A DNA stretch of 64,000 nucleotides, from assembly GCA_021776525.1 (NCBI GenBank), contig JAJFFT010000005.1:248001-312000 (forward strand), written 5' to 3'. How positions within the stretch are numbered: position 1 is the stretch's first letter; every line of letters begins with the position of its first letter. The position numbers were made by a program, and so were the translations under genes. Under the pieces are notes generated by a model. That model was not told where the DNA came from, did not search any database, and was given only the letters and a program-made list of their open reading frames with translations. Origin of the DNA: Robiginitomaculum sp. (lineage in GTDB: Bacteria > Pseudomonadota > Alphaproteobacteria > Caulobacterales > Maricaulaceae). Shown here piece after piece: positions 1-64,000 of this stretch.

Positions 1-433
1 CTTCGCCATAGGGAAAGGCAAATGAGGCCGGGCAGGCGGGCGCCCCCAGAGTGCGCAGGTATTTCTGATTACGGCGAATTTCGCGCTCAATCACCACCGG
101 TGCGTTGATGGCACAATCGATATGGTTTTCTGTGTGGCAGCCAATTTCATGACCGCGGGCGATCAAGGCGCTAATGTCCTGTGGGGTAAACAGATCACCC
201 AAATGGTTTGAGGTGTTCTCAAATCCGGCACTGGCGTAATACGTCCCGCGCCAGCCATAATTTTCAAGGATTTTTGCACCGGTTGTGGCGGCGCTGCGTG
301 GAAAGTCATCAAAACTGAAGCTGACAACAAAACGATCTTGCGCACAATCAATCGGCTTGCGTGCTGCAAAGCGTGTCAGGCGGCGTTTTAAGGCGCTGAT
401 GATCCCGTCAGAGGGCGTGTAGGGCGTGTTCAT
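1..433 (-). CDS. Polysaccharide deacetylase (NodB type), partial
   Basis: The gene runs leftward off the window edge, so only the first 144 codons are seen. They contain the NodB-homology signature: FDDFP at residues 41-45, the zinc-type pair H100-x3-H104 within GHEIGCHTENH, and FPYG near residue 140. Enzymes of this fold remove N- or O-acetyl groups from polysaccharides such as exopolysaccharide, chitin-like polymers or peptidoglycan; the substrate cannot be read from sequence. The ATG at 433 overlaps the TGA of the upstream glycosyltransferase (ATGA at 430-433), so the two are translationally coupled in one leftward operon with the flippase. That context favours surface polysaccharide maturation over cell-wall turnover. 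No signal peptide is evident in the visible N-terminus. Confidence 0.85.
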   Translation of the reverse strand, partial: MNTPYTPSDGIISALKRRLTRFAARKPIDCAQDRFVVSFSFDDFPRSAATTGAKILENYGWRGTYYASAGFENTSNHLGDLFTPQDISALIARGHEIGCHTENHIDCAINAPVVIEREIRRNQKYLRTLGAPACPASFAFPYGE

Positions 434-1383
434 GAGAGAGCCTTTGCATACCAGCTGGAGCGCCATAATTTTAGCGCCACAATCCGCAAACGAAGCGGCA
501 ATAGACCGCTTTTGTCGCGGGCCAGCGCAGCCAGAATGGGGCGAAAGAGTGAAAACCCGGGAATTTTACGCAAAAACTGCGCGGCTTTCCAGCTGGGCAA
601 AGTCTGCGCCAGATCCGGGTGGCGTTGTACAAAACGTGCGTAATTTGGTGCAGAATCCTTGAACCTGCGCACCAGAGTATCGGCGCTTTCCAGGCCTAAA
701 TGGCGGGCCGGATTATCAATGTGGATGATGGCATGGGTTTTTGCGGCGCGGGCGGCCCATTCGACATCTTCCCAGCCCCAGCCTGAAAACCCATCATCAA
801 ACGGGCATTGGTTTAACACTGAGCTTCGGACCAGAAGGTTGGATGTGCACACGTGCTTGGCTGCATTTTGCGACCGTATGGCCGCCGGCAGGCAATCAGA
901 GGTTTGCGAAAATGCCTGATGCAGGGCCAGTGCCGGTTCTACAGTCTCGATTGGTTGGACGCTGAACCCACCAAAGGCGATGTCCGGGTTTTGAGTGTTG
1001 GCACAATCAAACCAGTTTTGTAAAAACTCTTGGTCCTCGGGCATCATGTCAGCGTCCAGAAACAATACCCATTCACCGCGTGCCGCTTGGATCAGTGCGT
1101 TACGGGCCGCAGAACGGCCAAGGTTTTTCTGTGCGCTGATCAATTCTACCGGCAAGGCCGAGGCGTTGATGGCAGTGCTCATACGCTCGCTTAACGCCGG
1201 GTCACCGCTGCCATCATCATACAAAATGATCTCGATATGATCGGGGGCTTTCTGGTCAAGGCTTTGTAATAAGGTTTGCGGATCATCCTTATAGAAGGGG
1301 ATAAGAACACTGATGGTGACCGGTGCCCCAGTGTTCCAGGCGTTATTGGTGACCGTCCGTGCCATTGGCGTTTGCGCATTCAT
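430..1383 (-). CDS. Family 2 glycosyltransferase
   Basis: A predicted 317-residue GT-A fold glycosyltransferase. The N-terminus has the nucleotide-sugar binding start SVLIPFYKDDP (residues 25-35), a metal-binding DAD at 110-112 (LFLDADMMP), and a GWGWEDVEW block near 201-209 whose ED pair is typical of the acceptor/catalytic region in GT2 enzymes. It probably adds one sugar to a lipid-linked oligosaccharide on the cytoplasmic side of the membrane. An upstream in-frame start at 1446 exists, but ATG 1383 is preferred because it overlaps the flippase stop (ATGA at 1380-1383), the same coupling seen at its own 3' end with the deacetylase. Donor and acceptor sugars are unknown. Confidence 0.88.
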   Translation of the reverse strand: MNAQTPMARTVTNNAWNTGAPVTISVLIPFYKDDPQTLLQSLDQKAPDHIEIILYDDGSGDPALSERMSTAINASALPVELISAQKNLGRSAARNALIQAARGEWVLFLDADMMPEDQEFLQNWFDCANTQNPDIAFGGFSVQPIETVEPALALHQAFSQTSDCLPAAIRSQNAAKHVCTSNLLVRSSVLNQCPFDDGFSGWGWEDVEWAARAAKTHAIIHIDNPARHLGLESADTLVRRFKDSAPNYARFVQRHPDLAQTLPSWKAAQFLRKIPGFSLFRPILAALARDKSGLLPLRLRIVALKLWRSSWYAKALS

Positions 1384-2849
1384 GAGGACAGCACCTCGCC
1401 GCGATTGCGCAGACGGTCTAGCGCATGGAGCGCATAGTCTCGGCAATTGGCCAGATTAAAGACATAAGCGGCCAGCCCATAAAACACCGCGCCCAAACCG
1501 GCCTGGGCAAACAACAAGGCCAGCGCAGGCCATTGCGTGGGCCACGGGACCAGCATAACCCCGCCAGCCATAACGAAGCAGGCGGCCAGTGTCTTGGCGG
1601 CGGCTTTATAAGGCAAAGGCAGCGGAAAATACCGGCGGCCGACAATGGCGCTCAGCACCATGCCGGCAAAATAGGCGATCACTGTGGCGATCACTGCGCC
1701 TTGCAACCCCAGACGGGGCAGCAGGATGATATTCAAAATAATGTTCAACACAGCCGGAAACGCCATCACGGCGGCCATAACACCGGTACGCTTGGAAAGC
1801 GTGAAGGCCTCGTGCAGATAATACGTCATAACGCCATTCATCAAACCGGCCAGCGCGATCCATGGGATGATTGTGGCGGCTTGTTCACGAAAGGCCGGGC
1901 CGGTCATCACAGCGGCCAGCGGGGCGGCGACCAGCGCCAGACCGGTGGCGGCCGGAAACGTCAACAGCGCCATAAAGCCAAAGGCTTTGCGGGCCATTTT
2001 GCGCGCGTCTTCCAATCCGCCATGTTCCAGCGCGGCAATGGTCAGCGGCGCAGCCGCCATACCGGCCCAGACAAAGATAATATCCAATGTGCGATTGGCG
2101 AGGCCGTAACCAGCGGTGTAAACACCCACAGAGGCGGTCCCCAGATAACCGGCGATTAAAAATCGATCCGCAGAAGAAAGCGCATATTCCAGCACAAGCG
2201 AGAGAGAGATCGGCAGGCCATAAAGGGCAAAGACTTTAAGCTCGGCCGCGGAAAAACTGCCGCCTTTGGCACGAACAAGCATACGCGGCAGATCAAAAGC
2301 CAGTGCCATGCCCGCAGCAAGGGCTATGCCGGCAAATGGTCCAGCGGCGCGCAAGTCAGTGGCCACGACCAGTAATATGCCCAGCGTGAAACCGGTGGTG
2401 ATATGAAAGAACTCGATCAGGCTGTAGCGAGAAACCTCACGGGCGGCCCGGCGCGCCTGCATGGTCAAATTTAAACCAGCCCGTAAAATCGCCGCGGCCA
2501 GGGCAAAGCCCAAAATGGTCTGAAAGGTGGCGGAGAGCGGCAGTAACATAATGCCAAACCCACCCAATATTCCGCAGACAACCGCCAGCACGGCCAGCGC
2601 GCCATAGGCACTGGTCAATTGGCTTTGCAGATTGCCCTCGGCTTCGGCGCGGGCGTAAAACCTGGCCATGGCGGCTTCGAGCCAGGTAAAGAAGATCGAG
2701 TGAAAAAACATCATGACGGCCATGGCCAGGCCATAGCGTCCGTAATCTTCCGGGGTGAGCAGACGGGTCAGCAGAAAAATGCCGCCAAAACCGGCCACCG
2801 CCTGAGCGATGTTGACCGGCAGATACCCAAGAAGATGGCGCCAAAGCAT
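1380..2849 (-). CDS. Polysaccharide flippase, Wzx/MATE-like
   Basis: A 489-residue very hydrophobic protein with about 12-14 predicted membrane segments and few charged loops, matching the oligosaccharide flippase (polysaccharide biosynthesis protein/Wzx) family. The opening, with FLLTRLLTPEDYGRYG at about residues 26-41, is typical of this family's first helix pair. It would move undecaprenyl-linked repeat units, assembled by glycosyltransferases such as the one downstream, from the cytoplasmic to the periplasmic leaflet. It is the first gene of a three-gene coupled operon (flippase, GT2, deacetylase). An AAGGA-type ribosome binding site lies about 7 bases upstream of the ATG at 2849. Confidence 0.9.
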   Translation of the reverse strand: MLWRHLLGYLPVNIAQAVAGFGGIFLLTRLLTPEDYGRYGLAMAVMMFFHSIFFTWLEAAMARFYARAEAEGNLQSQLTSAYGALAVLAVVCGILGGFGIMLLPLSATFQTILGFALAAAILRAGLNLTMQARRAAREVSRYSLIEFFHITTGFTLGILLVVATDLRAAGPFAGIALAAGMALAFDLPRMLVRAKGGSFSAAELKVFALYGLPISLSLVLEYALSSADRFLIAGYLGTASVGVYTAGYGLANRTLDIIFVWAGMAAAPLTIAALEHGGLEDARKMARKAFGFMALLTFPAATGLALVAAPLAAVMTGPAFREQAATIIPWIALAGLMNGVMTYYLHEAFTLSKRTGVMAAVMAFPAVLNIILNIILLPRLGLQGAVIATVIAYFAGMVLSAIVGRRYFPLPLPYKAAAKTLAACFVMAGGVMLVPWPTQWPALALLFAQAGLGAVFYGLAAYVFNLANCRDYALHALDRLRNRGEVLSS

Positions 2850-2869
2850 GCTTTGTCCTTAATTTTTTG

Positions 2870-2881
2870 CGCGCTAGCGCG
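2870..2881. promoter_or_regulatory. 12-bp perfect GC palindrome in divergent promoter region
   Basis: CGCGCTAGCGCG is a perfect palindrome 20 bases upstream of the flippase start, in the 110-base gap shared with the divergently transcribed CelD-like gene. It could be an operator acting on both polysaccharide gene units. No known regulator is matched, so this is inference from position and symmetry. Confidence 0.3.
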
Positions 2882-2959
2882 TTGTTAGGATTTAGATGCT
2901 ATGACAAACGCACTAATGCCTCGTGAACAAAACAGACAAAATCTCAAGGGCCGTAAAAC

Positions 2960-4039
2960 GTGGACGTAATTGTCAAAAGACCATCGGAACTGACCAATGC
3001 CGAGCGCGACGCATGGCGCGCATTTCAAGCGGCGGATCCGAATTTGCACAGCCCGTATTTTTCTGTGGAATTTGCAGATGCCTGTGACCAGGTGCGTACG
3101 GACACGCAAGTTGCGGTATTGCGCGTCGATGGGATGCTGAAGGGTTTTTTCCCGTTTCAGCGCGGTCCGTTGGGCTATTCCTTGCCACTGGGTGGACCGT
3201 TGAGTGATTTTCACGGCGTTATAACCGAGGTTGGGTATGCTCTGGATCTGAAGGCAGTAATGCGCACCGCAGGGATTAGTGTGTATCCTTTCAGTTTTGT
3301 TCCATCCGCACAGGCCTGTTTCTCGCCCAACTTCAATGCACAGGAAATGTGCCATACGGCGAACCTCGAGAAAGGGTTCGAGCATTGGTATGAAGGGCGC
3401 ATGAGCGTTTACAAAAAAAGCCTCAAAAAGCATGAGGGCAATGCCCGGCGCATGGCCAAACACCATGGCGAGCTATCTTTTACTATGGACGATCGTGACG
3501 GCGATGCTTTTGATACGCTGTTGGCGTGGAAAAGTGCGCAATACGCTGCCACCGGAATATTTGATGTATTCTCTGTGCCATGGACCAGCGCATTATTGCG
3601 TGCGCTTTGGGAAACACGCAGCGCGCATTTTGCAGGGCAATTATCGACTTTGCGGGCTGGGGGAACACTGGTCGCCGCACATTTTGGTATGCACGGGTCC
3701 AGCGCCGCGCATTACTGGTTTCCGGCTTATGACCCTGAGTTCTCAACCTATGGGGCAGGTCACGCTTTGCTGTTGCGGATGATGCAGGGGCATGCCGAGG
3801 CGGGCATAGATAAAGTGCATCTTGGGGTTGGCGATTATCGTTACAAATTACAGTTTGGCGGCGAAACCACGCCTGTGAGCAGTGGTGCCGCGTTATCACC
3901 ATCGCTGGCGGCATTCATCAGGCAAAGCGCGGTAACCGTACAACGCGGGTTCGAGGCTTTGCCAATGGGGCCGGTGTCTCGACTGCCGGGCCGCGCATTG
4001 CGCAGGCTGGACCGGACAATGGCGTTTCGCCTGGCCTGA
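2960..4039 (+). CDS. CelD/FemAB-like GNAT acyltransferase
   Basis: A predicted 359-residue cytoplasmic protein of the CelD/BcsL and FemAB-related GNAT group, often found in cellulose and exopolysaccharide loci. Supporting segments are LHSPYFSVEFADAC (about residues 30-43), GFFPFQRG (about 62-69), SDFHGVI (about 82-88), the basic helix YKKSLKKHEGNARRMAK in the middle and a GNAT-like HFGMHG...HYWFPAYDPEF block. Such proteins are proposed to transfer acyl or aminoacyl groups to polysaccharide or peptidoglycan precursors; the substrate here is unknown. The start is a GTG with a weak AAGGG about 6-10 bases upstream. It is transcribed away from the deacetylase-GT2-flippase operon, fitting a common envelope role. 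Confidence 0.75.
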   Translation: MDVIVKRPSELTNAERDAWRAFQAADPNLHSPYFSVEFADACDQVRTDTQVAVLRVDGMLKGFFPFQRGPLGYSLPLGGPLSDFHGVITEVGYALDLKAVMRTAGISVYPFSFVPSAQACFSPNFNAQEMCHTANLEKGFEHWYEGRMSVYKKSLKKHEGNARRMAKHHGELSFTMDDRDGDAFDTLLAWKSAQYAATGIFDVFSVPWTSALLRALWETRSAHFAGQLSTLRAGGTLVAAHFGMHGSSAAHYWFPAYDPEFSTYGAGHALLLRMMQGHAEAGIDKVHLGVGDYRYKLQFGGETTPVSSGAALSPSLAAFIRQSAVTVQRGFEALPMGPVSRLPGRALRRLDRTMAFRLA

Positions 4040-4078
4040 TTAAATCAAGCCTGACTAAATTATGCCTGACTAAATTAT
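4034..4078. repeat. Three tandem copies of a 15-bp unit
   Basis: Two identical copies of GCCTGACTAAATTAT (4049-4063 and 4064-4078) follow a diverged copy (4034-4048). The array contains the stop codon of the CelD-like gene and the stop of the convergent small membrane protein gene, filling the junction between them. Confidence 0.85.
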
Positions 4079-4347
4079 GATTGCCGCGGCGGTGCGACCA
4101 GTGCCGCAAGACCGAACCCAACGGCAAGGTAGCACCATGCACAATGCCCATAGAGCAAAAGCGTACCGCTTTGCGCTATACCTGGCTCGCCGCCCAAACA
4201 TAGGGCCAAATGCGCAAATGGGTTCTGGTAAATCACCGCCATGGAAATGCATGAGGCAATCAGTGACAGGACTGCGATAAAGCCGAGCCAATAGCGCGGG
4301 TCGGCACCGCGATGAGGTAAAATAGCCCGTAAAACGTGTGAATTCAT
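4075..4347 (-). CDS. Small hypothetical membrane protein
   Basis: A 90-residue reading frame not assigned to a family. It has two likely membrane segments: residues about 20-40 (YWLGFIAVLSLIASCISMAV) and about 62-84. Between and within them lie several cysteines and histidines, including GHCAWCY near residue 67, which might bind metal or heme, but this is speculation. It is transcribed leftward, divergent from ccoN and convergent with the CelD-like gene; its stop codon lies in a tandem repeat. Length and hydrophobic pattern look protein-like, but overlapping frames exist and coding status is not certain. Confidence 0.5.
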   Translation of the reverse strand: MNSHVLRAILPHRGADPRYWLGFIAVLSLIASCISMAVIYQNPFAHLALCLGGEPGIAQSGTLLLYGHCAWCYLAVGFGLAALVAPPRQS

Positions 4348-4389
4348 TTTATACCTGCCTGCGAATCTGTTTATTAAATTGTATATTGG

Positions 4390-4409
4390 CGCAAATTCGG
4401 GCGTTTGCG
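4390..4409. promoter_or_regulatory. Inverted repeat upstream of ccoN (CGCAAA/TTTGCG)
   Basis: CGCAAA (4390-4395) and TTTGCG (4404-4409) are separated by 8 bases, about 140 bases upstream of the proposed ccoN start. The half-site core CGCAA recurs in the next inverted repeat at 4426-4446, suggesting two sites for one dimeric regulator. Confidence 0.35.
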
Positions 4410-4425
4410 AAGGGCTGTTTCAAGG

Positions 4426-4446
4426 ATTGCGACATATTAGCGCAAT
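4426..4446. promoter_or_regulatory. Inverted repeat resembling a RegA/RegR/ActR redox box
   Basis: ATTGCG and CGCAAT flank 9 bases in a perfect 6-bp inverted repeat. The inner 15 bases (4429-4443, GCGACATATTAGCGC) agree at all but two fixed positions with the RegR-type box as I recall it (GNGRCRTTNNGNCGC). RegA/PrrA/ActR/RegR regulators control cbb3 oxidase genes in other alphaproteobacteria, so the location is sensible. No TTGAT-N4-ATCAA FNR/FixK box was found in this leader. Confidence 0.4.
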
Positions 4447-4511
4447 TGAATATATGTGACAGTTTAGACCTTGAGAAAACGCCCAAACAAGGGTTGATAC
4501 ATTTTGAAATG

Positions 4512-4527
4512 CCGTGACCGGTCACGG
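4512..4527. promoter_or_regulatory. 16-bp perfect palindrome in the ccoN leader
   Basis: CCGTGACCGGTCACGG is fully symmetric and ends 21 bases before the proposed ccoN ATG, just ahead of the AAGGGGA ribosome binding site. It could be a repressor operator or an RNA hairpin controlling the operon. If a TTG at 4504 were the true start the palindrome would be coding, which is less likely. Confidence 0.45.
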
Positions 4528-4548
4528 TGGAGCAAGGGGAGCCTCATC

Positions 4549-6204
4549 ATGAGCAACTCTACTGCCCGAAAGGGTATGGGATTGGATGTACTGACGCTGG
4601 GCGTGTTCTTGAGCATATTGGCACTGGTGAGTTTGTTTCTGACCGCCAAAACGCACGACCCATTAATGAAAGTGCATGCTGTTATCCTGCTTGGCGCTTT
4701 TGTCTTGGGCATTGCAGCCCTGTTTATGCGCGCCGCGAGTGGATTGAGTTTTGATCAGTCAAAATACGAAGAAGGCATTATCAAAGCCGGTATTGTCGCC
4801 ACCACATTCTGGGGCATTGTCGGCTTTCTTGTTGGCGTTATTATTGCTTCGCAACTGGCTTTTCCAAACCTCTTGTATTTTGAGAATATTGGCTGGCTGA
4901 ACTTTGGGCGGCTGCGCCCTGTTCACACCTCGGCGGTGATTTTTGCCTTTGGCGGCAATGCGCTGATGGTGACATCATTTTATGTTGTTCAACGCACCAA
5001 CCATGCGCGTCTTGCCGGTGGTGTCTGGCCCTGGTTTGTGTTCTGGGGCTATCAGCTGTTTATTGTTCTGGCCGCAACCGGTTATGTCAGCGGTGTCACG
5101 CAAAGCAAAGAATATGCTGAACCGGAATGGTATATTGATCTCTGGCTGACCATTGTCTGGGTTTCTTACTTGCTGGTTTTCCTGGGCACGCTCTGGAAAC
5201 GTAAAATCAAGCATATTTACGTGGCCAACTGGTTTTATCTGTCGTTTATCGTCACCGTGGCGATGCTGCATATTATCAACAATATTTCCATTCCGATTGG
5301 CCTGACCGAGCACAAAAGCTATTCGCTGTTCTCTGGCGTTCAAGATGCCATGACCCAATGGTGGTACGGCCATAATGCCGTGGGCTTTTTCCTGACTGCC
5401 GGGTTCTTGGGCATTATGTATTACTTTGTGCCCAAACGTGCCGAGCGGCCCGTATATTCTTACCGTCTGTCGATTGTGCACTTCTGGTCGCTAATCTTCA
5501 TTTATATCTGGGCCGGCCCGCACCATTTGCACTACACGGCGTTGCCAATGTGGGCACAAACACTGGGCATGACATTCTCGATTATTCTGTGGATGCCGTC
5601 CTGGGGTGGGATGATCAACGGCCTGATGACGCTCTCTGGTGCCTGGGACAAGCTGCGCACCGACCCGGTCATGCGTATGCTGGTGGTCTCGGTGGCCTTT
5701 TATGGCATGAGCACATTCGAAGGTCCGGTGATGTCGATCCGCGCGGTCAACTCGCTGTCACACTATACCGACTGGACAATTGGCCACGTGCATTCCGGTG
5801 CGCTGGGCTGGGTGGCCTATGTCAGCTTTGGCGCCCTATACTGCATGGTACCATGGGTGTGGAAACGGGCGCGGCTCTATTCCAACGATCTGGTTGAATG
5901 GCATTTCTGGATTTCGACAATCGGGATTGTGTTCTACATCACATCCAGGTGGGTCAGTGGTATTAAGCAAGGCCTGATGTGGCGCGCCTAAAACAGCTTT
6001 GGTTTCCTGGAATACTCCTTTGTGGAAACCGTCGAAGCCATGCACCCGTATTACATTATTCGGGCTACCGGCGGGCTGTTATTCCTGATCGGCGCCTTGA
6101 TTATGGCGTACAATTTGTGGCGCACCGCACGCGGTGATGTTCGCAAAGGGGAGGCGCTTCCTGATATGCCGCCGCTTTCCATCGCTATACCGGCTGTGAG
6201 GTAG
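4549..6204 (+). pseudogene. ccoN: cbb3 cytochrome oxidase subunit I, in-frame stop
   Basis: Heme-copper oxidase subunit of the high-affinity cbb3 terminal oxidase, where oxygen is reduced and protons are pumped. The reading frame from ATG 4549 (AAGGGGA upstream) gives 480 residues with the expected many membrane helices and histidine ligand segments: [33 protein letters not shown] and [11 protein letters not shown]. It then meets TAA at 5989-5991, right after GLMWRA. The same frame continues past the stop with family-typical [20 protein letters not shown] and a last hydrophobic helix until TAG 6202-6204. In relatives the stop position is commonly Tyr or another sense residue, and TAT/TAC differs from TAA by one base. 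The rest of the operon is intact, so a point mutation or a sequence error is likely; the truncated product would lack about 70 residues. Confidence 0.9.
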
Positions 6205-6214
6205 GGAGAGAATT

Positions 6215-6949
6215 ATGGCTTTTAAACATGAAGTACTTGAAAAAAACTCTCTGCTTTTAACCCTGGGCATACTGATTGTGGTGTCCATTGGTGGGCTGGT
6301 CGAGATTGCTCCGCTTTTCTACCTCTCGAGCACGATCGAGAAGGTTGAGGGCATGCGGCCCTATACGCCGCTGGAGCTGACCGGGCGCAATGTCTATGTC
6401 CGCGAAGGGTGTTATCTGTGCCACAGCCAGATGATCCGCCCCTTGCGCGACGAAGCTGAACGGTATGGCCATTACAGTCTGGCCGCAGAGAGCATGTATG
6501 ATCACCCATTCCAGTGGGGGTCCAAACGGACCGGGCCTGATCTGGCTCGTGTCGGGGCCAAATATTCAGATGCCTGGCATCTGGCTCACTTGAATGACCC
6601 ACGCGCCGTCGTGCCGGAATCCGTTATGCCGCCCTATAAATTCCTGAATGACAATATTCTGGACGGGCGGACCATTATGGCAGAGCTGAAAACCAATCGT
6701 ATTGTTGGTGTTCCATACAGTGATGCGCAAATCGAAGCCGCCAAAGCGGACCTGGCCACTCAGGTGGATGAATATGCCGACGATTATGATGGGTTTATGG
6801 CCCGTTATCCCGGTGCGAATGTCCGCGACTTTGACGGCAATCCAGAGCATCTGACCGAGATGGATGCATTGATCGCCTATTTGCAAATGCTTGGCACCTT
6901 GGTTGATTTTTCAACCTATGAAGCCGATGCCGAAGAAAACCTGCGTTAA
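6215..6949 (+). CDS. ccoO: cbb3 oxidase subunit II, monoheme cytochrome c
   Basis: A 244-residue membrane-anchored cytochrome c, the conserved second core subunit of cbb3 oxidase that passes electrons from CcoP to the CcoN heme-copper centre. One N-terminal transmembrane helix (about residues 13-36) precedes the heme-binding motif CYLCH at residues 66-70; [10 protein letters not shown] and the distal MPPYKFL segment, supplying the axial Met, follow. The length and order are normal for CcoO. A GGGAGAG ribosome binding site lies about 6 bases before the ATG. It sits 10 bases after the end of the ccoN frame and 11 bases before ccoQ. Confidence 0.96.
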
Positions 6950-6960
6950 GGGAGAAAGCT

Positions 6961-7134
6961 ATGTCATATGAAGATGTTGCCGCATTCGCGCAGACCTGGG
7001 GGCTGGTCTATTTCGCCATATTGTTTGGCTTGATTGTTCTTTACGCTTTATGGCCGGGCAATCAGAAACAGTTTGACGAAGCTGCGCGTATTCCTCTTGA
7101 AGACGGGCCTCTAGATGATGAGGAGGGCAAATAA
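6961..7134 (+). CDS. ccoQ: cbb3 oxidase small subunit CcoQ/FixQ
   Basis: A 57-residue single-helix protein. The helix (about residues 12-31, ending ALWPGN) is followed by a short acidic cytoplasmic tail, the usual plan for CcoQ, which stabilises the assembled cbb3 oxidase and protects it in oxygen. The start ATG follows a GGGAGA ribosome binding site, and its TAA overlaps the ccoP ATG (TAATG at 7132-7136), showing tight coupling. The annotation is based on position between ccoO and ccoP together with size and topology. Confidence 0.93.
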   Translation: MSYEDVAAFAQTWGLVYFAILFGLIVLYALWPGNQKQFDEAARIPLEDGPLDDEEGK

Positions 7135-8009
7135 TGTCAAAACGTCCAGACGTTGATGACCATTCCGGTACGGAAACAACCGGCCATGAATGGGACGAAA
7201 TCAAAGAACTGAACACGCCATTGCCGCGCTGGTGGCTGACCATCTGGTTCGGCTGCATTGCCATCGCTGCTGTCTATATGGTGTTGATGCCATCTTGGCC
7301 TCTGCCATGGGCAGACACCTATATCAAAGGCCTGCGCAACTATTCAGAACGTGCTACTTTTGAAGCCGATATGGTCAAACTGGCCGCATCGCGCGGCCCG
7401 GACGAAATTCGATTGGCCAATACAGCACTGGATCAAGTTGAAAGCGATCCTGAATTGCTGAACTTTGCCATGGCGGCAGGCAAATCCGCCTTCGGCGATA
7501 ATTGTGCCACCTGCCACGGTTCTGGCGGTGTCGGGACCAATGGTTATCCGGCTCTGGTTGATGATGTCTGGCTGTGGGGTGGGTCGCTGGACGATATTCA
7601 GTATACGATTACGAATGGTGTTCGCTCGACCGGTGACGACACGCGGTTTTCGCAAATGCCGGCGTTTGGTAAAGACGAGTTGCTGACCAAAGATGAAATC
7701 AGCGACCTTGTCGAGTATGTGACTAACCTGTCCGGCGGCGAGGCCGATGCAGCCGCGGTTGGTCGGGCTCAAATAGTTTTTGCTGATAACTGCTCGGTTT
7801 GTCATGGCGAAGATGGCACAGGCATGCGCGAACTGGGTGCGCCTAATCTCACCGATGCAGATTGGCTTTATTCAGGCAGCCGTGCGGCAATATTGGAAAC
7901 AATTACCAATAGCCGCAACGGTGTGATGCCCACATGGTCAGGCCGTCTGGAACCTTGGACGATCGAAGCATTGAGCATTTATGTTCACTCACTGGGCGGC
8001 GGTGAATAA
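7134..8009 (+). CDS. ccoP: cbb3 oxidase subunit III, diheme cytochrome c
   Basis: A 291-residue diheme cytochrome c that accepts electrons from soluble or membrane cytochromes and delivers them to CcoO. A cytoplasmic N-terminus with HEWDEIKELNTPLPRWW, conserved in CcoP, leads into one membrane helix (about residues 34-53). Two periplasmic heme domains follow, with CATCH at 124-128 and CSVCH at 220-224. MPAFG and MPTWSGR segments supply the methionine ligands. Length and layout are normal. The gene overlaps ccoQ by one base. Confidence 0.96.
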   Translation: MSKRPDVDDHSGTETTGHEWDEIKELNTPLPRWWLTIWFGCIAIAAVYMVLMPSWPLPWADTYIKGLRNYSERATFEADMVKLAASRGPDEIRLANTALDQVESDPELLNFAMAAGKSAFGDNCATCHGSGGVGTNGYPALVDDVWLWGGSLDDIQYTITNGVRSTGDDTRFSQMPAFGKDELLTKDEISDLVEYVTNLSGGEADAAAVGRAQIVFADNCSVCHGEDGTGMRELGAPNLTDADWLYSGSRAAILETITNSRNGVMPTWSGRLEPWTIEALSIYVHSLGGGE

Positions 8010-8041
8010 CACCGCCCTTAAAATCGGCCGTGGAGGCCAAA

Positions 8042-9577
8042 TTGGGTAAAACCACGATTATAGGAGGCTCGCCGGGTAAAAATGGCGGGCCTCAATCGCC
8101 TCAAAAACGACGTGCTGCGCACGGCGTCGAGAAGATCGACGTCACGGCTGTAAACACGCCAGAGCACCGTGAGCTTTATCAAAAACGTATCCCAATTTAC
8201 CCAAAATTGGCCCATGGGTTCTTTCGCAAAGTCAAATGGGCCTTTCTGTTTATTTTGCTGGGTATCTACTACATTGTGCCGTTTATCCGTTGGGACCGGG
8301 GGCCGGGTGCGCCGGACCAGGCCGTTTTGGCGGACTTCGCCGGTCGTCGGTTTTATTTCTTCTTTATCGAAATTTGGCCCCAGGAAGTCTATTACATTAC
8401 TGGCCTTTTGATGCTGTCGGCCTTTGGGTTGTTTATGGCGACATCTTTGTTCGGCCGGGTCTGGTGCGGCTATGCCTGCCCGCAAACCATCTGGACTGAC
8501 CTTTTTATCGCCTTCGAACGGATGATCGAAGGGGACCGCAATGCACGGATCAAGCTGGCACGACAGCCCATGCGCGGTAAGAAACTGGTCAAAAAAATAC
8601 TCAAGCATACGGTATGGCTGCTGATTTCTCTGCTGACCGGTGGTGTGTTTGTGCTCTATTTTCATGATGCGCCAACCGTCGTCCGTGGTTTTTTCACTGG
8701 CCATGCGCCAATGTCAGCTTATCTTTTTACGGCCATTTTGACTTTTACTACCTATTCGCTGGCCGGGACGATGCGCGAACAGGTCTGCACCTATATGTGC
8801 CCCTGGCCACGCATTCAGGGGGCGTTGACAGACGAAGACAGCTTCGAAGTGACGTACCGCGATTATCGTGGCGAACCACGTGGTCCCCACAAAAAGAACG
8901 ACAGCTGGGACGGGCGCGGCGATTGTATTGATTGCAAAATGTGCGTGGCGGTTTGCCCGATGGGCATAGATATACGTGATGGCGACCAGCTGGAATGTAT
9001 CAATTGCGCGCTGTGTATTGATGCTTGCGATTCTGTGATGGAAAAAATCGGACGCCCCAAAGGTCTTATTGCCTATGATACGGCACGTAATCGCGGATTG
9101 ATCTCAAAAGGCGAAAAGCCGGTGTTTCGGATTTTTCGGGCCCGGACTGTACTTTATGGCGTTCTGGTCGGCGGCATTGCCGCGGTTATGTTGTATGGTC
9201 TGGTTACCCGTTCGACGCTGGAATTGAATACGCTGCGCGATCGCAGCCCTACCTTTGTAAGGCTTTCCGATGGTTCTGTGCGCAATGGCTATACACTGAA
9301 AATTATCAACAAAGCGTCGGAGCCGCGTAAGTTTCAAGTTTCTGTTGAGGGCATTGATGGCGCACAGCTCAAAGCCATTGGCCTGAAAGGTGATGGAACA
9401 TCCATTGCAGTCAGCGCCGAGCCGGACAAGGTACGGACCATGAAAATTTATCTGACCGTACCCGCACAGACGGTCAAGTCCTTGAAAGAGTCCACGCCGG
9501 TTTCCATCTTGGTACAAGAGGGTAATGGTGGTGAGCATGCCGTCAATAAAACGGTATTTTTGTCAGGAAAGCGATGA
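8042..9577 (+). CDS. ccoG: Copper oxidase maturation ferredoxin CcoG/FixG/RdxA
   Basis: A polyferredoxin-like membrane protein of about 511 residues needed for copper delivery to cbb3 oxidase; the family is reported to reduce copper. Membrane helices surround a CGYACPQTIW motif, and a ferredoxin domain contains two cysteine clusters, CIDCKMCVAVCP and CINCALCIDAC. A C-terminal immunoglobulin-like periplasmic domain follows. Two starts are possible: GTG 8030, or TTG 8042 with a perfect GGAGG five bases upstream; the latter is chosen for its ribosome binding site. It begins the ccoGHIS assembly block and overlaps ccoH by four bases. Confidence 0.93.
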   Translation: MGKTTIIGGSPGKNGGPQSPQKRRAAHGVEKIDVTAVNTPEHRELYQKRIPIYPKLAHGFFRKVKWAFLFILLGIYYIVPFIRWDRGPGAPDQAVLADFAGRRFYFFFIEIWPQEVYYITGLLMLSAFGLFMATSLFGRVWCGYACPQTIWTDLFIAFERMIEGDRNARIKLARQPMRGKKLVKKILKHTVWLLISLLTGGVFVLYFHDAPTVVRGFFTGHAPMSAYLFTAILTFTTYSLAGTMREQVCTYMCPWPRIQGALTDEDSFEVTYRDYRGEPRGPHKKNDSWDGRGDCIDCKMCVAVCPMGIDIRDGDQLECINCALCIDACDSVMEKIGRPKGLIAYDTARNRGLISKGEKPVFRIFRARTVLYGVLVGGIAAVMLYGLVTRSTLELNTLRDRSPTFVRLSDGSVRNGYTLKIINKASEPRKFQVSVEGIDGAQLKAIGLKGDGTSIAVSAEPDKVRTMKIYLTVPAQTVKSLKESTPVSILVQEGNGGEHAVNKTVFLSGKR

Positions 9578-10053
9578 GCAAGGCTGAATCATTTCAGATT
9601 AAAGGCTGGCATGTCCTGGCCGGGTTGATTGCGTTTTTTGGGGTAATTATTGCCGTCAATGTGATCTTTATTACGCAGGCCACACGCACTTTTCCGGGCG
9701 AGAGCGTTTCGCACCCTTACGAAAAAGGGATCCGTTATAACGAAACTCTGGAAGCGCGGGCACAAACCCAAAAAGAGGGGTGGAAAGCCAGCATTTCCAT
9801 CGCTGAGAACAACACTGTTGAGGTGCAAATCGACAACAAAGAAGGGCCGGTTGATGGCCTTGATGTCTCTGTACGGTTGTTCTGGCCGGGCTTGCCTCAT
9901 GCAGATCAGAACTTGAAACTGCTGCCCAGCGGACCGGGGCAATATCGTGCGAAATTGCAGGCAGATATGGCGCAACAACGTACTATGGAATTTGAGGGAC
10001 AGGCGGTTCGAACGCGTGACGATCTGGTTTTCCCGTTTAAAGGCCGGTTATGA
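9574..10053 (+). CDS. ccoH: cbb3 oxidase assembly protein CcoH/FixH
   Basis: A 159-residue protein with one N-terminal membrane helix (about residues 11-30) and a periplasmic domain of FixH type, including the family-typical YEKGIRYNETLEA near residues 49-61 and a late LFWPGLPHAD segment. CcoH interacts with CcoN and helps assemble the oxidase. The ATG overlaps the ccoG stop (ATGA at 9574-9577), and its own stop overlaps the ccoI ATG, so CcoG, CcoH and CcoI are translationally coupled. Confidence 0.93.
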   Translation: MSKAESFQIKGWHVLAGLIAFFGVIIAVNVIFITQATRTFPGESVSHPYEKGIRYNETLEARAQTQKEGWKASISIAENNTVEVQIDNKEGPVDGLDVSVRLFWPGLPHADQNLKLLPSGPGQYRAKLQADMAQQRTMEFEGQAVRTRDDLVFPFKGRL

Positions 10054-12284
10054 GCATTAGCGACACAGAAGAAAGTCGCGGTTGTCCCACAATGGGTGGG
10101 CCGGTGGCCCAAAAAGGTGCCGCTGCGGACCCCAGCGCCTTTGTCAGGCACGAAGACGACGGATTATCGCATCTGGACTTGCTGGTCCGCGGTGCGCGGT
10201 GCGCCGGGTGTATCTCGAAGATTGAAAAAGGCGTCAACGCCATTGCCGGCGTGCAGACCAGCCAGTTGAACCTCTCAACCGGCAAGCTTACGGTGGGGTG
10301 GGTGCCTGGCGCGGCTGATCCTGGCATCATCGCCCGCACTGTGGCGGATCTTGGGTATCAGGTTTCGCCTTATGATCCAGGTGAGGCCGAGGAAGAACGT
10401 GACAAGCAAGGGCGTTTCTTACTGCTCTGCATGGCAGTGGCAGGGTTTGCCGCCATGAATATCATGTTGTTCTCGGTTTCCGTCTGGGCTGGCTTCTCTG
10501 GCGAGATGCAAGAAAACACACGCTCATTATTTCACTGGGTATCGGCATTGATTGCCTTGCCGGCGGCGGCCTTTGCGGGTCAACCATTTTTTCGGTCTGC
10601 CTTTGCCTCATTGCGCAAGGGCAAGGCCAATATGGATGTTCCCATATCACTGGCGGTCTTGCTGGCCCTTGGGGTCAGTCTTTACGAAACCATCACCGGC
10701 GGAGAGCACGCCTATTTTGACGCAGCAGTGATGCTGTTATTCTTTTTGCTGATCGGGCGCTGGCTGGATCATCGTTTGCGTGGCCAGACCCGCCTTGCGG
10801 CACGCGAGCTGTTATCTTTGCAATCGGCCACTGCCAACCGTATCGAGGCTGATGGCAGCGTCCACGCCGTACAGGCGCGCGATATTGCCCCCGGCGACAC
10901 TATTATTTTGTGGCCCGGCGACCGGGCTCCCGTGGATGGCCAGATTACCGCCGGGCGCTCTGACGTGGATATGGCACTGGTCAGCGGCGAGAGCGCGCCG
11001 GGACTGGTGGAGAAGGGCGACTTTATCCGTGCCGGTATGGTCAATCTGACGGACAAGCTGACGGTATTGGCCAAGGCCCGCACCGAGGATTCATTGTTGG
11101 CAGAGCTGACCCGTCTGGTCGAGGCTGGTGAAACGGCCCGTGGCAAGTTCGTCAAACTGGCCGACCGCGCTGCACAGGCTTATGTGCCGATTGTCCATAC
11201 ATTGGCTGTTTTGTCTTTTGTCGGCTGGATACTGGTTGGGGCCGGGGTGCATCATGCGGTGCTGATCTCGGCTGCGGTCTTGATCATCACCTGTCCGTGC
11301 GCGTTGGGGCTGGCTGCACCAGCCGTACAGATCGTCGCTGTGGGGCGGTTGTTCAAGCGCGGCGTGCTGGTCAAAGCCGGGGATGCACTGGAACGCCTTG
11401 CCGAAATTGACACTGTCCTTTTGGATAAAACCGGCACATTGACGCTGGGCAAACCTCGGCTTGTTAATGCCGCAGACATCAACGATGAAGCCTTAGAACT
11501 TGCCGCCAAACTGGCCCGCACCAGCCGCCATCCCTTGTCGCGTGCTCTTGCTGATCTGGCGGGGCCGGGTGCTGTGGCCAAGGACGCCACAGAGACCGCA
11601 GGGCACGGCGTTGAAGGGCATGTGGATGGGGTGCGCGTGCGTCTTGGCCGGGCCGACTGGACAGGTGTTAATGATGCAGACCAGCAAGCCAGCGGTTTGT
11701 GGCTGGTGGCCGAAGGCCGCGATCCTGTGCATTTCATTTTCGAAGATGCCTTGCGTCTTGATGCGGCTGATATGGTGGCCGGCCTTATGGCACGTGGCTA
11801 TGACGTCGAGATGTTGTCCGGTGACCGCAAAGCCCCGGCGCTTGCCGCCGCTGCAGATGCGGGCATTAAAAACGTCTCTTTCGAGCTAACCCCACAAGAA
11901 AAAATCGCACGCGTAGAGGCACTGGTCCGAGATGGCAAAACCGTTTTGATGATTGGTGATGGCCTCAACGATGCGCCGGCTTTGGCCGCCGCCAATGTTT
12001 CCATGTCACTGGCCAGCGCCGCAGATGCCAGTCAGGCCGCCGCCGACATGGTCTTGCAGGGTGAAAAATTGCTCCCGGTCCTGACGGCCATTGATATATC
12101 TCGCGCCGCACGTGGCCGCATTTTGCAAAACTTTGGATTTGCGGCGGGCTATAACATGGTCGCGGTGCCTTTGGCGGTGTTTGGTTTCGTCACGCCGATG
12201 ATCGCCGCCATTGCCATGTCGTCCTCATCAATCATTGTGACGTTGAATGCACTGCGCCCATTCAAGAGGCACACACCGTCATGA
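10050..12284 (+). CDS. ccoI: Copper-transporting P1B-type ATPase CcoI/FixI
   Basis: A 744-residue P-type ATPase that exports copper to the periplasmic side for cbb3 oxidase maturation. The N-terminus has a CPTMGGP motif (residues 12-18) and one heavy-metal-associated domain with CAGC at 51-54. The transmembrane CPC metal site is in ITCPCALGLAAP (about residue 415). The phosphorylation motif DKTGTLT is near residue 459, and the hinge GDGLNDAPAL completes the ATPase core. This is the slow-export, oxidase-linked (FixI/CopA2) class by context; the sequence alone does not separate it fully from detoxifying CopA. Confidence 0.95.
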   Translation: MSISDTEESRGCPTMGGPVAQKGAAADPSAFVRHEDDGLSHLDLLVRGARCAGCISKIEKGVNAIAGVQTSQLNLSTGKLTVGWVPGAADPGIIARTVADLGYQVSPYDPGEAEEERDKQGRFLLLCMAVAGFAAMNIMLFSVSVWAGFSGEMQENTRSLFHWVSALIALPAAAFAGQPFFRSAFASLRKGKANMDVPISLAVLLALGVSLYETITGGEHAYFDAAVMLLFFLLIGRWLDHRLRGQTRLAARELLSLQSATANRIEADGSVHAVQARDIAPGDTIILWPGDRAPVDGQITAGRSDVDMALVSGESAPGLVEKGDFIRAGMVNLTDKLTVLAKARTEDSLLAELTRLVEAGETARGKFVKLADRAAQAYVPIVHTLAVLSFVGWILVGAGVHHAVLISAAVLIITCPCALGLAAPAVQIVAVGRLFKRGVLVKAGDALERLAEIDTVLLDKTGTLTLGKPRLVNAADINDEALELAAKLARTSRHPLSRALADLAGPGAVAKDATETAGHGVEGHVDGVRVRLGRADWTGVNDADQQASGLWLVAEGRDPVHFIFEDALRLDAADMVAGLMARGYDVEMLSGDRKAPALAAAADAGIKNVSFELTPQEKIARVEALVRDGKTVLMIGDGLNDAPALAAANVSMSLASAADASQAAADMVLQGEKLLPVLTAIDISRAARGRILQNFGFAAGYNMVAVPLAVFGFVTPMIAAIAMSSSSIIVTLNALRPFKRHTPS

Positions 12285-12442
12285 CCGCACTGATCTATCT
12301 TATCCCGGCGGCATTATTCTTGGCGCTATTAGGCCTTGGGGCTTTTATCTGGACCGTTAAATCAGGCCAGTATGACGATATGGACGGTGCCAAATGGCGC
12401 ATCTTTATTGATGATGACCAGGATGATCACATACCAGATTGA
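12281..12442 (+). CDS. ccoS: cbb3 oxidase maturation protein CcoS
   Basis: A 53-residue protein: one membrane helix (about residues 4-26, with FIWTVKSGQYDD directly after it) and a short acidic cytoplasmic tail (DDDQDD). The WxVKSGQYDDxDG pattern is typical of CcoS, which is required for cofactor insertion into cbb3 oxidase. The ATG overlaps the ccoI stop (ATGA at 12281-12284). It is the last gene of the oxidase unit and lies 6 bases from the convergent DUF2189 gene. Confidence 0.94.
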   Translation: MTALIYLIPAALFLALLGLGAFIWTVKSGQYDDMDGAKWRIFIDDDQDDHIPD

Positions 12443-12448
12443 GGGGAC

Positions 12449-13243
12449 TTATTCCTCGATCAGGCCAACCATCTCGCGATAAGCGTGCCATGTGGCATGA
12501 CCCATGATTGGGAATACAAAAATCAGCCCCAGGAATGCAAACGCTAGCCCAAAGGCGGTGTAAAGCGCGATCAGCCATGCCCAGACTAGCATTGGACCGG
12601 GGTGCGTCATGACCATGCGGATGCTGGCCGAAATGGCCGTTATGGCATCTACATTGTGTTCCAACAGGATCGGGATGGACAGGGCGCTGATCGAAAACAC
12701 AAACAGCGAGATAACCAGGCCGACAATGGTTCCAATACTGGCCATAGTCAGGCCTGCTTTGGTGCTGAACACATAAGAGGTGAAATCTTGCAAGGCCAGC
12801 GTATGTCCGTGCGAGAAGAGCGCAAACAACAAAAGTGCCACTTGCATCCAGATAATAAAGGCGAGGGTCAGTGCCAGCGCCACATAGGCCAATTGCCGTG
12901 GTTCGGCAAAGCGGGTGGGGATAATGACAGATAGGGTGAGGGGCTTGCCCTCTTCATCGCGGCGTGAAATGGCATACAGGCCGACGGCTAAAAGCGGTGC
13001 CATCATAATAAACCCGCCTGCAGCAGCGGGGATTAGCGCTGCCCATCCCATTTTAAACAGCACATACATCATCAACAGGCCGCTGGCGGTAAAGGCGAAA
13101 CCATACCCCAGCGAATAGACGGGGTGGCGTAAAACATCGTCCCAACCGGCGCTGATCCAGCGCATGGGAGAGCCCATATTCGGCGCTTTCAAGGTCAATT
13201 TTTCCATATGACGTATTTCTTTTTTGTCTGCTGGTTTATTCAT
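12449..13243 (-). CDS. DUF2189 integral membrane protein
   Basis: A 264-residue membrane protein with five to six hydrophobic segments. The N-terminal cytoplasmic part contains AGWDDVLRHPVYSLGYG, the hallmark of DUF2189 proteins, followed by PLLAVGLYAISRRDEEGKP. The family is widespread in Proteobacteria, often near cytochrome oxidase genes; its function is not established. ATG 13243 is preferred to TTG 13249 because GAGGGG lies 9 bases upstream of it. It is convergent with ccoS and divergent from the acyl-CoA catabolism genes, so it may not be co-regulated with either. Confidence 0.85.
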   Translation of the reverse strand: MNKPADKKEIRHMEKLTLKAPNMGSPMRWISAGWDDVLRHPVYSLGYGFAFTASGLLMMYVLFKMGWAALIPAAAGGFIMMAPLLAVGLYAISRRDEEGKPLTLSVIIPTRFAEPRQLAYVALALTLAFIIWMQVALLLFALFSHGHTLALQDFTSYVFSTKAGLTMASIGTIVGLVISLFVFSISALSIPILLEHNVDAITAISASIRMVMTHPGPMLVWAWLIALYTAFGLAFAFLGLIFVFPIMGHATWHAYREMVGLIEE

Positions 13244-13353
13244 GCTCAAAAGCCCCTCATGAGTTTTCCTAGCACAAGTGATAGCAAAAAAACTTGCAGC
13301 CTAAAAGCATCTCTCTAAAGTGAACATTGTTAACTCGATACGCAGGGGCAAAA

Positions 13354-14121
13354 ATGGCACGCTATAATTTCGATCTGACGGGCAAGGTTGCCTTTGTTAA
13401 TGGGGCTTCGCGCGGTATAGGCGCGGCGGTGGCCGAAGGGTTGGCGGCACGCGGTGCGCATGTGATTTGTGCCAGTCGTAAGCTCGAAGGGTGCGCGGCG
13501 GTTGCCAAAAGTATCACCGAATCAGGTGACAGCGCCGAGGCAATGGCCTGTCATGCGGGCCATATGGACCAGATCGAAGCGGCCATACAGCATGTTCGCG
13601 ACACCCATGGCCGCCTTGATATTCTGATCAATAACGCCGCAACCAACCCGTTTTTTGGCCCATCGGCCGACACCCCCGAAGGGGCGTTTGATAAAACCAT
13701 TGATGTCAATTTAAAGGGGCCGTTTTTCTTGTGCGCTCAGGCCATCCCTTTGATGAAAGACGGCGGCGGCGGGGCAATCGTCAATGTGGCGTCGATCAAT
13801 GCAGTAGAGCCGGGGCATTTTCAGGCCGTGTATTCGATGACCAAGGCGGCGCTGGTCAATATGACCAAGGCCATGGCCAAGGAATATGCCCGCGACAAAA
13901 TCCGCGTTAATGCCTTATTGCCTGGGTTTACCGACACCAAAATGACCGCGGTGTTCAAAGCCAATGAAGACAGCCTAAACACTTTGCTTGATGAAAATGT
14001 ACCGATGAACCGCATGGCACAACCCGATGAGATGGTCGGCGCCGTATTGTATCTGGTTTCGGATGAGGCCTCATATACCACCGGCGCGCAAATTATTGTC
14101 GATGGGGGGTATCTGCTTTGA
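13354..14121 (+). CDS. SDR family oxidoreductase
   Basis: A 255-residue short-chain dehydrogenase/reductase. It has the Rossmann glycine motif NGASRGIG (about residues 15-22), the NNAA motif, and the catalytic YxxxK within YSMTKAAL. ASRK after the second strand suggests NADP(H) preference, but this is not certain. It is the first gene of a block with a phosphotransferase and three acyl-CoA dehydrogenases, so its substrate is probably a hydroxyacyl-CoA or ketoacyl-CoA. ATG 13354 follows CAGGGG; a TTG 27 bases upstream is the less likely alternative. The stop overlaps the next start. Confidence 0.88.
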   Translation: MARYNFDLTGKVAFVNGASRGIGAAVAEGLAARGAHVICASRKLEGCAAVAKSITESGDSAEAMACHAGHMDQIEAAIQHVRDTHGRLDILINNAATNPFFGPSADTPEGAFDKTIDVNLKGPFFLCAQAIPLMKDGGGGAIVNVASINAVEPGHFQAVYSMTKAALVNMTKAMAKEYARDKIRVNALLPGFTDTKMTAVFKANEDSLNTLLDENVPMNRMAQPDEMVGAVLYLVSDEASYTTGAQIIVDGGYLL

Positions 14122-15176
14122 GCGTGGAAAATGCCTCTATCGAGGTCCGCAAGGGCGAAGAGCTGGACGCAAACGCCGTTGATGCCTGCCTAAAAGCACA
14201 TATCTCTGGTCTGAGCGGTACGCCGAACATACGCCAATATCCCTCTGGGGCCTCAAATCTGACCTATGCGGTGGATTATCCCGGTCGCTCTTTGGTGTTG
14301 CGACGCCCGCCGACAGGCTCCAAACCCAAATCCGGCCATGATATGGGCCGTGAATACCGCATTATGAACGCCTTAAAAGACGTTTACGCGGTGCCCAAAA
14401 CAGAATTTTATACCGAAGAGACCAGCATTATCGGTGCGCCATTTTATGTGATGGAAAAGGCCGAAGGTGTTTTGATTAAAGGCGACATCCCGCAAGATTG
14501 GGGTTGGGGCGAGACTGAGGGGCGCAAACTCTGCACCGCCTTTTTTGACAAGCTGATCGATCTGCATGCCATCGACTATAAGGCTGTAGGGCTTGGTGAT
14601 TTTGGCAAACCCGAAGGCTATGTGGAACGTCAAATTATGGGCTGGGACCGCCGTTATGATCGCGCCAAAACCCCCGATGTGGATGCTTTTGACGATGTGC
14701 GCGCCTGGCTGAAAGACAATATCCCGGCCATCGAACATGCGCCTGCCATTCTGCATGGTGACTTTCGCATCGATAATATGATTTTGGATGCGCAAAATCC
14801 CTTCGAAATTCGGGCCGTACTGGACTGGGAAATTTCCGCCCTTGGCGACCCGTTAATGGACCTTGGCAATACATTAGCCTATTGGACCGAAGCCGGTGAC
14901 CCGGCTTCCATGCGGGCTTTGGCGCGCCAGCCCAGTCATGCCCCTGGCATGATGAAACGTGCTGAAGTGCTTGAATATTATGCACAAAAGACCGGTCGTG
15001 ATGTCAGTAATTTTTCGTTTTATTATGCCTATGGCATTTGGCGTCTGGCGGTTATTTTACAACAAATTTATTACCGGTTTTATCACGGGCAAACCCAAAA
15101 TGCCGCTTTTTCAGACTTTGCACAGGGTGTGAATGGCTTGGGGCAATACTGCCGATCCGTGATTGAGAAATCTTGA
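14118..15176 (+). CDS. APH-family phosphotransferase, ACAD10/11-kinase-like
   Basis: A 352-residue protein with the aminoglycoside phosphotransferase/choline kinase fold. The nucleotide-binding N-lobe includes RQYPSGASNLTYAV and SLVLRRPPTGSKPKS; the catalytic loop is LHGDFRIDNMIL and the metal-binding segment is VLDWEISALGDPLMDLG. The proline/lysine-rich N-lobe motif and this DWE segment are the form found in the kinase domain of animal ACAD10/ACAD11 and in the levulinate-pathway protein LvaA. That suggests phosphorylation of a hydroxyacyl-CoA, not of an antibiotic. A TTG overlapping the SDR stop is used as start; GTG 14124 is an alternative. Function is inferred from family and neighbours. 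Confidence 0.8.
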   Translation: MSVENASIEVRKGEELDANAVDACLKAHISGLSGTPNIRQYPSGASNLTYAVDYPGRSLVLRRPPTGSKPKSGHDMGREYRIMNALKDVYAVPKTEFYTEETSIIGAPFYVMEKAEGVLIKGDIPQDWGWGETEGRKLCTAFFDKLIDLHAIDYKAVGLGDFGKPEGYVERQIMGWDRRYDRAKTPDVDAFDDVRAWLKDNIPAIEHAPAILHGDFRIDNMILDAQNPFEIRAVLDWEISALGDPLMDLGNTLAYWTEAGDPASMRALARQPSHAPGMMKRAEVLEYYAQKTGRDVSNFSFYYAYGIWRLAVILQQIYYRFYHGQTQNAAFSDFAQGVNGLGQYCRSVIEKS

Positions 15177-15195
15177 CTATTTGAGGAGTGACGAG

Positions 15196-16389
15196 GTGAG
15201 TGATTTAGAAAACTTTCGCGAAGAGACCCGCGCCTGGCTGGCACAAAACTGCCCGCCGGAGATGCGCAAACCCATGCGCAACGAAGAAGATGCCTGTTGG
15301 GGCGGACGCAATGTCGAATTTACCTGTGAGGCGCAAAAAGTCTGGCTGGAACGCATGGGCGAGCGTGGCTGGACCGCGCCGGAATGGCCCAAAGAATATG
15401 GCGGCGGCGGATTAAGCCGCGAGCAAGCTAAAATTCTCAAAGAAGAAATGGCCGCCATCAAAGCGCGCAGCGCCCTGATGAGCTTTGGCATTTGGATGCT
15501 TGGCCCTGCACTTCTTAAATATGGATCCGAAGAGCAGAAAAAACATTACCTGCCTCAGATTGTGCGCGGCGAAATTCGCTGGTGCCAAGGGTATTCAGAA
15601 CCCGGTGCCGGGTCTGATCTGGCGTCTTTGCAAACCCGTTGTGATGACAAGGGCGATCATTATGAAATTACCGGACAAAAGGTCTGGACTTCATACGCCG
15701 ATAAATCTGACTGGATTTTCTGTCTGGTGCGCACCGATCGTGACGTGCCCAAGCATAATGGCATTTCCTTTATCTTGTTTGATATGGCCAGCGAGGGTGT
15801 TAGCACAAAGCCGATCACGTTGATTTCCGGGCGTTCGCCGTTTTGTGAAACATTCTTTGATCAGGTTAAAGTGCCAAAAGAAAACCTTGTTGGTACACTG
15901 AACAAGGGCTGGGACATTGCTAAATATCTGCTGACCCATGAACGCGCCATGATTGGCGATAGCGGCGGGGGCGGCGGCGCGCTTGGCGGTCGCTCAATCG
16001 GTCAGATTGCTGTTGATGCGCTTGGCACAGATGCGCAAGGCCGCTTGGCCGACAGTGCGCTGAGGGCCGACCTGGCGCGAGCTGAAATTGATGGCTGGTC
16101 GTTTCTTCTGACCATGGAACGCATGAAAGACGAGGCAAAGGCCGGGCAAGGGATCGGCGCCCGTTCGTCCATGCTCAAATATTATGGCACCGAGCTGAAC
16201 AAGCGCCGCTATGAGCTGTTGATGGCCTCCAAGGGCCATGGCGCACTGGAATGGGAAGGCGAGGCCAGCCGCGATGGGGAATTACCCCGGGCGTGGTTGC
16301 GCACCAAGGCCAACTCGATCGAGGGTGGCACATCAGAAGTGCAGCTGAACATTATTTCCAAACGCATTTTGGGCCTTCCGGCCTCTTAA
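15196..16389 (+). CDS. Acyl-CoA dehydrogenase (first of three)
   Basis: A 397-residue FAD-dependent acyl-CoA dehydrogenase. N-terminal helices lead to GWTAPEWPKEYGGGGLSREQ, the flavin-binding region WCQGYSEPGAGSDLASLQT and VWTSYADKSDW, and a C-terminal helical domain with SIEGGTSEVQLNIISKRILGLP. It would introduce a 2,3-double bond in an acyl-CoA and pass electrons to ETF. GTG 15196 is chosen because GAGGAG lies 8 bases upstream; a TTG at 15163 would overlap the previous gene. Together with the next gene it may form a heteromeric enzyme like those acting on bulky substrates. Confidence 0.9.
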   Translation: MSDLENFREETRAWLAQNCPPEMRKPMRNEEDACWGGRNVEFTCEAQKVWLERMGERGWTAPEWPKEYGGGGLSREQAKILKEEMAAIKARSALMSFGIWMLGPALLKYGSEEQKKHYLPQIVRGEIRWCQGYSEPGAGSDLASLQTRCDDKGDHYEITGQKVWTSYADKSDWIFCLVRTDRDVPKHNGISFILFDMASEGVSTKPITLISGRSPFCETFFDQVKVPKENLVGTLNKGWDIAKYLLTHERAMIGDSGGGGGALGGRSIGQIAVDALGTDAQGRLADSALRADLARAEIDGWSFLLTMERMKDEAKAGQGIGARSSMLKYYGTELNKRRYELLMASKGHGALEWEGEASRDGELPRAWLRTKANSIEGGTSEVQLNIISKRILGLPAS

Positions 16390-16401
16390 AGGACAGTTTC
16401 G

Positions 16402-17538
16402 ATGGCATTGGTATTAAACGAAGAACAGGAAATGCTGCGCGATGCGGCGAAGGGTTTTCTGAACGAAAAAGCCCCTGTGGGGGCCTTGCGCAAATTACGC
16501 GACGATGATGATCCACTGGGTTGGTCGCGTGATTTATGGTCGCAAATGGCTGAAATGGGCTGGGCGGGCATTTTGGTGCCCGAAGAGTATGGCGGTATTG
16601 ATTATGGTATGGTGGGCGCGGGCCTGATCGCACAGGAAATGGGGCGCAATCTCACCGCCTCACCGTTTATCAGCACCGCTTTGATGGCCGTCAGCGCGTT
16701 GCGCGAAGGTACGGACGAGCAAAAAGAAAAATGGCTGCCAGGTATCGCCGAGGGCAAAACTATTATCGCCATGGCGGTGGACGAAGGCGTGAAACATGAT
16801 CCGGCCAAAACCGCGCTGAGTGCGCAAGCTCACGGCAATGGTTATCGTCTGAACGGCGAAAAAGCCTATATTATTGACGGTTTTGACGCCGATGCCCTGA
16901 TCGTTGCGGCTCGCACATCCGGCGAGGTCGGGGACGAGGCCGGAATTTCACTATTCATTGTGGAAAAGGCCGCCGCCGGGATGTCCTCTTCGCGCACCAA
17001 ACTACTGGACTCGCGTAATTATGCCCACACAGAATTTAAGGATGTTGATGTAGCGGGCGATGCCCTGATCGGGTCGCTGGACGAGGGCTTTGCGCTTTTG
17101 GAGCGGGTCTTGAACGTCGGGCGTGCGGGGCTGGCGGCTGAAATGCTGGGCGCTTCCGAACAAAGCTTTGACATGACCATGGACTATCTCAAAGAACGCA
17201 AACAGTTTGGCGTCAATGTCGGCTCGTTTCAGGGCCTGCAACATCGCTCGGCGCATTTGTATTCCGAGGTCGAACTGGTTAAATCTGCTGTGCTCAATGC
17301 CTTGCAAATGTTCAGCACGGCCCCGGATATGGCTGGCGCAGGTGCCGCATTGGCCAAGGCCAAAGCCGGCGAGGTCGGCATTTTGGCCGCCAATGAAGCG
17401 GTGCAAATGCACGGCGGCATCGGCATGACCGACGAATTTGATATTGGATTTTATATGAAGCGCATTCGCGCCGCCCAGGAATTATTGGGTGATTATGCTT
17501 TTAATGCCAATCGCTTGGCCAATTTACGAGGATTTTGA
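16402..17538 (+). CDS. Acyl-CoA dehydrogenase (second of three)
   Basis: A 378-residue acyl-CoA dehydrogenase. Characteristic segments are GWAGILVPEEYGG (about residues 53-65), a middle beta domain with YRLNGEKAYIIDGFDADALIV, and the C-terminal HGGIGMTDEFDIGFYMKR. The middle domain is shorter and more diverged than in the neighbouring paralogues, which is often seen for the partner subunit in heteromeric ACADs. It starts 12 bases after the previous gene with GGACAG upstream. The pairing is an inference from adjacency and sequence style. Confidence 0.9.
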   Translation: MALVLNEEQEMLRDAAKGFLNEKAPVGALRKLRDDDDPLGWSRDLWSQMAEMGWAGILVPEEYGGIDYGMVGAGLIAQEMGRNLTASPFISTALMAVSALREGTDEQKEKWLPGIAEGKTIIAMAVDEGVKHDPAKTALSAQAHGNGYRLNGEKAYIIDGFDADALIVAARTSGEVGDEAGISLFIVEKAAAGMSSSRTKLLDSRNYAHTEFKDVDVAGDALIGSLDEGFALLERVLNVGRAGLAAEMLGASEQSFDMTMDYLKERKQFGVNVGSFQGLQHRSAHLYSEVELVKSAVLNALQMFSTAPDMAGAGAALAKAKAGEVGILAANEAVQMHGGIGMTDEFDIGFYMKRIRAAQELLGDYAFNANRLANLRGF

Positions 17539-17540
17539 TT

Positions 17541-18776
<1,236 letters not shown>

Positions 18777-18781
18777 AGATA

Positions 18782-19567
18782 GTGTCAAAACTCTTTGATA
18801 TAGCGGGTAAAACCGTTTTGGTGACCGGCGGCGCATCGGGCATAGGCCTGATGGCGTCGCGCGCCTTTGCCAAGGCAGGCTGCACGGTGATGATCGCCTC
18901 GCGCAAAGGGGCGGTATGCGAAGGGGCGGCGGCCTCCATCAACGAAGAGATGGGTCGCGACTGTGCCTTTGGTTTTGCCGCCGATCTGGCCTCCGATGAG
19001 GGCATAGCGGCGGTGGTTAAGGCCGTATCGGGGCGAGCCGACAAACTCGATATTCTGATGAATAATGCCGGGGCCACGTGGGGGGCGCCTATGGGCGAAT
19101 TTCCCCGCTCCGGCTGGGACAAGATCATGAATGTCAATGTTACTGGCGTTTTTATGCTGGCGCAGGCTTTGCTGCCCATGCTGGAGGCTGCGGCCAGTGC
19201 TGCTGATCCGGCGCGCATTGTTAATGTTGGCTCGGTCGTGGGCACTCGTGCTGTGGGCAATAATGCCTATTCCTATGCCGCGTCCAAGGCGGCAGTACAT
19301 CATCTGACAAAGGTGTTGTCGAATGAATTGGCCCCACGTCATATTACGGTGAACGCCATTGCGCCCGGGCCTTTCCCCTCGCGGATGATGGCCTTTGTCA
19401 CCGAAAACGAAGAACTGGCCGCCTTGGCTCGTGCCGATGTGCCTTTGGGCCGTCTGGGCGAGCCGGATGATGTTGCCGGTGTGTTGCAGTTTTTGTGCAG
19501 CCGCGCCGGGGCCTATATAAATGGGGCAATTATTCCGCTTGATGGCGGCATGTCCGCGAAACCTTAA
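18782..19567 (+). CDS. SDR family oxidoreductase
   Basis: A 261-residue short-chain dehydrogenase with TGGASGIG (about residues 15-22), NNAG, and the catalytic YSYAASKAAVHH. The C-terminal LDGGMSAKP is typical of classical SDRs. The ASRK stretch after the second strand again suggests NADP(H). It starts with GTG five bases after the acyl-CoA dehydrogenase and is followed 10 bases later by the MaoC gene, so it belongs to the same transcription unit. The substrate is unknown; oxidation of a 3-hydroxyacyl intermediate is plausible. Confidence 0.87.
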   Translation: MSKLFDIAGKTVLVTGGASGIGLMASRAFAKAGCTVMIASRKGAVCEGAAASINEEMGRDCAFGFAADLASDEGIAAVVKAVSGRADKLDILMNNAGATWGAPMGEFPRSGWDKIMNVNVTGVFMLAQALLPMLEAAASAADPARIVNVGSVVGTRAVGNNAYSYAASKAAVHHLTKVLSNELAPRHITVNAIAPGPFPSRMMAFVTENEELAALARADVPLGRLGEPDDVAGVLQFLCSRAGAYINGAIIPLDGGMSAKP

Positions 19568-19577
19568 AGGAAGAACC

Positions 19578-20039
19578 ATGGTAAATATCGTATCTAGAGA
19601 AGAATTACTGGCCTCAAACGGCAAGGACTTGGGACATTCGGACTGGTTCGTCATGGATCAGGACCGCATCAATGCATTTGCCGATGCCACACTGGACCAT
19701 CAATTTATCCATATTGACCCCGAAGCCGCCGCCAAAACGCCTTTTGGGGGCACTATCGCGCACGGCTTTTTGACGCTCTCCATGCTGCCCTATCTGATGA
19801 AGGATCTGACCATGATTCCGGAAAATGTAGTCATGGGTGTCAATTATGGCTTTAATTCCTTGCGATTTTTGAACCCGGTTGCGGTCAATTCCAAAATTCG
19901 TGCTGCGGCAACCATCAAGGACGTGGTCGAGAAAAACCCCGGGCAGTTTTTGGTGACCTATACCGTTGCCATCGAGATTGAAGGGGCAGGCAAGCCTGCA
20001 CTGGTCGCCGAATGGCTGGGGATGAGTTTTACGGGGTGA
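19578..20039 (+). CDS. MaoC-like enoyl-CoA hydratase
   Basis: A 153-residue single hot-dog domain protein. The catalytic signature of R-specific hydratases is present: DQDRINAFADATLDHQFIH (Asp and His) followed by GGTIAHGFLTLSMLP. It would add water to a 2-enoyl-CoA, giving the (3R)-hydroxyacyl-CoA. That fits the neighbouring SDR at 20172, which resembles (3R)-hydroxyacyl-CoA dehydrogenases. ATG 19578 has AAGGAAG upstream; longer readings from 19521 overlap the previous gene without support. Confidence 0.9.
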   Translation: MVNIVSREELLASNGKDLGHSDWFVMDQDRINAFADATLDHQFIHIDPEAAAKTPFGGTIAHGFLTLSMLPYLMKDLTMIPENVVMGVNYGFNSLRFLNPVAVNSKIRAAATIKDVVEKNPGQFLVTYTVAIEIEGAGKPALVAEWLGMSFTG

Positions 20040-20047
20040 GGATTGCC

Positions 20048-20138
20048 TTTGCTCGTCATCCTCCGGCTTGACCAGAGGATCCATAGAGCGTGTAGCAATG
20101 CACAATGGATTGCCCGGTCAAGCCGGACAATGACGAAG
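20048..20138. repeat. Alphaproteobacterial REP-like intergenic palindrome
   Basis: CGTCATCCTCCGGCTTGACC and, inverted, GGTCAAGCCGGACAATGACG flank a centre containing GGATCCAT and ATGGATTG. This is the typical two-armed dispersed repeat with a (C)CGGCTTGACCGG core seen across alphaproteobacterial genomes. It lies between the MaoC and SDR genes inside an apparent operon and could affect mRNA processing. Confidence 0.75.
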
Positions 20139-20171
20139 AAAAAGAATTTGGTTATTATAAGGACAAGAAAA

Positions 20172-21095
20172 ATGAGTATTCGATTTGATGATCGCGTCGC
20201 CATTGTTACCGGTGCGGGCAATGGCCTTGGGCGCACACATGCCTTGGGTCTGGCGGCACGTGGTGCCAAGGTTGTGGTCAATGATTTGGGCGGTGCCCGC
20301 GATGGCACCGGTGGCTCGCTTAGCGCGGCGGAAACCGTGGTGGCCGAGATCAAGGCAGCCGGCGGCGAGGCCATGGCCAATGGCGCCAACGTCACCAATG
20401 CCGGCGAAGTTGCGGCGATGGTCAAGCAAGCCATGGACGCCTGGGGCAGGGTGGACATTCTGGTCAATAATGCCGGAATTTTGCGTGATAAAACCTTCCT
20501 GAAAATGGAGTTGGCCGATTTTCAGATGGTCATTGATGTGCACCTGATGGGTTCGGTCAATTGCACCAAGGCGGTCTGGGAGATTATGCGCGAACAGGGT
20601 TATGGCCGGATTGCCATGACCACCTCGTCTTCTGGGCTTTATGGTAATTTTGGGCAGGCCAATTATGGCGCAGCCAAACTGGGCCTTGTGGGCTTTATGA
20701 ACACGCTGCATCTGGAAGGCGCCAAATATGACATTCGCGTCAATGCGCTCTCGCCGGTGGCTGGTACGCGCATGACCGAAGATTTGATGCCACAGGAAGT
20801 CTTGGACGTAATGACCCCGGAATCAGTTTCTGCCGGCCTGATCTATCTGGTCAGCGAAGACGGCCCCCGGCGCACCATTCTGGCCGCAGGCGCAGGCGGT
20901 TTTGCCTGTGCGCGTATTACCGAAACACAGGGTATCTATTTGAAACCGGATGAGCAAACCCCGGAAAATGTCGCTGCCAATTGGGACACCATCACAAATG
21001 CAGACGGTGCCGAAGAATATACCATGGGCGGCCAGCAATCGATGAAATTCCTCTCAGAAGCCAGCAAGGCATTGGGACTGGATTTGAAACGATGA
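20172..21095 (+). CDS. SDR, (3R)-hydroxyacyl-CoA dehydrogenase-like
   Basis: A 307-residue SDR resembling the dehydrogenase domain of peroxisomal multifunctional enzyme type 2 (HSD17B4/Fox2). It has TGAGNGLGRTHAL with VVVNDLGGARDGTGGS, the characteristic long loop of that group, then NNAG and YGAAKLGLVG, and a C-terminal extension past the usual SDR end. It would oxidise the (3R)-hydroxyacyl-CoA made by the MaoC hydratase. A long in-frame stretch upstream reads through a REP-like repeat and is rejected; ATG 20172 with AAGGA upstream is chosen. The stop overlaps the start of the next gene. Confidence 0.88.
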   Translation: MSIRFDDRVAIVTGAGNGLGRTHALGLAARGAKVVVNDLGGARDGTGGSLSAAETVVAEIKAAGGEAMANGANVTNAGEVAAMVKQAMDAWGRVDILVNNAGILRDKTFLKMELADFQMVIDVHLMGSVNCTKAVWEIMREQGYGRIAMTTSSSGLYGNFGQANYGAAKLGLVGFMNTLHLEGAKYDIRVNALSPVAGTRMTEDLMPQEVLDVMTPESVSAGLIYLVSEDGPRRTILAAGAGGFACARITETQGIYLKPDEQTPENVAANWDTITNADGAEEYTMGGQQSMKFLSEASKALGLDLKR

Positions 21096-22069
21096 AGGCG
21101 GTTATTTGCAAAGAATACGGCAATTATCACGATCTTGCCTTTGAACAGATGGATGATCCAACACCTGGCCCCGGCCAGGTGTGCATCGATGTTCGTGCGG
21201 CGGGCTTGAATTTCCCTGACCTTCTTTTGGTTCAGGGTCTTTACCAGATGAAGCCGCCAACACCGTTTGTGCCGGGCGCGGAATGCGCTGGCGTGATTTG
21301 TGCGCTGGGCGAAGGCGTGAGCGGGTTTGCCGTGGGTGACCGGGTGATTGCCTACACCATGAATGGCGCATTTGCGCAAAAGGTCGTGGTGGCTGCGCAG
21401 GCCTTGGCCCGCCTTCCCGAAGGCATGGATTTTGATGTGGGCGCAGGCATCACCACCACCTATGCGACGTCCTATTATGCCTTAAAACAACGCGCCAATT
21501 TGCAAGCCGGTGAAAGCTTGGCAGTGCTGGGCGCAGCGGGCGGCGTTGGTCTGGCGGCGGTCGAGCTGGGTGCAGCCATGGGGGCCACTGTTATTGCCGC
21601 CGCCAGCACCCAAGAAAAGCTGGACCTGACAGCGGCGCACGGTGCAACACATCTGATCAATTATGAAAAGGACGAGCTAAAAGCAGCCCTTAAAGAGGCC
21701 ACCGGCGGCAAAGGTGCCGATGTGATCTATGATCCGGTGGGCGGAAAATATGCCGAACCCGCGCTGCGGGCGATTGGCTGGAACGGGCGCTATCTGGTGG
21801 TGGGTTTTGCCGCAGGCGATATTCCTAAAATCCCGCTTAATCTGGTGCTTCTTAAAACCGCATCATTGGTTGGGGTGTTTTGGGGGGCATGGGCCATGCG
21901 TGACCCGGCGGCCCATGCGCAAAATATGGCCGAGATCTTTGACTTCTACAAACACGGTAAGATCAAAGCGACCGTCACCAAGCGCTATGCGTTCGAAGAT
22001 TTCATGCAAGGTTTCGATGCGCTGGCCAAACGCGAAGCCAAAGGCAAACTGGTCTTGGTATCGTCCTGA
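21092..22069 (+). CDS. Zinc-free MDR, quinone oxidoreductase-like
   Basis: A 325-residue medium-chain dehydrogenase/reductase of the NADPH:quinone oxidoreductase group. It starts MKAVICKEYG, has the NADPH-binding AVLGAAGGVGLAAVELG (Rossmann) and DVIYDPVGG, and lacks the structural zinc cysteines of alcohol dehydrogenases. In acyl-CoA clusters such proteins often reduce enoyl groups or quinones; the substrate is unknown. ATG overlaps the SDR stop (ATGA at 21092-21095), making it the last gene of the catabolic block. Confidence 0.88.
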   Translation: MKAVICKEYGNYHDLAFEQMDDPTPGPGQVCIDVRAAGLNFPDLLLVQGLYQMKPPTPFVPGAECAGVICALGEGVSGFAVGDRVIAYTMNGAFAQKVVVAAQALARLPEGMDFDVGAGITTTYATSYYALKQRANLQAGESLAVLGAAGGVGLAAVELGAAMGATVIAAASTQEKLDLTAAHGATHLINYEKDELKAALKEATGGKGADVIYDPVGGKYAEPALRAIGWNGRYLVVGFAAGDIPKIPLNLVLLKTASLVGVFWGAWAMRDPAAHAQNMAEIFDFYKHGKIKATVTKRYAFEDFMQGFDALAKREAKGKLVLVSS

Positions 22070-22088
22070 TTCCTTCTTGAAAAATTCA

Positions 22089-22106
22089 CATTTACGTTCG
22101 TAAATG
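22089..22106. promoter_or_regulatory. Perfect inverted repeat before the PLP dehydratase gene
   Basis: CATTTACG (22089-22096) and CGTAAATG (22099-22106) form perfect 8-bp arms around TT, ending four bases before the ATG at 22111. The size and tight symmetry look like a TetR- or MerR-type operator. It also lies 20 bases downstream of the acyl-CoA operon stop. Confidence 0.45.
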
Positions 22107-22110
22107 GCGT

Positions 22111-23103
22111 ATGAGTACAGATATGAAGATCCCGACATTCGCGGACGTTTGTGAGGCACATGACCGCCTGTGTGGTCATGTGGTGCGCACGCCGCTTTTA
22201 CGCTGTGATGCCTTGGATAATGCGGTGGGACGCCCGGTCTTTGTCAAGGCGGAATGCCTGCAAACCACCGGGGCATTCAAATATCGCGGCGCTAGCAATC
22301 GCATTATGCAATTAACCGAGGCGGAGCGCTCTGCCGGTGTTGTGGCCTATTCGTCGGGTAATCATGCCAATGGTGTTGCGGCGGCGGCGCAAGAGGCCGG
22401 TGTTCCGGCGCTGATCGTCATGCCCGCCGATGTCCCTGCGGTGAAATCCGATGGGGTGAAGGCGCGGGGTGCTAAGATCGTCTATTATGATCGGCAAACC
22501 GAAAACCGCGAAGAAATCGCCCAAAAAATAGCGCAAGAACGCGGCGCGGTTATTGTCCCGCCTTATGACGATGCCATCGTCATTGCCGGGCAGGGTACAG
22601 CCGGGATGGAATGCGCCGAACAATGCCAGGAAATCGGGGTGACGCCTGACGCTATTGTGGTCAATGCGGGCGGCGGAGGTTTTACCGCAGGCATTGCTTT
22701 GGCCTGGTCAGAACTTTGTCCACAGGCGCGTATTTATACGGCAGAACCCGCAGAGTTTAATGACCATGAACGCTCTTTTAAGGCTGGCGAAAAACAACGT
22801 AATGCCAAGTTGGCAGGGTCTGTCTGTGATGCGCTGCTGACGCCAGAACCGGGCGATATTACCTTTGCCGTTAATAAAAAACTGGTCAGTGCTGGTTTGT
22901 GTGCCAGTGATGATGAAGCGTTTGCGGCCATGCGGTTTGCGTTTTCTCACTTGAAGATTGTGCTAGAACCGGGCGGCGCGGTGGCGCTGGCCACAGCATT
23001 AGCCGGGCGTGTGCCGGGCGAGGGACCGTTGGTGGTTCTGGCCACAGGCGGCAATGTGGACCCGGCTTTATTTGCACAAGTGATTAGCGACAGGCCTGAC
23101 TAG
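22111..23103 (+). CDS. PLP-dependent threonine/serine dehydratase family
   Basis: A 330-residue fold-type II PLP enzyme. The Schiff-base lysine is in TTGAFKYRGASNRI (about residues 52-65). The phosphate/substrate loop SSGNHANGVAAAA follows, then the glycine-rich NAGGGGFTAGIAL. The family covers catabolic threonine dehydratase, serine racemase and related 3-hydroxyamino acid dehydratases; the lack of an ACT domain points to a catabolic or racemase-like type over biosynthetic IlvA. It is preceded by a perfect inverted repeat and is probably transcribed separately. Confidence 0.87.
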   Translation: MSTDMKIPTFADVCEAHDRLCGHVVRTPLLRCDALDNAVGRPVFVKAECLQTTGAFKYRGASNRIMQLTEAERSAGVVAYSSGNHANGVAAAAQEAGVPALIVMPADVPAVKSDGVKARGAKIVYYDRQTENREEIAQKIAQERGAVIVPPYDDAIVIAGQGTAGMECAEQCQEIGVTPDAIVVNAGGGGFTAGIALAWSELCPQARIYTAEPAEFNDHERSFKAGEKQRNAKLAGSVCDALLTPEPGDITFAVNKKLVSAGLCASDDEAFAAMRFAFSHLKIVLEPGGAVALATALAGRVPGEGPLVVLATGGNVDPALFAQVISDRPD

Positions 23104-23154
23104 TTTTTAGGTTTTTATTTCTCCACCCTTCAGTTGCACCTCAGGATGAGGATG

Positions 23155-23225
23155 GCGACATAACACAAACCTCATGCTGAGGAGTGAGGCCTGCTTTTGG
23201 GCCGAACCTCGAAGTATGGATAAAC
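23155..23225. repeat. REP-like element with CCTCA-TGAGG arms
   Basis: The stretch CCTCATGCTGAGGAGTGAGG, with a following AACCTCGAAGTATG, matches the widely dispersed alphaproteobacterial intergenic element that contains CCTCATCCTGAGGAG and CTCGAAGGATG. It sits downstream of the PLP dehydratase gene; a related partial arm (CCTCAGGATGAGG) lies at 23140-23152. Confidence 0.6.
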
Positions 23226-23275
23226 TATACCCCAAACACCCCGCTGTGGGATAAGTTTGCGTAACCCACTATTTG

Positions 23276-23365
23276 TGTCACCCCGGAAAAGCACTCGCTT
23301 TATCCGGGGCCCATTGTGAATGTGCGATGCACGATGGATCCCGGCTCGATGGCCGGGATGACACA
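23276..23365. repeat. REP-like palindrome (TGTCA-CCCGG ... CCGGG-TGACA)
   Basis: TGTCACCCCGGAAAAGC and the opposing GGCCGGGATGACAC enclose GCCCATTGTG and GATGGATCCCGG. This is a two-armed intergenic palindrome of the same general class as the one at 20048 but of a different subfamily. It can form a long stem and would be expected elsewhere in this genome. Confidence 0.7.
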
Positions 23366-23658
23366 AAAGAGATTATCCCGAGGATAGTGTCATGAGGGTC
23401 AAAAGCTGTCCCTTATTGCCCCTCAAATCGCCCTGTATTTGCCCCTCAAATCGCCCTGTATTTGCCCCTAAAGTGCCCCTTATTGAACCCTTAAACGTCC
23501 CTCAAACAAGGCATTTTCCCCCTTATGGCCCCTGGCCCGGGGGCGGATATGTCGGTTTTATCCCCGCTTATGGTCAAGCGCATACAATGGTGCATTTTGA
23601 TGAGGGCATTTGGGTGATGCCCCTTGCCCGTATCTGCTGGGGCCGCTATCAGCGCCCC
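23366..23658. other. Intergenic C-rich tract with 23-bp tandem repeat
   Basis: No convincing gene was found in 23104-23658. Besides two REP-like elements it holds a 23-base unit repeated exactly twice in tandem (23418-23440 and 23441-23463), each containing GCCCCTCAAATCGCCC, then partial diverged copies rich in GCCCCT to about 23500. An open frame runs through these repeats into crcB, but it encodes low-complexity sequence and is judged non-coding. A GGGCA/TGCCC hairpin is at 23604-23622. Confidence 0.65.
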
Positions 23659-24042
23659 ATGAAAACACTTCTTCTTACTGCGGCGGGCGGGGCGCTGGGC
23701 GCCAGTGCGCGTCACATGCTCAGCCGCTATGCATTACACACATTTGGCCCCGGGATTCCATGGGGAACCCTGATGGCCAATACGCTTGGCGGTTTTGCCA
23801 TGGGGCTGTTGGCCGGGTGGCTGGCCTTTGGTGTTGATGGGGGGCGCGAATTGCGTCTGTTCCTGGGGGTCGGTTTGTTGGGTGGGTTTACCACGTTTTC
23901 AGCGTTTTCGCTTGAAGCAGCCTTGATGATCGAACGCAAAGCCTGGGGCGCGGCGCTGGGCTATGTGGGTATTTCAGTGGTGTTTGCCATCGGGGCCTTG
24001 TTCATAGGATTATTCGTTGCACGAAGGTTATTTGCCGCATGA
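23659..24042 (+). CDS. crcB: Fluoride ion channel CrcB/FluC
   Basis: A 127-residue four-helix membrane protein of the Fluc fluoride channel family, which exports fluoride passively as a dual-topology dimer. Diagnostic segments are GGALGASARHML (residues about 9-20), GTLMANTLGGFAMG with the conserved Asn, and LLGGFTTFSAFSLEA with the fluoride-lining phenylalanines and threonines. ATG 23659 gives normal family length; a much longer upstream reading through tandem repeats is rejected. The stop overlaps the next gene (ATGA at 24039-24042). Confidence 0.94.
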   Translation: MKTLLLTAAGGALGASARHMLSRYALHTFGPGIPWGTLMANTLGGFAMGLLAGWLAFGVDGGRELRLFLGVGLLGGFTTFSAFSLEAALMIERKAWGAALGYVGISVVFAIGALFIGLFVARRLFAA

Positions 24043-25013
24043 GCGCCGTACAAAACATAATTGTGAAGGCTGGCGAAGAAGATCAGCGACTGGATCGCTG
24101 GTTCAAACGACAGTTTCCTCACATCAGCCACGGTGCGTTGGAAAAGTATTTGCGCAAAGGCGAAGTGCGCGTTGATGGCAAGCGTTCTAAATCATCCTTT
24201 CGTTTGCAAAAAGATATGCTGGTTCGTGTGCCGCCTATGCCTGATGCCGACACGCCAAAACCTTTTACTCGGGTCAATGCAGAGGATGCGGCGTTTTTAC
24301 GCGATCTGGTGATCTATAAAGACGCCCGTGTGATTGTGCTCAACAAACCTGCTGGGCTGGCGGTACAGGGCGGTACAAAAACCACACGCCATATCGATGG
24401 CATGCTGGACGCTTTGGCCAAAAAGGGCGAGCGCCCGCGTCTGGTCCACAGGCTGGACCGCGATACATCGGGTGTGTTGCTGCTTGGCCGTGATGTGGCG
24501 GCCACGGCGGCACTGGCCAAGTCGTTTCAGTCGCGCAAAGCACAAAAGACCTATTGGGCATTGGTTTTGGGCGTGCCGCGCCCGGAAATGGGCCTGCTGA
24601 GCGGTTATATGAAAAAAGGTTTTGGCGAGAAGGGCCGCGAGTTGATGATCACGGCCCGCCATGGTGATCCTGATGCCAGCTATGCCCGCACCCGCTATGC
24701 GGTGTTGGCCCGTGCCGGGCAACGGGCCTCTTGGGTGGCGCTGCGTCCTGAAACCGGGCGCACACACCAATTGCGGTTTCATATGGCGGGGATGGGGCAT
24801 GCCATTGCCGGGGACCGCAAATATGTGTGTGACAGGCCCGATGTTGGTGGTCTGGACGAACAATTGCACTTGCATGCCCATGCAATCACTCTACCGCACC
24901 CCGATGGCGGCATGTTGAGCGCCGAGGCACCTTTGCCGGCGCATATGAACAGAAGCTTTGCAGCATTGGGCTTTGGGGCCAGTGATGCCGGTGATGATCC
25001 GTTTGCAGAATAA
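24039..25013 (+). CDS. rluC: RluC/RluD-family 23S rRNA pseudouridine synthase
   Basis: A 324-residue pseudouridine synthase. The N-terminal S4 RNA-binding domain (about residues 12-75, RLDRWFKRQFPHISHGALEK) is followed by the catalytic domain with VLNKPAGLAVQGG and the active-site HRLDRDTSGVLLLG, in which the Asp is catalytic. ALRPETGRTHQLRFHM is also typical. Size and S4 domain favour RluC, modifying 23S rRNA, over RluA. The gene overlaps crcB by four bases; co-location of crcB and rluC is frequent in alphaproteobacteria. Confidence 0.9.
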   Translation: MSAVQNIIVKAGEEDQRLDRWFKRQFPHISHGALEKYLRKGEVRVDGKRSKSSFRLQKDMLVRVPPMPDADTPKPFTRVNAEDAAFLRDLVIYKDARVIVLNKPAGLAVQGGTKTTRHIDGMLDALAKKGERPRLVHRLDRDTSGVLLLGRDVAATAALAKSFQSRKAQKTYWALVLGVPRPEMGLLSGYMKKGFGEKGRELMITARHGDPDASYARTRYAVLARAGQRASWVALRPETGRTHQLRFHMAGMGHAIAGDRKYVCDRPDVGGLDEQLHLHAHAITLPHPDGGMLSAEAPLPAHMNRSFAALGFGASDAGDDPFAE

Positions 25014-25105
25014 GCGCGGCATATTGTCCAAACACACAATTAAGGCGTTCGTTTTTAACGTTTAGCGTGCATAATATTGGGTTAGTGCAGCGCAAAGGCA
25101 AACCC

Positions 25106-26095
25106 ATGACCAACAAGACCACACCAGCAAGCAAATCCACACTGAAATCGGCTGAACCTGCCAAGGGTGCTGCCACCAATGGACAGGCTGCACCCAAGAC
25201 CAGTGAAGCTGGTGACGCGTTGCATCACCTTGCTGAAATGCGCCATGACCCGGATGCGATACGAGACGCCTTTGAAAATGGCGTATTTCCGTACAAGTCT
25301 AAAATCGGACGCAAAGCTTATGAAAGGCACAAAGCCGAACTTCAGGTGGAACTGCTGAAAATGCAGCGCTGGGCCGAAGAAACCGGAGAGAAAGTCGTGA
25401 TGATTTTTGAAGGCCGTGATGCCGCCGGTAAAGGCGGCACCATAAAACGCATTACCGAGCATCTTAATCCGCGCACGGCCCGTGTGGTGGCGCTCTCCAA
25501 GCCTAGTGATCGCGAACGTAATCAATGGTTTTTTCAACGCTATATCAGGCATTTACCAACAGGCGGCGAAATCGTGTTGTTTGACCGTTCGTGGTATAAT
25601 CGCGCCGGTGTCGAGCGGGTGATGAATTTTTGTGAGCCGGCAGAATATCTGGAATTCATGCGTCAGGTTCCCGAACTGGAACGCATGCTGGTCCGTTCGG
25701 GCATCCGGATTTTTAAATTCTGGTTTTCCGTAACGCAGGAAGAACAGGCCAGACGGTTCAAATCACGTGAACAGGACCCATTGAAACAATGGAAGCTTTC
25801 ACCGGTTGACCGGGCCAGTATCGATAAGTGGACTGATTATACCGAAGCCAAGGAAGCCATGTTCTTCTATACAGATACTGCAGATGCGCCGTGGACCATT
25901 GTAAAATCAAACGACAAGAAACGGGCGCGGTTGGAATGCATGCAACATATTTTGGCCAGCCTGCCTTATCCCAATAAAAACACCCAATTGATCAAGGGAC
26001 CTGATCCGTTAATTGTTGGGGGAACACACCATATTCTTGGACGTTCTGAACACATATTGGGGGCCAGTTTGCACCCGGATTTACGGCGCGGCTGA
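25106..26095 (+). CDS. ppk2: Polyphosphate kinase 2
   Basis: A predicted 329-residue PPK2 enzyme, which transfers phosphate between polyphosphate and nucleoside diphosphates or monophosphates. After a low-complexity N-terminus rich in Lys, Ala and Thr, the core shows the Walker A FEGRDAAGKGGTIKR, ALSKPSDRERNQWFFQRY, and the lid/Walker B segments FDRSWYNRAGVERVM. It ends with a conserved DADDAPWTIVKSNDKKRARL-type region. The one-domain architecture suggests class I, acting on diphosphates, but this cannot be settled by eye. ATG 25106 is preferred, with AAAGG upstream. Confidence 0.93.
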   Translation: MTNKTTPASKSTLKSAEPAKGAATNGQAAPKTSEAGDALHHLAEMRHDPDAIRDAFENGVFPYKSKIGRKAYERHKAELQVELLKMQRWAEETGEKVVMIFEGRDAAGKGGTIKRITEHLNPRTARVVALSKPSDRERNQWFFQRYIRHLPTGGEIVLFDRSWYNRAGVERVMNFCEPAEYLEFMRQVPELERMLVRSGIRIFKFWFSVTQEEQARRFKSREQDPLKQWKLSPVDRASIDKWTDYTEAKEAMFFYTDTADAPWTIVKSNDKKRARLECMQHILASLPYPNKNTQLIKGPDPLIVGGTHHILGRSEHILGASLHPDLRRG

Positions 26096-26111
26096 TCGCC
26101 CGGTTTTTGCC

Positions 26112-26642
26112 CTAGTACAGGGTGTCGAGTTGACGTTTACCGTCGACCTCAATGCCTTTGATGACGGCTCTGCCGTCTTTGCTCAGTGAAACGATGAGCC
26201 TCATTTTGTGCTCACGCACCTGATTTTCCAATGCTTTGGCATTCTTTTTGTCGGCAAAATAGCTCTCGATATTATAGACCACTCTGAGTGTGTTTCGGTT
26301 GTGTTTGATACGCCCTTTTATGACGTATTCATCGTTTTTTGGACGTGTATGGTGGTATGAAACCGGGATCCAGTTTTTCTGTTCGCCCTCTTTGAGGCTT
26401 ACATAGATTGTCTGGCCTTTTTTGTATGTGATCTCGTCGTGCGGCAGGTCTTTATTCAGCCTGTGAAGATCAGTCCGTATGATGACGTAGTGACCACGAA
26501 ATAACGAACGCGGATCAACAGGTTCCATGTCCAGTATGATCTCAGCGCCGTTTTGGCGGCGTTGCTCGTGGTCAACGGCCATGAAAACTAAAAAGGCACT
26601 CATGATGACGGCGATCAGGATAATCCAGCGAGATGGGGTCAT
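26112..26642 (-). CDS. GDYXXLXY-type membrane-anchored protein
   Basis: A 176-residue protein with one N-terminal membrane helix (about residues 7-23) and a periplasmic domain. It overlaps the stop of the DUF2157 gene, the usual partner of GDYXXLXY-domain proteins, and its DPRSLFRGHYVIIRTDLHRLN segment aligns with the namesake motif. The motif is altered here: the GDY has become GHY and the final Tyr is Thr. The family function is unknown; domain pairs are proposed to act as a membrane complex. The gene is convergent with ppk2. Confidence 0.75.
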   Translation of the reverse strand: MTPSRWIILIAVIMSAFLVFMAVDHEQRRQNGAEIILDMEPVDPRSLFRGHYVIIRTDLHRLNKDLPHDEITYKKGQTIYVSLKEGEQKNWIPVSYHHTRPKNDEYVIKGRIKHNRNTLRVVYNIESYFADKKNAKALENQVREHKMRLIVSLSKDGRAVIKGIEVDGKRQLDTLY

Positions 26643-27940
26643 GATGCGTCACCTCCTTTGAGTTGTTTGCCAAAACGTAAGGCAATCAAGGCAATAGAGA
26701 GCAAAAGCGCGCCGCCTATGAAGAAAAATAATGAGGTACTGAGGAGGTCTTTAAAGGTCTCAAAATACGCATATAAAGCTTCTGCGGCAAACGCGGTGCC
26801 GCCCACCCACAGGAGGTTTTTTTGCTCGTTCCGCGCCCCTTGTAACAGGGCCAGAACAGCCCCGGTGAAAAACATAGCTCCATAAAGCAGGTGGATGGCA
26901 GTGTCGCCAAAAACCGGGCTAAGCCAAGACACAGACAAAAGAGCGAGAATGCTGGCCAATGGAATGACCATAACCGCCAAGTTTAAGTTTCTATCGCGAT
27001 AGTTCAAATATAAGGCACCGCCGCCCAGCGCAAAAATGCAGATGGCGCATATGACCCACAAACTGCCAGGTTTTGTTATGGGGTCATTTGCCAAGTCAGA
27101 TAAAGCAAACTGCAAGGCAAACGCCGAAGCCAAAAGCGCCAAACTGGTCCAGAGTTGAAAAATTCTGGCCCCGAAAAAGCCTCTGGACCTCGTCCATCCG
27201 GCCGCTAGTAATAATGCCAGCATCAAAGCGGGGTAAAGCGACACCGCTTCATTATCGGTGAATGCGCCTTGATCGACCTGAAGTGCCAAAACATTGGCAA
27301 CCCAGATCAGTGTTGCAAGAACCAGGACATGAGCTGCTTCGCGCGCCCCTAAACGCCGCGCAATCAGAAACAGAACGGCCGTTAAAACTGGATAGAACCA
27401 GTTGAGCGGATTATGAGGCAAGGGGCCCCAATAACTGACCAGCATCCATAATGTGCCCAGCAGAGTGGCTAAAAATAAAACGGCCCGAGAGCGCATGGTC
27501 ATTGCCACAGCCAGAGCGCCCAGCGACCAGATGACAATACCATTGGGGTAGTGTGCTGAGATGTTAAAGATTTGCGCAACGAGCATGATGCCACCACCAA
27601 ACAAGGCCGCCCCGATCAGGGCAAAGGCATGGGCGAAGGCCGGGGCATCTCGTTTCAGGGCGTAAAGCGCGATGAGAAATGAGCTCCACATCAGCGACAG
27701 AATAAAGCCAAAGCGGATGATTTTGGAAATACTTCCCCAATTGGCCGCAATGAAACTGATCCCCGCCAGTGCCATAAAAATAGCCCCGAGCATGGCCAGA
27801 ATGCCAACCACAGAGACCTTGGACCCACGGGTGCCAATGTCGGCCAATATCGCATCACGATGCGCGGCGGAAACCAGTCCCTGTTCTATCCAGCGATCAA
27901 GGTCGTTTTTAACGGCACGGCGGTATAGGGGTGTTTTCAT
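26639..27940 (-). CDS. DUF2157 membrane protein
   Basis: A 433-residue protein. The N-terminal cytoplasmic domain (about residues 1-40: RRAVKNDLDRWIEQGLVSAAHRDAIL) is DUF2157-type, followed by about twelve membrane helices, starting VSVVGILAMLGAIFMALAG. The function is unknown. It forms a two-gene unit with the GDYXXLXY protein: ATGA overlap at 26639-26642. Such pairs are common across Proteobacteria and Bacteroidetes. Confidence 0.85.
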   Translation of the reverse strand: MKTPLYRRAVKNDLDRWIEQGLVSAAHRDAILADIGTRGSKVSVVGILAMLGAIFMALAGISFIAANWGSISKIIRFGFILSLMWSSFLIALYALKRDAPAFAHAFALIGAALFGGGIMLVAQIFNISAHYPNGIVIWSLGALAVAMTMRSRAVLFLATLLGTLWMLVSYWGPLPHNPLNWFYPVLTAVLFLIARRLGAREAAHVLVLATLIWVANVLALQVDQGAFTDNEAVSLYPALMLALLLAAGWTRSRGFFGARIFQLWTSLALLASAFALQFALSDLANDPITKPGSLWVICAICIFALGGGALYLNYRDRNLNLAVMVIPLASILALLSVSWLSPVFGDTAIHLLYGAMFFTGAVLALLQGARNEQKNLLWVGGTAFAAEALYAYFETFKDLLSTSLFFFIGGALLLSIALIALRFGKQLKGGDAS

Positions 27941-28000
27941 GGTTACGGTTTAGCACAATCATTGTGCTTCTCAATGAAAATCCGGGTGAAGCTCTGTGGC

Positions 28001-28864
28001 TCAGGACGGCTTATCTTGTAAAAAATCAAGGCCTAGATCCAGGGCCGGGGCACTCATCGTCATGGCGCTGGTTGAAATGACATCAACACCGGTGCCCGCA
28101 ATGGCGGCAATGGATTTCAGTGTTACGCCGCCAGAGGCCTCGGCAATGGCGCGCCCGTCTATCATGCGCACCGCGGCGCGCAATGTCTCCAGGTCCATAT
28201 TGTCCAGCATGATGACATCGGGTTTTGCGGGCAGTGCTTCTTCAAGCTGTTCGAGCGTATCAATTTCGATCTCGATTTTGACCATATGGCCGCTGTGTTG
28301 GTGGGCGTGTTGCAGGGCCGCTGTGATGCCCCCTGCGGCAAGGATGTGGTTGTCCTTGATCAGGATGGCATCGCCTAAACCAAAGCGATGATTGACACCT
28401 CCACCAACCAGAACTGCATGTTTTTGCAAGCTACGCAGGCCGGGCAGGGTTTTACGAGTGCAGGACAGTCGCGCCTGAGTGCCACTGAGTTCGGCCACCA
28501 TTTCTCGCGTGCTGGTGGCTATACCGCTTAGATGAGAGAGGAAGTTTAGCGCCACACGTTCCGCCGCAAGTATAGCGCGCGTAGGGCCACAAATCTTAGC
28601 GACCACATCACCGGCTTTTACGTCCTCGCCATCTGTGCATTGTGCGCTGAATTCAACTGAAGCGGCGCATTGCAAGAACGCCAAACGCGCACAGTCTATA
28701 CCGGCAATGCGCCCCGGTGCGCGGGCCACAATAACGGCCAGCGAAGTTTGTTCCGGATCAATCAGCGCCGCACTGGTGATGTCGCCGCCCTGGCTCAGGT
28801 CCTCTTGAAGTGCATTTTGCACCAATGGCAAAACAACAAGGTCTGGCAAAGAGGGCCGGCCCAT
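28001..28864 (-). CDS. nadC: Nicotinate-nucleotide diphosphorylase (carboxylating)
   Basis: A 287-residue quinolinate phosphoribosyltransferase, which condenses quinolinate with PRPP to nicotinate mononucleotide in de novo NAD synthesis. The active-site block is intact: CTRKTLPGLRSLQKHAVLVGGG, then HRFGLGDAILIKDNH and IEIEIDTLEQLEEAL. ATG 28864 is chosen; it lies one base beyond the nadA stop, while TTG 28882 would overlap nadA. Together with nadA it forms the expected NAD pair; nadB is absent from this window. Confidence 0.93.
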   Translation of the reverse strand: MGRPSLPDLVVLPLVQNALQEDLSQGGDITSAALIDPEQTSLAVIVARAPGRIAGIDCARLAFLQCAASVEFSAQCTDGEDVKAGDVVAKICGPTRAILAAERVALNFLSHLSGIATSTREMVAELSGTQARLSCTRKTLPGLRSLQKHAVLVGGGVNHRFGLGDAILIKDNHILAAGGITAALQHAHQHSGHMVKIEIEIDTLEQLEEALPAKPDVIMLDNMDLETLRAAVRMIDGRAIAEASGGVTLKSIAAIAGTGVDVISTSAMTMSAPALDLGLDFLQDKPS

Positions 28865-28865
28865 A

Positions 28866-29891
28866 TCAGCGCCCCAGTTCAATCATACGGGTCACGGCAC
28901 GACGTGCTGGTACTGCAATAGCGGGGTCAATGTGAACTTCGTGCCGGGTATAGAGCAGAGCGTCGAGTATATTTTGCAAGGTGATAGCCTTCATATGGGG
29001 ACAGAGATTGCAGGGACGTATAAACTCGACGTCTGGGTTCTCAACAGACACATTATCGCTCATGGAACATTCGGTCACCATCATTACTTTGGGTGGTTGA
29101 TTGTCTTGGACCCATTTGATCATGCCCGATGTTGATCCGGCGTAATCGGCCTCGTGCAAAACCTCAGGCGGGCATTCAGGGTGTGCAATGATTTTCAGAC
29201 CATCATGGCCTGCACGAAAATCACGCAATTCCTGTGCTGTGAAGCGTTCGTGGACTTCGCAACGACCAGAAAATGAAATGACGTCGACATCGGTTTGGGC
29301 ATTGACGTTCTGCGCTAAAAATTCGTCGGGGACCAATAACACTCTATCGGCACCAAGAGATTCAACGATCTGAACGGCATTGGATGAAGTGCAACAAATG
29401 TCGCATTCGGCTTTGACGGCGGCGCTGGTGTTGACATAGGTGACAATCGGCACGCCGGGATATTGGCGGCGCAGGGCACGTACATCATCCGCTGTGATAG
29501 ATTCAGCCAGCGAACATCCGGCACCAAGATCGGGGATCAGTACCGTTTTATCCGGGTTAAGCAGCTTTGCGGTTTCCGCCATGAAATGCACACCGCATTG
29601 AACAATAATATTGGCATCAGCCTGAGCCGCTTCGCGTGCTAATTGCAAAGAATCGCCAACAATGTCGGCCACACCGTGAAAGATTTCCGGGGTTTGGTAA
29701 TTGTGGGCTAATATAATTGCGCCGCGCTGTTCTTTAAGCTGGTTTATGGCCCGGATCAGAGGCGCAAAAACGGGCCATTCCATTGGGGGGATTACCGATT
29801 TTACTTTCTGATAAAGAGGCGCCATTTCCTCCGCAATTTCAGGTGTATAGGCTAAACCGGGTTGCAGGGAACAGGTGTGTGCAATGTTCAT
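28866..29891 (-). CDS. nadA: Quinolinate synthase A
   Basis: A 341-residue [4Fe-4S] enzyme making quinolinate from iminoaspartate and dihydroxyacetone phosphate. Cluster ligands are seen in [27 protein letters not shown] and [18 protein letters not shown] and CSMSDNV segments are also typical. The size is usual for the family. ATG 29891 follows a TTG three codons earlier. It is the first gene of the leftward nadA-nadC operon. The imine substrate must come from L-aspartate oxidase or an aspartate dehydrogenase encoded elsewhere. Confidence 0.95.
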
Positions 29892-29997
29892 TACGCTCAA
29901 TGGTCCTTAGTTCTAGAATCCCCAGCGCGTCAGTATATTGATTATATAGGTGTGATCATTGGGCGCGGCAACAAGACCGGGGCCTGATGATGTTAAT

Positions 29998-31323
29998 TTA
30001 TGTCTGGCGACGGCCAACAACCGTGGCAAAGGCATAAAACGCCAGACCGGATATAATGATGCCCAATGCAAAAAGGGCCTCTATGGGACGGTTAATACCC
30101 ACATAAAGTAGGGTGAACCCGGTCAGAACCAGATAAACAAGTGGTGTTAAAGGATAGGCCAGAACCTTGTATGGACGCTCCAGATCTGGTTGTCGCCAAC
30201 GCAAAACAAATAATCCCAGAATGGCGACAAAACTGTTTAATGCCAATAACATACCAGAAAAAACTAATATGCTCTCAAAGCTTGATGTAATGATAAACAC
30301 CAGCGTCAGAATTGACTGTCCCCAAACGGCGGCAACGGGAATGCCGTCCTGATTGGTTTTCGCCAAAAATCCCAACATCGAGATATCTTCGCCGATCATA
30401 TGTAAAACCCGTGGTCCGGCAATGACCATGGCGCTGACTGTGGAGATCAGCAATAACGCCAGAACTATGCCTGTAAAGCGTGCACCAGTGGCGCCAAAAG
30501 CGTGATCTGCGACGATGTAGCCAATTTCCAGCTTACCGACCATGGCGTCCATGGGGGCAACTTTTAAAAACATGTAATTCAGAGCTACATAAAGGATCAT
30601 GACCACAAAGGTCCCGGCAAAAAGCACGAAAGGTAAAACCTTTTGCGGATTTTCGACTTCACCGCTGAGGTATGTTGCAGCGTTCCAACCGGTATAGGCG
30701 TAGCTGACATAAATCAGGGAGACCGCAAATGTGCCCGAAAGCATCAAAGTGCCATCACCGGGTTTGGGTAATATGTGAATGGCCTGTTGATCCGGGGCGA
30801 GCATCAGAGCGCCAATAACAAAAGCGCAGACAAGGCCGATTTTCATGGCCGTAAACACCACCTGTGTCCGGCCTGAATTATTGTGGTTGGTGGTGTGAAC
30901 AATGGTCATTATCACGACCAGGGCCACGGCCAGTGCCTTGATGATCCAATCCTGGTTACCAGCATTTGGAAACACCGACACGAAATAGGTGCCAAATGTA
31001 ATGGCAGCCAGGGCAATGGGGGCAGCAAAGCCAATAAGGGCGGACATCCAGCCAGAAACAAAGCCTGCTGCGGGATGGTAGATGCGGCTAAGAAAGTTAT
31101 ATTCGCCGCCTGAACGCGGCAGGGCAGCCCCCAGCTCCGCATAGCTCATGGCACCGCATAAAGCGGCCAATCCCCCGACGACCCACAACATCAATAATAC
31201 AAAAGGCGAGCGAATGTCTTGCAGTTGGAACCCAAGGCTGGTGAAAACACCGGTACCAATCATGTTGGCAATGACCACAGCAGTGGCGGTCCAGAACCGG
31301 TATTTACTCAAACTCACCCCCAT
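29998..31323 (-). CDS. APC-superfamily amino acid permease
   Basis: A 441-residue transporter with about twelve membrane helices. It starts with TATAVVIANMIGTGVFTSLGF, the unwound first helix typical of the amino acid-polyamine-organocation family, in which the GTGVF-like motif contacts the amino acid. The middle segment YTGWNAATYLSGEVENPQK is also a family signature. The substrate cannot be assigned. It lies between the nadA-nadC operon and a hypothetical gene in the same orientation but with gaps of about 100 bases on either side, so is probably transcribed alone. Confidence 0.87.
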   Translation of the reverse strand: MGVSLSKYRFWTATAVVIANMIGTGVFTSLGFQLQDIRSPFVLLMLWVVGGLAALCGAMSYAELGAALPRSGGEYNFLSRIYHPAAGFVSGWMSALIGFAAPIALAAITFGTYFVSVFPNAGNQDWIIKALAVALVVIMTIVHTTNHNNSGRTQVVFTAMKIGLVCAFVIGALMLAPDQQAIHILPKPGDGTLMLSGTFAVSLIYVSYAYTGWNAATYLSGEVENPQKVLPFVLFAGTFVVMILYVALNYMFLKVAPMDAMVGKLEIGYIVADHAFGATGARFTGIVLALLLISTVSAMVIAGPRVLHMIGEDISMLGFLAKTNQDGIPVAAVWGQSILTLVFIITSSFESILVFSGMLLALNSFVAILGLFVLRWRQPDLERPYKVLAYPLTPLVYLVLTGFTLLYVGINRPIEALFALGIIISGLAFYAFATVVGRRQT

Positions 31324-31421
31324 CGTGTTGCGTGGGGGCGATGCTATGCGTGAATGCTATGGCGAAGCAAGGGGAGGCCCGTAAGTTTCTCTTGTTTTGA
31401 GAGAAGTGATGCGTCTTTCCC

Positions 31422-31979
31422 TTATTCTGTATGAGTTTCCGGGTCAGCAGCGGGGACGTCCTGGACAAATTGTGAAACGGCACGGGCTTCTTTGGCCAAT
31501 TCGACCAGTTCGCTGGGGGTATCGCCCGCGCTTCTTTGAACTGAAAGCGCCAGTCGTTCAGCGATTTGAAGGAGTCGCAATCCGTTGGCCATAATACGCG
31601 CCTGCATTTCTATGGCTTGCGGGTCGCGATCATATTCGGCTCCCGGTGTGCGCCACCCGCCCCAGTCCTTGGCGTCAGTCACCACGACTGGAAATGTGCC
31701 CGGAAAAGGGTGGTGGGCGCATTCTTCTGGGGTTTGCCATTTGTTTTTGGTGCGCAATATGCGCCAGTTTTGGTGTTTGACCGGCCCCGCACTTTTATCG
31801 CGTTCTTCGCCAGAGAGTTCTTCGGCTTTGAAATCTCGCCCCAAACCAACTTCGTAATAAATGCGCACTGGCTCTTCAATGTCTTTGACCCACTGTGGTT
31901 TGATCTGCTCTATTACAGACCACGTGCCGACGGGTTTGACGTAAACTCGCTGGTTTTTATGAAAGACTGCTTTGGCCAT
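31422..31979 (-). CDS. Conserved hypothetical soluble protein
   Basis: A predicted 185-residue protein that I cannot assign to a characterised family. It begins MAKAVFHKNQRVYVKPVGTW, a small beta domain, and ends with a helical segment around MARIMANGLRLLQIAERLALS (acid-rich tail afterwards), suggesting two domains. No signal peptide or membrane segment is evident. Similar short proteins occur in Caulobacter-like bacteria, by my recollection. ATG 31979 overlaps the start of the divergent lytic transglycosylase gene in one CATG, so each promoter must lie inside the other gene or the true starts lie further in. Confidence 0.7.
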   Translation of the reverse strand: MAKAVFHKNQRVYVKPVGTWSVIEQIKPQWVKDIEEPVRIYYEVGLGRDFKAEELSGEERDKSAGPVKHQNWRILRTKNKWQTPEECAHHPFPGTFPVVVTDAKDWGGWRTPGAEYDRDPQAIEMQARIMANGLRLLQIAERLALSVQRSAGDTPSELVELAKEARAVSQFVQDVPAADPETHTE

Positions 31980-33408
31980 GGCCTGTTCTCGCGCTGATTT
32001 GATAAAAAGCCGTATCACAGCCCAGCTTAGCCGGGCGTTAAAAGCGCCTGTTATTTTTACATTTATGTTTCTTGTTGCCTGTACAGGCGCAACCGAGCAT
32101 CAGGGCTCTGTGCTACGTGAAGCCCAAAAGCGTGGCACGTTACGCGTCGTGACGCTAAATTCGCCAACAACATACTATGAAGACCGCGAAGGCCCAGCAG
32201 GGTTTGAATACGATTTAGCCAGCGCCTACGCCACGCATTTAGGCCTTGAGCTTCGCATGGATACCGCGCGTACTATAGAGGACGTCTTGCAAAGCGTACT
32301 TGCTGCAAACGCTGATTTGGCTGCGGCGGGTTTGACTTTAACAGAAGAACGCGAGCGTATTTTGCGCTTTGGGCCGCCTTATATGGAGGTTGAAACGCGT
32401 CTTGTCTGTGCGCGCAGGGGGCCAAAGCCGACATCTCGTGAAGACTTGATGTCTGTCGATCTGCGTGTCGCTCCAGGCTCAGTTTATGTGGAAACCTTGC
32501 GCACATTACAATCAGAGCTGCCCGGTATGAAGTTCACGATCAGCGACAATGCCTCGGTCGAGGCATTATTGGCACAAATTGGCCGCGGTAAAAAGTTTTG
32601 CACACTGGCCGATTCCTATGTGTTTGATCTCAATCGACGTTACTGGCCAGAGCTGGTCAGTCAGATGGCGCTGAGTGATGCGCAACCCATCGCCTGGGCA
32701 TTAGGTGGTGGGCAAAGTTGGCGTTCTGTCAGTTTGGAACGTGACCTCAAGGTCTGGTTTGCTAAAAAGGAAACTCAAAGCCTGATTGAAACCTTGAATG
32801 AACGGTATTTCAAAGTTTCAGATAACGCCTTTGATTATGTGGACATTGCCCGGTTTCGCAGAGCCATACGCAACCGTTTACCAAAATTCCGACGGATGTT
32901 TGAACGTGCAGGTCAGCGTTACCGGCTGCCATGGACGTTGCTGGCCGCAATATCCTGGCGGGAAAGTCACTGGAAAGCCGATGCCCGCAGTCATACGGGG
33001 GTGCGGGGCATGATGATGTTGACCCGGGTCAGCGCCCGCGAGGCGGGGGTAACAGATCGGCTGGATGCGAAGCAATCGATCAACGGTGGGGCACGTTATC
33101 TTGCCCGGTTGATGCGTCAATTGCCGGACAGTGTTACCCAAGAGGACCGGATCTGGTTCGCACTGGCTGCCTATAACATGGGGTTTGCACATTTGGTGGA
33201 CGCCCGGACACTGGCCAAAGCAAGAGGGCTTAATCCAGATCTATGGCGTGACGTAAGAGAAGGGTTGGCCGACATGGAGGACCCAGACGTTTATCAGGAC
33301 TTGCCACGAGGTTACGCCAATGGTCGCCAGGCCCGCGATTATGTTGCTGCGGTGCGAAATTTCTATGATATTTTGCGCCAAAGTACACAAGAGGGCAAAA
33401 CACAATAA
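31978..33408 (+). CDS. mltF: MltF-type membrane-bound lytic transglycosylase
   Basis: A predicted 476-residue lipoprotein-type murein hydrolase. A short hydrophobic segment ends in the lipobox FLVAC. It is followed by a periplasmic substrate-binding (SBP_bac_3-like) domain (GTLRVVTLNSPTTYYEDREGPAG...), then a C-terminal SLT domain with catalytic Glu in AISWRESHW, GVRGMMMLT and ALAAYNMGFAH. It cleaves peptidoglycan glycan strands to 1,6-anhydro products, and the SBP domain regulates activity in E. coli MltF. The start is uncertain: ATG 31978, TTG 31972 and TTG 31999 are all without a clear ribosome binding site. Confidence 0.88.
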   Translation: MACSRADLIKSRITAQLSRALKAPVIFTFMFLVACTGATEHQGSVLREAQKRGTLRVVTLNSPTTYYEDREGPAGFEYDLASAYATHLGLELRMDTARTIEDVLQSVLAANADLAAAGLTLTEERERILRFGPPYMEVETRLVCARRGPKPTSREDLMSVDLRVAPGSVYVETLRTLQSELPGMKFTISDNASVEALLAQIGRGKKFCTLADSYVFDLNRRYWPELVSQMALSDAQPIAWALGGGQSWRSVSLERDLKVWFAKKETQSLIETLNERYFKVSDNAFDYVDIARFRRAIRNRLPKFRRMFERAGQRYRLPWTLLAAISWRESHWKADARSHTGVRGMMMLTRVSAREAGVTDRLDAKQSINGGARYLARLMRQLPDSVTQEDRIWFALAAYNMGFAHLVDARTLAKARGLNPDLWRDVREGLADMEDPDVYQDLPRGYANGRQARDYVAAVRNFYDILRQSTQEGKTQ

Positions 33409-33463
33409 GTAATCGTGCAGATGACGGTTGTGATCATCGCCCCTGACCGCTAAACCCGCCTTT

Positions 33464-34369
33464 ATGACGCAAAAGCCAGCCTATTTGAGACAATTAGAAG
33501 CGCAGAGCATTATGATCCTGCGCGAAGTTGCGGCGCAGTTTGAAAAGCCTGTGTTGATGTATTCCATCGGCAAGGATTCTGCTGTGTTATTGCATCTGGC
33601 CATGAAGGCGTTCGCGCCGGGTAAGCCACCTTTCGCGCTTCTGCACGTCGATACCGGGTGGAAATTTCGTAAAATGATCACTTTTAGGGACGAGCTGATG
33701 CAGTCCCTTGGATTGGACCTGATTGTCCATACCAACACGGCAGGTGCCGAGGCCGGCATAAGCCCGTTTACGCATGGCAGTGCGCGTTACACAGATGTGA
33801 TGAAGACCGAGGCTCTTAAAGAGGCACTCAGTCATCACCGCTTTGATGTGGCCATCGGTGGTGCACGCCGGGACGAGGAAGCTTCACGCGCCAAAGAACG
33901 GATATTCTCATTTCGCTCAGCCAATCATCGCTGGGACGCCAAGAACCAGCGCCCGGAGTTATGGAATTTGCTGAACGGTCGGATCAATGTTGGTGAAAGC
34001 GTACGTGCTTTTCCGATGTCAAACTGGACCGAACTTGATGTGTGGAACTATATCGAGGCTGAGAACATTCCGTTGGTTCCACTTTATTTTGCGGCCCGTC
34101 GCCCCGTTGTGGAACGCGATGGGATGCTGGTTATGGTTGATGATGATCGGATGCCGCTGGAGCCTGGTGAAAAGGCCAAGGACCGTATGGTGCGGTTTCG
34201 GACATTGGGGTGTTACCCATTGACCGGGGCGATTGAATCTGAAGCTGTCAACGTTGCGCAAATTATCGAAGAGCTGAGTAATTCTCGCCTTTCAGAACGG
34301 GCAAATCGCGCCATCGACCATGATGAAAGCGGCTCGATGGAAAAGAAAAAACAGGAAGGCTATTTCTGA
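33464..34369 (+). CDS. cysD: Sulfate adenylyltransferase small subunit
   Basis: A 301-residue PAPS-reductase-like ATP pyrophosphatase domain protein that, with CysN, makes adenosine 5'-phosphosulfate from sulfate and ATP. Hallmarks are the PP-loop [47 protein letters not shown] and [15 protein letters not shown]. Length is normal. Its stop overlaps the cysN start (TGATG at 34367-34371), so the two subunits are coupled. Confidence 0.97.
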
Positions 34370-36234
34370 TGGCTGACCAAAAGACAGCAATTGAAGAAAA
34401 GGGCCTGTTGCGGTTTTTGACCTGCGGCAGCGTTGACGATGGCAAGAGCACGTTGATCGGGCATTTGCTGTTTGACTGTGACGAAGTCAGCGAAGACGGG
34501 CTGGCGCGCTTACACGCGCAGAGTAAATCAGGCGGCCGGGCCGGAGATGCGCTGGATTACTCTTTGTTGGTTGATGGATTGATGGCCGAGCGCGAGCAAG
34601 GTATTACCATTGACGTGGCCTATCGGTATTTTTCGACGCCGAAACGTAAATTTATTGTAGCTGATACGCCGGGGCATGAACAATATACCCGCAATATGGC
34701 CACCGGTGCGTCAAACTCGGATCTGGCTATTTTGCTGGTTGATGCACGCAAGGGCCTGCAAATACAAACCAAGCGGCACAGCAAGATTGTCTCGCTAATG
34801 GGGATTCGTCATTTGGTGTTGGCGGTCAACAAAATGGATCTGGTGGATTACGATCAGACGGTCTTTGACACCATTGCAAGTGACTACACTGACTTTGCAC
34901 AAAAACTGGGCGATTGCGCGGTGCAGGCAATCCCGCTTTCGGCTCTGAACGGTGACAATATCTCAGCGCGCAGTGCTGCCATGGATTGGTATTCAGGGCC
35001 GACATTACGTGATCACCTTGAAATGGTTGATATTACTCAGGACCAAAAACAAAGTGCGTTTCGCCTGCCAGTGCAATTGGTCAATCGCCCTGATGCCAGC
35101 TTTCGCGGTTACAGCGGCACAGTGTGCGCAGGGTCAGTATCGGTTGGTGATGCGGTGCGTGTTGGACCTACGGGCGAGTTGTCGCGCATTGCGTCGATCC
35201 TGACACCAGATGGCGAAGCAAAAATCGCCTACAACGGCGATGCCGTGACTGTTACATTGACTGACGAGCGTGATATCAGCCGCGGTAACGTATTGGCGGC
35301 TGCGGATGACCCACCGCCGGTCAGCGACCAGTTTGCAGCGCATATCATCTGGATGCACCCAAAGCCGCTTCTGCCCGGCCGACAATTACAATTGCGCCTT
35401 GGTGCGCAGTCGGTCAACGCCGCCGTGACCGAGTTGAAATATGTCATCAATTATGAAGACAATAGCCATAATGCGGGCAAGGTTCTGGGGTTTAACGAGA
35501 CTGGATACTGTAATCTGGCGCTTGATCAGCCAGTGGTTTTTGACACGTTCGAGAACAACCGTGACATGGGCAGTTTTATTCTGGTCGATAAGTTGAGCAA
35601 TGAAACTGTTGGCGCAGGCATGATCGTCTTTGGTTTGCGCCGTGCTGACAATGTGCATTGGCAAGCCATGGATGTCAGTAAACAGGCCCGTGCGGCCCTA
35701 AAAGGGCAAAAACCGTGCATTTTATGGTTCACAGGACTGTCCGGCTCTGGAAAATCCACGGTGGCCAATATTCTAGAGAAAAGGTTGCTGGCGCGCGGTT
35801 GTCATACCTATTTGCTGGACGGCGACAATGTACGCCACGGTTTAAACCGGGATCTGGGCTTTACTGATGCTGACCGTGTGGAAAACATTCGCCGCATCGC
35901 CGAAGTGTCGAAGTTGATGGTTGATGCAGGCCTGTTGGTTATGGTGTCGTTTATTTCGCCATTTCGATCAGAACGCCGTCAGGCCCGTCAAATGGTCGAG
36001 GATAGTGAATTTGTTGAGGTGTTTGTCGATACGCCATTAGAAATTTGCGAAGCGCGTGACGTGAAGGGGCTTTATAAGAAGGCTCGTGCCGGAGAGATTA
36101 AGAACTTTACTGGCATTGACAGCCCGTACGAGCCGCCTGAACACGCAGAAATTCACCTGCATGCGGGAGAACGCACACCTGAAGACCTTGCCGAAGATAT
36201 CTTTAGGGCGCTTGAGGAAAAAGGCATTGCCTGA
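34369..36234 (+). CDS. cysNC: Bifunctional ATP sulfurylase GTPase and APS kinase
   Basis: A 621-residue fusion. Residues 1-435 are the GTP-binding sulfurylase subunit, with [15 protein letters not shown] (P loop), [17 protein letters not shown] and NKMDL. From about 440 the APS kinase domain starts with [19 protein letters not shown] and [12 protein letters not shown] and ends near ENIRR...[10 protein letters not shown]. The product makes PAPS from sulfate using ATP and GTP. It lies between cysD and cysQ, overlapping both. PAPS is used for sulfur assimilation or for sulfation of glycans. Confidence 0.97.
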
Positions 36235-37042
36235 TCCGGTGTTGAACGAAACGCAAAAATCCGCGCTGCGACAAGCTGTGGTGGATGCCGGGCAGGTGAT
36301 CCTAGACGTTCGCGAAAAGGGCAATCAGCATACAATCAAAGGTGACGGCTCGCCGGTGACAGAGGCTGACACCCGCGCGGAGGCTATTCTCCTGAAGGCG
36401 CTTCGTGACGTTGCCCCCAATATTGTTGTGGTTGCTGAAGAAGCCGCAGAAGCCGGGCATGTGCCTGCGGCACCAGATATATTCTTTTTGGTAGACCCAC
36501 TGGACGGCACAAAGGAATTTATACGTGGCGGAACAGATTTTACCGTCAATATCGGTCTTATCGTAAAAAACCGCCCGGTTTACGGCCTGATATACACCCC
36601 GGAACGCGGGCGTATGCATGAAGGTGAGGTCGGAGAGGGGGCCTGGGTCTGCGCATGGGAGTGCAGGCGGGAAAAGCCCTTTAGCTGCGCAGAAAAAGAA
36701 CCGATCACAGTACGCCGTGCTGATCCACAAAACCTGATGGCGGTGGCATCGAAATCCCACCTGGTTCAAGAAACCAGCGACTGGCTGAATGCACATCAGG
36801 TTAAAGAAACAGTGTCGGCTGGCAGCTCTTTGAAGTTTTGCCTTGTTGCCGAGGGGCTGGCAGATGTTTATCCGCGCCATGGACCGACCATGGAATGGGA
36901 TACGGCGGCGGGCCACGCCATTTTATCGGCGGCTGGCGGCCGAGTGGAAAACCTGGACGGTGAGGCGTTTGATTATGGCAAATATGACCAGCAACGACCG
37001 TATCTGAACCCGGGCTTTATTGCTTATGGGGATACGCCTTAG
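36227..37042 (+). CDS. cysQ: 3'(2'),5'-bisphosphate nucleotidase
   Basis: A predicted 271-residue inositol monophosphatase-like enzyme that hydrolyses PAP (the by-product of PAPS use) to AMP, relieving inhibition. Metal-binding motifs are intact: [14 protein letters not shown] (about residues 38-51), [21 protein letters not shown] and the C-terminal [20 protein letters not shown] 36227 is chosen because GAGG lies nine bases upstream; it overlaps the end of cysNC by 8 bases. ATG-based starts further upstream would overlap cysNC much more. It completes the cysD-cysNC-cysQ unit. Confidence 0.94.
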
Positions 37043-37056
37043 TTAGCGAAACCTTG

Positions 37057-37560
37057 TTATGGGCTGCTGATGTCTTGCGCCTTGCCCGTGCCGCTATAAT
37101 GACCATCGCGGCCTAATGAAAACACTTCAAAAGGTTCTGTCGTTCCGGGCACCCGATAGCGATATGCATTACCCCAAGGGTCAATAAGCGGGGGCTGTGT
37201 GCTGTTTACGGTCACAAGGTCACTTAGTTGGGCAGGGTAGGTGTGGTTGTCGACTTTATACTGCTCTATTGCGGTGCTGAGATGAACAATGTCCTGCCGG
37301 GCTTTGTTTAGACGCGCTTCGAATTGACGTGGCAATATGTTGAGCGCAACGACGCAGGCCAAAATAGCAACAATGCCGATGGCGGCGGTAATTTGCATCG
37401 GTGTGTAGGGCGCAAACAACTTGGCGCTTACGCTGAACTCTGACGGTTCTGAATATAAAGATGTATCGGCTTGAGACAGGGCAACCTCCAACGCTATGCA
37501 ACACGCCCCGGTTTTATACAAAACACGGCTTCTGACGTCTGGTTTGGTTCTTTTACGCAA
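37057..37560 (-). CDS. GspG-like pseudopilin homologue lacking a prepilin motif
   Basis: A 167-residue protein whose C-terminal half matches the type II secretion major pseudopilin GspG: KARQDIVHLSTAIEQYKVDNHTYPAQL and DPWGNAYRYRVPG...FEVFSLGRDGHYSG, a calcium-binding end region. The usual GFTLIE prepilin cleavage site is not seen; instead a hydrophobic helix MQITAAIGIVAILACVV starts at about residue 55 and is preceded by an unusual 54-residue polar segment. No other gsp genes are nearby. TTG 37560 is the longest start; the true start is uncertain. It may be an orphan envelope protein, not a working pseudopilin. Confidence 0.7.
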   Translation of the reverse strand: MRKRTKPDVRSRVLYKTGACCIALEVALSQADTSLYSEPSEFSVSAKLFAPYTPMQITAAIGIVAILACVVALNILPRQFEARLNKARQDIVHLSTAIEQYKVDNHTYPAQLSDLVTVNSTQPPLIDPWGNAYRYRVPGTTEPFEVFSLGRDGHYSGTGKAQDISSP

Positions 37561-37647
37561 ACCTCGCGCCAGGATTTTCTATAGAAAGCAGATTTTACGC
37601 AAATATGACAGCAAAAACAGACATCGCGGCTTTTTTTTTAGCGGAAC

Positions 37648-38514
37648 TTACTCTTCAATCACAGAGAGCAAATAGCGACCATAGGAGTTTTTATTTTGCA
37701 CCATAGCCGCCCGGGCTAGGTCAGTTGTCGAGAGCCATCCATTATTAAAGCCGATTTCTTCAAGGCAGGCGATTTTATAACCTTGGCACTTTTCAATGGT
37801 TTGGACGTACTGGGCCGCCTCAATCATGCTGTCGTATGTTCCGGTGTCAAACCACGCAAAACCGCGGCCCAGAACTTCGACGTGAAGGTCTCCGCGGTGC
37901 AAATATGCCTCGTTGACGCTGGTAATTTCCAGTTCTCCGCGCGGAGATGGTTTTATGGTTTTGGCAATGTCTATGACGTCGTTGTCATAAAAATAAAGCC
38001 CGGTCACTGCAAACTTGCTCTTAGGATGTTCGGGCTTTTCTTCGATGGAAATGGCGACTCGGTTCTGGTCGAACTCAACAACGCCAAAACGTTCCGGGTC
38101 GACGACCTGATAGCCAAAAACGGTGGCGCCGGATGGCCGGCTACGCGCTTGGGCCAGCAAAGTTGAAAAACCCTGACCGTAGAAAATATTATCACCAAGA
38201 ACGAGGCATACATCGTCATTGCCAATAAAATCTTCGCCGATGATGAAGGCCTGTGCCAGTCCGTCGGGGCTGGGTTGAACGGCATAGCTGATGGCTATGC
38301 CAAATTCAGAACCATCTCCCAATAGTGTTTGAAAGTTTGCCTGATCTTCAGGGCGAGTGATAATCAGGATGTCTGATATGCCGGCCAGCATCAGGGCTGA
38401 GAGCGGATAATAAATCAGAGGTTTGTCATAAATCGGTAAAAGCTGTTTTGAGACGCCTTTGGTGATTGGGTAGAGGCGCGTTCCTGTGCCCCCGGCCAGA
38501 ATAATACCCTTCAT
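37648..38514 (-). CDS. rmlA: Glucose-1-phosphate thymidylyltransferase
   Basis: A 288-residue nucleotidyltransferase making dTDP-glucose from dTTP and glucose 1-phosphate. The N-terminus [18 protein letters not shown] is the GXGTRLXPXT-K signature, followed by [18 protein letters not shown], the canonical RmlA/RfbA set, and [13 protein letters not shown]. Length is exact for the family. The ATG overlaps the rmlB stop (TAATG), so both are cotranscribed leftward. They feed an activated deoxysugar path for surface polysaccharide. Confidence 0.97.
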
Positions 38515-39590
38515 TATGCGTCCACGCTGCTTTGTGTTCCCAGACGTTGTCTCTGGTAACTTCCATCTTGAACGTGCTTACACCATTCGGGGTTGTTGAT
38601 ATACCACTGCACAGTTTTCAAAAGGCCACTTTCAAAGGTTTCTACGGGTTTCCAACCTAAATCGCACTCAATCTTTCGGGCATCAATGGCATAGCGCTGA
38701 TCATGGCCGGGCCGGTCTGCGACAAAGGTAATCAAATCCTTATAGCGCGCTATGCCTGTGGGTTTATCGGGAACGAGGTCTTCGAGAATCTGGCAAAGTG
38801 TCAACACAACGTCGATGTTCTTTTTCTCGTTCCAGCCACCAATATTATAGGTTTCGCCGACTTTTCCGGTGGTTAAAACCGTATAGAGCGCTCGTGCATG
38901 GTCTTCGACGTAAAGCCAGTCCCGTATTTGCTCGCCCTTACCATATACAGGCAATGGCTTCCCCTCCATGGCATTGAGAATCATAAGCGGAATGAGTTTT
39001 TCGGGGAAATGATAAGGGCCATAATTGTTTGAACAGTTCGTGATCATTACAGGCAGGCCATAAGTACGATGCCAGGCCCGAACCAGATGGTCAGAGCTGG
39101 CTTTACTGGCAGAATAAGGGGAGCTTGGTTGATATGATGTTGTTTCCAGAAATAAATCTTCCGGGCCTTCCAGATCACCATATACCTCGTCCGTGGACAC
39201 ATGGTGGAAGCGAAAATTTGCGCGCGTGGCTGCGTTACAGGATTCAAGGTATTTTCGCGACTGATCCAGCAACGTATGGGTGCCACAGATGTTTGTAGTG
39301 ATAAATGCCGCCGGATCGTCAATAGAGCGATCTACGTGGCTTTCCGCAGCAAGGTGCAAGACGGCCTCTGGGCAGTGCGTAGAAAACACGCGCTCAACCT
39401 CGCCTGCATCGCATATATCAACCTGTTCAAAGCTGTAACGCGGGTTTGATGCGCAATTGGCAAGAGATTCCAGATTGCCTGCATATGTCAGCTTGTCCAG
39501 ATTGATCACATGGTCTTGCGTGTGTGCAAGTATGTGGCGAATTATCGCCGAGCCAATAAAGCCGGCACCACCTGTCACGAGTATTTTCAT
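38514..39590 (-). CDS. rmlB: dTDP-glucose 4,6-dehydratase
   Basis: A 358-residue extended SDR that converts dTDP-glucose to dTDP-4-keto-6-deoxyglucose. The Rossmann motif [10 protein letters not shown] lies at residues 7-16; catalytic segments are [12 protein letters not shown] and [42 protein letters not shown] and a final [15 protein letters not shown] complete the family pattern. It is upstream of rmlA with one-base overlap. rmlC and rmlD are not in the window, so the final sugar could be rhamnose (if these are elsewhere) or another 6-deoxysugar. Confidence 0.96.
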
Positions 39591-39935
39591 CAGCGCTTAC
39601 TTATCATTCAAGCGAGGCATAGCGGCGCTTGTGTATTGGTCCAAAGCATAATCTTTACAGCATTTCGAGAATGCGTCGAGACTGTAGTGTAATTGCAAGA
39701 CAGATTTTATCGCATCGGTTTCGCCGCCAATCTTAAAAGGAGTTCTCATAAAAAACATATCTTCTTTTATGAATATTGGGTCAAAAGCATAATAAATTAC
39801 CGTGCAATTACCATGAAACCTTACTTCAAAAACCAATAGTTATATCGATAAATATGCAATAAAAACAACAAGTAAAAGTGAATAATTCAACAGACTCTCT
39901 CTGTACAACCGCACCTCCAAACGGAGGATAAGAGT
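39591..39935. other. AT-rich intergenic region between rmlB and peptidase gene
   Basis: The 345 bases have no convincing gene. A 79-codon minus-strand frame at 39597-39836 has no recognised pattern and is judged spurious. The right part (39780-39900) is strongly AT-rich, consistent with divergent promoters for rmlB and the peptidase gene, and includes an RBS hairpin listed separately. Confidence 0.5.
39914..39927 (+). promoter_or_regulatory. Shine-Dalgarno sequestered in a CCTCC-AAAC-GGAGG hairpin
   Basis: The ribosome-binding GGAGG (39923-39927), 8 bases before the peptidase ATG 39936, pairs fully with CCTCC at 39914-39918 around an AAAC loop. In mRNA this would mask the ribosome-binding site and make translation dependent on melting or a protein. 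This is a structural inference from complementarity. Confidence 0.6.
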
Positions 39936-40727
39936 ATGTTGACGTGTTTCAGTGTTGTACGTGGGTTTTTAACATTAGTCTCATTGGGGGGCGTTGGGTT
40001 GGCGTTGGGGGGCTGCACAACAACTGGAGGTTCTTCCAGTATAATGCAAATGAGTGCTGTAACTCAGCCGCCGCATGGTTTGATAGGTTTTTGTACGCAA
40101 ACTCAGGCGGCATGTCCGTCCTTCAAAACAACTCTCGGGATTGAAAAATCTGATGTGACAGGCGGGCAGGGGGGGCTTCAATCTCAGACGGCTGAACATA
40201 ATGTGTCCGGTGTACAGCCTAGCCCGATTGAGTATGGCTTTAGTGAAGAAGCTGTTTTTCCTGAACAAACAAGCCCCCAACCGCAAACAAGCGTGATGCG
40301 TATTGAAATTCCTGTTGAGAAGCTATCACTGGTCCAGCGTATCAATCAAAAAGTCAATAACAGTATCATCTGGCAATCAGATCAGGACCGTTATGGTCGG
40401 GATGAGTTATGGACTATGCCAATATCTTTTGGTTTGGGGCGTTACGGTGATTGCGAAGACTATGCATTGGAAAAACGCCAACTGCTTATCAATAAAGGGA
40501 TACCCAGTGGTGCATTGGCTCTGGCAACGGCAACATCACCAAGGACAGGGCGGCATGCTGTGCTGATTATCCGTACAACCCAAGGCGAATACGTTCTGGA
40601 TAACACGACGGCTTGGGTTTTACCTTGGCAGGACACGGATTACCAGTGGATCAGCATGCAAGAAGGCGAAGACCTATTAGGCTGGCGTATGATTGATTCT
40701 GTGCACGCACGTAAGAAGGCATCATAA
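39936..40727 (+). CDS. Transglutaminase-like cysteine peptidase (LapG-like)
   Basis: A 263-residue secreted or lipoprotein peptidase of the bacterial transglutaminase-like cysteine proteinase (BTLCP, DUF920) group. The hydrophobic leader ends in GVGLALGGC, a lipobox-like site. The catalytic triad is present: Cys in YGDCEDYALEKR, His in TSPRTGRHAVLII and Asp in VLDNTTAWVLPW. LapG of Pseudomonas uses this fold to cleave a large adhesin and release biofilm, so a role in adhesin turnover at this exopolysaccharide locus is plausible but not proven; no LapA or LapD is visible in the window. Its start is preceded by a hairpin that covers the ribosome binding site. Confidence 0.83.
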   Translation: MLTCFSVVRGFLTLVSLGGVGLALGGCTTTGGSSSIMQMSAVTQPPHGLIGFCTQTQAACPSFKTTLGIEKSDVTGGQGGLQSQTAEHNVSGVQPSPIEYGFSEEAVFPEQTSPQPQTSVMRIEIPVEKLSLVQRINQKVNNSIIWQSDQDRYGRDELWTMPISFGLGRYGDCEDYALEKRQLLINKGIPSGALALATATSPRTGRHAVLIIRTTQGEYVLDNTTAWVLPWQDTDYQWISMQEGEDLLGWRMIDSVHARKKAS

Positions 40728-40903
40728 TCAATCGCGCATTCATCTACATTCGACACGTGCTAATGGTGTGATTGTGTATAGTTAAAAGAATAAACTGGTG
40801 AATAAAGCCCGTATAAGCTGCTTTTATACCAACCAGACATTGAATCTTGACGCAAATCGAGCTTACTTTGCAGGAGCGAATATCAGCCGGTTTAGGATCA
40901 TCC

Positions 40904-42247
40904 ATGTTCAAACAATTTGATGTTTCTGCGTGGTGGGTTCCAGTTTTCGCTATCCTGATCGTCACAATTGCTCATTTTACCATCGGCGCAAATACGAATG
41001 CTTTGGCCGTTCTTTTGACCATTCCGGTTTTTGCAACATGCTTGGCTGCATTGGCTGTCGTTCCACAATGTGCTTTTGTTTTCAGGTCGCGGCATTTTGT
41101 TTTGGTGCTGTTGCTCTTTGAATTTACACTCGCCATTATTCTACTGCAGTTGACAAAGTTTCTACCTGGCGGTGCGCACCCGCTATGGGAATGGCTTGAT
41201 AGCTCAGCTTCGGTAACGCTCGACCGGGAAGCAAGTTTTCGTGAGTTTATCAAGTTAATCGCTCTTGGCGCCATGTTTATAGTTGGCGTAACGATTGGCG
41301 TACGCAGTCGACGGGCTACGTTATTTTTTAAGTTATTGGCTGCGGTTGGTGGTCTTTATGCTCTTTGGGCTTTTGTTGAGCACATTGCATTATCCAGTTT
41401 GCACTCTGAAACCGGCTCTGGTGTGTATTCGCAGGCTATGGCAAGCTTTTTATCTACAAATAGCGCCGCAATTGTCTTTGGAACGTTCAATATTGTCGCA
41501 TTGACTGTGATTATCAGAACCTCAAAAAAAATGAGTGCGAGTACTGATAACCGTGCGGTTATAATCGAGCGACTGATTAGACATGCTCCTGTTGCAATAC
41601 TTAGCTTTATATTTACGCTCACCTTACTTTTTCTGACGGCTTCACGAAGCGGTATAACCACAAGTGTGATCGCAATCTTGTCTTTAAGCGGCTGGGAGCT
41701 GTTAAGCACCGCCCGGCATAAAAATAGCGCTGGCAAAGTCCTGGGTGTATTTATGCTGGCCATTGCCTTGGTGGCACTGGTGGTTTTTTTAACAAGTGAG
41801 CTTTTTGTTGATCCGCTTGGTGGCGTGGCCGGGGGGCGTCATCTGGTTTTTTCTGCACATTGGCGGGCATTCCTAGCCGCACCATTTAGTGGCTATGGTA
41901 TGGGAGCCTTTTATCAACTCAATGATTTGCTGTTGAACCCACAAAACTGGGCTGCAATGCACAATATTGGCGCTATGCACAATGTGTATCTGCAATGGCT
42001 GGTCGAGGCAGGGGCTATTGGCTCGGCGTTCATGTTCACAACGATTGGACTAATTCTCTGGCATATTTTCAAAGGACTGCACCACAGAAAAAGAATGCAT
42101 ACCTGGCTGCGTGGAATTTTGTGTATCAGCTTGTTATTACTGCTAAACGGGCTGACCGATTATGCGCTGCAAGTGCCATCAATAGCCATGACATGGGCAT
42201 TGTTACTGGGTGTAGGGTTTGGACTTGCAACGGAGAAGCCAGAATAA
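40904..42247 (+). CDS. O-antigen ligase/polymerase-like membrane protein
   Basis: A predicted 447-residue membrane protein with about ten to twelve helices. A large periplasmic loop contains HLVFSAHWRAFLAAPFSGYGMGAF and ends near MHNVYLQWLVEAGAIG, the Wzy_C/WaaL pattern. Such proteins polymerise polysaccharide repeat units or ligate them to a lipid or protein acceptor. ATG 40904 has AGGA six bases upstream; a TTG at 40847 is a longer, less supported start. It lies between the LapG-like gene and the convergent TPR-like gene. Confidence 0.83.
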   Translation: MFKQFDVSAWWVPVFAILIVTIAHFTIGANTNALAVLLTIPVFATCLAALAVVPQCAFVFRSRHFVLVLLLFEFTLAIILLQLTKFLPGGAHPLWEWLDSSASVTLDREASFREFIKLIALGAMFIVGVTIGVRSRRATLFFKLLAAVGGLYALWAFVEHIALSSLHSETGSGVYSQAMASFLSTNSAAIVFGTFNIVALTVIIRTSKKMSASTDNRAVIIERLIRHAPVAILSFIFTLTLLFLTASRSGITTSVIAILSLSGWELLSTARHKNSAGKVLGVFMLAIALVALVVFLTSELFVDPLGGVAGGRHLVFSAHWRAFLAAPFSGYGMGAFYQLNDLLLNPQNWAAMHNIGAMHNVYLQWLVEAGAIGSAFMFTTIGLILWHIFKGLHHRKRMHTWLRGILCISLLLLLNGLTDYALQVPSIAMTWALLLGVGFGLATEKPE

Positions 42248-42264
42248 GGCTTTATCGCGCCGGA

Positions 42265-42918
42265 CTAGTTGAGGCTTAAAGCGGCAGACGCCCTGATGAT
42301 AAGGTCCTGATTGTTGAATTGCCTCATCATATTAAAGGCAAATTCCTTACCTTTGCTTTGTGCCATCATGCGCAAGGAAAATAAGGCTTGTTGTTGTAAT
42401 GATAACGGAAGGTGCTGCCAGTTGGCGAATATAAACTCCAGCCGCCAAACCATAAAGTCTTGATAACCAGCGGGCTCAGCAACAAAAGAGTGTTCCAGAT
42501 AAGATATCGCGTCTTTGGTAAATTTCCCATTTGCCAACAAGTCTATGTAGGCTAGTCGCGCCCAGCCTTCAGCGCGTGTGGGGCTTTCTTGCAAAGACTG
42601 CCAGGTATAATCCTGCGCGGTTTCAGCATTTTGGACTGTATCTAAAAGGGCAAGTTGAGCAGCAAGGTTCAGTAAATTGCCGGATGCACCGGGACGGGAT
42701 AGGGCCTTCCTCGCAATGTTTACGGACGCATCACTGTCTTCCGGGGTCGCCGGGCTAATTTTTGCAATAGCATGTCTGGCTTTTGCAGAATGCAATTCCT
42801 GTCTCAGGAGGGGCAATGCGAGCAGTAGTGCCAATGCGCATGCCATCATCAAGCCAGACCGTATGGAAAGCCAGTGCTTCTGGCCTAGTGTTTTCGTTTC
42901 TCTCACGTTTGTATTCAA
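42265..42918 (-). CDS. TPR-like hypothetical membrane-anchored protein
   Basis: A 217-residue protein. The N-terminus (residues 1-43) is a basic segment followed by one membrane helix SGLMMACALALLLALPLL, and the rest is helical with TPR-like patterns (AARK...PGASGNLLNLAAQLALLD, SPTRAEGWARLAYIDLLANGKF, SYLEHSF). It cannot be assigned to a defined family. It is the only minus-strand gene in the exopolysaccharide block, convergent with the ligase-like gene and divergent from the phosphatase. It may scaffold polysaccharide machinery, a guess from position. Confidence 0.65.
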   Translation of the reverse strand: MNTNVRETKTLGQKHWLSIRSGLMMACALALLLALPLLRQELHSAKARHAIAKISPATPEDSDASVNIARKALSRPGASGNLLNLAAQLALLDTVQNAETAQDYTWQSLQESPTRAEGWARLAYIDLLANGKFTKDAISYLEHSFVAEPAGYQDFMVWRLEFIFANWQHLPLSLQQQALFSLRMMAQSKGKEFAFNMMRQFNNQDLIIRASAALSLN

Positions 42919-43053
42919 ACCCTCAATAGCTGTCGCAATGCTATAGAGAAAATTCTAGTAACTGAGAAGGCAAGCGCGTATGATTCTTTGACACAGGCGA
43001 TCGTTTTTTGTCTAAAGCAAATACCAGTTACTATGAGGAAAAGGCCCGCCGGG

Positions 43054-43836
43054 ATGGGATTTACGTGGTTCAAGCGCAAAAAAAAGACATCCGTATCGGC
43101 TCCTGAAGGTCATGTTATTTACGCCATCGGGGACGTTCACGGACGTGAAGACCTGTTGTCCGATCTGGTTACAAAAATTGAGGCAGATCTGCAGTCGCTC
43201 GGTAAGGGACTCATAGGAAATCTCGTTTTTCTTGGCGACTATGTTGATCGTGGTTTGGGGTCAAAAGGTGTATTGAACCACCTTCTGGTTTTGGAAAAAA
43301 AATTAGGGGAGGGCGAAATTTGGGGCGATGTTTATTTTTTAAAAGGAAACCATGAAGAGGCCCTGCTGCATTTTTTGGAGGACCCTGGTTTTGGTGAGCA
43401 ATGGCTGGTGCATGGTGGAACAGAAACTCTTTTATCCTATGGGGTCAGCCCGCCCAAGGACCAATCAGATGCTCATGAATGGCGTGAAGTATCGATGGCG
43501 TTAAAAAAGGCCTTAGGGGGAGAGCACCGCTCGTTCATGGAGCGCCTGCAATCGAGTGTGATTTTAGGTGATTATATTTTTGTCCATGCGGGTTTAAGGC
43601 CAGGTAAACCTATCGAACAGCAGACGGAACAGGATATGCTCTGGATTCGTAAGGATTTTTTAAGCTCAACGTCGCGGTTTGAGAAAAAAGTTGTTCATGG
43701 TCACTCTCCAAAAAAACTACCCTATAATGACCATCGCAGGATCGGCGTGGACACCGGGGCATATATTACAGGCGTCCTCACAGCAGTCCGGTTGGAAGGT
43801 GATAAGGTCAGTTTTCTGCACACCGGCGAAAACTAG
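43054..43836 (+). CDS. PPP-family serine/threonine protein phosphatase
   Basis: A predicted 260-residue calcineurin-like metallophosphatase. The ordered motifs are YAIGDVHGREDLL, LGDYVDRGLGS and LKGNHEEALLHF, which hold the two metal ions, plus VHAGLRPG and VVHGHSPKK with metal-ligand histidines. It belongs to the PPP group like lambda phosphatase and PrpA/PrpE, so may act on Ser/Thr or Tyr phosphates. ATG 43054 has GGAAAAGG about nine bases upstream; ATG 43033 and a TTG at 42988 are alternatives. It is near a Wzc-type tyrosine kinase in the same operon region and might oppose it. Confidence 0.87.
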   Translation: MGFTWFKRKKKTSVSAPEGHVIYAIGDVHGREDLLSDLVTKIEADLQSLGKGLIGNLVFLGDYVDRGLGSKGVLNHLLVLEKKLGEGEIWGDVYFLKGNHEEALLHFLEDPGFGEQWLVHGGTETLLSYGVSPPKDQSDAHEWREVSMALKKALGGEHRSFMERLQSSVILGDYIFVHAGLRPGKPIEQQTEQDMLWIRKDFLSSTSRFEKKVVHGHSPKKLPYNDHRRIGVDTGAYITGVLTAVRLEGDKVSFLHTGEN

Positions 43837-43923
43837 TGTACCATTGGTTCTGTGGGGTTGCGCCGTTTGGTCACCCATGTCATTTACCATGCCGTCATCA
43901 TGTCTATTGAGAGAGACCATATT

Positions 43924-44505
43924 ATGCGTACCATGACATATTTACTTGGCCTGATTTGCGCTATCGGTTTGGCCTCATGTGCAACAGGCCCGGCACCAAG
44001 TGCGGCGGGTGCGGTACCCAGTTCAACCAACGAGTTGCGCACTGGCGCGGAATACCGACTGGGGTCAGGCGACCAGTTACGTGTGATCGTTTTTGGCGAG
44101 GAGGACCTCTCTGGGGAATTTGTTGTTGATGGTGGTGGTCAAGTGTCCTTTCCTCTGGTTGGTGAGGTAAGTGCACAAGGCAAAACGGTTCGGGAGTTTC
44201 AACGTGCTGTTGTCGACAAACTTAAAGACGGCTACCTGACGGACCCACGTGTTAGTGCCGAGGTTCTAAACTTCCGCCCCTTTTACATCTTGGGAGAAGT
44301 AGAAGCGCCGGGCGAATACCCTTATTTAAGTGGGTTAACGGTCATGAATGCTGTGGCGACGGCAGAAGGGTTCACCTATCGCGCTGATACCCGGAAGGTA
44401 TATATCAAACGTGCCGGGGAAGTTGGCGAGCATGCCTACATGTTAACAACTGAAACTCCTGTGCAGCCGGGCGACACAATCCGTATCGGCGAGCGTTTTT
44501 TCTAG
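43924..44505 (+). CDS. Polysaccharide export lipoprotein, Wza/BexD type
   Basis: A 193-residue outer membrane polysaccharide export (OPX) protein. The leader MTYLLGLICAIGLASC ends in a lipobox (LASC). The core carries YRLGSGDQLRVIVFGEEDLS, the Poly_export domain, and a SLBB-like domain, RPFYILGEVEAPGEYPYLSGLTV. It should form the outer membrane channel ring through which polymer leaves, together with the Wzc-like protein at 46685. This short form lacks the C-terminal transmembrane helix of Wza. GAGAGAG upstream supports ATG 43924. Confidence 0.92.
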   Translation: MRTMTYLLGLICAIGLASCATGPAPSAAGAVPSSTNELRTGAEYRLGSGDQLRVIVFGEEDLSGEFVVDGGGQVSFPLVGEVSAQGKTVREFQRAVVDKLKDGYLTDPRVSAEVLNFRPFYILGEVEAPGEYPYLSGLTVMNAVATAEGFTYRADTRKVYIKRAGEVGEHAYMLTTETPVQPGDTIRIGERFF

Positions 44506-44547
44506 TGGATGTTCAAGTTTGAGCTGATATGGCGGTTGGACGTCATG

Positions 44548-44578
44548 GGCCTTTACAGTGAAAAATACTGTAAAAGCC
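44548..44578. promoter_or_regulatory. Strong hairpin TTTACAGT/ACTGTAAA
   Basis: TTTACAGT (44552-44559) and ACTGTAAA (44567-44574) form a perfect 8-bp stem around a 7-base loop, extended outside a single mismatch by GGC/GCC. No T-run follows, so it is not a typical intrinsic terminator. It could be an operator or mRNA stability element between the export lipoprotein and the small secreted protein genes. Confidence 0.45.
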
Positions 44579-44675
44579 GTATGCGCACGGTCCTGTTCAT
44601 CAGCGATTTACAATCGAGTTAGTGGATAGGATCGTTAATGGCCCCTCATGCGGCAAATGGTGCGATGCTTAATGC

Positions 44676-44703
44676 TTGTCGAACAGTTTTTTTATGGTAT
44701 ATA
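44676..44703 (+). promoter_or_regulatory. Candidate sigma-70-type promoter
   Basis: TTGTCG (44676-44681), 16 bases, then TATATA (44698-44703), a fair match to -35 and -10 elements. It would start transcription near 44710, ahead of the small secreted protein gene. A perfect hairpin ACGACT-GTTTAG-AGTCGT at 44707-44724 lies at the expected 5' end, and GGAGACAGG precedes the ATG. Confidence 0.45.
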
Positions 44704-44742
44704 AAGACGACTGTTTAGAGTCGTGACTTTGGAGACAGGTCT

Positions 44743-45183
44743 ATGAAACGTTCATTTAAGGCAATGCTGGTTGCATGTGTTGCTGGTTTTACCTCGGCTG
44801 GGGCCTTGGTTGCATTCGTCGAGCCTGCTGTGGCTCAAGAAGTTGATCCGAGCGCTTTGGCTGCTCAAATCGAGGCTGCGCTAGCAGCTTTACCTGCTGA
44901 TGCTACAGAAGCAGAAGTTCAGGCTGTGATTAACCAGGTTGTCGCTTCGCTTGGCGCTACGCCTGCTCAGGCTGCTGCAGCTTTGGCTGTTGTTGCTGCT
45001 TCGTCGGCATTGTCGCCAACACAGGTTGCTGCAGTGCAGAGCGCTCAGGCGCAGCCGGCTAATGGTGGGACAGGTTCAACATCTGGCGGTGGCGCACCAA
45101 GTGGTGGTACTGGCGGAACAACAACTGGTGGCGCTCCTCCTTCTTCGGGTGGCGGTGGCGGTGGATCCGATTACGGCAATTAG
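44743..45183 (+). CDS. Small secreted Ala-rich, Gly/Ser/Thr-tailed protein
   Basis: A 146-residue protein of unknown family. A signal peptide (about residues 1-31, cleavage near AVAQ-E) leads to an Ala/Val-rich helical stretch with repeated AALAALPADATEAEVQAVIN-like pattern, about residues 35-105. A disordered tail rich in Gly, Ser, Thr and Pro follows and ends SDYGN. Its coding bases are unusually repetitive (many GCT and GGT codons). It has its own likely promoter and sits between the export lipoprotein and outer membrane barrel genes. It may be a structural or adhesive export partner, which is a guess. Function is not recognised. Confidence 0.8.
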   Translation: MKRSFKAMLVACVAGFTSAGALVAFVEPAVAQEVDPSALAAQIEAALAALPADATEAEVQAVINQVVASLGATPAQAAAALAVVAASSALSPTQVAAVQSAQAQPANGGTGSTSGGGAPSGGTGGTTTGGAPPSSGGGGGGSDYGN

Positions 45184-45281
45184 AGTCTGAGGTTTTTCCT
45201 CGACTTCTTTTTACACCGTTTTCAGATCTGAGTTGATTTGTTATTATTGAGGTGCGCTTTTGCGTGCCATCAGGGGGCATT

Positions 45282-46553
45282 ATGCGCTTTACATTTGTTT
45301 TTGGCTCAGCGTTTTTGTTGTGCTCAGTGGCCGGGGGCGCATATGCTCAGGTCTCAAGTAATAGTTCTTTTGAACGGAACCGTAATATTTCTGTCAAAGA
45401 ACGTCCTAAGCCTGAATACCAGACGTCTGGTGTCGATTTGGGTGGCTTTACCCTTCGGCCCGAACTGACGACTGGTTTGCGCTATAATGACAATATCTTT
45501 GCATTAAGAACCAACAAGTCGGATGATTTTATCTTAAAGGTGAATCCATCCGCTGTGATCCAGTCTAAATGGTCGCGCCATTCCCTAAGTTTACATGGGA
45601 ATGTGGATCATAATGAGTATCTGGATCTCACCAAAGAGAGCTACACAAATTATGGTTTCGGTGCGGATACTAAACTGGATGCGGGCCGCGGACTTGCGTT
45701 TGGGTTTGGTGGAGAGTTTCAAGGTCTGAATGAGCCAAGAACAAGTTCAAGCACACCAACAAACACAACCAAGCCTATTCAATACGATCTGGCATCTGCT
45801 TATGGCAATGTTTCCAGAGAAGTGAACCGTGTCCGTGTTTCGGCGTCGGCTGGACTTCGTGATTATAACTATAAGGACGGCCTTATCATTGGCGGCGGTG
45901 TTTCAGACCAGGATGATCGTGACCGCCAGGTTGTCGATTTAAATGGCCGCTTTGAATATGCAGTTAGCCCCGATACATCAGTATTCTTCGAGGCGAGCTA
46001 TAATGACCGTTCTTACGACCTTCAGCCTCCAGTTGTCGCCCTCAACCGTGATTCAGACGGGTATCAATTTTTGGTCGGTACAAACTTCGACCTGACGAAC
46101 GTCGTTCGAGGTGAAGTATCTGTTGGTTATCTGGACCAAAAGTTTGATAGCCCGTTGTTACCTGACATCAACGGCTTTGCCGTTCGGGGTTCTGTCGAAT
46201 GGTTCGTCTCACAGCTGACGACTGTTGGGTTTGGCGGATCACGCTCTGTCGAAGACTCTGGTATTCAGGGCTCATCGGGTTACCTGTCCAGCAAAGCATA
46301 TTTCAGGGTGGATCATGAGTTGCTGCGTAACCTTGTGCTTTCTGCTGAAGGGACATACGGGCTTGATGACTATAAAGGCATCGACCGTGAAGATGAGCGA
46401 TTTGGTGGAACGTTGAGCGGTACAGTATTGCTGCGTCGCGGCGTTGGACTGTCATTCTATTATCTGTATGCAGACCAGACATCTCGTGGCTTGGCGAGTG
46501 GGTCTGATTACACAAATAATGAAATTGGCTTTACCATCAAGTTCCAACGTTAA
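45282..46553 (+). CDS. Outer membrane beta-barrel protein (BBP2-like)
   Basis: A predicted 423-residue beta-barrel protein with signal peptide (cleavage near AYAQ-V). Alternating-strand segments such as LRPELTTGLRYNDNIFALRTNKSDD, followed by many GxxxD-like strand ends and a C-terminal aromatic strand (IGFTIKFQR), fit a putative beta-barrel porin 2 family found in exopolysaccharide loci. AGGGGG six bases upstream supports ATG 45282. It likely acts at the outer membrane in polysaccharide secretion, with the Wza- and Wzc-like proteins. Confidence 0.8.
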   Translation: MRFTFVFGSAFLLCSVAGGAYAQVSSNSSFERNRNISVKERPKPEYQTSGVDLGGFTLRPELTTGLRYNDNIFALRTNKSDDFILKVNPSAVIQSKWSRHSLSLHGNVDHNEYLDLTKESYTNYGFGADTKLDAGRGLAFGFGGEFQGLNEPRTSSSTPTNTTKPIQYDLASAYGNVSREVNRVRVSASAGLRDYNYKDGLIIGGGVSDQDDRDRQVVDLNGRFEYAVSPDTSVFFEASYNDRSYDLQPPVVALNRDSDGYQFLVGTNFDLTNVVRGEVSVGYLDQKFDSPLLPDINGFAVRGSVEWFVSQLTTVGFGGSRSVEDSGIQGSSGYLSSKAYFRVDHELLRNLVLSAEGTYGLDDYKGIDREDERFGGTLSGTVLLRRGVGLSFYYLYADQTSRGLASGSDYTNNEIGFTIKFQR

Positions 46554-46684
46554 AGTCTCAAGAGCAGCTTATATATAACTCGCATAAACGGATGCAGCAT
46601 TGTATTGGTTCGTGATAGAACGCTTAGGGCTCAATATGAGCGCTGTGTTTATTGCGAACCATTTGATGACAGTCAGGCAATATA

Positions 46685-48937
46685 ATGGATAATTCTGCCC
46701 CTCACGCCTCATTTAATGATCAGCAGGAGTTCATTGATAGTGGCGTGCTTGATTTGCGGCATTTACTAACAGTTTTCCAACGCAGGCTTGCTTTGTTCAT
46801 TGCTGTTGCAATGATTGTCTTTGCGTTGGTCGTGGTTATCACGTTTCAATTAACGCCGCTCTATAGAGCCAATACTCAGCTTATTATTGATCCACGTCAG
46901 GAACAGGTTATTGACTTGAATCAGGTGCTTTCTGGTTTGACGCCAGACACTGCGGTTGTGGAAAGTGAAGTACAGATCATTAAGTCGCGGTCTTTGGCAG
47001 GTAAGGTCGTTGATGAGCTAAACCTGACCGACGATCCAGATTTCAATCCAAATATGGTGAAACTAGAAGGGTTTGCGTTATGGAAACATGACGTTGGTTC
47101 TATGGTCGGCAACCTGTTTAGTGCGCTTTTACCAAAAGATGAACGCGCCGAAAACCTGACGGCCGAGGAACAGACCGCCGCAGTGCGTGATGGCGCAATT
47201 TCAGAGTTGTTGAGAATATTGAATGTTAGACGTTCAGGATTGACGTATGTCATTTCTTTAAACGTAGAGAGCCCTGACCCCAGAAAAGCGGCAACCATAG
47301 TCAATACCATTGCGGATAAGTATTTGGTTGACCAGTTGGAATCCAAATTCGAAGCGACGCAACGGGCCAATGAATGGCTTGAAGAGCGTTTGAGCTCATT
47401 GCGAGCTGAAGTGCAGGCCGCTGAGCGTGCTGTTGAGATTTATCGTGCTCAGGAAGGCCTGCTTAACGCTGAAGGCTCCTCGCTTACAGAACAACAAATT
47501 GCTGAGCTGACAGGTTCTGCAATAATTTTACGTTCTGAGTTGGCTGAGAAACAGGCGCGGTTGAATACTGTTGATAAACAGATCAGATCAGGGCGTGGTG
47601 AAGATGTTTCTGCGGTATTGGATTCATCAGTCATAACAGATTTACGCCGCCAGCAGTCAGAGGTGACGCGGCGTCAAGGTGAGCTGCAAAGTCGATATGG
47701 AGCCAGGCACCCGGAAATCCTAAAAGTCCAGAGCGAGCTGACAGATATTGAAAGTCAGATACAACAGCAAATTCAACGTATTGTGTCCAGTTTGCGCGGC
47801 GAAGTTTCGGTCGCGCGTCAACGTGTGGCATCTCTGGAAAGTGATATTGCAGGGCTGACCAAGAAGTTGACATCGAATAATTCTGCACTTGTCCGTTTGC
47901 GGGAATTGGAGCGCGATGCAGCCGCCAGTCGTACTTTGTACGAATCTTTTCTGGATAGATTTAAACAAACCAGCCAACAGCAATCCCTGCTCGAAGCGGA
48001 TGCACGCATTATATCGAAAGCCTCAGCGCCAATATTTCCGAGCTTTCCGAATAAGGTTCTGATCTTGTTTCTTGGTATTGTTGCCGCTGCGGGTGCTGGC
48101 GGCGGTGCCGTCTTTGTTGCAGAATCGCTTGACCGTGGCTTGCACACGTCGAGCGATGTCGAGCACGATCTCAACATTCCCTGCCTTGCTTCTCTGGCCA
48201 AGATCGACAAGCTTGAAGCCAATGAGAGCCCCGCAGATTACGTAATGAACCGACCGCTTTCCAGTTTCTCAGAGGGGTTGCGTACCATGCGTGCTGCTTT
48301 GCTGTATGCTAAAGGGCAACAAAGCGGAAAGTCTCACATTGTTGCCATCACTTCTGCGCTTCCTGGCGAAGGAAAAACATCGATGGCTCTAGCTTTGGCC
48401 AGGGTTTCCGCAATGATGGGAACGCGGACTTTGGTTATTGATGCAGATATTCGCCGCAGAATGTTGACCATAAATGCAGATTTGACACCTGAGATTGGCT
48501 TAGTAGATATCGTCAGCGGTAACGTTCCAGTTGAGAAGGCTATAGTCGCAGATAAACAGCGCGGTCTGGATGTTTTGCCTTTGTCCGAACGTAAAGAAAA
48601 CCTGACGCTTGATCTGTTTGGCATGCCGGCAATGCAGACTATGCTCGAAGGGCTCAAGAGAAAATACGACTTCATCATCATTGATACGGCCCCCGCATTA
48701 CCCGTTGCGGATACGCGGGTCTTGGCAACGCTGATGGATTCCGTTGTGTTGTTGGTCCGTTGGCGTAAAACGCCTCGCGAAATTGCCAAGTCTGCTTTGG
48801 AAGCACTCCTGAGGGTTCATGCACCTGTTGCCGGAGTTGCGTTGACCCAAGTCGACCTTGCTGCGCAACACAGCTATGGTTACGGTTATGGCTATAACAG
48901 CTATTATAAAAATTACCGCAAATACTATAGCGACTGA
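46685..48937 (+). CDS. Polysaccharide co-polymerase with BY-kinase domain
   Basis: A 750-residue Wzc/ExoP-type protein. Residues 1-480 form the chain-length determinant domain: a first membrane helix (about 35-55), a long periplasmic coiled coil (QRANEWLEERLSSLRAEVQAAE onwards) and a second helix near 455-480. The C-terminus is a bacterial tyrosine kinase: Walker A in SALPGEGKTSMALALA, Walker A' in TLVIDADIRRR and Walker B in DFIIIDTAPALPV. It ends in a tyrosine cluster (YGYGYGYNSYYKNYRKYY), the usual autophosphorylation tail. It would control chain length and export and could be dephosphorylated by the PPP phosphatase upstream. Confidence 0.95.
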   Translation: MDNSAPHASFNDQQEFIDSGVLDLRHLLTVFQRRLALFIAVAMIVFALVVVITFQLTPLYRANTQLIIDPRQEQVIDLNQVLSGLTPDTAVVESEVQIIKSRSLAGKVVDELNLTDDPDFNPNMVKLEGFALWKHDVGSMVGNLFSALLPKDERAENLTAEEQTAAVRDGAISELLRILNVRRSGLTYVISLNVESPDPRKAATIVNTIADKYLVDQLESKFEATQRANEWLEERLSSLRAEVQAAERAVEIYRAQEGLLNAEGSSLTEQQIAELTGSAIILRSELAEKQARLNTVDKQIRSGRGEDVSAVLDSSVITDLRRQQSEVTRRQGELQSRYGARHPEILKVQSELTDIESQIQQQIQRIVSSLRGEVSVARQRVASLESDIAGLTKKLTSNNSALVRLRELERDAAASRTLYESFLDRFKQTSQQQSLLEADARIISKASAPIFPSFPNKVLILFLGIVAAAGAGGGAVFVAESLDRGLHTSSDVEHDLNIPCLASLAKIDKLEANESPADYVMNRPLSSFSEGLRTMRAALLYAKGQQSGKSHIVAITSALPGEGKTSMALALARVSAMMGTRTLVIDADIRRRMLTINADLTPEIGLVDIVSGNVPVEKAIVADKQRGLDVLPLSERKENLTLDLFGMPAMQTMLEGLKRKYDFIIIDTAPALPVADTRVLATLMDSVVLLVRWRKTPREIAKSALEALLRVHAPVAGVALTQVDLAAQHSYGYGYGYNSYYKNYRKYYSD

Positions 48938-48970
48938 GCCGGCGTTTAATGTGAATGGGCGCATTCGTAC

Positions 48971-48995
48971 CTGTCACCCTCTTATATTGTGACAG
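48971..48995. other. Inverted repeat CTGTCAC/GTGACAG after the kinase gene
   Basis: Perfect 7-bp arms at 48971-48977 and 48989-48995 separated by 11 bases. It lies 34 bases after the autokinase stop and 132 bases before dusA. It could be a terminator-like hairpin without a clear T-run, or an operator for dusA. The remaining gap to 49126 shows nothing recognisable. Confidence 0.3.
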
Positions 48996-49126
48996 AACAG
49001 CAGTTAACGTATGCTGCTAACCACTGATCATGTGCTGTGAAAATGCATATTGTGTTATTGCCTTGGCGCGGTCCTGTGCCTGATAGAATAACACATTAGA
49101 ACACACAGAAAGTTTGCCTTGTTTCA

Positions 49127-50116
49127 ATGAGTGATATCCAACCACACAAGCTCTCTATTGCTCCGATGATGGATTGGACAGATCGGCACTGTCGGTATTT
49201 TCATCGCCTGATCACCAAACGCGCACAGCTCTATACGGAAATGGTCACGGCAAAAGCTTTGATCCACGGTGATGCCGCTCGATTATTACGCTTTGATGAG
49301 GTTGAACACCCGATTGTCATCCAGTTGGGTGGGGCGGAACCATCAGAGCTGTCAAAAGCTGCAAAACTTGCTGAAGACGCAGGGTACGATGAGATTAATC
49401 TCAATGTTGGTTGTCCATCGGACCGGGTGCAATCGGGTGCGTTTGGTGCGGCTTTAATGGCTGATCCGGATCGGGTGGCAGACTGTATTGCGGCTATGGC
49501 AGCTGTGGTTGATATACCTGTAACTGTAAAATGCCGGATTGGTATTGATGATCAAGACGTAGCACAAACATTGCCAGCATTTATTGCTATTGTTTCGGCG
49601 GCTCCGTGTACGACATTTGTCATTCATGCCAGAAAAGCCTGGTTAAAAGGGCTCAGCCCCAAAGACAATCGGACTATTCCACCATTGGATTATGATCTGG
49701 TGAGGGCCATTAAGACAGAATGGCCTGGCCTCACAGTCGTCCTGAACGGTGGTTTGCAAGATGTGCCGCATGCAATAAAAGAAACCCAGGCGCTGGATGG
49801 CGCCATGTTGGGACGTGCTGCATATCAAAACCCCTGGGTATTATCAAAAGTTGATCAATTGGTTTTTGGTTCCAAGGCTGGGCAATACGGCAAAGCAGAA
49901 ATTGTAGCTGGGCTGGTAGATTATGCTGCACGAGAAACAGAACAAGGCACACCATTACATGCCATTACGCGCCACGTATTAGGGCTTTTTGCTGGCGATC
50001 CGGGGGCACGTGCCTGGCGCCGCACACTTTCTGAGAACGCGCCCAAACTCGGCGCCGGACCAGATGTAATCGTCAATGCCGCGGCTGCGGTATTGGGCAA
50101 GAAATGGGCGGCATGA
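49127..50116 (+). CDS. dusA: tRNA-dihydrouridine synthase A
   Basis: A 329-residue flavin enzyme that reduces uridines in the D-loop of tRNA (positions 20/20a). Its start, KLSIAPMMDWTDRHCRYFHRL, is typical of DusA, and the catalytic Cys lies in NVGCPSDRVQSGAFGAALM. RIGIDDQD and HARKAWLKGLSPKDNR are further DusA markers that separate it from DusB and DusC. The gene overlaps the start of the TSUP exporter gene. Confidence 0.95.
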   Translation: MSDIQPHKLSIAPMMDWTDRHCRYFHRLITKRAQLYTEMVTAKALIHGDAARLLRFDEVEHPIVIQLGGAEPSELSKAAKLAEDAGYDEINLNVGCPSDRVQSGAFGAALMADPDRVADCIAAMAAVVDIPVTVKCRIGIDDQDVAQTLPAFIAIVSAAPCTTFVIHARKAWLKGLSPKDNRTIPPLDYDLVRAIKTEWPGLTVVLNGGLQDVPHAIKETQALDGAMLGRAAYQNPWVLSKVDQLVFGSKAGQYGKAEIVAGLVDYAARETEQGTPLHAITRHVLGLFAGDPGARAWRRTLSENAPKLGAGPDVIVNAAAAVLGKKWAA

Positions 50117-50946
50117 TGGATCTAATAATTTCATATTGGCCATTGGTTCTGGCGTTGATTGGTGCAGGCGTTTTTGCAGGGCTCGTTGCGGGGCTTTTTG
50201 GCGTCGGCGGCGGTGTGGTCATTGTGCCTGCTCTTTATGCCGCTTTTGGGGCTTTGGGTGTTGATGATACGGTCCGAATGAAGGCGGCCATAGCCACGTC
50301 GTTGGCGACGATCATTACGACCTCCATTCGCTCGGCATGGTTACATTACAAAAGAGGCGCGGTAGACGTTAGAATATTGAAGGCCTGGGTGCCGTGGATC
50401 ATGGTGGGTGCTTTAATTGGAGCCTTTGTGGCCAGTGCAGCACCGGGTGATGCACTGACACTGGGGTTTGGCATATTCATCGTTCTGATCTCTTTTCAGA
50501 TGGGTTTTGGTCAGCCCGATTGGCGATTGCGCGATACTATGCCAGGCACTGTGCCAAGTGCCATTATTGCAAGTCTTGTCGGATTGTTTTCTGCCATGGC
50601 TGGGATTGGCGGCGGAGTTTTCGGTGTAATAATCATGACCTTGTGCGGAAAACCTATACATCGCGCCGTCGGAACGGCCGCAGGGTTTGGTGCCGCCATA
50701 GGCATTCCAGCTAGCCTTGGCTTTGTTATTGCCGGGTGGGGTGTGCCGGGTTTGCCAGTATTTTCTGTTGGTTATGTCAATCTTGCAGGTTTCATCTTTA
50801 TTGCCACCCTAACCGCATTGATTGCACCCGTCGGGGTTTCATTGGCGCACGCTTTGCCTGTTAAATATTTACGCCGTCTGTTTGCAGTTTTGTTGTTTTT
50901 TGCCGGGTTTATGATGTTGCATGATGTGCTCAGCGGCGCAGGATGA
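50113..50946 (+). CDS. TSUP/TauE-SafE family exporter
   Basis: A predicted 277-residue membrane protein with about seven to eight helices. It carries the GLVAGLFGVGGGVVIVPAL motif near residues 20-38 and its repeat LFSAMAGIGGGVFGVI in the second half. The family exports anions such as sulfite, sulfoacetate or related organosulfur compounds, though the substrate here is unknown. ATG 50113 overlaps the dusA stop (ATGA), so coupling with dusA is likely; ATG 50104 is possible. Its end overlaps the convergent aspartic protease gene by 17 bases. Confidence 0.88.
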   Translation: MMDLIISYWPLVLALIGAGVFAGLVAGLFGVGGGVVIVPALYAAFGALGVDDTVRMKAAIATSLATIITTSIRSAWLHYKRGAVDVRILKAWVPWIMVGALIGAFVASAAPGDALTLGFGIFIVLISFQMGFGQPDWRLRDTMPGTVPSAIIASLVGLFSAMAGIGGGVFGVIIMTLCGKPIHRAVGTAAGFGAAIGIPASLGFVIAGWGVPGLPVFSVGYVNLAGFIFIATLTALIAPVGVSLAHALPVKYLRRLFAVLLFFAGFMMLHDVLSGAG

Positions 50947-51646
50947 GCTGGTTGCGGCTGGCTTCGAAACGGGAAAGACGGCCAAGATAGCTCATACCTA
51001 AAAGTGATGTATCCAGCCCATCACGCATGACCAACGCATCAACGTCTGTAATGCGCAAGCCACCAATGCTTAACTGTTTAATCTGTACCGGTGCCGCAAA
51101 AACCTGACCGGATGCAGTGTTGACCGGCACTACAAAGCGTAATTCTTCAAGTCTGAAACCGGCTCGTTTGGCGTCCAAAAGCGTCAGGGCGACTGCGCTG
51201 GCACCTGTATCAACCATAAACCGGACATGGGTTTTGTTGACCCGGCCATCCGCCCAGAAATGCCCATCTAATGCTTTTCGTATGGCCACGGCAGAGCCAT
51301 TTGCGCTGGTTTGATTGTCATCACGGACATTTTGTGGGTGGCTTGGGTTCAGCTCGCTCATAATTTGCTTGCTGGCGTGAGAAAAGTCATCGCGAAAAGC
51401 ATAAAGTGTAATCAGCAACAGAAAAATTCCAATCCAGGTGATGCCCTGACGGAGTGCGAGCCCAAGGCTTGCGCGTGAACTGCTGAACAGGCCCGTGCTG
51501 ATCACAGTAATGAGAATTATGAGATATACGAACTGTCCACGGTCTTCAGTATCAGGCAAAAGGTTCGGCAGAAATAGACCTATGCCGATCATCAGTGCCG
51601 CAACAATCAACGCAAAAATAGCAAAAAAACCAAAGGCGTGACGCAC
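50930..51646 (-). CDS. Retropepsin-like aspartic protease, TIGR02281 type
   Basis: A 238-residue protein with two to three N-terminal membrane segments (residues about 7-30, 38-52 and 65-82) and a C-terminal retropepsin-like domain. The single catalytic motif is FMVDTGASAVALT, followed by the flap region and LLGMSYLGRLSRFE at the end, typical of the TIGR02281 family common in alphaproteobacteria. The domain probably faces the periplasm and works as a dimer. It is convergent with the TSUP exporter. Confidence 0.9.
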   Translation of the reverse strand: MRHAFGFFAIFALIVAALMIGIGLFLPNLLPDTEDRGQFVYLIILITVISTGLFSSSRASLGLALRQGITWIGIFLLLITLYAFRDDFSHASKQIMSELNPSHPQNVRDDNQTSANGSAVAIRKALDGHFWADGRVNKTHVRFMVDTGASAVALTLLDAKRAGFRLEELRFVVPVNTASGQVFAAPVQIKQLSIGGLRITDVDALVMRDGLDTSLLGMSYLGRLSRFEASRNQLILRR

Positions 51647-51772
51647 TGTGCTTCTCCATAATCAGGTGCAAAGCTTAGTGTATTTTGGGGCCTCATCAAA
51701 TCATTTCCATGAAACCCGCAAATGCACTAGCCTTTAAAGGATTCGCATGGGTGGTACGAAAAGGCAAAATCT

Positions 51773-53617
51773 GTGTTGTATGATCCCCAATTCCTTCGGA
51801 TGGTTCTTGTCCTCATTGTTGTTGCGGGGATTGTGACACTGTACGCGTTTGAGCTGTTTTCCATTGAAATCGTTTCTGCCGGTGCCATCGCAACATTTTT
51901 GTTGCTGTTTCACCTTTGGCCAACGCCCCAAAGTACATTTGGGGCTGAAGAGCTTCTGGCGGGTTTTGCCAACCCGGCCCTGATTGCAATTTTGGCATTG
52001 CTGGTGGTCGGACAGGGCATGTTCCACACCGGTGCGATGGAAGGGCCATCACGTATACTGGCCGCATCTTATGGACGGCACCCGACACTGACCATGGGGG
52101 CTTTGTTTGGCTTCGTAATGCTGGTCAGCGCGTTTATCAACAACACCCCTGTGGTGGTGATGTTTGTTCCGGTTCTGGTTACCATTGCACAGCGAGTCGG
52201 CACGTCGGCGTCGCGTGTTATGATTCCCTTGTCCTATGTATCCATTCTGGCGGGTATGACGACGCTGATTGGGTCCTCAACTAATATTCTGGTGGCTGAT
52301 GTCCTGAAGCGTCAAGATGGGATCAGCCTAAGCTTTTTTTCGCTTGCGCCGCTTGGGCTTGTGCTGGCCTTTGTGGGGGTGGTGTATTTGTTGTTCATTG
52401 GGGTTCGGCTTTTGCCAACACGTGAAGATAACAAGACTGAACGCAGCTCGGGCCATCAATATATTGCCCAAATCATCATCACCGCCAAAAATCCACACCT
52501 TGGCGAAGTTCCCGTCGCAGGTATGTTTGCACAATTGCAAACACTGACTATTCGCATGATCCAGCGCGGCGACCAGGTTTTTTACCCGCCCTATGATGTC
52601 GAAGCTACTTTGCAGGAAGGCGATATCCTGTCCGTTGCGGCAACCCGGAAAGTTCTCAGCGAACTGCTGGTCTCGGATCCTGGCACACTAACCAGCATGA
52701 TCCGCGATGGCGCCGGCGACGATGACGCAGACCCTGAAGGCGCATTGGCAATTACCGAAGCCGTTGTTGCGCCCGGATCACGTTATGAAGGGCAGACATT
52801 GGAACAGATCAGGATGCGCGAGCGCACTGGTTGTATTGTGCTAGGCATTCAAAGACGCTCGCACATGATGCGCCAAAAGTTATCGACCATTCGTCTTCAG
52901 GCCGGGGATGATCTCCTGTTATTCGGGTCGCGCAAAGGTCTGCGCGCTATGCGCCATGATCGTGATCTTCTGGTGCTTTTATGGTCAATGGCCGATGTAC
53001 CAGATATTCGCAGGGCAGGGCGAGCGCGGCTGGTTTTTGGTGCAGTTATTCTGGCCGCAGCCACCGGGCTATTACCGATTGTTGATGCCGCATTGGCTGG
53101 TGCCGTCGGGATGGTGGCATTTGGCTGTTTGAACCTGCGTCAGGCCGCACGGGCGTTGGATTTACGGATTTATCTTTTGATTGGTTCTGCCTTTGCCATG
53201 GGGGCCAGCCTACAAGAAAGCGGTGCAGCCGAAATGATGGCCAATGCCGCGGTGAATGCGGCCATGCCGTATGGCCCGGCGGCCTTGTTGATTGGGTTGT
53301 TTGCGCTGGTGGCCGTCCTGACCAACATTCTATCAAATGCCGCAACGGCGGTTCTGTTCGCACCCATAGCGGTTGATGCGGCTGTGAAGCTGGCTGAAAC
53401 CCCTGAAATGGAAAGCAAGCTGGCTGTGGCCGCCGTCATGACAGTGATTTATGCGGCCAATTGTTCTTTTGCGACGCCCATAGCCTATCAAACCAATTTG
53501 CTGGTCATGGGGCCGGGGCATTATCGTTTTATGGACTATCTGCGCGTTGGGGGGCCGTTGGTCGTGATCTTATGGCTGGTTTTTGCGCTGGTCGCGCCTT
53601 ATTATTTTGGACTTTAA
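51773..53617 (+). CDS. SLC13-family permease with two RCK_C domains
   Basis: A 614-residue transporter of the divalent anion:sodium symporter/SLC13 group. Helices on both sides surround two central TrkA-C (RCK_C) domains, about residues 215-300 and 325-400 (GSRYEGQTLEQIRMRERTGC and VLGIQRRS...LRLQAGDDLLLFGSRK). GMTTLIGSSTNILVAD and NILSNAATAVLFAPIA are the SLC13 signature loops. Likely substrates are sulfate, dicarboxylates or other anions. The GTG start has AAAGG about nine bases upstream. It is transcribed away from the aspartic protease. Confidence 0.88.
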   Translation: MLYDPQFLRMVLVLIVVAGIVTLYAFELFSIEIVSAGAIATFLLLFHLWPTPQSTFGAEELLAGFANPALIAILALLVVGQGMFHTGAMEGPSRILAASYGRHPTLTMGALFGFVMLVSAFINNTPVVVMFVPVLVTIAQRVGTSASRVMIPLSYVSILAGMTTLIGSSTNILVADVLKRQDGISLSFFSLAPLGLVLAFVGVVYLLFIGVRLLPTREDNKTERSSGHQYIAQIIITAKNPHLGEVPVAGMFAQLQTLTIRMIQRGDQVFYPPYDVEATLQEGDILSVAATRKVLSELLVSDPGTLTSMIRDGAGDDDADPEGALAITEAVVAPGSRYEGQTLEQIRMRERTGCIVLGIQRRSHMMRQKLSTIRLQAGDDLLLFGSRKGLRAMRHDRDLLVLLWSMADVPDIRRAGRARLVFGAVILAAATGLLPIVDAALAGAVGMVAFGCLNLRQAARALDLRIYLLIGSAFAMGASLQESGAAEMMANAAVNAAMPYGPAALLIGLFALVAVLTNILSNAATAVLFAPIAVDAAVKLAETPEMESKLAVAAVMTVIYAANCSFATPIAYQTNLLVMGPGHYRFMDYLRVGGPLVVILWLVFALVAPYYFGL

Positions 53618-53647
53618 AGCATAGCGACGCGAGTAACACCAAGGACA

Positions 53648-54367
53648 ATGACTCATCCATTTCCATTAAAGCAATTGCGGTTTTTTCTGACGGCGCCCGC
53701 GCCGTGCCCGTATTTGCCTGATCAGATGGAGCGAAAATTGTTCACACACTTACACGTTCTGGATGGGCCGGAATTAAATGACAGCCTGACACAGGCCGGG
53801 TTTCGTCGATCACAAAACATTGTCTACCGCCCCGCGTGCGAGCATTGTTCGGAATGCCGCTCAGTTCGTGTCATTGCATCGGATTTTATTCCAAACCGTA
53901 CCCAGAAAAGGGTCTGGAAGAAAAATGTGGACCTAAACCGCACAATAGAAGCGGCCTTGGCTAGTGATGAGCATTATGCCTTATTGCTGCGTTATGTGCG
54001 TAACCGTCACCCCGATGGCGGCATGGAAGACATGTCCTATGCGGATTATCTGAGCATGGTTGAAGACACGGCGGCGCGTAGCCAGGTATGTGAATACAGA
54101 GATGAAAGCGGGACGTTACTGGCCGCGGCTTTGGTTGATCAACTTCAGGATGGGCCATCTCTGGTCTATAGCTTTTATGAGCCTAAGAGCACAGCGCGCT
54201 CGCTTGGCGTCTATATGATTTTGGATCATATTCAGCAGGCCTTACAAAACAGACAACCATATGTTTATCTTGGCTTTTGGATTAGCAAGAGCGACAAAAT
54301 GCGTTACAAGGCCCAATACAGACCACTTGAGGTCTTGCGGACTGGTGGTTGGAAAATTCTGGAGTAG
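53648..54367 (+). CDS. bpt: Bacterial aminoacyl-tRNA--protein transferase
   Basis: A 239-residue enzyme of the Bpt (leucyl/arginyl-tRNA--protein transferase, ATE-related) family, which adds Leu to N-terminal Asp or Glu and marks proteins for ClpAP through ClpS. The N-terminal cysteine region APCPYLPDQMERKLFTHL and YRPACEHCSECRSVRVIA are present, with the C-terminal YLGFWISKSDKMRYKAQYRPLE. Its length is normal. It is 30 bases after the SLC13 gene and eight before the TRAP substrate-binding protein gene. Confidence 0.94.
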   Translation: MTHPFPLKQLRFFLTAPAPCPYLPDQMERKLFTHLHVLDGPELNDSLTQAGFRRSQNIVYRPACEHCSECRSVRVIASDFIPNRTQKRVWKKNVDLNRTIEAALASDEHYALLLRYVRNRHPDGGMEDMSYADYLSMVEDTAARSQVCEYRDESGTLLAAALVDQLQDGPSLVYSFYEPKSTARSLGVYMILDHIQQALQNRQPYVYLGFWISKSDKMRYKAQYRPLEVLRTGGWKILE

Positions 54368-54375
54368 TACAGGGC

Positions 54376-55515
54376 ATGAAACGTAGAACTTTATTAACAT
54401 CGGGCGGCCTTGGGCTGGGCGCAGCTTTGGCGGCATGCAGTGCACCAAAGAGCAATACAGCTGGCGCACAAACGGATCAAAGTGGACCGGCTTCTCCTGC
54501 GGTGTTGCGTAAAAAAGCACGTACTCTGCGTTTGGTAACTGCATGGCCAAAAAATTTTCCAGGTCTGGGAACCGTGGCCGAGGAAATTACGCAAAATATA
54601 GGTCGGTTGTCCGGCGGAACATTAGCGGTGAAGCTCTATGCAGCTGGTGAGCTGGTTCCATCTCATGAAGAATTTGATGCGGTTTCGTCTGGCGCTGCGG
54701 ATATGTATCACGCTTCAGAATATTACTGGGTCGGTAAGTCCAAGGGCTTTGCGTTTTTTACTGCGGTTCCATTTGGCATGACGGCTGTCGAACAATTGGG
54801 CTGGGTCGATCAAGGCGGTGGCCGGGCATTGTGGGACAAGCTATCGGCACGTTTTAACCTTATCGCCTTTCCGGCAGGCTCGACGGGGCACCAGATGGGG
54901 GGGTGGTTTAAGAAAGAAATCAACACGCTGGACGACCTCAAAGGTCTCATCATGCGCATTCCAGGCCTGGGCGGTGATGTGATGCGTGAACTGGGCGTGT
55001 CGCCCAAGCTGTTGGCTGGCGGAGCGATTTATCAGGCGCTTCAATCGGGTGCCATTGATGCCACGGAATGGGTTGGACCGTGGAACGATTTGGCGTTCGG
55101 ATTTTACCGCGAAGCGCCGTATTATTATGGCCCAGGATTTCATGAGCCAGGTTCGACAGTGTCATTGGGTTTTAATCTGGATGTCTGGAACAGCCTGAGC
55201 CCGCAAGAGCAAGTCGCCGTTAAAGGTTCTTGTGGCTGGGCGATGTCATCTTCATTGGCACAATTCAGTTGGCAAAATGCAAAAGCACTCAAGACCTTGC
55301 AACAGGACCATGGCGTTGAGGTTCGTAATTTCTCTGATGAGATCTGGAAGGCACTTGGCGTGGCAACACGTAAGGTTCTTAGCGACGTTGCCAAAAGCGA
55401 TCCGGAGACGAAGGCAATTCATGATAGCTATATGTCAACTTTGGCAGAAGCCAGCGCCTGGGCACAGGTGTCTGATGGGCCCTATTTGCGCCTGCGATCG
55501 CTTGCCGGCTTTTAA
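54376..55515 (+). CDS. TRAP substrate-binding protein, TakP-like
   Basis: A 379-residue periplasmic binding protein. A leader (MKRRTLLTSGGLGLGAALAAC) resembles a lipoprotein or Tat-type signal, with lipobox LAAC. The DctP domain contains WPKNFPGLGTVAEEI, YAAGELVPSHEEFDAV, MRIPGLGGDVMRELG and AIDATEWVGPWNDLAFG, a pattern shared with TakP from Rhodobacter, which binds 2-oxoacids such as pyruvate. This is thus probably an alpha-keto acid TRAP transporter. ATG 54376 was chosen; a longer start would overlap bpt. The stop overlaps the DctQ start. Confidence 0.9.
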   Translation: MKRRTLLTSGGLGLGAALAACSAPKSNTAGAQTDQSGPASPAVLRKKARTLRLVTAWPKNFPGLGTVAEEITQNIGRLSGGTLAVKLYAAGELVPSHEEFDAVSSGAADMYHASEYYWVGKSKGFAFFTAVPFGMTAVEQLGWVDQGGGRALWDKLSARFNLIAFPAGSTGHQMGGWFKKEINTLDDLKGLIMRIPGLGGDVMRELGVSPKLLAGGAIYQALQSGAIDATEWVGPWNDLAFGFYREAPYYYGPGFHEPGSTVSLGFNLDVWNSLSPQEQVAVKGSCGWAMSSSLAQFSWQNAKALKTLQQDHGVEVRNFSDEIWKALGVATRKVLSDVAKSDPETKAIHDSYMSTLAEASAWAQVSDGPYLRLRSLAGF

Positions 55516-56177
55516 TGCATTTCCTGTTTTCTAATACACTGCTGAGCTGGGCAATATTATGGGTGCATCCGCTGATCCTGTTGGCGTTTGCACTCTTGGT
55601 TGTGCATGCAATAGGAAAAAATGTGCCGTGGCTGGTTATGCTGGCGGGTATCGTAGTGCGTTTTATTGATGCTATCAGCACGTTTGTGGTTGAGGTGGCA
55701 AAATGGTTGGCCCCGGCAATGGCGTTAACCGTCGCGGCTTTGGTCATCAGCCGTTATGTGTTTGGACTTAGCGCCATCAAGCCACAAGAATCCATTGTAT
55801 ATATGCATGCCCTATTGTTTTTACTGGCTGCGCCCGCAACCTTGCTGGTTGGTGGGCATGTGCGTGTTGATATCTTCTATGAAAAACTTGGTGAGCGGGG
55901 CAGGGCCGTCGTCGACCTTTTGGGGACGGTGTTTCTGCTGATGCCTGTATCTATTTTGATTTTCAAATATGGCGGCAGCTATGCGGCAAGGTCATGGGTG
56001 TTTCTGGAAAGCTCTGCTGAAGCTAATGGATTACCCATGGTCTATCTTCTTAAAACCGCCATACCGGTATTTGCCGTGTTAATGATGGCACAAGGTTCCG
56101 CCATGGCTTTGCGGGCCGCTTTACTGCTGGTTGGTGCTCCAATGGAGCCTCCACCGAGCGCCGGTCAGGCAGTGTAG
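55515..56177 (+). CDS. TRAP transporter small permease (DctQ)
   Basis: A 220-residue membrane protein with four core helices of the DctQ type (ALTVAALVISRYVFG, PQESIVYMHALLFLLAAPATLL with VGGHVRVDIFYEKL, then two more) and an extra N-terminal hydrophobic segment (about residues 9-60), a version seen in TakQ-like subunits. It couples the binding protein to the DctM channel. The ATG overlaps the preceding stop (TAATG). Confidence 0.9.
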   Translation: MHFLFSNTLLSWAILWVHPLILLAFALLVVHAIGKNVPWLVMLAGIVVRFIDAISTFVVEVAKWLAPAMALTVAALVISRYVFGLSAIKPQESIVYMHALLFLLAAPATLLVGGHVRVDIFYEKLGERGRAVVDLLGTVFLLMPVSILIFKYGGSYAARSWVFLESSAEANGLPMVYLLKTAIPVFAVLMMAQGSAMALRAALLLVGAPMEPPPSAGQAV

Positions 56178-56179
56178 GC

Positions 56180-57772
56180 ATGGAATTTATACTGTCCCAT
56201 CTAGATTTACTGATGTTTGGTGCCGCAATTCTGGTGCTGCTTTCTGGTTACCCGGTTGCCTTTGCGTTATCTGGTGTGGCTTTGGCCTTTGCCGGTATCG
56301 GTATCCTGAGCGGACATTTCGACCCGGCCCTGCTCAGCGCATTTCCAAACCGTATTTACGGCGGCGTTATGACCCGGCAAGTGATGGTCGCTGTGCCGTT
56401 GTTTGTGTTTATGGGCGTAATGTTAGAACGCTCGAATATTGCTGCTGAACTCCTTGAAACTATGGCGAGACTTTTCGGACGTATGCGGGGTGGTCTGGGT
56501 ATCTCTGTCATATTAGTCGGGGCATTGTTGGCCGCATCAACTGGCATTGTCGGGGCCACCGTTGTCACTATGGGACTGCTGTCATTGCCTACTATGTTGC
56601 GCCATGGCTATTCGCCCTCGTTATCATGTGGAGCGATTGCTGCATCTGGCACATTGGGGCAGATCATACCGCCTTCAATAGTTCTGGTATTACTGGGTGA
56701 CGTGATCTCAAACGCCTATCAGCGATCCCAACTCGATGCCGGTAATTTTGCACCCAAAGCGATTTCGGTTGGTGACCTTTTTGCCGGCGCCTTATTGCCC
56801 GGATTGTTATTGGTTGTTCTTTATCTGGCATGGATGACTGCCGTGGCTTATTTTAGGCCGCATATGGCTCCGGCTGTGAAGGCAGATACAGAAAACTCAC
56901 CCAGTTTGCGGGCTATTCTGGGGGTGTTGCTGCCTCCACTTTTATTGATTTTCGCAGTTTTAGGTTCGATTTTGGGCGGTTTAGCCGATGTGACCGAAGC
57001 TGCTGGTGTTGGCGCGCTTGGGGCTTTGTTTTTGGCCGCAAGCCGTATCAAAACATCCAATCGTGATACCCGTCAATGGGAACGCATTCTTGTTCTTGGC
57101 GGGGCAGCGGCTTTCGCCGCGATGATTGCTCTGGCGATCATGATGGATTTACGGGTTGGCCGAACAGATACCACAGTTGTTGAGAAAATCGGACAGGGCC
57201 TTGCCATGCTGTTGATTATCCCTGCACTGGGCGGCGTTATCGGTGCGTTGTGGCGTCTTTACGCAACCAAAGTTCTGCATGCAGTGAGCCGTTCAACCGC
57301 GCAAATCAGCGCCATGGTTTTCGTTATTCTGATCGGCGCAACATTGTTCAGTCTGGTGTTCAGAGGGCTTGGCGGAGATGAGACGGTAGAGCGTTTATTG
57401 CTCTCCGGTGATGGCGGTGTCGTTCGCGCGGTCATTCTGGTCATGGTGGTCATGTTTGTTCTGGGCTTTTTCCTCGACTTTATTGAAATCACCTTTGTGG
57501 TGGTGCCCATTGTCGGCCCCATCCTGTTGGGCATGGGCGTTGACCCAATATGGCTGGGTGTGATGATGGCCATAAACCTGCAAACCAGTTTTCTGACACC
57601 GCCGTTTGGGTTTGCCCTATTTTATTTACGCGGCGTTGCGCCCAAAGGTATCCGCACCACGGATATTTACCGTGGTGCGTTACCTTTTGTGGCTATCCAG
57701 ATTTTAGTGATGGCACTGGTGGCATTGTTCCCCTCTCTGGCAACGGGTTTGCCAAACTGGATATACGGTTAA
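56180..57772 (+). CDS. TRAP transporter large permease (DctM)
   Basis: A 530-residue sodium-coupled channel subunit with more than twelve helices. It has GYPVAFALSGVALAFAGIG, MTRQVMVAVPLFVFMGVMLERS, AASGTLGQIIPPSIVLVLLGD and PPFGFALFYLRGVAP, all DctM signatures. It is about 100 residues longer than typical DctM proteins owing to a hydrophobic and polar insertion near residues 285-385, as in TakM-like relatives. It follows dctQ by two bases and is convergent with the GST gene; stops share TTAA at 57769-57772. Confidence 0.93.
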   Translation: MEFILSHLDLLMFGAAILVLLSGYPVAFALSGVALAFAGIGILSGHFDPALLSAFPNRIYGGVMTRQVMVAVPLFVFMGVMLERSNIAAELLETMARLFGRMRGGLGISVILVGALLAASTGIVGATVVTMGLLSLPTMLRHGYSPSLSCGAIAASGTLGQIIPPSIVLVLLGDVISNAYQRSQLDAGNFAPKAISVGDLFAGALLPGLLLVVLYLAWMTAVAYFRPHMAPAVKADTENSPSLRAILGVLLPPLLLIFAVLGSILGGLADVTEAAGVGALGALFLAASRIKTSNRDTRQWERILVLGGAAAFAAMIALAIMMDLRVGRTDTTVVEKIGQGLAMLLIIPALGGVIGALWRLYATKVLHAVSRSTAQISAMVFVILIGATLFSLVFRGLGGDETVERLLLSGDGGVVRAVILVMVVMFVLGFFLDFIEITFVVVPIVGPILLGMGVDPIWLGVMMAINLQTSFLTPPFGFALFYLRGVAPKGIRTTDIYRGALPFVAIQILVMALVALFPSLATGLPNWIYG

Positions 57773-58482
57773 GCGGCTTTAAGATCGGGGAAAAACCTAG
57801 CCCGCATACGTGCGCAATAAGGTGCCAAATTTTTATGACTGAGTGCAGCTCGCTTTAAAGGCGTGTCAAACGGCGCATCAATAATGCCGCTCAGTTGTCC
57901 GTAAAGTGATGCGTCGACTGCGGTCGGCTGGTCGCCGAATGCAAAGTCCTGATCGCCAATCAAACTTGATATTGCGGCGACATCTTCTGCGCCCAAGGCA
58001 TAGATAGTTTCGCGTTTATGACGCCCAATACCATGCCCATGCAGAGCTTTGGCGAGGTTTTTTCTGGCAATTTTGGGGACAATAACTCGCAAGGGGAAGG
58101 GCAGTTTTCCAAAAAACAGGGGCTTTAATACGGCCCAGTTATCATCTTCCATCCAGCGCGAATATACCAAGACCCAATAAAGGTGCTCATTAGCCAGGTG
58201 TGTAAAGGCCAGGCTTTCGCTCTTTTGACGGTCGCTCAGAGCCTTGTCAAAATCAATGTCGTATTCATTTTCGAGATAACGTTGAACAAGGCCACTGTCG
58301 CCCATCAGCTTTTTTTTGTCTTTGATAAAAGGTATTTTCCCGGTTGGACCGTTGGAAGGATTACCTTCTATTTTTATCTGATATGGAAGTTCAGACATTT
58401 TGAGAAGAACCTCCAGGCGGATGCAAAAAGGACTTGGATTTGCTGCCCCAAGATTTGGTGGCGGTTGGAATAGTGTGATCAT
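57769..58482 (-). CDS. Glutathione S-transferase-like protein (Fax/metaxin group)
   Basis: A predicted 237-residue thioredoxin-fold/GST-like protein. MITLFQPPPNLGAANPSPFCIRLEVLLK fits the first thioredoxin-type strand and helix, with GPTGKIPFIKDKKKLMGDSGLVQRYL as its cis-Pro and Ser-containing region. The C-terminal helical domain has SRWMEDDNWAVLKPLFF, a feature of the failed-axon-connections (Fax)/metaxin-related group found in marine bacteria. The enzymatic activity is unclear. ATG 58482 is preferred; a longer reading at 58575 would run into the TonB terminator. Confidence 0.83.
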   Translation of the reverse strand: MITLFQPPPNLGAANPSPFCIRLEVLLKMSELPYQIKIEGNPSNGPTGKIPFIKDKKKLMGDSGLVQRYLENEYDIDFDKALSDRQKSESLAFTHLANEHLYWVLVYSRWMEDDNWAVLKPLFFGKLPFPLRVIVPKIARKNLAKALHGHGIGRHKRETIYALGAEDVAAISSLIGDQDFAFGDQPTAVDASLYGQLSGIIDAPFDTPLKRAALSHKNLAPYCARMRARFFPDLKAA

Positions 58483-58503
58483 AATAAACCCATTCTTAAA
58501 TGA

Positions 58504-58527
58504 AACAAACAAAGAACATTGTTTGTT
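58504..58527. promoter_or_regulatory. Inverted repeat AACAAAC/GTTTGTT before the GST-like gene
   Basis: Perfect 7-bp arms (58504-58510 and 58521-58527) around 10 bases, located 22 bases upstream of the GST-like start. It may be an operator for that gene; the region is otherwise AT-rich. Confidence 0.35.
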
Positions 58528-58538
58528 GGGGCAGGCAA

Positions 58539-58568
58539 GAAAAAAGGCCCGACATATAGCCGGGCCTT
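58539..58568 (-). terminator. Rho-independent terminator after TonB receptor
   Basis: AAGGCCCG (58544-58551) and CGGGCCTT (58561-58568) form an 8-bp stem with a 9-base loop. On the minus strand it is followed by TTTTTTCTTG, an ideal T-tract. It begins 26 bases downstream of the TonB-dependent receptor stop at 58594 and clearly ends that transcript. Confidence 0.93.
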
Positions 58569-58593
58569 CAATCAAATTTATGTGATCACTGTT

Positions 58594-60816
58594 TTAGCGG
58601 TGCACGGTCACTGAGACACCAAATGTACGTGGGTCTTTGGTGAAGCCCGTCAGATTGTTGAAATCAATACCGCCGATGACGTTACGTTCATTGGTTATAT
58701 TGCGAACAAATACTGCAAAGTCGAGCGAGTTATCGTGCCGCAGATACCCAAGGCGCAAGCCGCCTTCAAAGTTTCCACTGGTTGTGAACTCGGCCGATTC
58801 ATAAAGGAAGAAGTTTGTTTTTCCAGAAATTGACCAATCTGTATAAGCGTAAAGTTCACCGTTATTACCAGCGGGCACCGCATAGCGTGCGGTAAAGTTG
58901 CCGGTGATCTTCGGAGCTTGTGGGAACGGGTTGCCACTGACCAGCGCATTACCATTGGCATCCAGAGGATCCAGAGGTGTACAGCGGCCGGAACCACAGA
59001 CTGGAACAGCCAGGTTAGGGTCTTTGAACTCTGTCTTGTTATAAGCAAAGCCAGCAGTCAGAACGAAGTTTTCAGCGGCCAGCCATTCCAGATCCGTTTC
59101 AAAACCATACCCAATGCCTTTTTTGGCATTGATCAACTGGTTGAAGTTACCAGTGCCACCGATAGCTGTCAGCTGCATGTTTTTGATGCGGTAGTAATAA
59201 ACATCACCATTCAGACGGAGCGTGTTTTCATTCAGCTCAGATTTGAAACCGGTTTCGATGGAATCGATGGTTTCAGAACGTGCTGTTGATGGTTGGCCAA
59301 AGAATGCCACATCACGACCCTGGATTGACGGAGCACGAAAACCACGTGCCGCACGCGCGTAAAGGCTCACGTTATCAGTGGCTGCATAGTTGCCGCTAAC
59401 GTCCCAGCTGACTTTGCTGCCATTGATATTCACATCAGCAACAGGAAGGTTTGTTGCAATGGCACCAAGGCGTTTCTTATCTTCGGTATAGCGTACGCCT
59501 GCGGTAACTGTGAATTGGTCAGTCAGGTCATAGCTGCCTTGACCGAAAACGGCCCAGGTGTTGTTGGATTGTTTCAGCACAGTTTCTGGAACAAAGAACG
59601 GGTTGGTGCCCAGAGCCAGATCCATGTTGAAGTAATATGCACCCATTTGCCATTTGCCGGGTCCGGCGCCATTGCTGGCAATGCGGAATTCCTGCGTAAA
59701 CTGGTTGTGTTCTTTTACTGACCCTTCAGTAGTCGACGGGAAGGGGATGAAACCAGGGCCCATAAAGGGCAGGAATGAAGCACCAAAACCACCATCGATG
59801 TCACCGATGCTGGAACCGTCTGTGGTTTGCAAAGAGGTGATCGAGGTAAAGGTTGCCGCTTCACCATCATATTCCATTTTCAAGGTCAGGCCGGCATTGT
59901 CATAGGACTGGGCGTTGTTATTGCCACCGTCAAAGAACACGGTGTCACGAACAAAATTACCATTCAACTTGTTGCTGCCCGTATCGAAAATGTTGGCACG
60001 GAACAATGTTGCTGTGTTGCCGTCAATAGAGCGGGCTTGGGCGATGACCAAGGCACTGAAGTTTTCAGTCGGGGTGAAAAGCAATTGCACGCGTCCGGCG
60101 ACATCTTCATATCCGCCAATGACGTTGTTCTCGCCAGTAAAGCCGTTATCGACCCAATTGGCGCGGTGTGAATAGAGACCAGAAACACGCATGGACAGTT
60201 TGTTTTCGATCAGGCCACCACCAACAGCACCCATAAAGCGTTGAGTGTTAAAGCGTCCCCAGCTGGCTGAGGCGTCTACTTCGAATTCTTCGGTCGGGCG
60301 TTTGGAATCAAACTTAACAATCCCGGCTGTGGTATTACGACCAAACAATGTCCCTTGTGGGCCGCGCAGAACTTCGACTTGTTCAATATCAAACAAAGGA
60401 AAGCTTTTCAGCGCTACGTTTTCCATCACCACGTCGTCCATGATCACGGAAACAGGCTGTGACGCGGCAAGGTCAAAGTCGGTATTGCCAAGGCCACGGA
60501 TATAGAAACGAGGGGCAACACGACCATTTGAAGATTCAATGTTCAAGCTGGGGATGCGGGCTGAAAGTGCAAGAATATCTTCGCCGCCGGCCAGAATGCT
60601 GTCCAGTGTATCGCCATTCATGGTGCTGATTGAAATTGGCACGTCCTGAATGTTTTCAGCACGTTTTTGGGCTGTCACGATAATAACATCAAGGCCATTG
60701 TCGTTGGTGGCCTCTTGTGCTGCGGCTGGCATCGCCAATGCGCCTGAAAGAACAAGGGCAGTAACACTAACGGCGCCGCCAAGACGCCAGGTATTTTTCT
60801 TCGTTGGAATATTCAT
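58594..60816 (-). CDS. TonB-dependent receptor
   Basis: A 740-residue outer membrane receptor. The signal peptide (about residues 1-33, cleavage near AAAQ) is followed by DVIIVTAQKRAENIQDVPISIS, the start of the plug domain, and GNTDFDLAASQPVSVIMDD with LRGPQGTLFGRNTTAG, a TonB-plug signature. The 22-stranded barrel ends with GFTKDPRTFGVSVTVHR, a typical C-terminal motif. The IsVSTMNG/ILALSARIPSLNIESSN style is that of the IutA/FyuA-like class, often for siderophores or sugar/aromatic uptake; the substrate is unknown. A perfect palindrome lies in its leader, and a strong terminator follows. Confidence 0.95.
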   Translation of the reverse strand: MNIPTKKNTWRLGGAVSVTALVLSGALAMPAAAQEATNDNGLDVIIVTAQKRAENIQDVPISISTMNGDTLDSILAGGEDILALSARIPSLNIESSNGRVAPRFYIRGLGNTDFDLAASQPVSVIMDDVVMENVALKSFPLFDIEQVEVLRGPQGTLFGRNTTAGIVKFDSKRPTEEFEVDASASWGRFNTQRFMGAVGGGLIENKLSMRVSGLYSHRANWVDNGFTGENNVIGGYEDVAGRVQLLFTPTENFSALVIAQARSIDGNTATLFRANIFDTGSNKLNGNFVRDTVFFDGGNNNAQSYDNAGLTLKMEYDGEAATFTSITSLQTTDGSSIGDIDGGFGASFLPFMGPGFIPFPSTTEGSVKEHNQFTQEFRIASNGAGPGKWQMGAYYFNMDLALGTNPFFVPETVLKQSNNTWAVFGQGSYDLTDQFTVTAGVRYTEDKKRLGAIATNLPVADVNINGSKVSWDVSGNYAATDNVSLYARAARGFRAPSIQGRDVAFFGQPSTARSETIDSIETGFKSELNENTLRLNGDVYYYRIKNMQLTAIGGTGNFNQLINAKKGIGYGFETDLEWLAAENFVLTAGFAYNKTEFKDPNLAVPVCGSGRCTPLDPLDANGNALVSGNPFPQAPKITGNFTARYAVPAGNNGELYAYTDWSISGKTNFFLYESAEFTTSGNFEGGLRLGYLRHDNSLDFAVFVRNITNERNVIGGIDFNNLTGFTKDPRTFGVSVTVHR

Positions 60817-60837
60817 GGGGGTGGGTTCCTAATGTCA

Positions 60838-60849
60838 TCGACTAGTCGA
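60838..60849. promoter_or_regulatory. 12-bp palindrome TCGACTAGTCGA upstream of TonB receptor
   Basis: Perfect palindrome 21 bases upstream of the TonB receptor ATG, just beyond the AGGAAC ribosome binding site. It may be an operator. It does not match a Fur box that I can recognise. Confidence 0.35.
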
Positions 60850-61015
60850 ATACTAAATCAGTAGAAGTTGGATTGTGCGATATCTATGCCGAGAGCGGCA
60901 AAAAGGCCAGTTTGAACGTAGTAAAACCAGTGTTTTGGTTCTTAGTGTGATATTTTAAACACGTTCACAGTTGTGTATAACCGGAGACAAAGTTTTATCG
61001 CAATTGGATGCCGGT

Positions 61016-61633
61016 TTAAGCAGGGGGTATTGTGCGGTTGACTTCACCATTTACAAGCCGAATGGAACCGCTTGCCAGTGCCTCTAAACATTGTGGATAA
61101 AGGGCATGTTCGGCTTGTAAGACCCGTTTGGCAAGCGTGGTTTCGTTATCTGAAGTATGAACCGGGATCAAAGATTGCCCAATAATTGCCCCACCATCCA
61201 TCTCGGCGCTGACAAAGTGTACGGTACAGCCATGGGTGTCGACGCCGGCTTCAAGTGCGCGGGCGTGGGTGTTTAGCCCCTTAAAATCTGGCAAAAGTGA
61301 AGGATGAATATTGATCAAACGTCCTTTCCACGTGTTTACAAAAGGTGCGCTGAGAAGGCGCATAAACCCGGCAAGGCAAATGATTTCTACGCCGCTTTTA
61401 TGTAACGCGGTATCGAGCGCCTGTTCAAACGATGTGCGATCAGTATACGCGGTATGTTCAATAATCTGTGTGGCTATGCCGTTTTGACGCGCATAAGCTA
61501 GGCCTTCTGCATCCTGTTTATTCGATATAACCAGTGCAATATTGGCCGGAAAGTTATTGTTTTTACAGGCATCAATCAGGGCCTGCATATTTGAACCTCG
61601 CCCCGATATTAATACTGCGACCGGTGTGCTCAC
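61016..61633 (-). CDS. purN: Phosphoribosylglycinamide formyltransferase
   Basis: A 205-residue folate-dependent GAR transformylase of the purine pathway. Hallmarks are AVLISGRGSNMQALI (residues about 6-20), ICLAGFMRLLSAPFV, and the active-site LINIHPSLLPDFKGLNTHARALEAGVDTHGCTVHFV with Asn-His-Asp catalytic residues. Length is normal. Its start overlaps the purM stop (ATGA at 61630-61633), forming the usual purM-purN unit. Confidence 0.97.
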   Translation of the reverse strand: MSTPVAVLISGRGSNMQALIDACKNNNFPANIALVISNKQDAEGLAYARQNGIATQIIEHTAYTDRTSFEQALDTALHKSGVEIICLAGFMRLLSAPFVNTWKGRLINIHPSLLPDFKGLNTHARALEAGVDTHGCTVHFVSAEMDGGAIIGQSLIPVHTSDNETTLAKRVLQAEHALYPQCLEALASGSIRLVNGEVNRTIPPA

Positions 61634-62664
61634 TCTTGAGTATCCACCAACGCGCCCGCAACCCAGGCATTTTCTCCGGCCTCTTTTAAAGCGTCAATGA
61701 TCTCAGACGTATTATCTTTTGAAACCACACAGAGCATGCCTATGCCACAGTTAAACGTGCGCCGCATTTCATAGTCGGAAATCTTCCCGACGTCGGCAAG
61801 CCATTGAAAGACCAGCGGCCATTCCCATGATGTGTCGTCTAGCTCAGCGGTCAGGTGCTTGGGGAGCATGCGCGGCGGATTTTCGATCAGCCCCCCTCCG
61901 GTAATATGAGCCATGCCTTTGATGTTGCCAGATTGTGCCAATGGTAATAACGCTTTCACGTAAATACGTGTCGGCGTTAATAAGGCCTGTGCCAATGTTT
62001 CTTCTGGTGCAAAGGGGGCCATATCCTCTAATGACAGGCCAGCACGTTCGACCGCGGCCCGGATCAAAGAAAAGCCATTGGAATGGAGACCGGATGAGCC
62101 AAGCGCGATCAGTGTGTCGTCAGCGCGCATGGTGTCTTTTCTCGGGATCAACCCATCGCGTTCAGCTGCGCCAACAACAAAGCCGGCAAGGTCAAAATCA
62201 TCGCCACTGTACATGCCGGGCATTTCGGCAGTTTCACCACCAATTAAGGCGCATCCTGCCTCTGCGCACCCTTTGGCAATGCCCGCAATAACATTGGCGG
62301 CTTGATCTGGATTCAGATGGCCACAGGCAAAGTAATCCAGAAAAAACAAAGGCTCGGCACCCTGAGCCAGGATGTCATTGACGCACATGGCGACCAAATC
62401 AATGCCCACGCGGTCTACTTGTCCGCTTTCGACCGCGATTTTCAGCTTAGTTCCCACCCCGTCTGTGCCAGAAACCAATATGGGATCATTGAAACCGGCG
62501 GCCTTGAGATCAAAGACGCCGCCAAAACCGCCAAGGCCAGTATCAGCACCCGGGCGATGGGTTTGGGTGGTCAGCAGACGAAGTTTCGAGATCAGAGCAT
62601 CACCGGCGCTGATATTGACGCCTGCCTGCGCATAACTTAGCCCGGATTTGGAATGATCTGACAT
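61630..62664 (-). CDS. purM: Phosphoribosylformylglycinamidine cyclo-ligase
   Basis: A 344-residue AIR synthetase, step five of purine synthesis. SYAQAGVNISAGDALI (start) and DPILVSGTDGVGTKLKIA (ATP site), then AMCVNDILAQGAEPLFFLDYFA and LIGGETAEMPGMYSGDDFDLAGF are intact and ordered as in the family. The ATG 62664 is the normal start. It is the first gene of the purM-purN operon and lies 129 bases from the divergent DUF2066 gene; this order is common in alphaproteobacteria. Confidence 0.97.
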   Translation of the reverse strand: MSDHSKSGLSYAQAGVNISAGDALISKLRLLTTQTHRPGADTGLGGFGGVFDLKAAGFNDPILVSGTDGVGTKLKIAVESGQVDRVGIDLVAMCVNDILAQGAEPLFFLDYFACGHLNPDQAANVIAGIAKGCAEAGCALIGGETAEMPGMYSGDDFDLAGFVVGAAERDGLIPRKDTMRADDTLIALGSSGLHSNGFSLIRAAVERAGLSLEDMAPFAPEETLAQALLTPTRIYVKALLPLAQSGNIKGMAHITGGGLIENPPRMLPKHLTAELDDTSWEWPLVFQWLADVGKISDYEMRRTFNCGIGMLCVVSKDNTSEIIDALKEAGENAWVAGALVDTQE

Positions 62665-62793
62665 GCCTGATTCCTATAGATTTTGGCTCTTAAAAGCCTA
62701 TTGTGAGAATAGACGCAAGAGGCGGCTTCCTTTCAGATGTATGCCGCGTGTATATTGGTTGTCATTACGACGCAATTTAACGGTGGCACACCA

Positions 62794-63906
62794 ATGTTTC
62801 GAGCCCTTACAGCCAGTTTGGCATTTCTGATCAGTTCTGTAATGGCCGGTTACGCCTTTGCAGGTAATCCGTTTGAAATTTCAGGCGTGCGCATGGATGC
62901 CTATGGTAGCAATGTGACCGTAGCGAGAGAGCAGGCCATACGGGCTGGAACGCTGGATGCCACTTACCAATTGATGGACCGATTAACATTGCCATCGGAC
63001 CGTTTGGCGCTGGATCCACCTTTGGTGATTACCGAGGATGTCGCTGAGCAATTGGTCGCCGGAATTCAAATCGCCAGGGAACGCCGCAGCAGCTCGCGAT
63101 ATCTGGGCGAATTAAGCGTAAGCTTTGATGCCCAAGCCGTGCGTAGCTTTTTAAGGCTGCATGGACTTCCTTTTGTCGAAAGTCAGGCCTTGCCTGTGCT
63201 GGTTGTTGTCCTGTGGCAGAATGATGATGGGAAGACCGTGATTGGCACCGAGAACCCTTTTGCACGGGTCATGAGCGACCCTGCGTTTCAAAACCACCTT
63301 GTACCGATGAAGCTTGCTACTCAGGGCATGGATGTAGAGGAAAGTGCGGGCTCTGAACGTGTGTGGAAGCTGGCGAATATGGACCCGGCTTTGCTTAACG
63401 AACTTGCGATGCAGACGAATGTGGACGAGATCATTGTTACTTCGGCGAAGAAAACCGGCCCCAACTCTGTGAGCATTCGTGCACGTCGTGCCAAGATCGG
63501 CGCAGACGGGGTCGAATCGCTGATCGCCATGGGGCGGTTTTCTGGTGTTGCACCATTTGATACACGTCCCCGCGAAGTGCTCAGTTATGCTTTACGTGAT
63601 GCGGCTAAAAAGATTGCTTTGGTCTTGGAAACCGAATGGAAACATACGGCGATCGTACGTGAAGATCTTCGCCAAAGTGTACGTTTAACAGCCCTCTACG
63701 ATAATTTATCGCAATGGCAACGCCTTCGTGATGCCTTGGGCGGTGTCGCCCTTGTCGAGGAGGCTCGTCTTGATGCGCTTAGCTATGATGGCGCGCTGTT
63801 GACGCTTCGTTATATCGGCAGCGAGGAACAGCTGGCCCGCCGCCTTGCGCAAAAAGGTGTTGAGTTGCGCAACGAGGATATTGGGCTGGTTGCCCGTATT
63901 CATTGA
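62794..63906 (+). CDS. DUF2066 secreted protein
   Basis: A 370-residue protein with a signal peptide (residues 1-24 of MFRALTASLAFLISSVMAGY, cleavage near AFAG). The following region NPFEISGVRMDAYGSNVTVAREQAIRAG and the rest with VPGIQIARERRSSSRYLGELSVSFD-type features match DUF2066, whose function is unknown. It is commonly found between purM and an hdaA-like gene in alphaproteobacteria, as here. ATG 62794 was chosen over 62737 since it opens directly onto the signal peptide. Confidence 0.88.
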   Translation: MFRALTASLAFLISSVMAGYAFAGNPFEISGVRMDAYGSNVTVAREQAIRAGTLDATYQLMDRLTLPSDRLALDPPLVITEDVAEQLVAGIQIARERRSSSRYLGELSVSFDAQAVRSFLRLHGLPFVESQALPVLVVVLWQNDDGKTVIGTENPFARVMSDPAFQNHLVPMKLATQGMDVEESAGSERVWKLANMDPALLNELAMQTNVDEIIVTSAKKTGPNSVSIRARRAKIGADGVESLIAMGRFSGVAPFDTRPREVLSYALRDAAKKIALVLETEWKHTAIVREDLRQSVRLTALYDNLSQWQRLRDALGGVALVEEARLDALSYDGALLTLRYIGSEEQLARRLAQKGVELRNEDIGLVARIH

Positions 63907-63916
63907 AGGTGATGCT

Positions 63917-64000
63917 GTGCAAACTCGTCAACTCTGGCTTGATCTAGCACCCAAAGGTGGTGCCTACCGCCGTGAAACCTTTGTTGAAGGACACAGTAAT
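63917..64000 (+). CDS. hdaA: DnaA-regulatory HdaA-like protein, 5' end only
   Basis: The first 28 codons are seen before the window ends. They read VQTRQLWLDLAPKGGAYRRE and then TFVEGHSN, starting GTG 63917 with GAAGG seven bases upstream. The start QL-LDL with YRRETFVEG-SN resembles the N-terminus of Hda/HdaA-type DnaA-family proteins (QLxLDLPxxPxxGREDFLVxxSN), which inactivate DnaA after replication starts. The position after DUF2066 and near purMN is also the usual location in alphaproteobacteria. Only the very beginning supports it. Confidence 0.6.
   Translation, partial: MQTRQLWLDLAPKGGAYRRETFVEGHSN

What the first reader, a model, noticed from the sequence alone, without database searches (positions are those of the whole stretch)
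5989..5991. In-frame TAA in ccoN within an otherwise intact cbb3 operon
The ccoN frame has TAA after GLMWRA, yet the same frame continues with family-typical sequence ([20 protein letters not shown] and a last membrane helix) up to TAG at 6202-6204. The usual residue there (often Tyr) is one base from TAA. ccoO, ccoQ, ccoP and ccoGHIS are all intact. Explanations: sequencing or assembly error, a recent nonsense mutation that truncates the oxidase, or stop-codon readthrough.
Basis: partly seen in the sequence, partly recalled or inferred. Interest (0 to 1): 0.75.

Follow-up and report, generated by a model that had tools for sequence, protein, structure and literature searches.

The report
Stop codon in ccoN, probably artefact
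A respiratory oxidase gene in this bacterial genome carries an internal stop codon together with two other damaging changes packed into 44 bases, which looks like a patch of faulty assembled sequence or else an ordinary recent gene loss, and not a new way of reading stop codons.

Summary
The in-frame TAA at 5989-5991 is there, and the frame beyond it is true CcoN sequence. It is the only internal stop found in 47,995 window bases that relatives support as coding. None of the 12 other ccoN-bearing genomes of the genus, and none of 108 relatives, has a stop at this codon. They are two of only three hydrophobic-to-charged changes among 4134 columns unanimous in at least three relatives; two or more of three falling within 15 codons of the stop has a chance of about 1.25e-4 (a test chosen after seeing the data). 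The lesions therefore probably share a local cause. The rest of ccoN, including the part after the stop, shows no decay. Readthrough is poorly supported: the stop is not conserved, none of 38 tRNAs reads UAA, the RNA fold is unremarkable, and the product would still carry both new charges. I favour a local consensus error in an assembly that lacks rpoB and rpoC; a very recent null allele is the main rival. Reads would decide. Interest is low.

The parts
4549..5991 (+). ccoN up to the in-frame stop: 480 codons, then TAA
5947..5949 (+). codon 467, Arg where 108 relatives have Met (102) or Leu (6)
5965..5967 (+). codon 473, Lys where 108 relatives have Met 73, Leu 17, Thr 9, Gln 7, Asn 1, Gly 1
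5989..5991 (+). codon 481, TAA where 108 relatives have Tyr 97, Val 10, Phe 1
5992..6204 (+). rest of the ccoN frame, 70 codons and TAG, with the last membrane helix
   Evidence: helix place from the model of an intact relative
6215..6949 (+). ccoO, open
6961..7134 (+). ccoQ, open; named by position
   Evidence: no family match
7134..8009 (+). ccoP, open
8030..9577 (+). ccoG, open
9574..10053 (+). ccoH, open; named by position
   Evidence: no family match
10050..12284 (+). ccoI, copper P-type ATPase, open
12281..12442 (+). ccoS, open

Best explanation
The TAA belongs to a short patch (5948-5991, perhaps from 5919) in which the assembled sequence departs from the relatives at three or four bases without regard to protein function. 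Most likely this is a local error of the consensus, for example a thinly covered stretch bridged by one poor read, and the organism's real ccoN is intact. Shown: the cluster, its severity, the lack of decay elsewhere, and that the assembly lacks rpoB and rpoC. Inferred: that the reads would not support these bases.
For: Three changes never seen at their sites in 108 relatives lie within 44 bases. Two of the window's three hydrophobic-to-charged changes (of 58 differences in 4134 unanimous columns) lie beside the only internal stop; chance about 1.25e-4. Outside the patch ccoN departs from the genus-invariant columns only at R72K, and not at all after the stop. rpoB and rpoC are missing from G000 but found, at least in part, in the other 17 genus genomes; no tRNA labelled Trp or Ile among 38. 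The assembly is therefore incomplete, as in a metagenome bin (inference). G017 shows that congeneric assemblies hold local faults: its ccoN, rpoB and rpoC are each split between frames.
Against: The rest of the window is clean and the contigs are long. All three bases are single substitutions that could be real. The severity test was chosen after the fact; plainer clustering tests give 0.008 (ccoN) and 0.033 (operon). Four private bases in 75 is not rare: the densest 75-base run in the 12 relatives holds 1 to 13. The window's count of unprecedented residues at columns at least 90% conserved is 1, within the 0 to 6 of the other 108. No reads or coverage were available.
Confidence: 0.55

Rival explanations
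1. A real and very recent null allele of ccoN, perhaps with its changes made in one error-prone replication event. The protein ends after the second-last helix, cbb3 oxidase does not assemble, and the cell breathes with another haem-copper oxidase, probably aa3-type.
For: cbb3 is dispensable in the genus: 5 of 18 genomes have neither ccoN nor ccoO, one of them 99% complete. All 18 have another strong COX1 match, taken as aa3-type by inference. Premature ccoN stops occur in named isolates: 14 of 14 B. pertussis strains examined and one B. bronchiseptica isolate (PMC11257404, passages). The other operon genes are open, as expected of a recent loss.
Against: Ordinary decay should spread over the gene, not sit in 44 bases. 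A multiple-change event is possible but less common than assembly faults (general knowledge, not tested).
Confidence: 0.37
2. Programmed or tolerated readthrough: ribosomes insert an amino acid at UAA and make full-length CcoN.
For: The frame after the stop is conserved, but an error or a fresh mutation predicts that equally.
Against: Stop in 0 of 108 relatives; no tRNA with a UUA anticodon among 38, though the set is incomplete; RNA after the stop folds like shuffles (z -1.30, 29 of 200 at least as stable); the product would carry two new charges in a membrane helix; no other internal stop in the checked part of the window.
Confidence: 0.04
3. Split CcoN: a truncated subunit plus a separately started small protein (for example from GTG 6022) that supplies the last helix.
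For: GTG 6022 opens a 60-codon frame to 6204. Histidine-rich motifs known as metal ligands (roles recalled) lie before the stop.
Against: ccoN is continuous across the site in the relatives examined; no feature beyond an open frame supports the start.
Confidence: 0.02

Closest known systems
Premature stops in ccoN of Bordetella (PMC11257404, passages)
   Same: An internal stop in ccoN; cbb3 lost while other oxidases remain
   Different: There the same stops recur in 14 of 14 B. pertussis strains, so they are real; here there is one assembly, with two charged changes beside the stop
One-base stop truncating meningococcal CcoP (PMC2924362, passages)
   Same: A one-base stop in a cbb3 operon gene
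   Different: Another subunit; the loss there removes a third haem domain and is fixed in the strains described
ccoN of L091, a distant alphaproteobacterial metagenome genome
   Same: One internal stop in an otherwise conserved ccoN frame, in a metagenome assembly
   Different: Different codon (344) and a distant lineage

Membership tests
CcoN (cbb3 oxidase subunit I, TIGR00780) | Score above the curated cut-off | tested here: met
   686.4 against 583.15 bits for codons 1-480
CcoN (cbb3 oxidase subunit I, TIGR00780) | Complete set of membrane helices in one chain | tested here: not met
   Under the standard code the chain ends at codon 480; the last helix of an intact relative is at 499-528
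Pseudogene (real null allele) | Inactivating lesion in the frame | tested here: met
   TAA at codon 481 in the assembled sequence; inactivation itself is inferred
Pseudogene (real null allele) | Relaxed constraint over the gene | tested here: not met
   4 of 378 genus-invariant columns changed, 3 of them in the patch, 0 after the stop; a very recent loss need not show this
Stop-codon readthrough | Stop conserved in relatives | tested here: not met
   0 of 108
Stop-codon readthrough | tRNA able to read UAA | tested here: inconclusive
   None among 38 tRNAs, but the assembly is incomplete
Stop-codon readthrough | Stimulating RNA structure after the stop | tested here: not met
   z -1.30 over the first 100 bases
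Stop-codon readthrough | Extended protein detected | not testable with these tools
   No proteome available
Consensus or assembly error | Bases not supported by reads or by a second genome of the species | not testable with these tools

The most novel reading that the evidence does not exclude
CcoN is made in this organism by inefficient UAA readthrough or as two polypeptides, with the changes at codons 467 and 473 part of a rebuilt helix end, so that the stop limits the amount of high-affinity oxidase.
Probability: 0.03. Interest if true: 0.6.

Novelty: not a real feature. Interest (0 to 1): 0.12.

Why it matters
Mainly as a caution: an internal stop in one assembled genome, with severe changes packed around it and no decay elsewhere, should be checked against reads before anyone claims oxidase loss or recoding. 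If the null allele were real, it would be one more loss of cbb3 in a genus where the operon is already patchy (5 of 18 genomes have neither ccoN nor ccoO).

Tried and rejected
A second ccoN copy in G000: PF00115 gave three places and only the window's is ccoN by position; the full-length ccoN query matched one place; the 131-base patch matches nothing else.

A changed genetic code: no other internal stop in the checked part of the window.

A frameshift in the window: one search listed 11 candidate pairs. Three in real gene frames (L140 twice, L143 once) come from G017, and the window frame there is open except for the ccoN stop itself; I took the others for antisense or gene-edge frames without checking each.

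A peculiar mutational spectrum: the four private changes from 5919 to 5991 are all transversions, but so are 19 of 36 over the operon, so I do not lean on it.

A chimeric join at the patch: in 150-base steps no relative's identity switches there against the others (by eye).

A local hotspot: G002 has three private changes at codons 484-501; not pursued. Rescue by cytochrome bd: PF01654 in 0 of 18 genus genomes.

Papers: ccoN with 'premature stop codon' (19 of 19 listed), cbb3/pseudogene/ccoN (15 of 18 listed), ccoN and helix terms (10 of 15 listed), readthrough terms (one, none), assembly-error terms (none). I saw passages of PMC2924362 and PMC11257404 only, and listings of the rest.

Weak points of the counts: the 108 relatives are 12 genus loci, 17 of the 63 further family matches (those given a locus) and 79 of 80 genome-contig loci (L049 dropped as the same contig as G011). 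L037 and L064 are the same sequence; a partial check found no other pair. In one search my script misread the codons of minus-strand loci (the residues were right); one search replaces it. In one search the minus-strand rows are likewise meaningless. In one search ccoQ was given out of frame and says nothing.

Full report
What is there. The window is G000:C5:248001-312000, from an assembly of 2.96 Mb in 7 contigs, 94.73% complete. Its congener G011 has the contig length and CcoN identity (94%) of L049, a metagenome genome titled Robiginitomaculum sp. OFTM234. ccoN starts at ATG 4549 and is followed by ccoO, ccoQ, ccoP, ccoG, ccoH, ccoI and ccoS, all open. An in-frame TAA stands at 5989-5991, codon 481; the frame then runs to TAG at 6202-6204. 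Both sides match one NCBIfam ccoN model in order.

Is it usual? No. In the genus 13 of 18 genomes have ccoN, and none of the 12 others has a stop at this codon. In the family 76 of 137 genomes matched a 120-residue probe across the site, and only G000 shows a stop in it. Over 108 relatives the residue is Tyr 97, Val 10, Phe 1. Broken ccoN frames do occur: L091 has a stop at codon 344, and congener G017 has a frameshift where it carries a run of ten G and G006 carries eight. G017 also has rpoB and rpoC split between frames, so its frameshift is probably an assembly fault (inference).

Codon 467 is Arg (Met 102, Leu 6 in relatives) and codon 473 is Lys (Met 73, Leu 17, Thr 9, Gln 7, Asn 1, Gly 1). 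Among 109 CcoN sequences M467R is the only charged residue or stop, unprecedented in its column, at a hydrophobic column at least 90% conserved (column 481, at 97 of 108, falls just under that limit). The number of unprecedented residues at such columns is not itself unusual: 1 in the window, 0 to 6 in the others. An AlphaFold2 model of the intact relative L049 (mean pLDDT 74.3) puts both codons in a helix at 446-478 and the last helix, lost here, at 499-528.

How clustered? Over the window, 4134 columns were unanimous in at least three relatives; the window differs at 58, and three of these are hydrophobic to charged: these two and a Gly to Asp at 13528. Drawing three at random from the 2528 hydrophobic columns puts two or more within 15 codons of the stop in about 1.25e-4 of trials. 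I chose that severity class after seeing the data. Plainer tests are weaker: 0.008 for three of four changes within 15 codons in ccoN, 0.033 for three of thirteen over the operon. At the base level the window's densest 75-base run in the operon is this patch, with four private changes, but the 12 relatives have runs of 1 to 13. Severity, not density, is what stands out.

What this means. Lesions this close probably share a cause. General decay does not fit: outside the patch ccoN departs from 378 genus-invariant columns only at R72K, and at none after the stop; ccoO departs at 1 of 159, ccoP at 2 of 127, ccoG at 2 of 257, ccoH at 0 of 25, ccoI at 4 of 417. That leaves a local consensus error or one mutational event. 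The assembly lacks rpoB and rpoC, which the other 17 genus genomes have at least in part, and shows no tRNA labelled Trp or Ile among 38, so it is incomplete and perhaps a metagenome bin (inference). Against error, no other internal stop remains in 47,995 checked coding bases and the contigs are long. I give error 0.55 and a real recent null 0.37.

Would loss be tolerated? Probably. All 18 genus genomes have a strong COX1 match besides any ccoN, taken as aa3-type but not tested further; five have neither ccoN nor ccoO. No cytochrome bd was found in the 18.

Readthrough. The conserved frame after the stop is no help, because an error or a fresh mutation predicts it too. The stop is not conserved, no UAA-reading tRNA was seen among 38, the RNA after it folds like shuffles, and the product would keep two new charges in a membrane helix.

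Known parallels. Premature stops in ccoN are reported in 14 of 14 B. pertussis strains examined and in one environmental B. bronchiseptica isolate (PMC11257404, passages), and a one-base stop in meningococcal ccoP (PMC2924362, passages). The kind is known even if this allele is real.

Noticed in passing
L140 (G017:C22, near 116700): ccoN of congener G017 changes frame at a run of ten G (eight in G006); its rpoB and rpoC are also split between frames, so an assembly fault is likelier than a phase-variable tract.
   Followed up: partly
L091, ccoN codon 344 in window numbering: A distant metagenome-assembled ccoN has one internal stop in an otherwise conserved frame.
   Followed up: partly
G000, whole assembly: rpoB and rpoC are not found, and none of 38 tRNAs is labelled Trp or Ile, though the assembly is rated 94.73% complete.
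   Followed up: partly
L133 (G002), ccoN codons 484-501: Three private changes at genus-invariant columns (F484S, Y489N, Y501F) just downstream of the site discussed here.
   Followed up: no
L003 (G000:C1:141193-142446): A third COX1-family gene with a 461-codon open frame, weaker than aa3 or cbb3 matches; possibly a nitric oxide reductase large subunit (recalled resemblance, untested).
   Followed up: no
Genus of the window (G000-G017): The cbb3 operon is patchy: ccoN and ccoO are both absent from 5 of 18 genomes, one of them 99% complete, and no cytochrome bd was found in any.
   Followed up: partly
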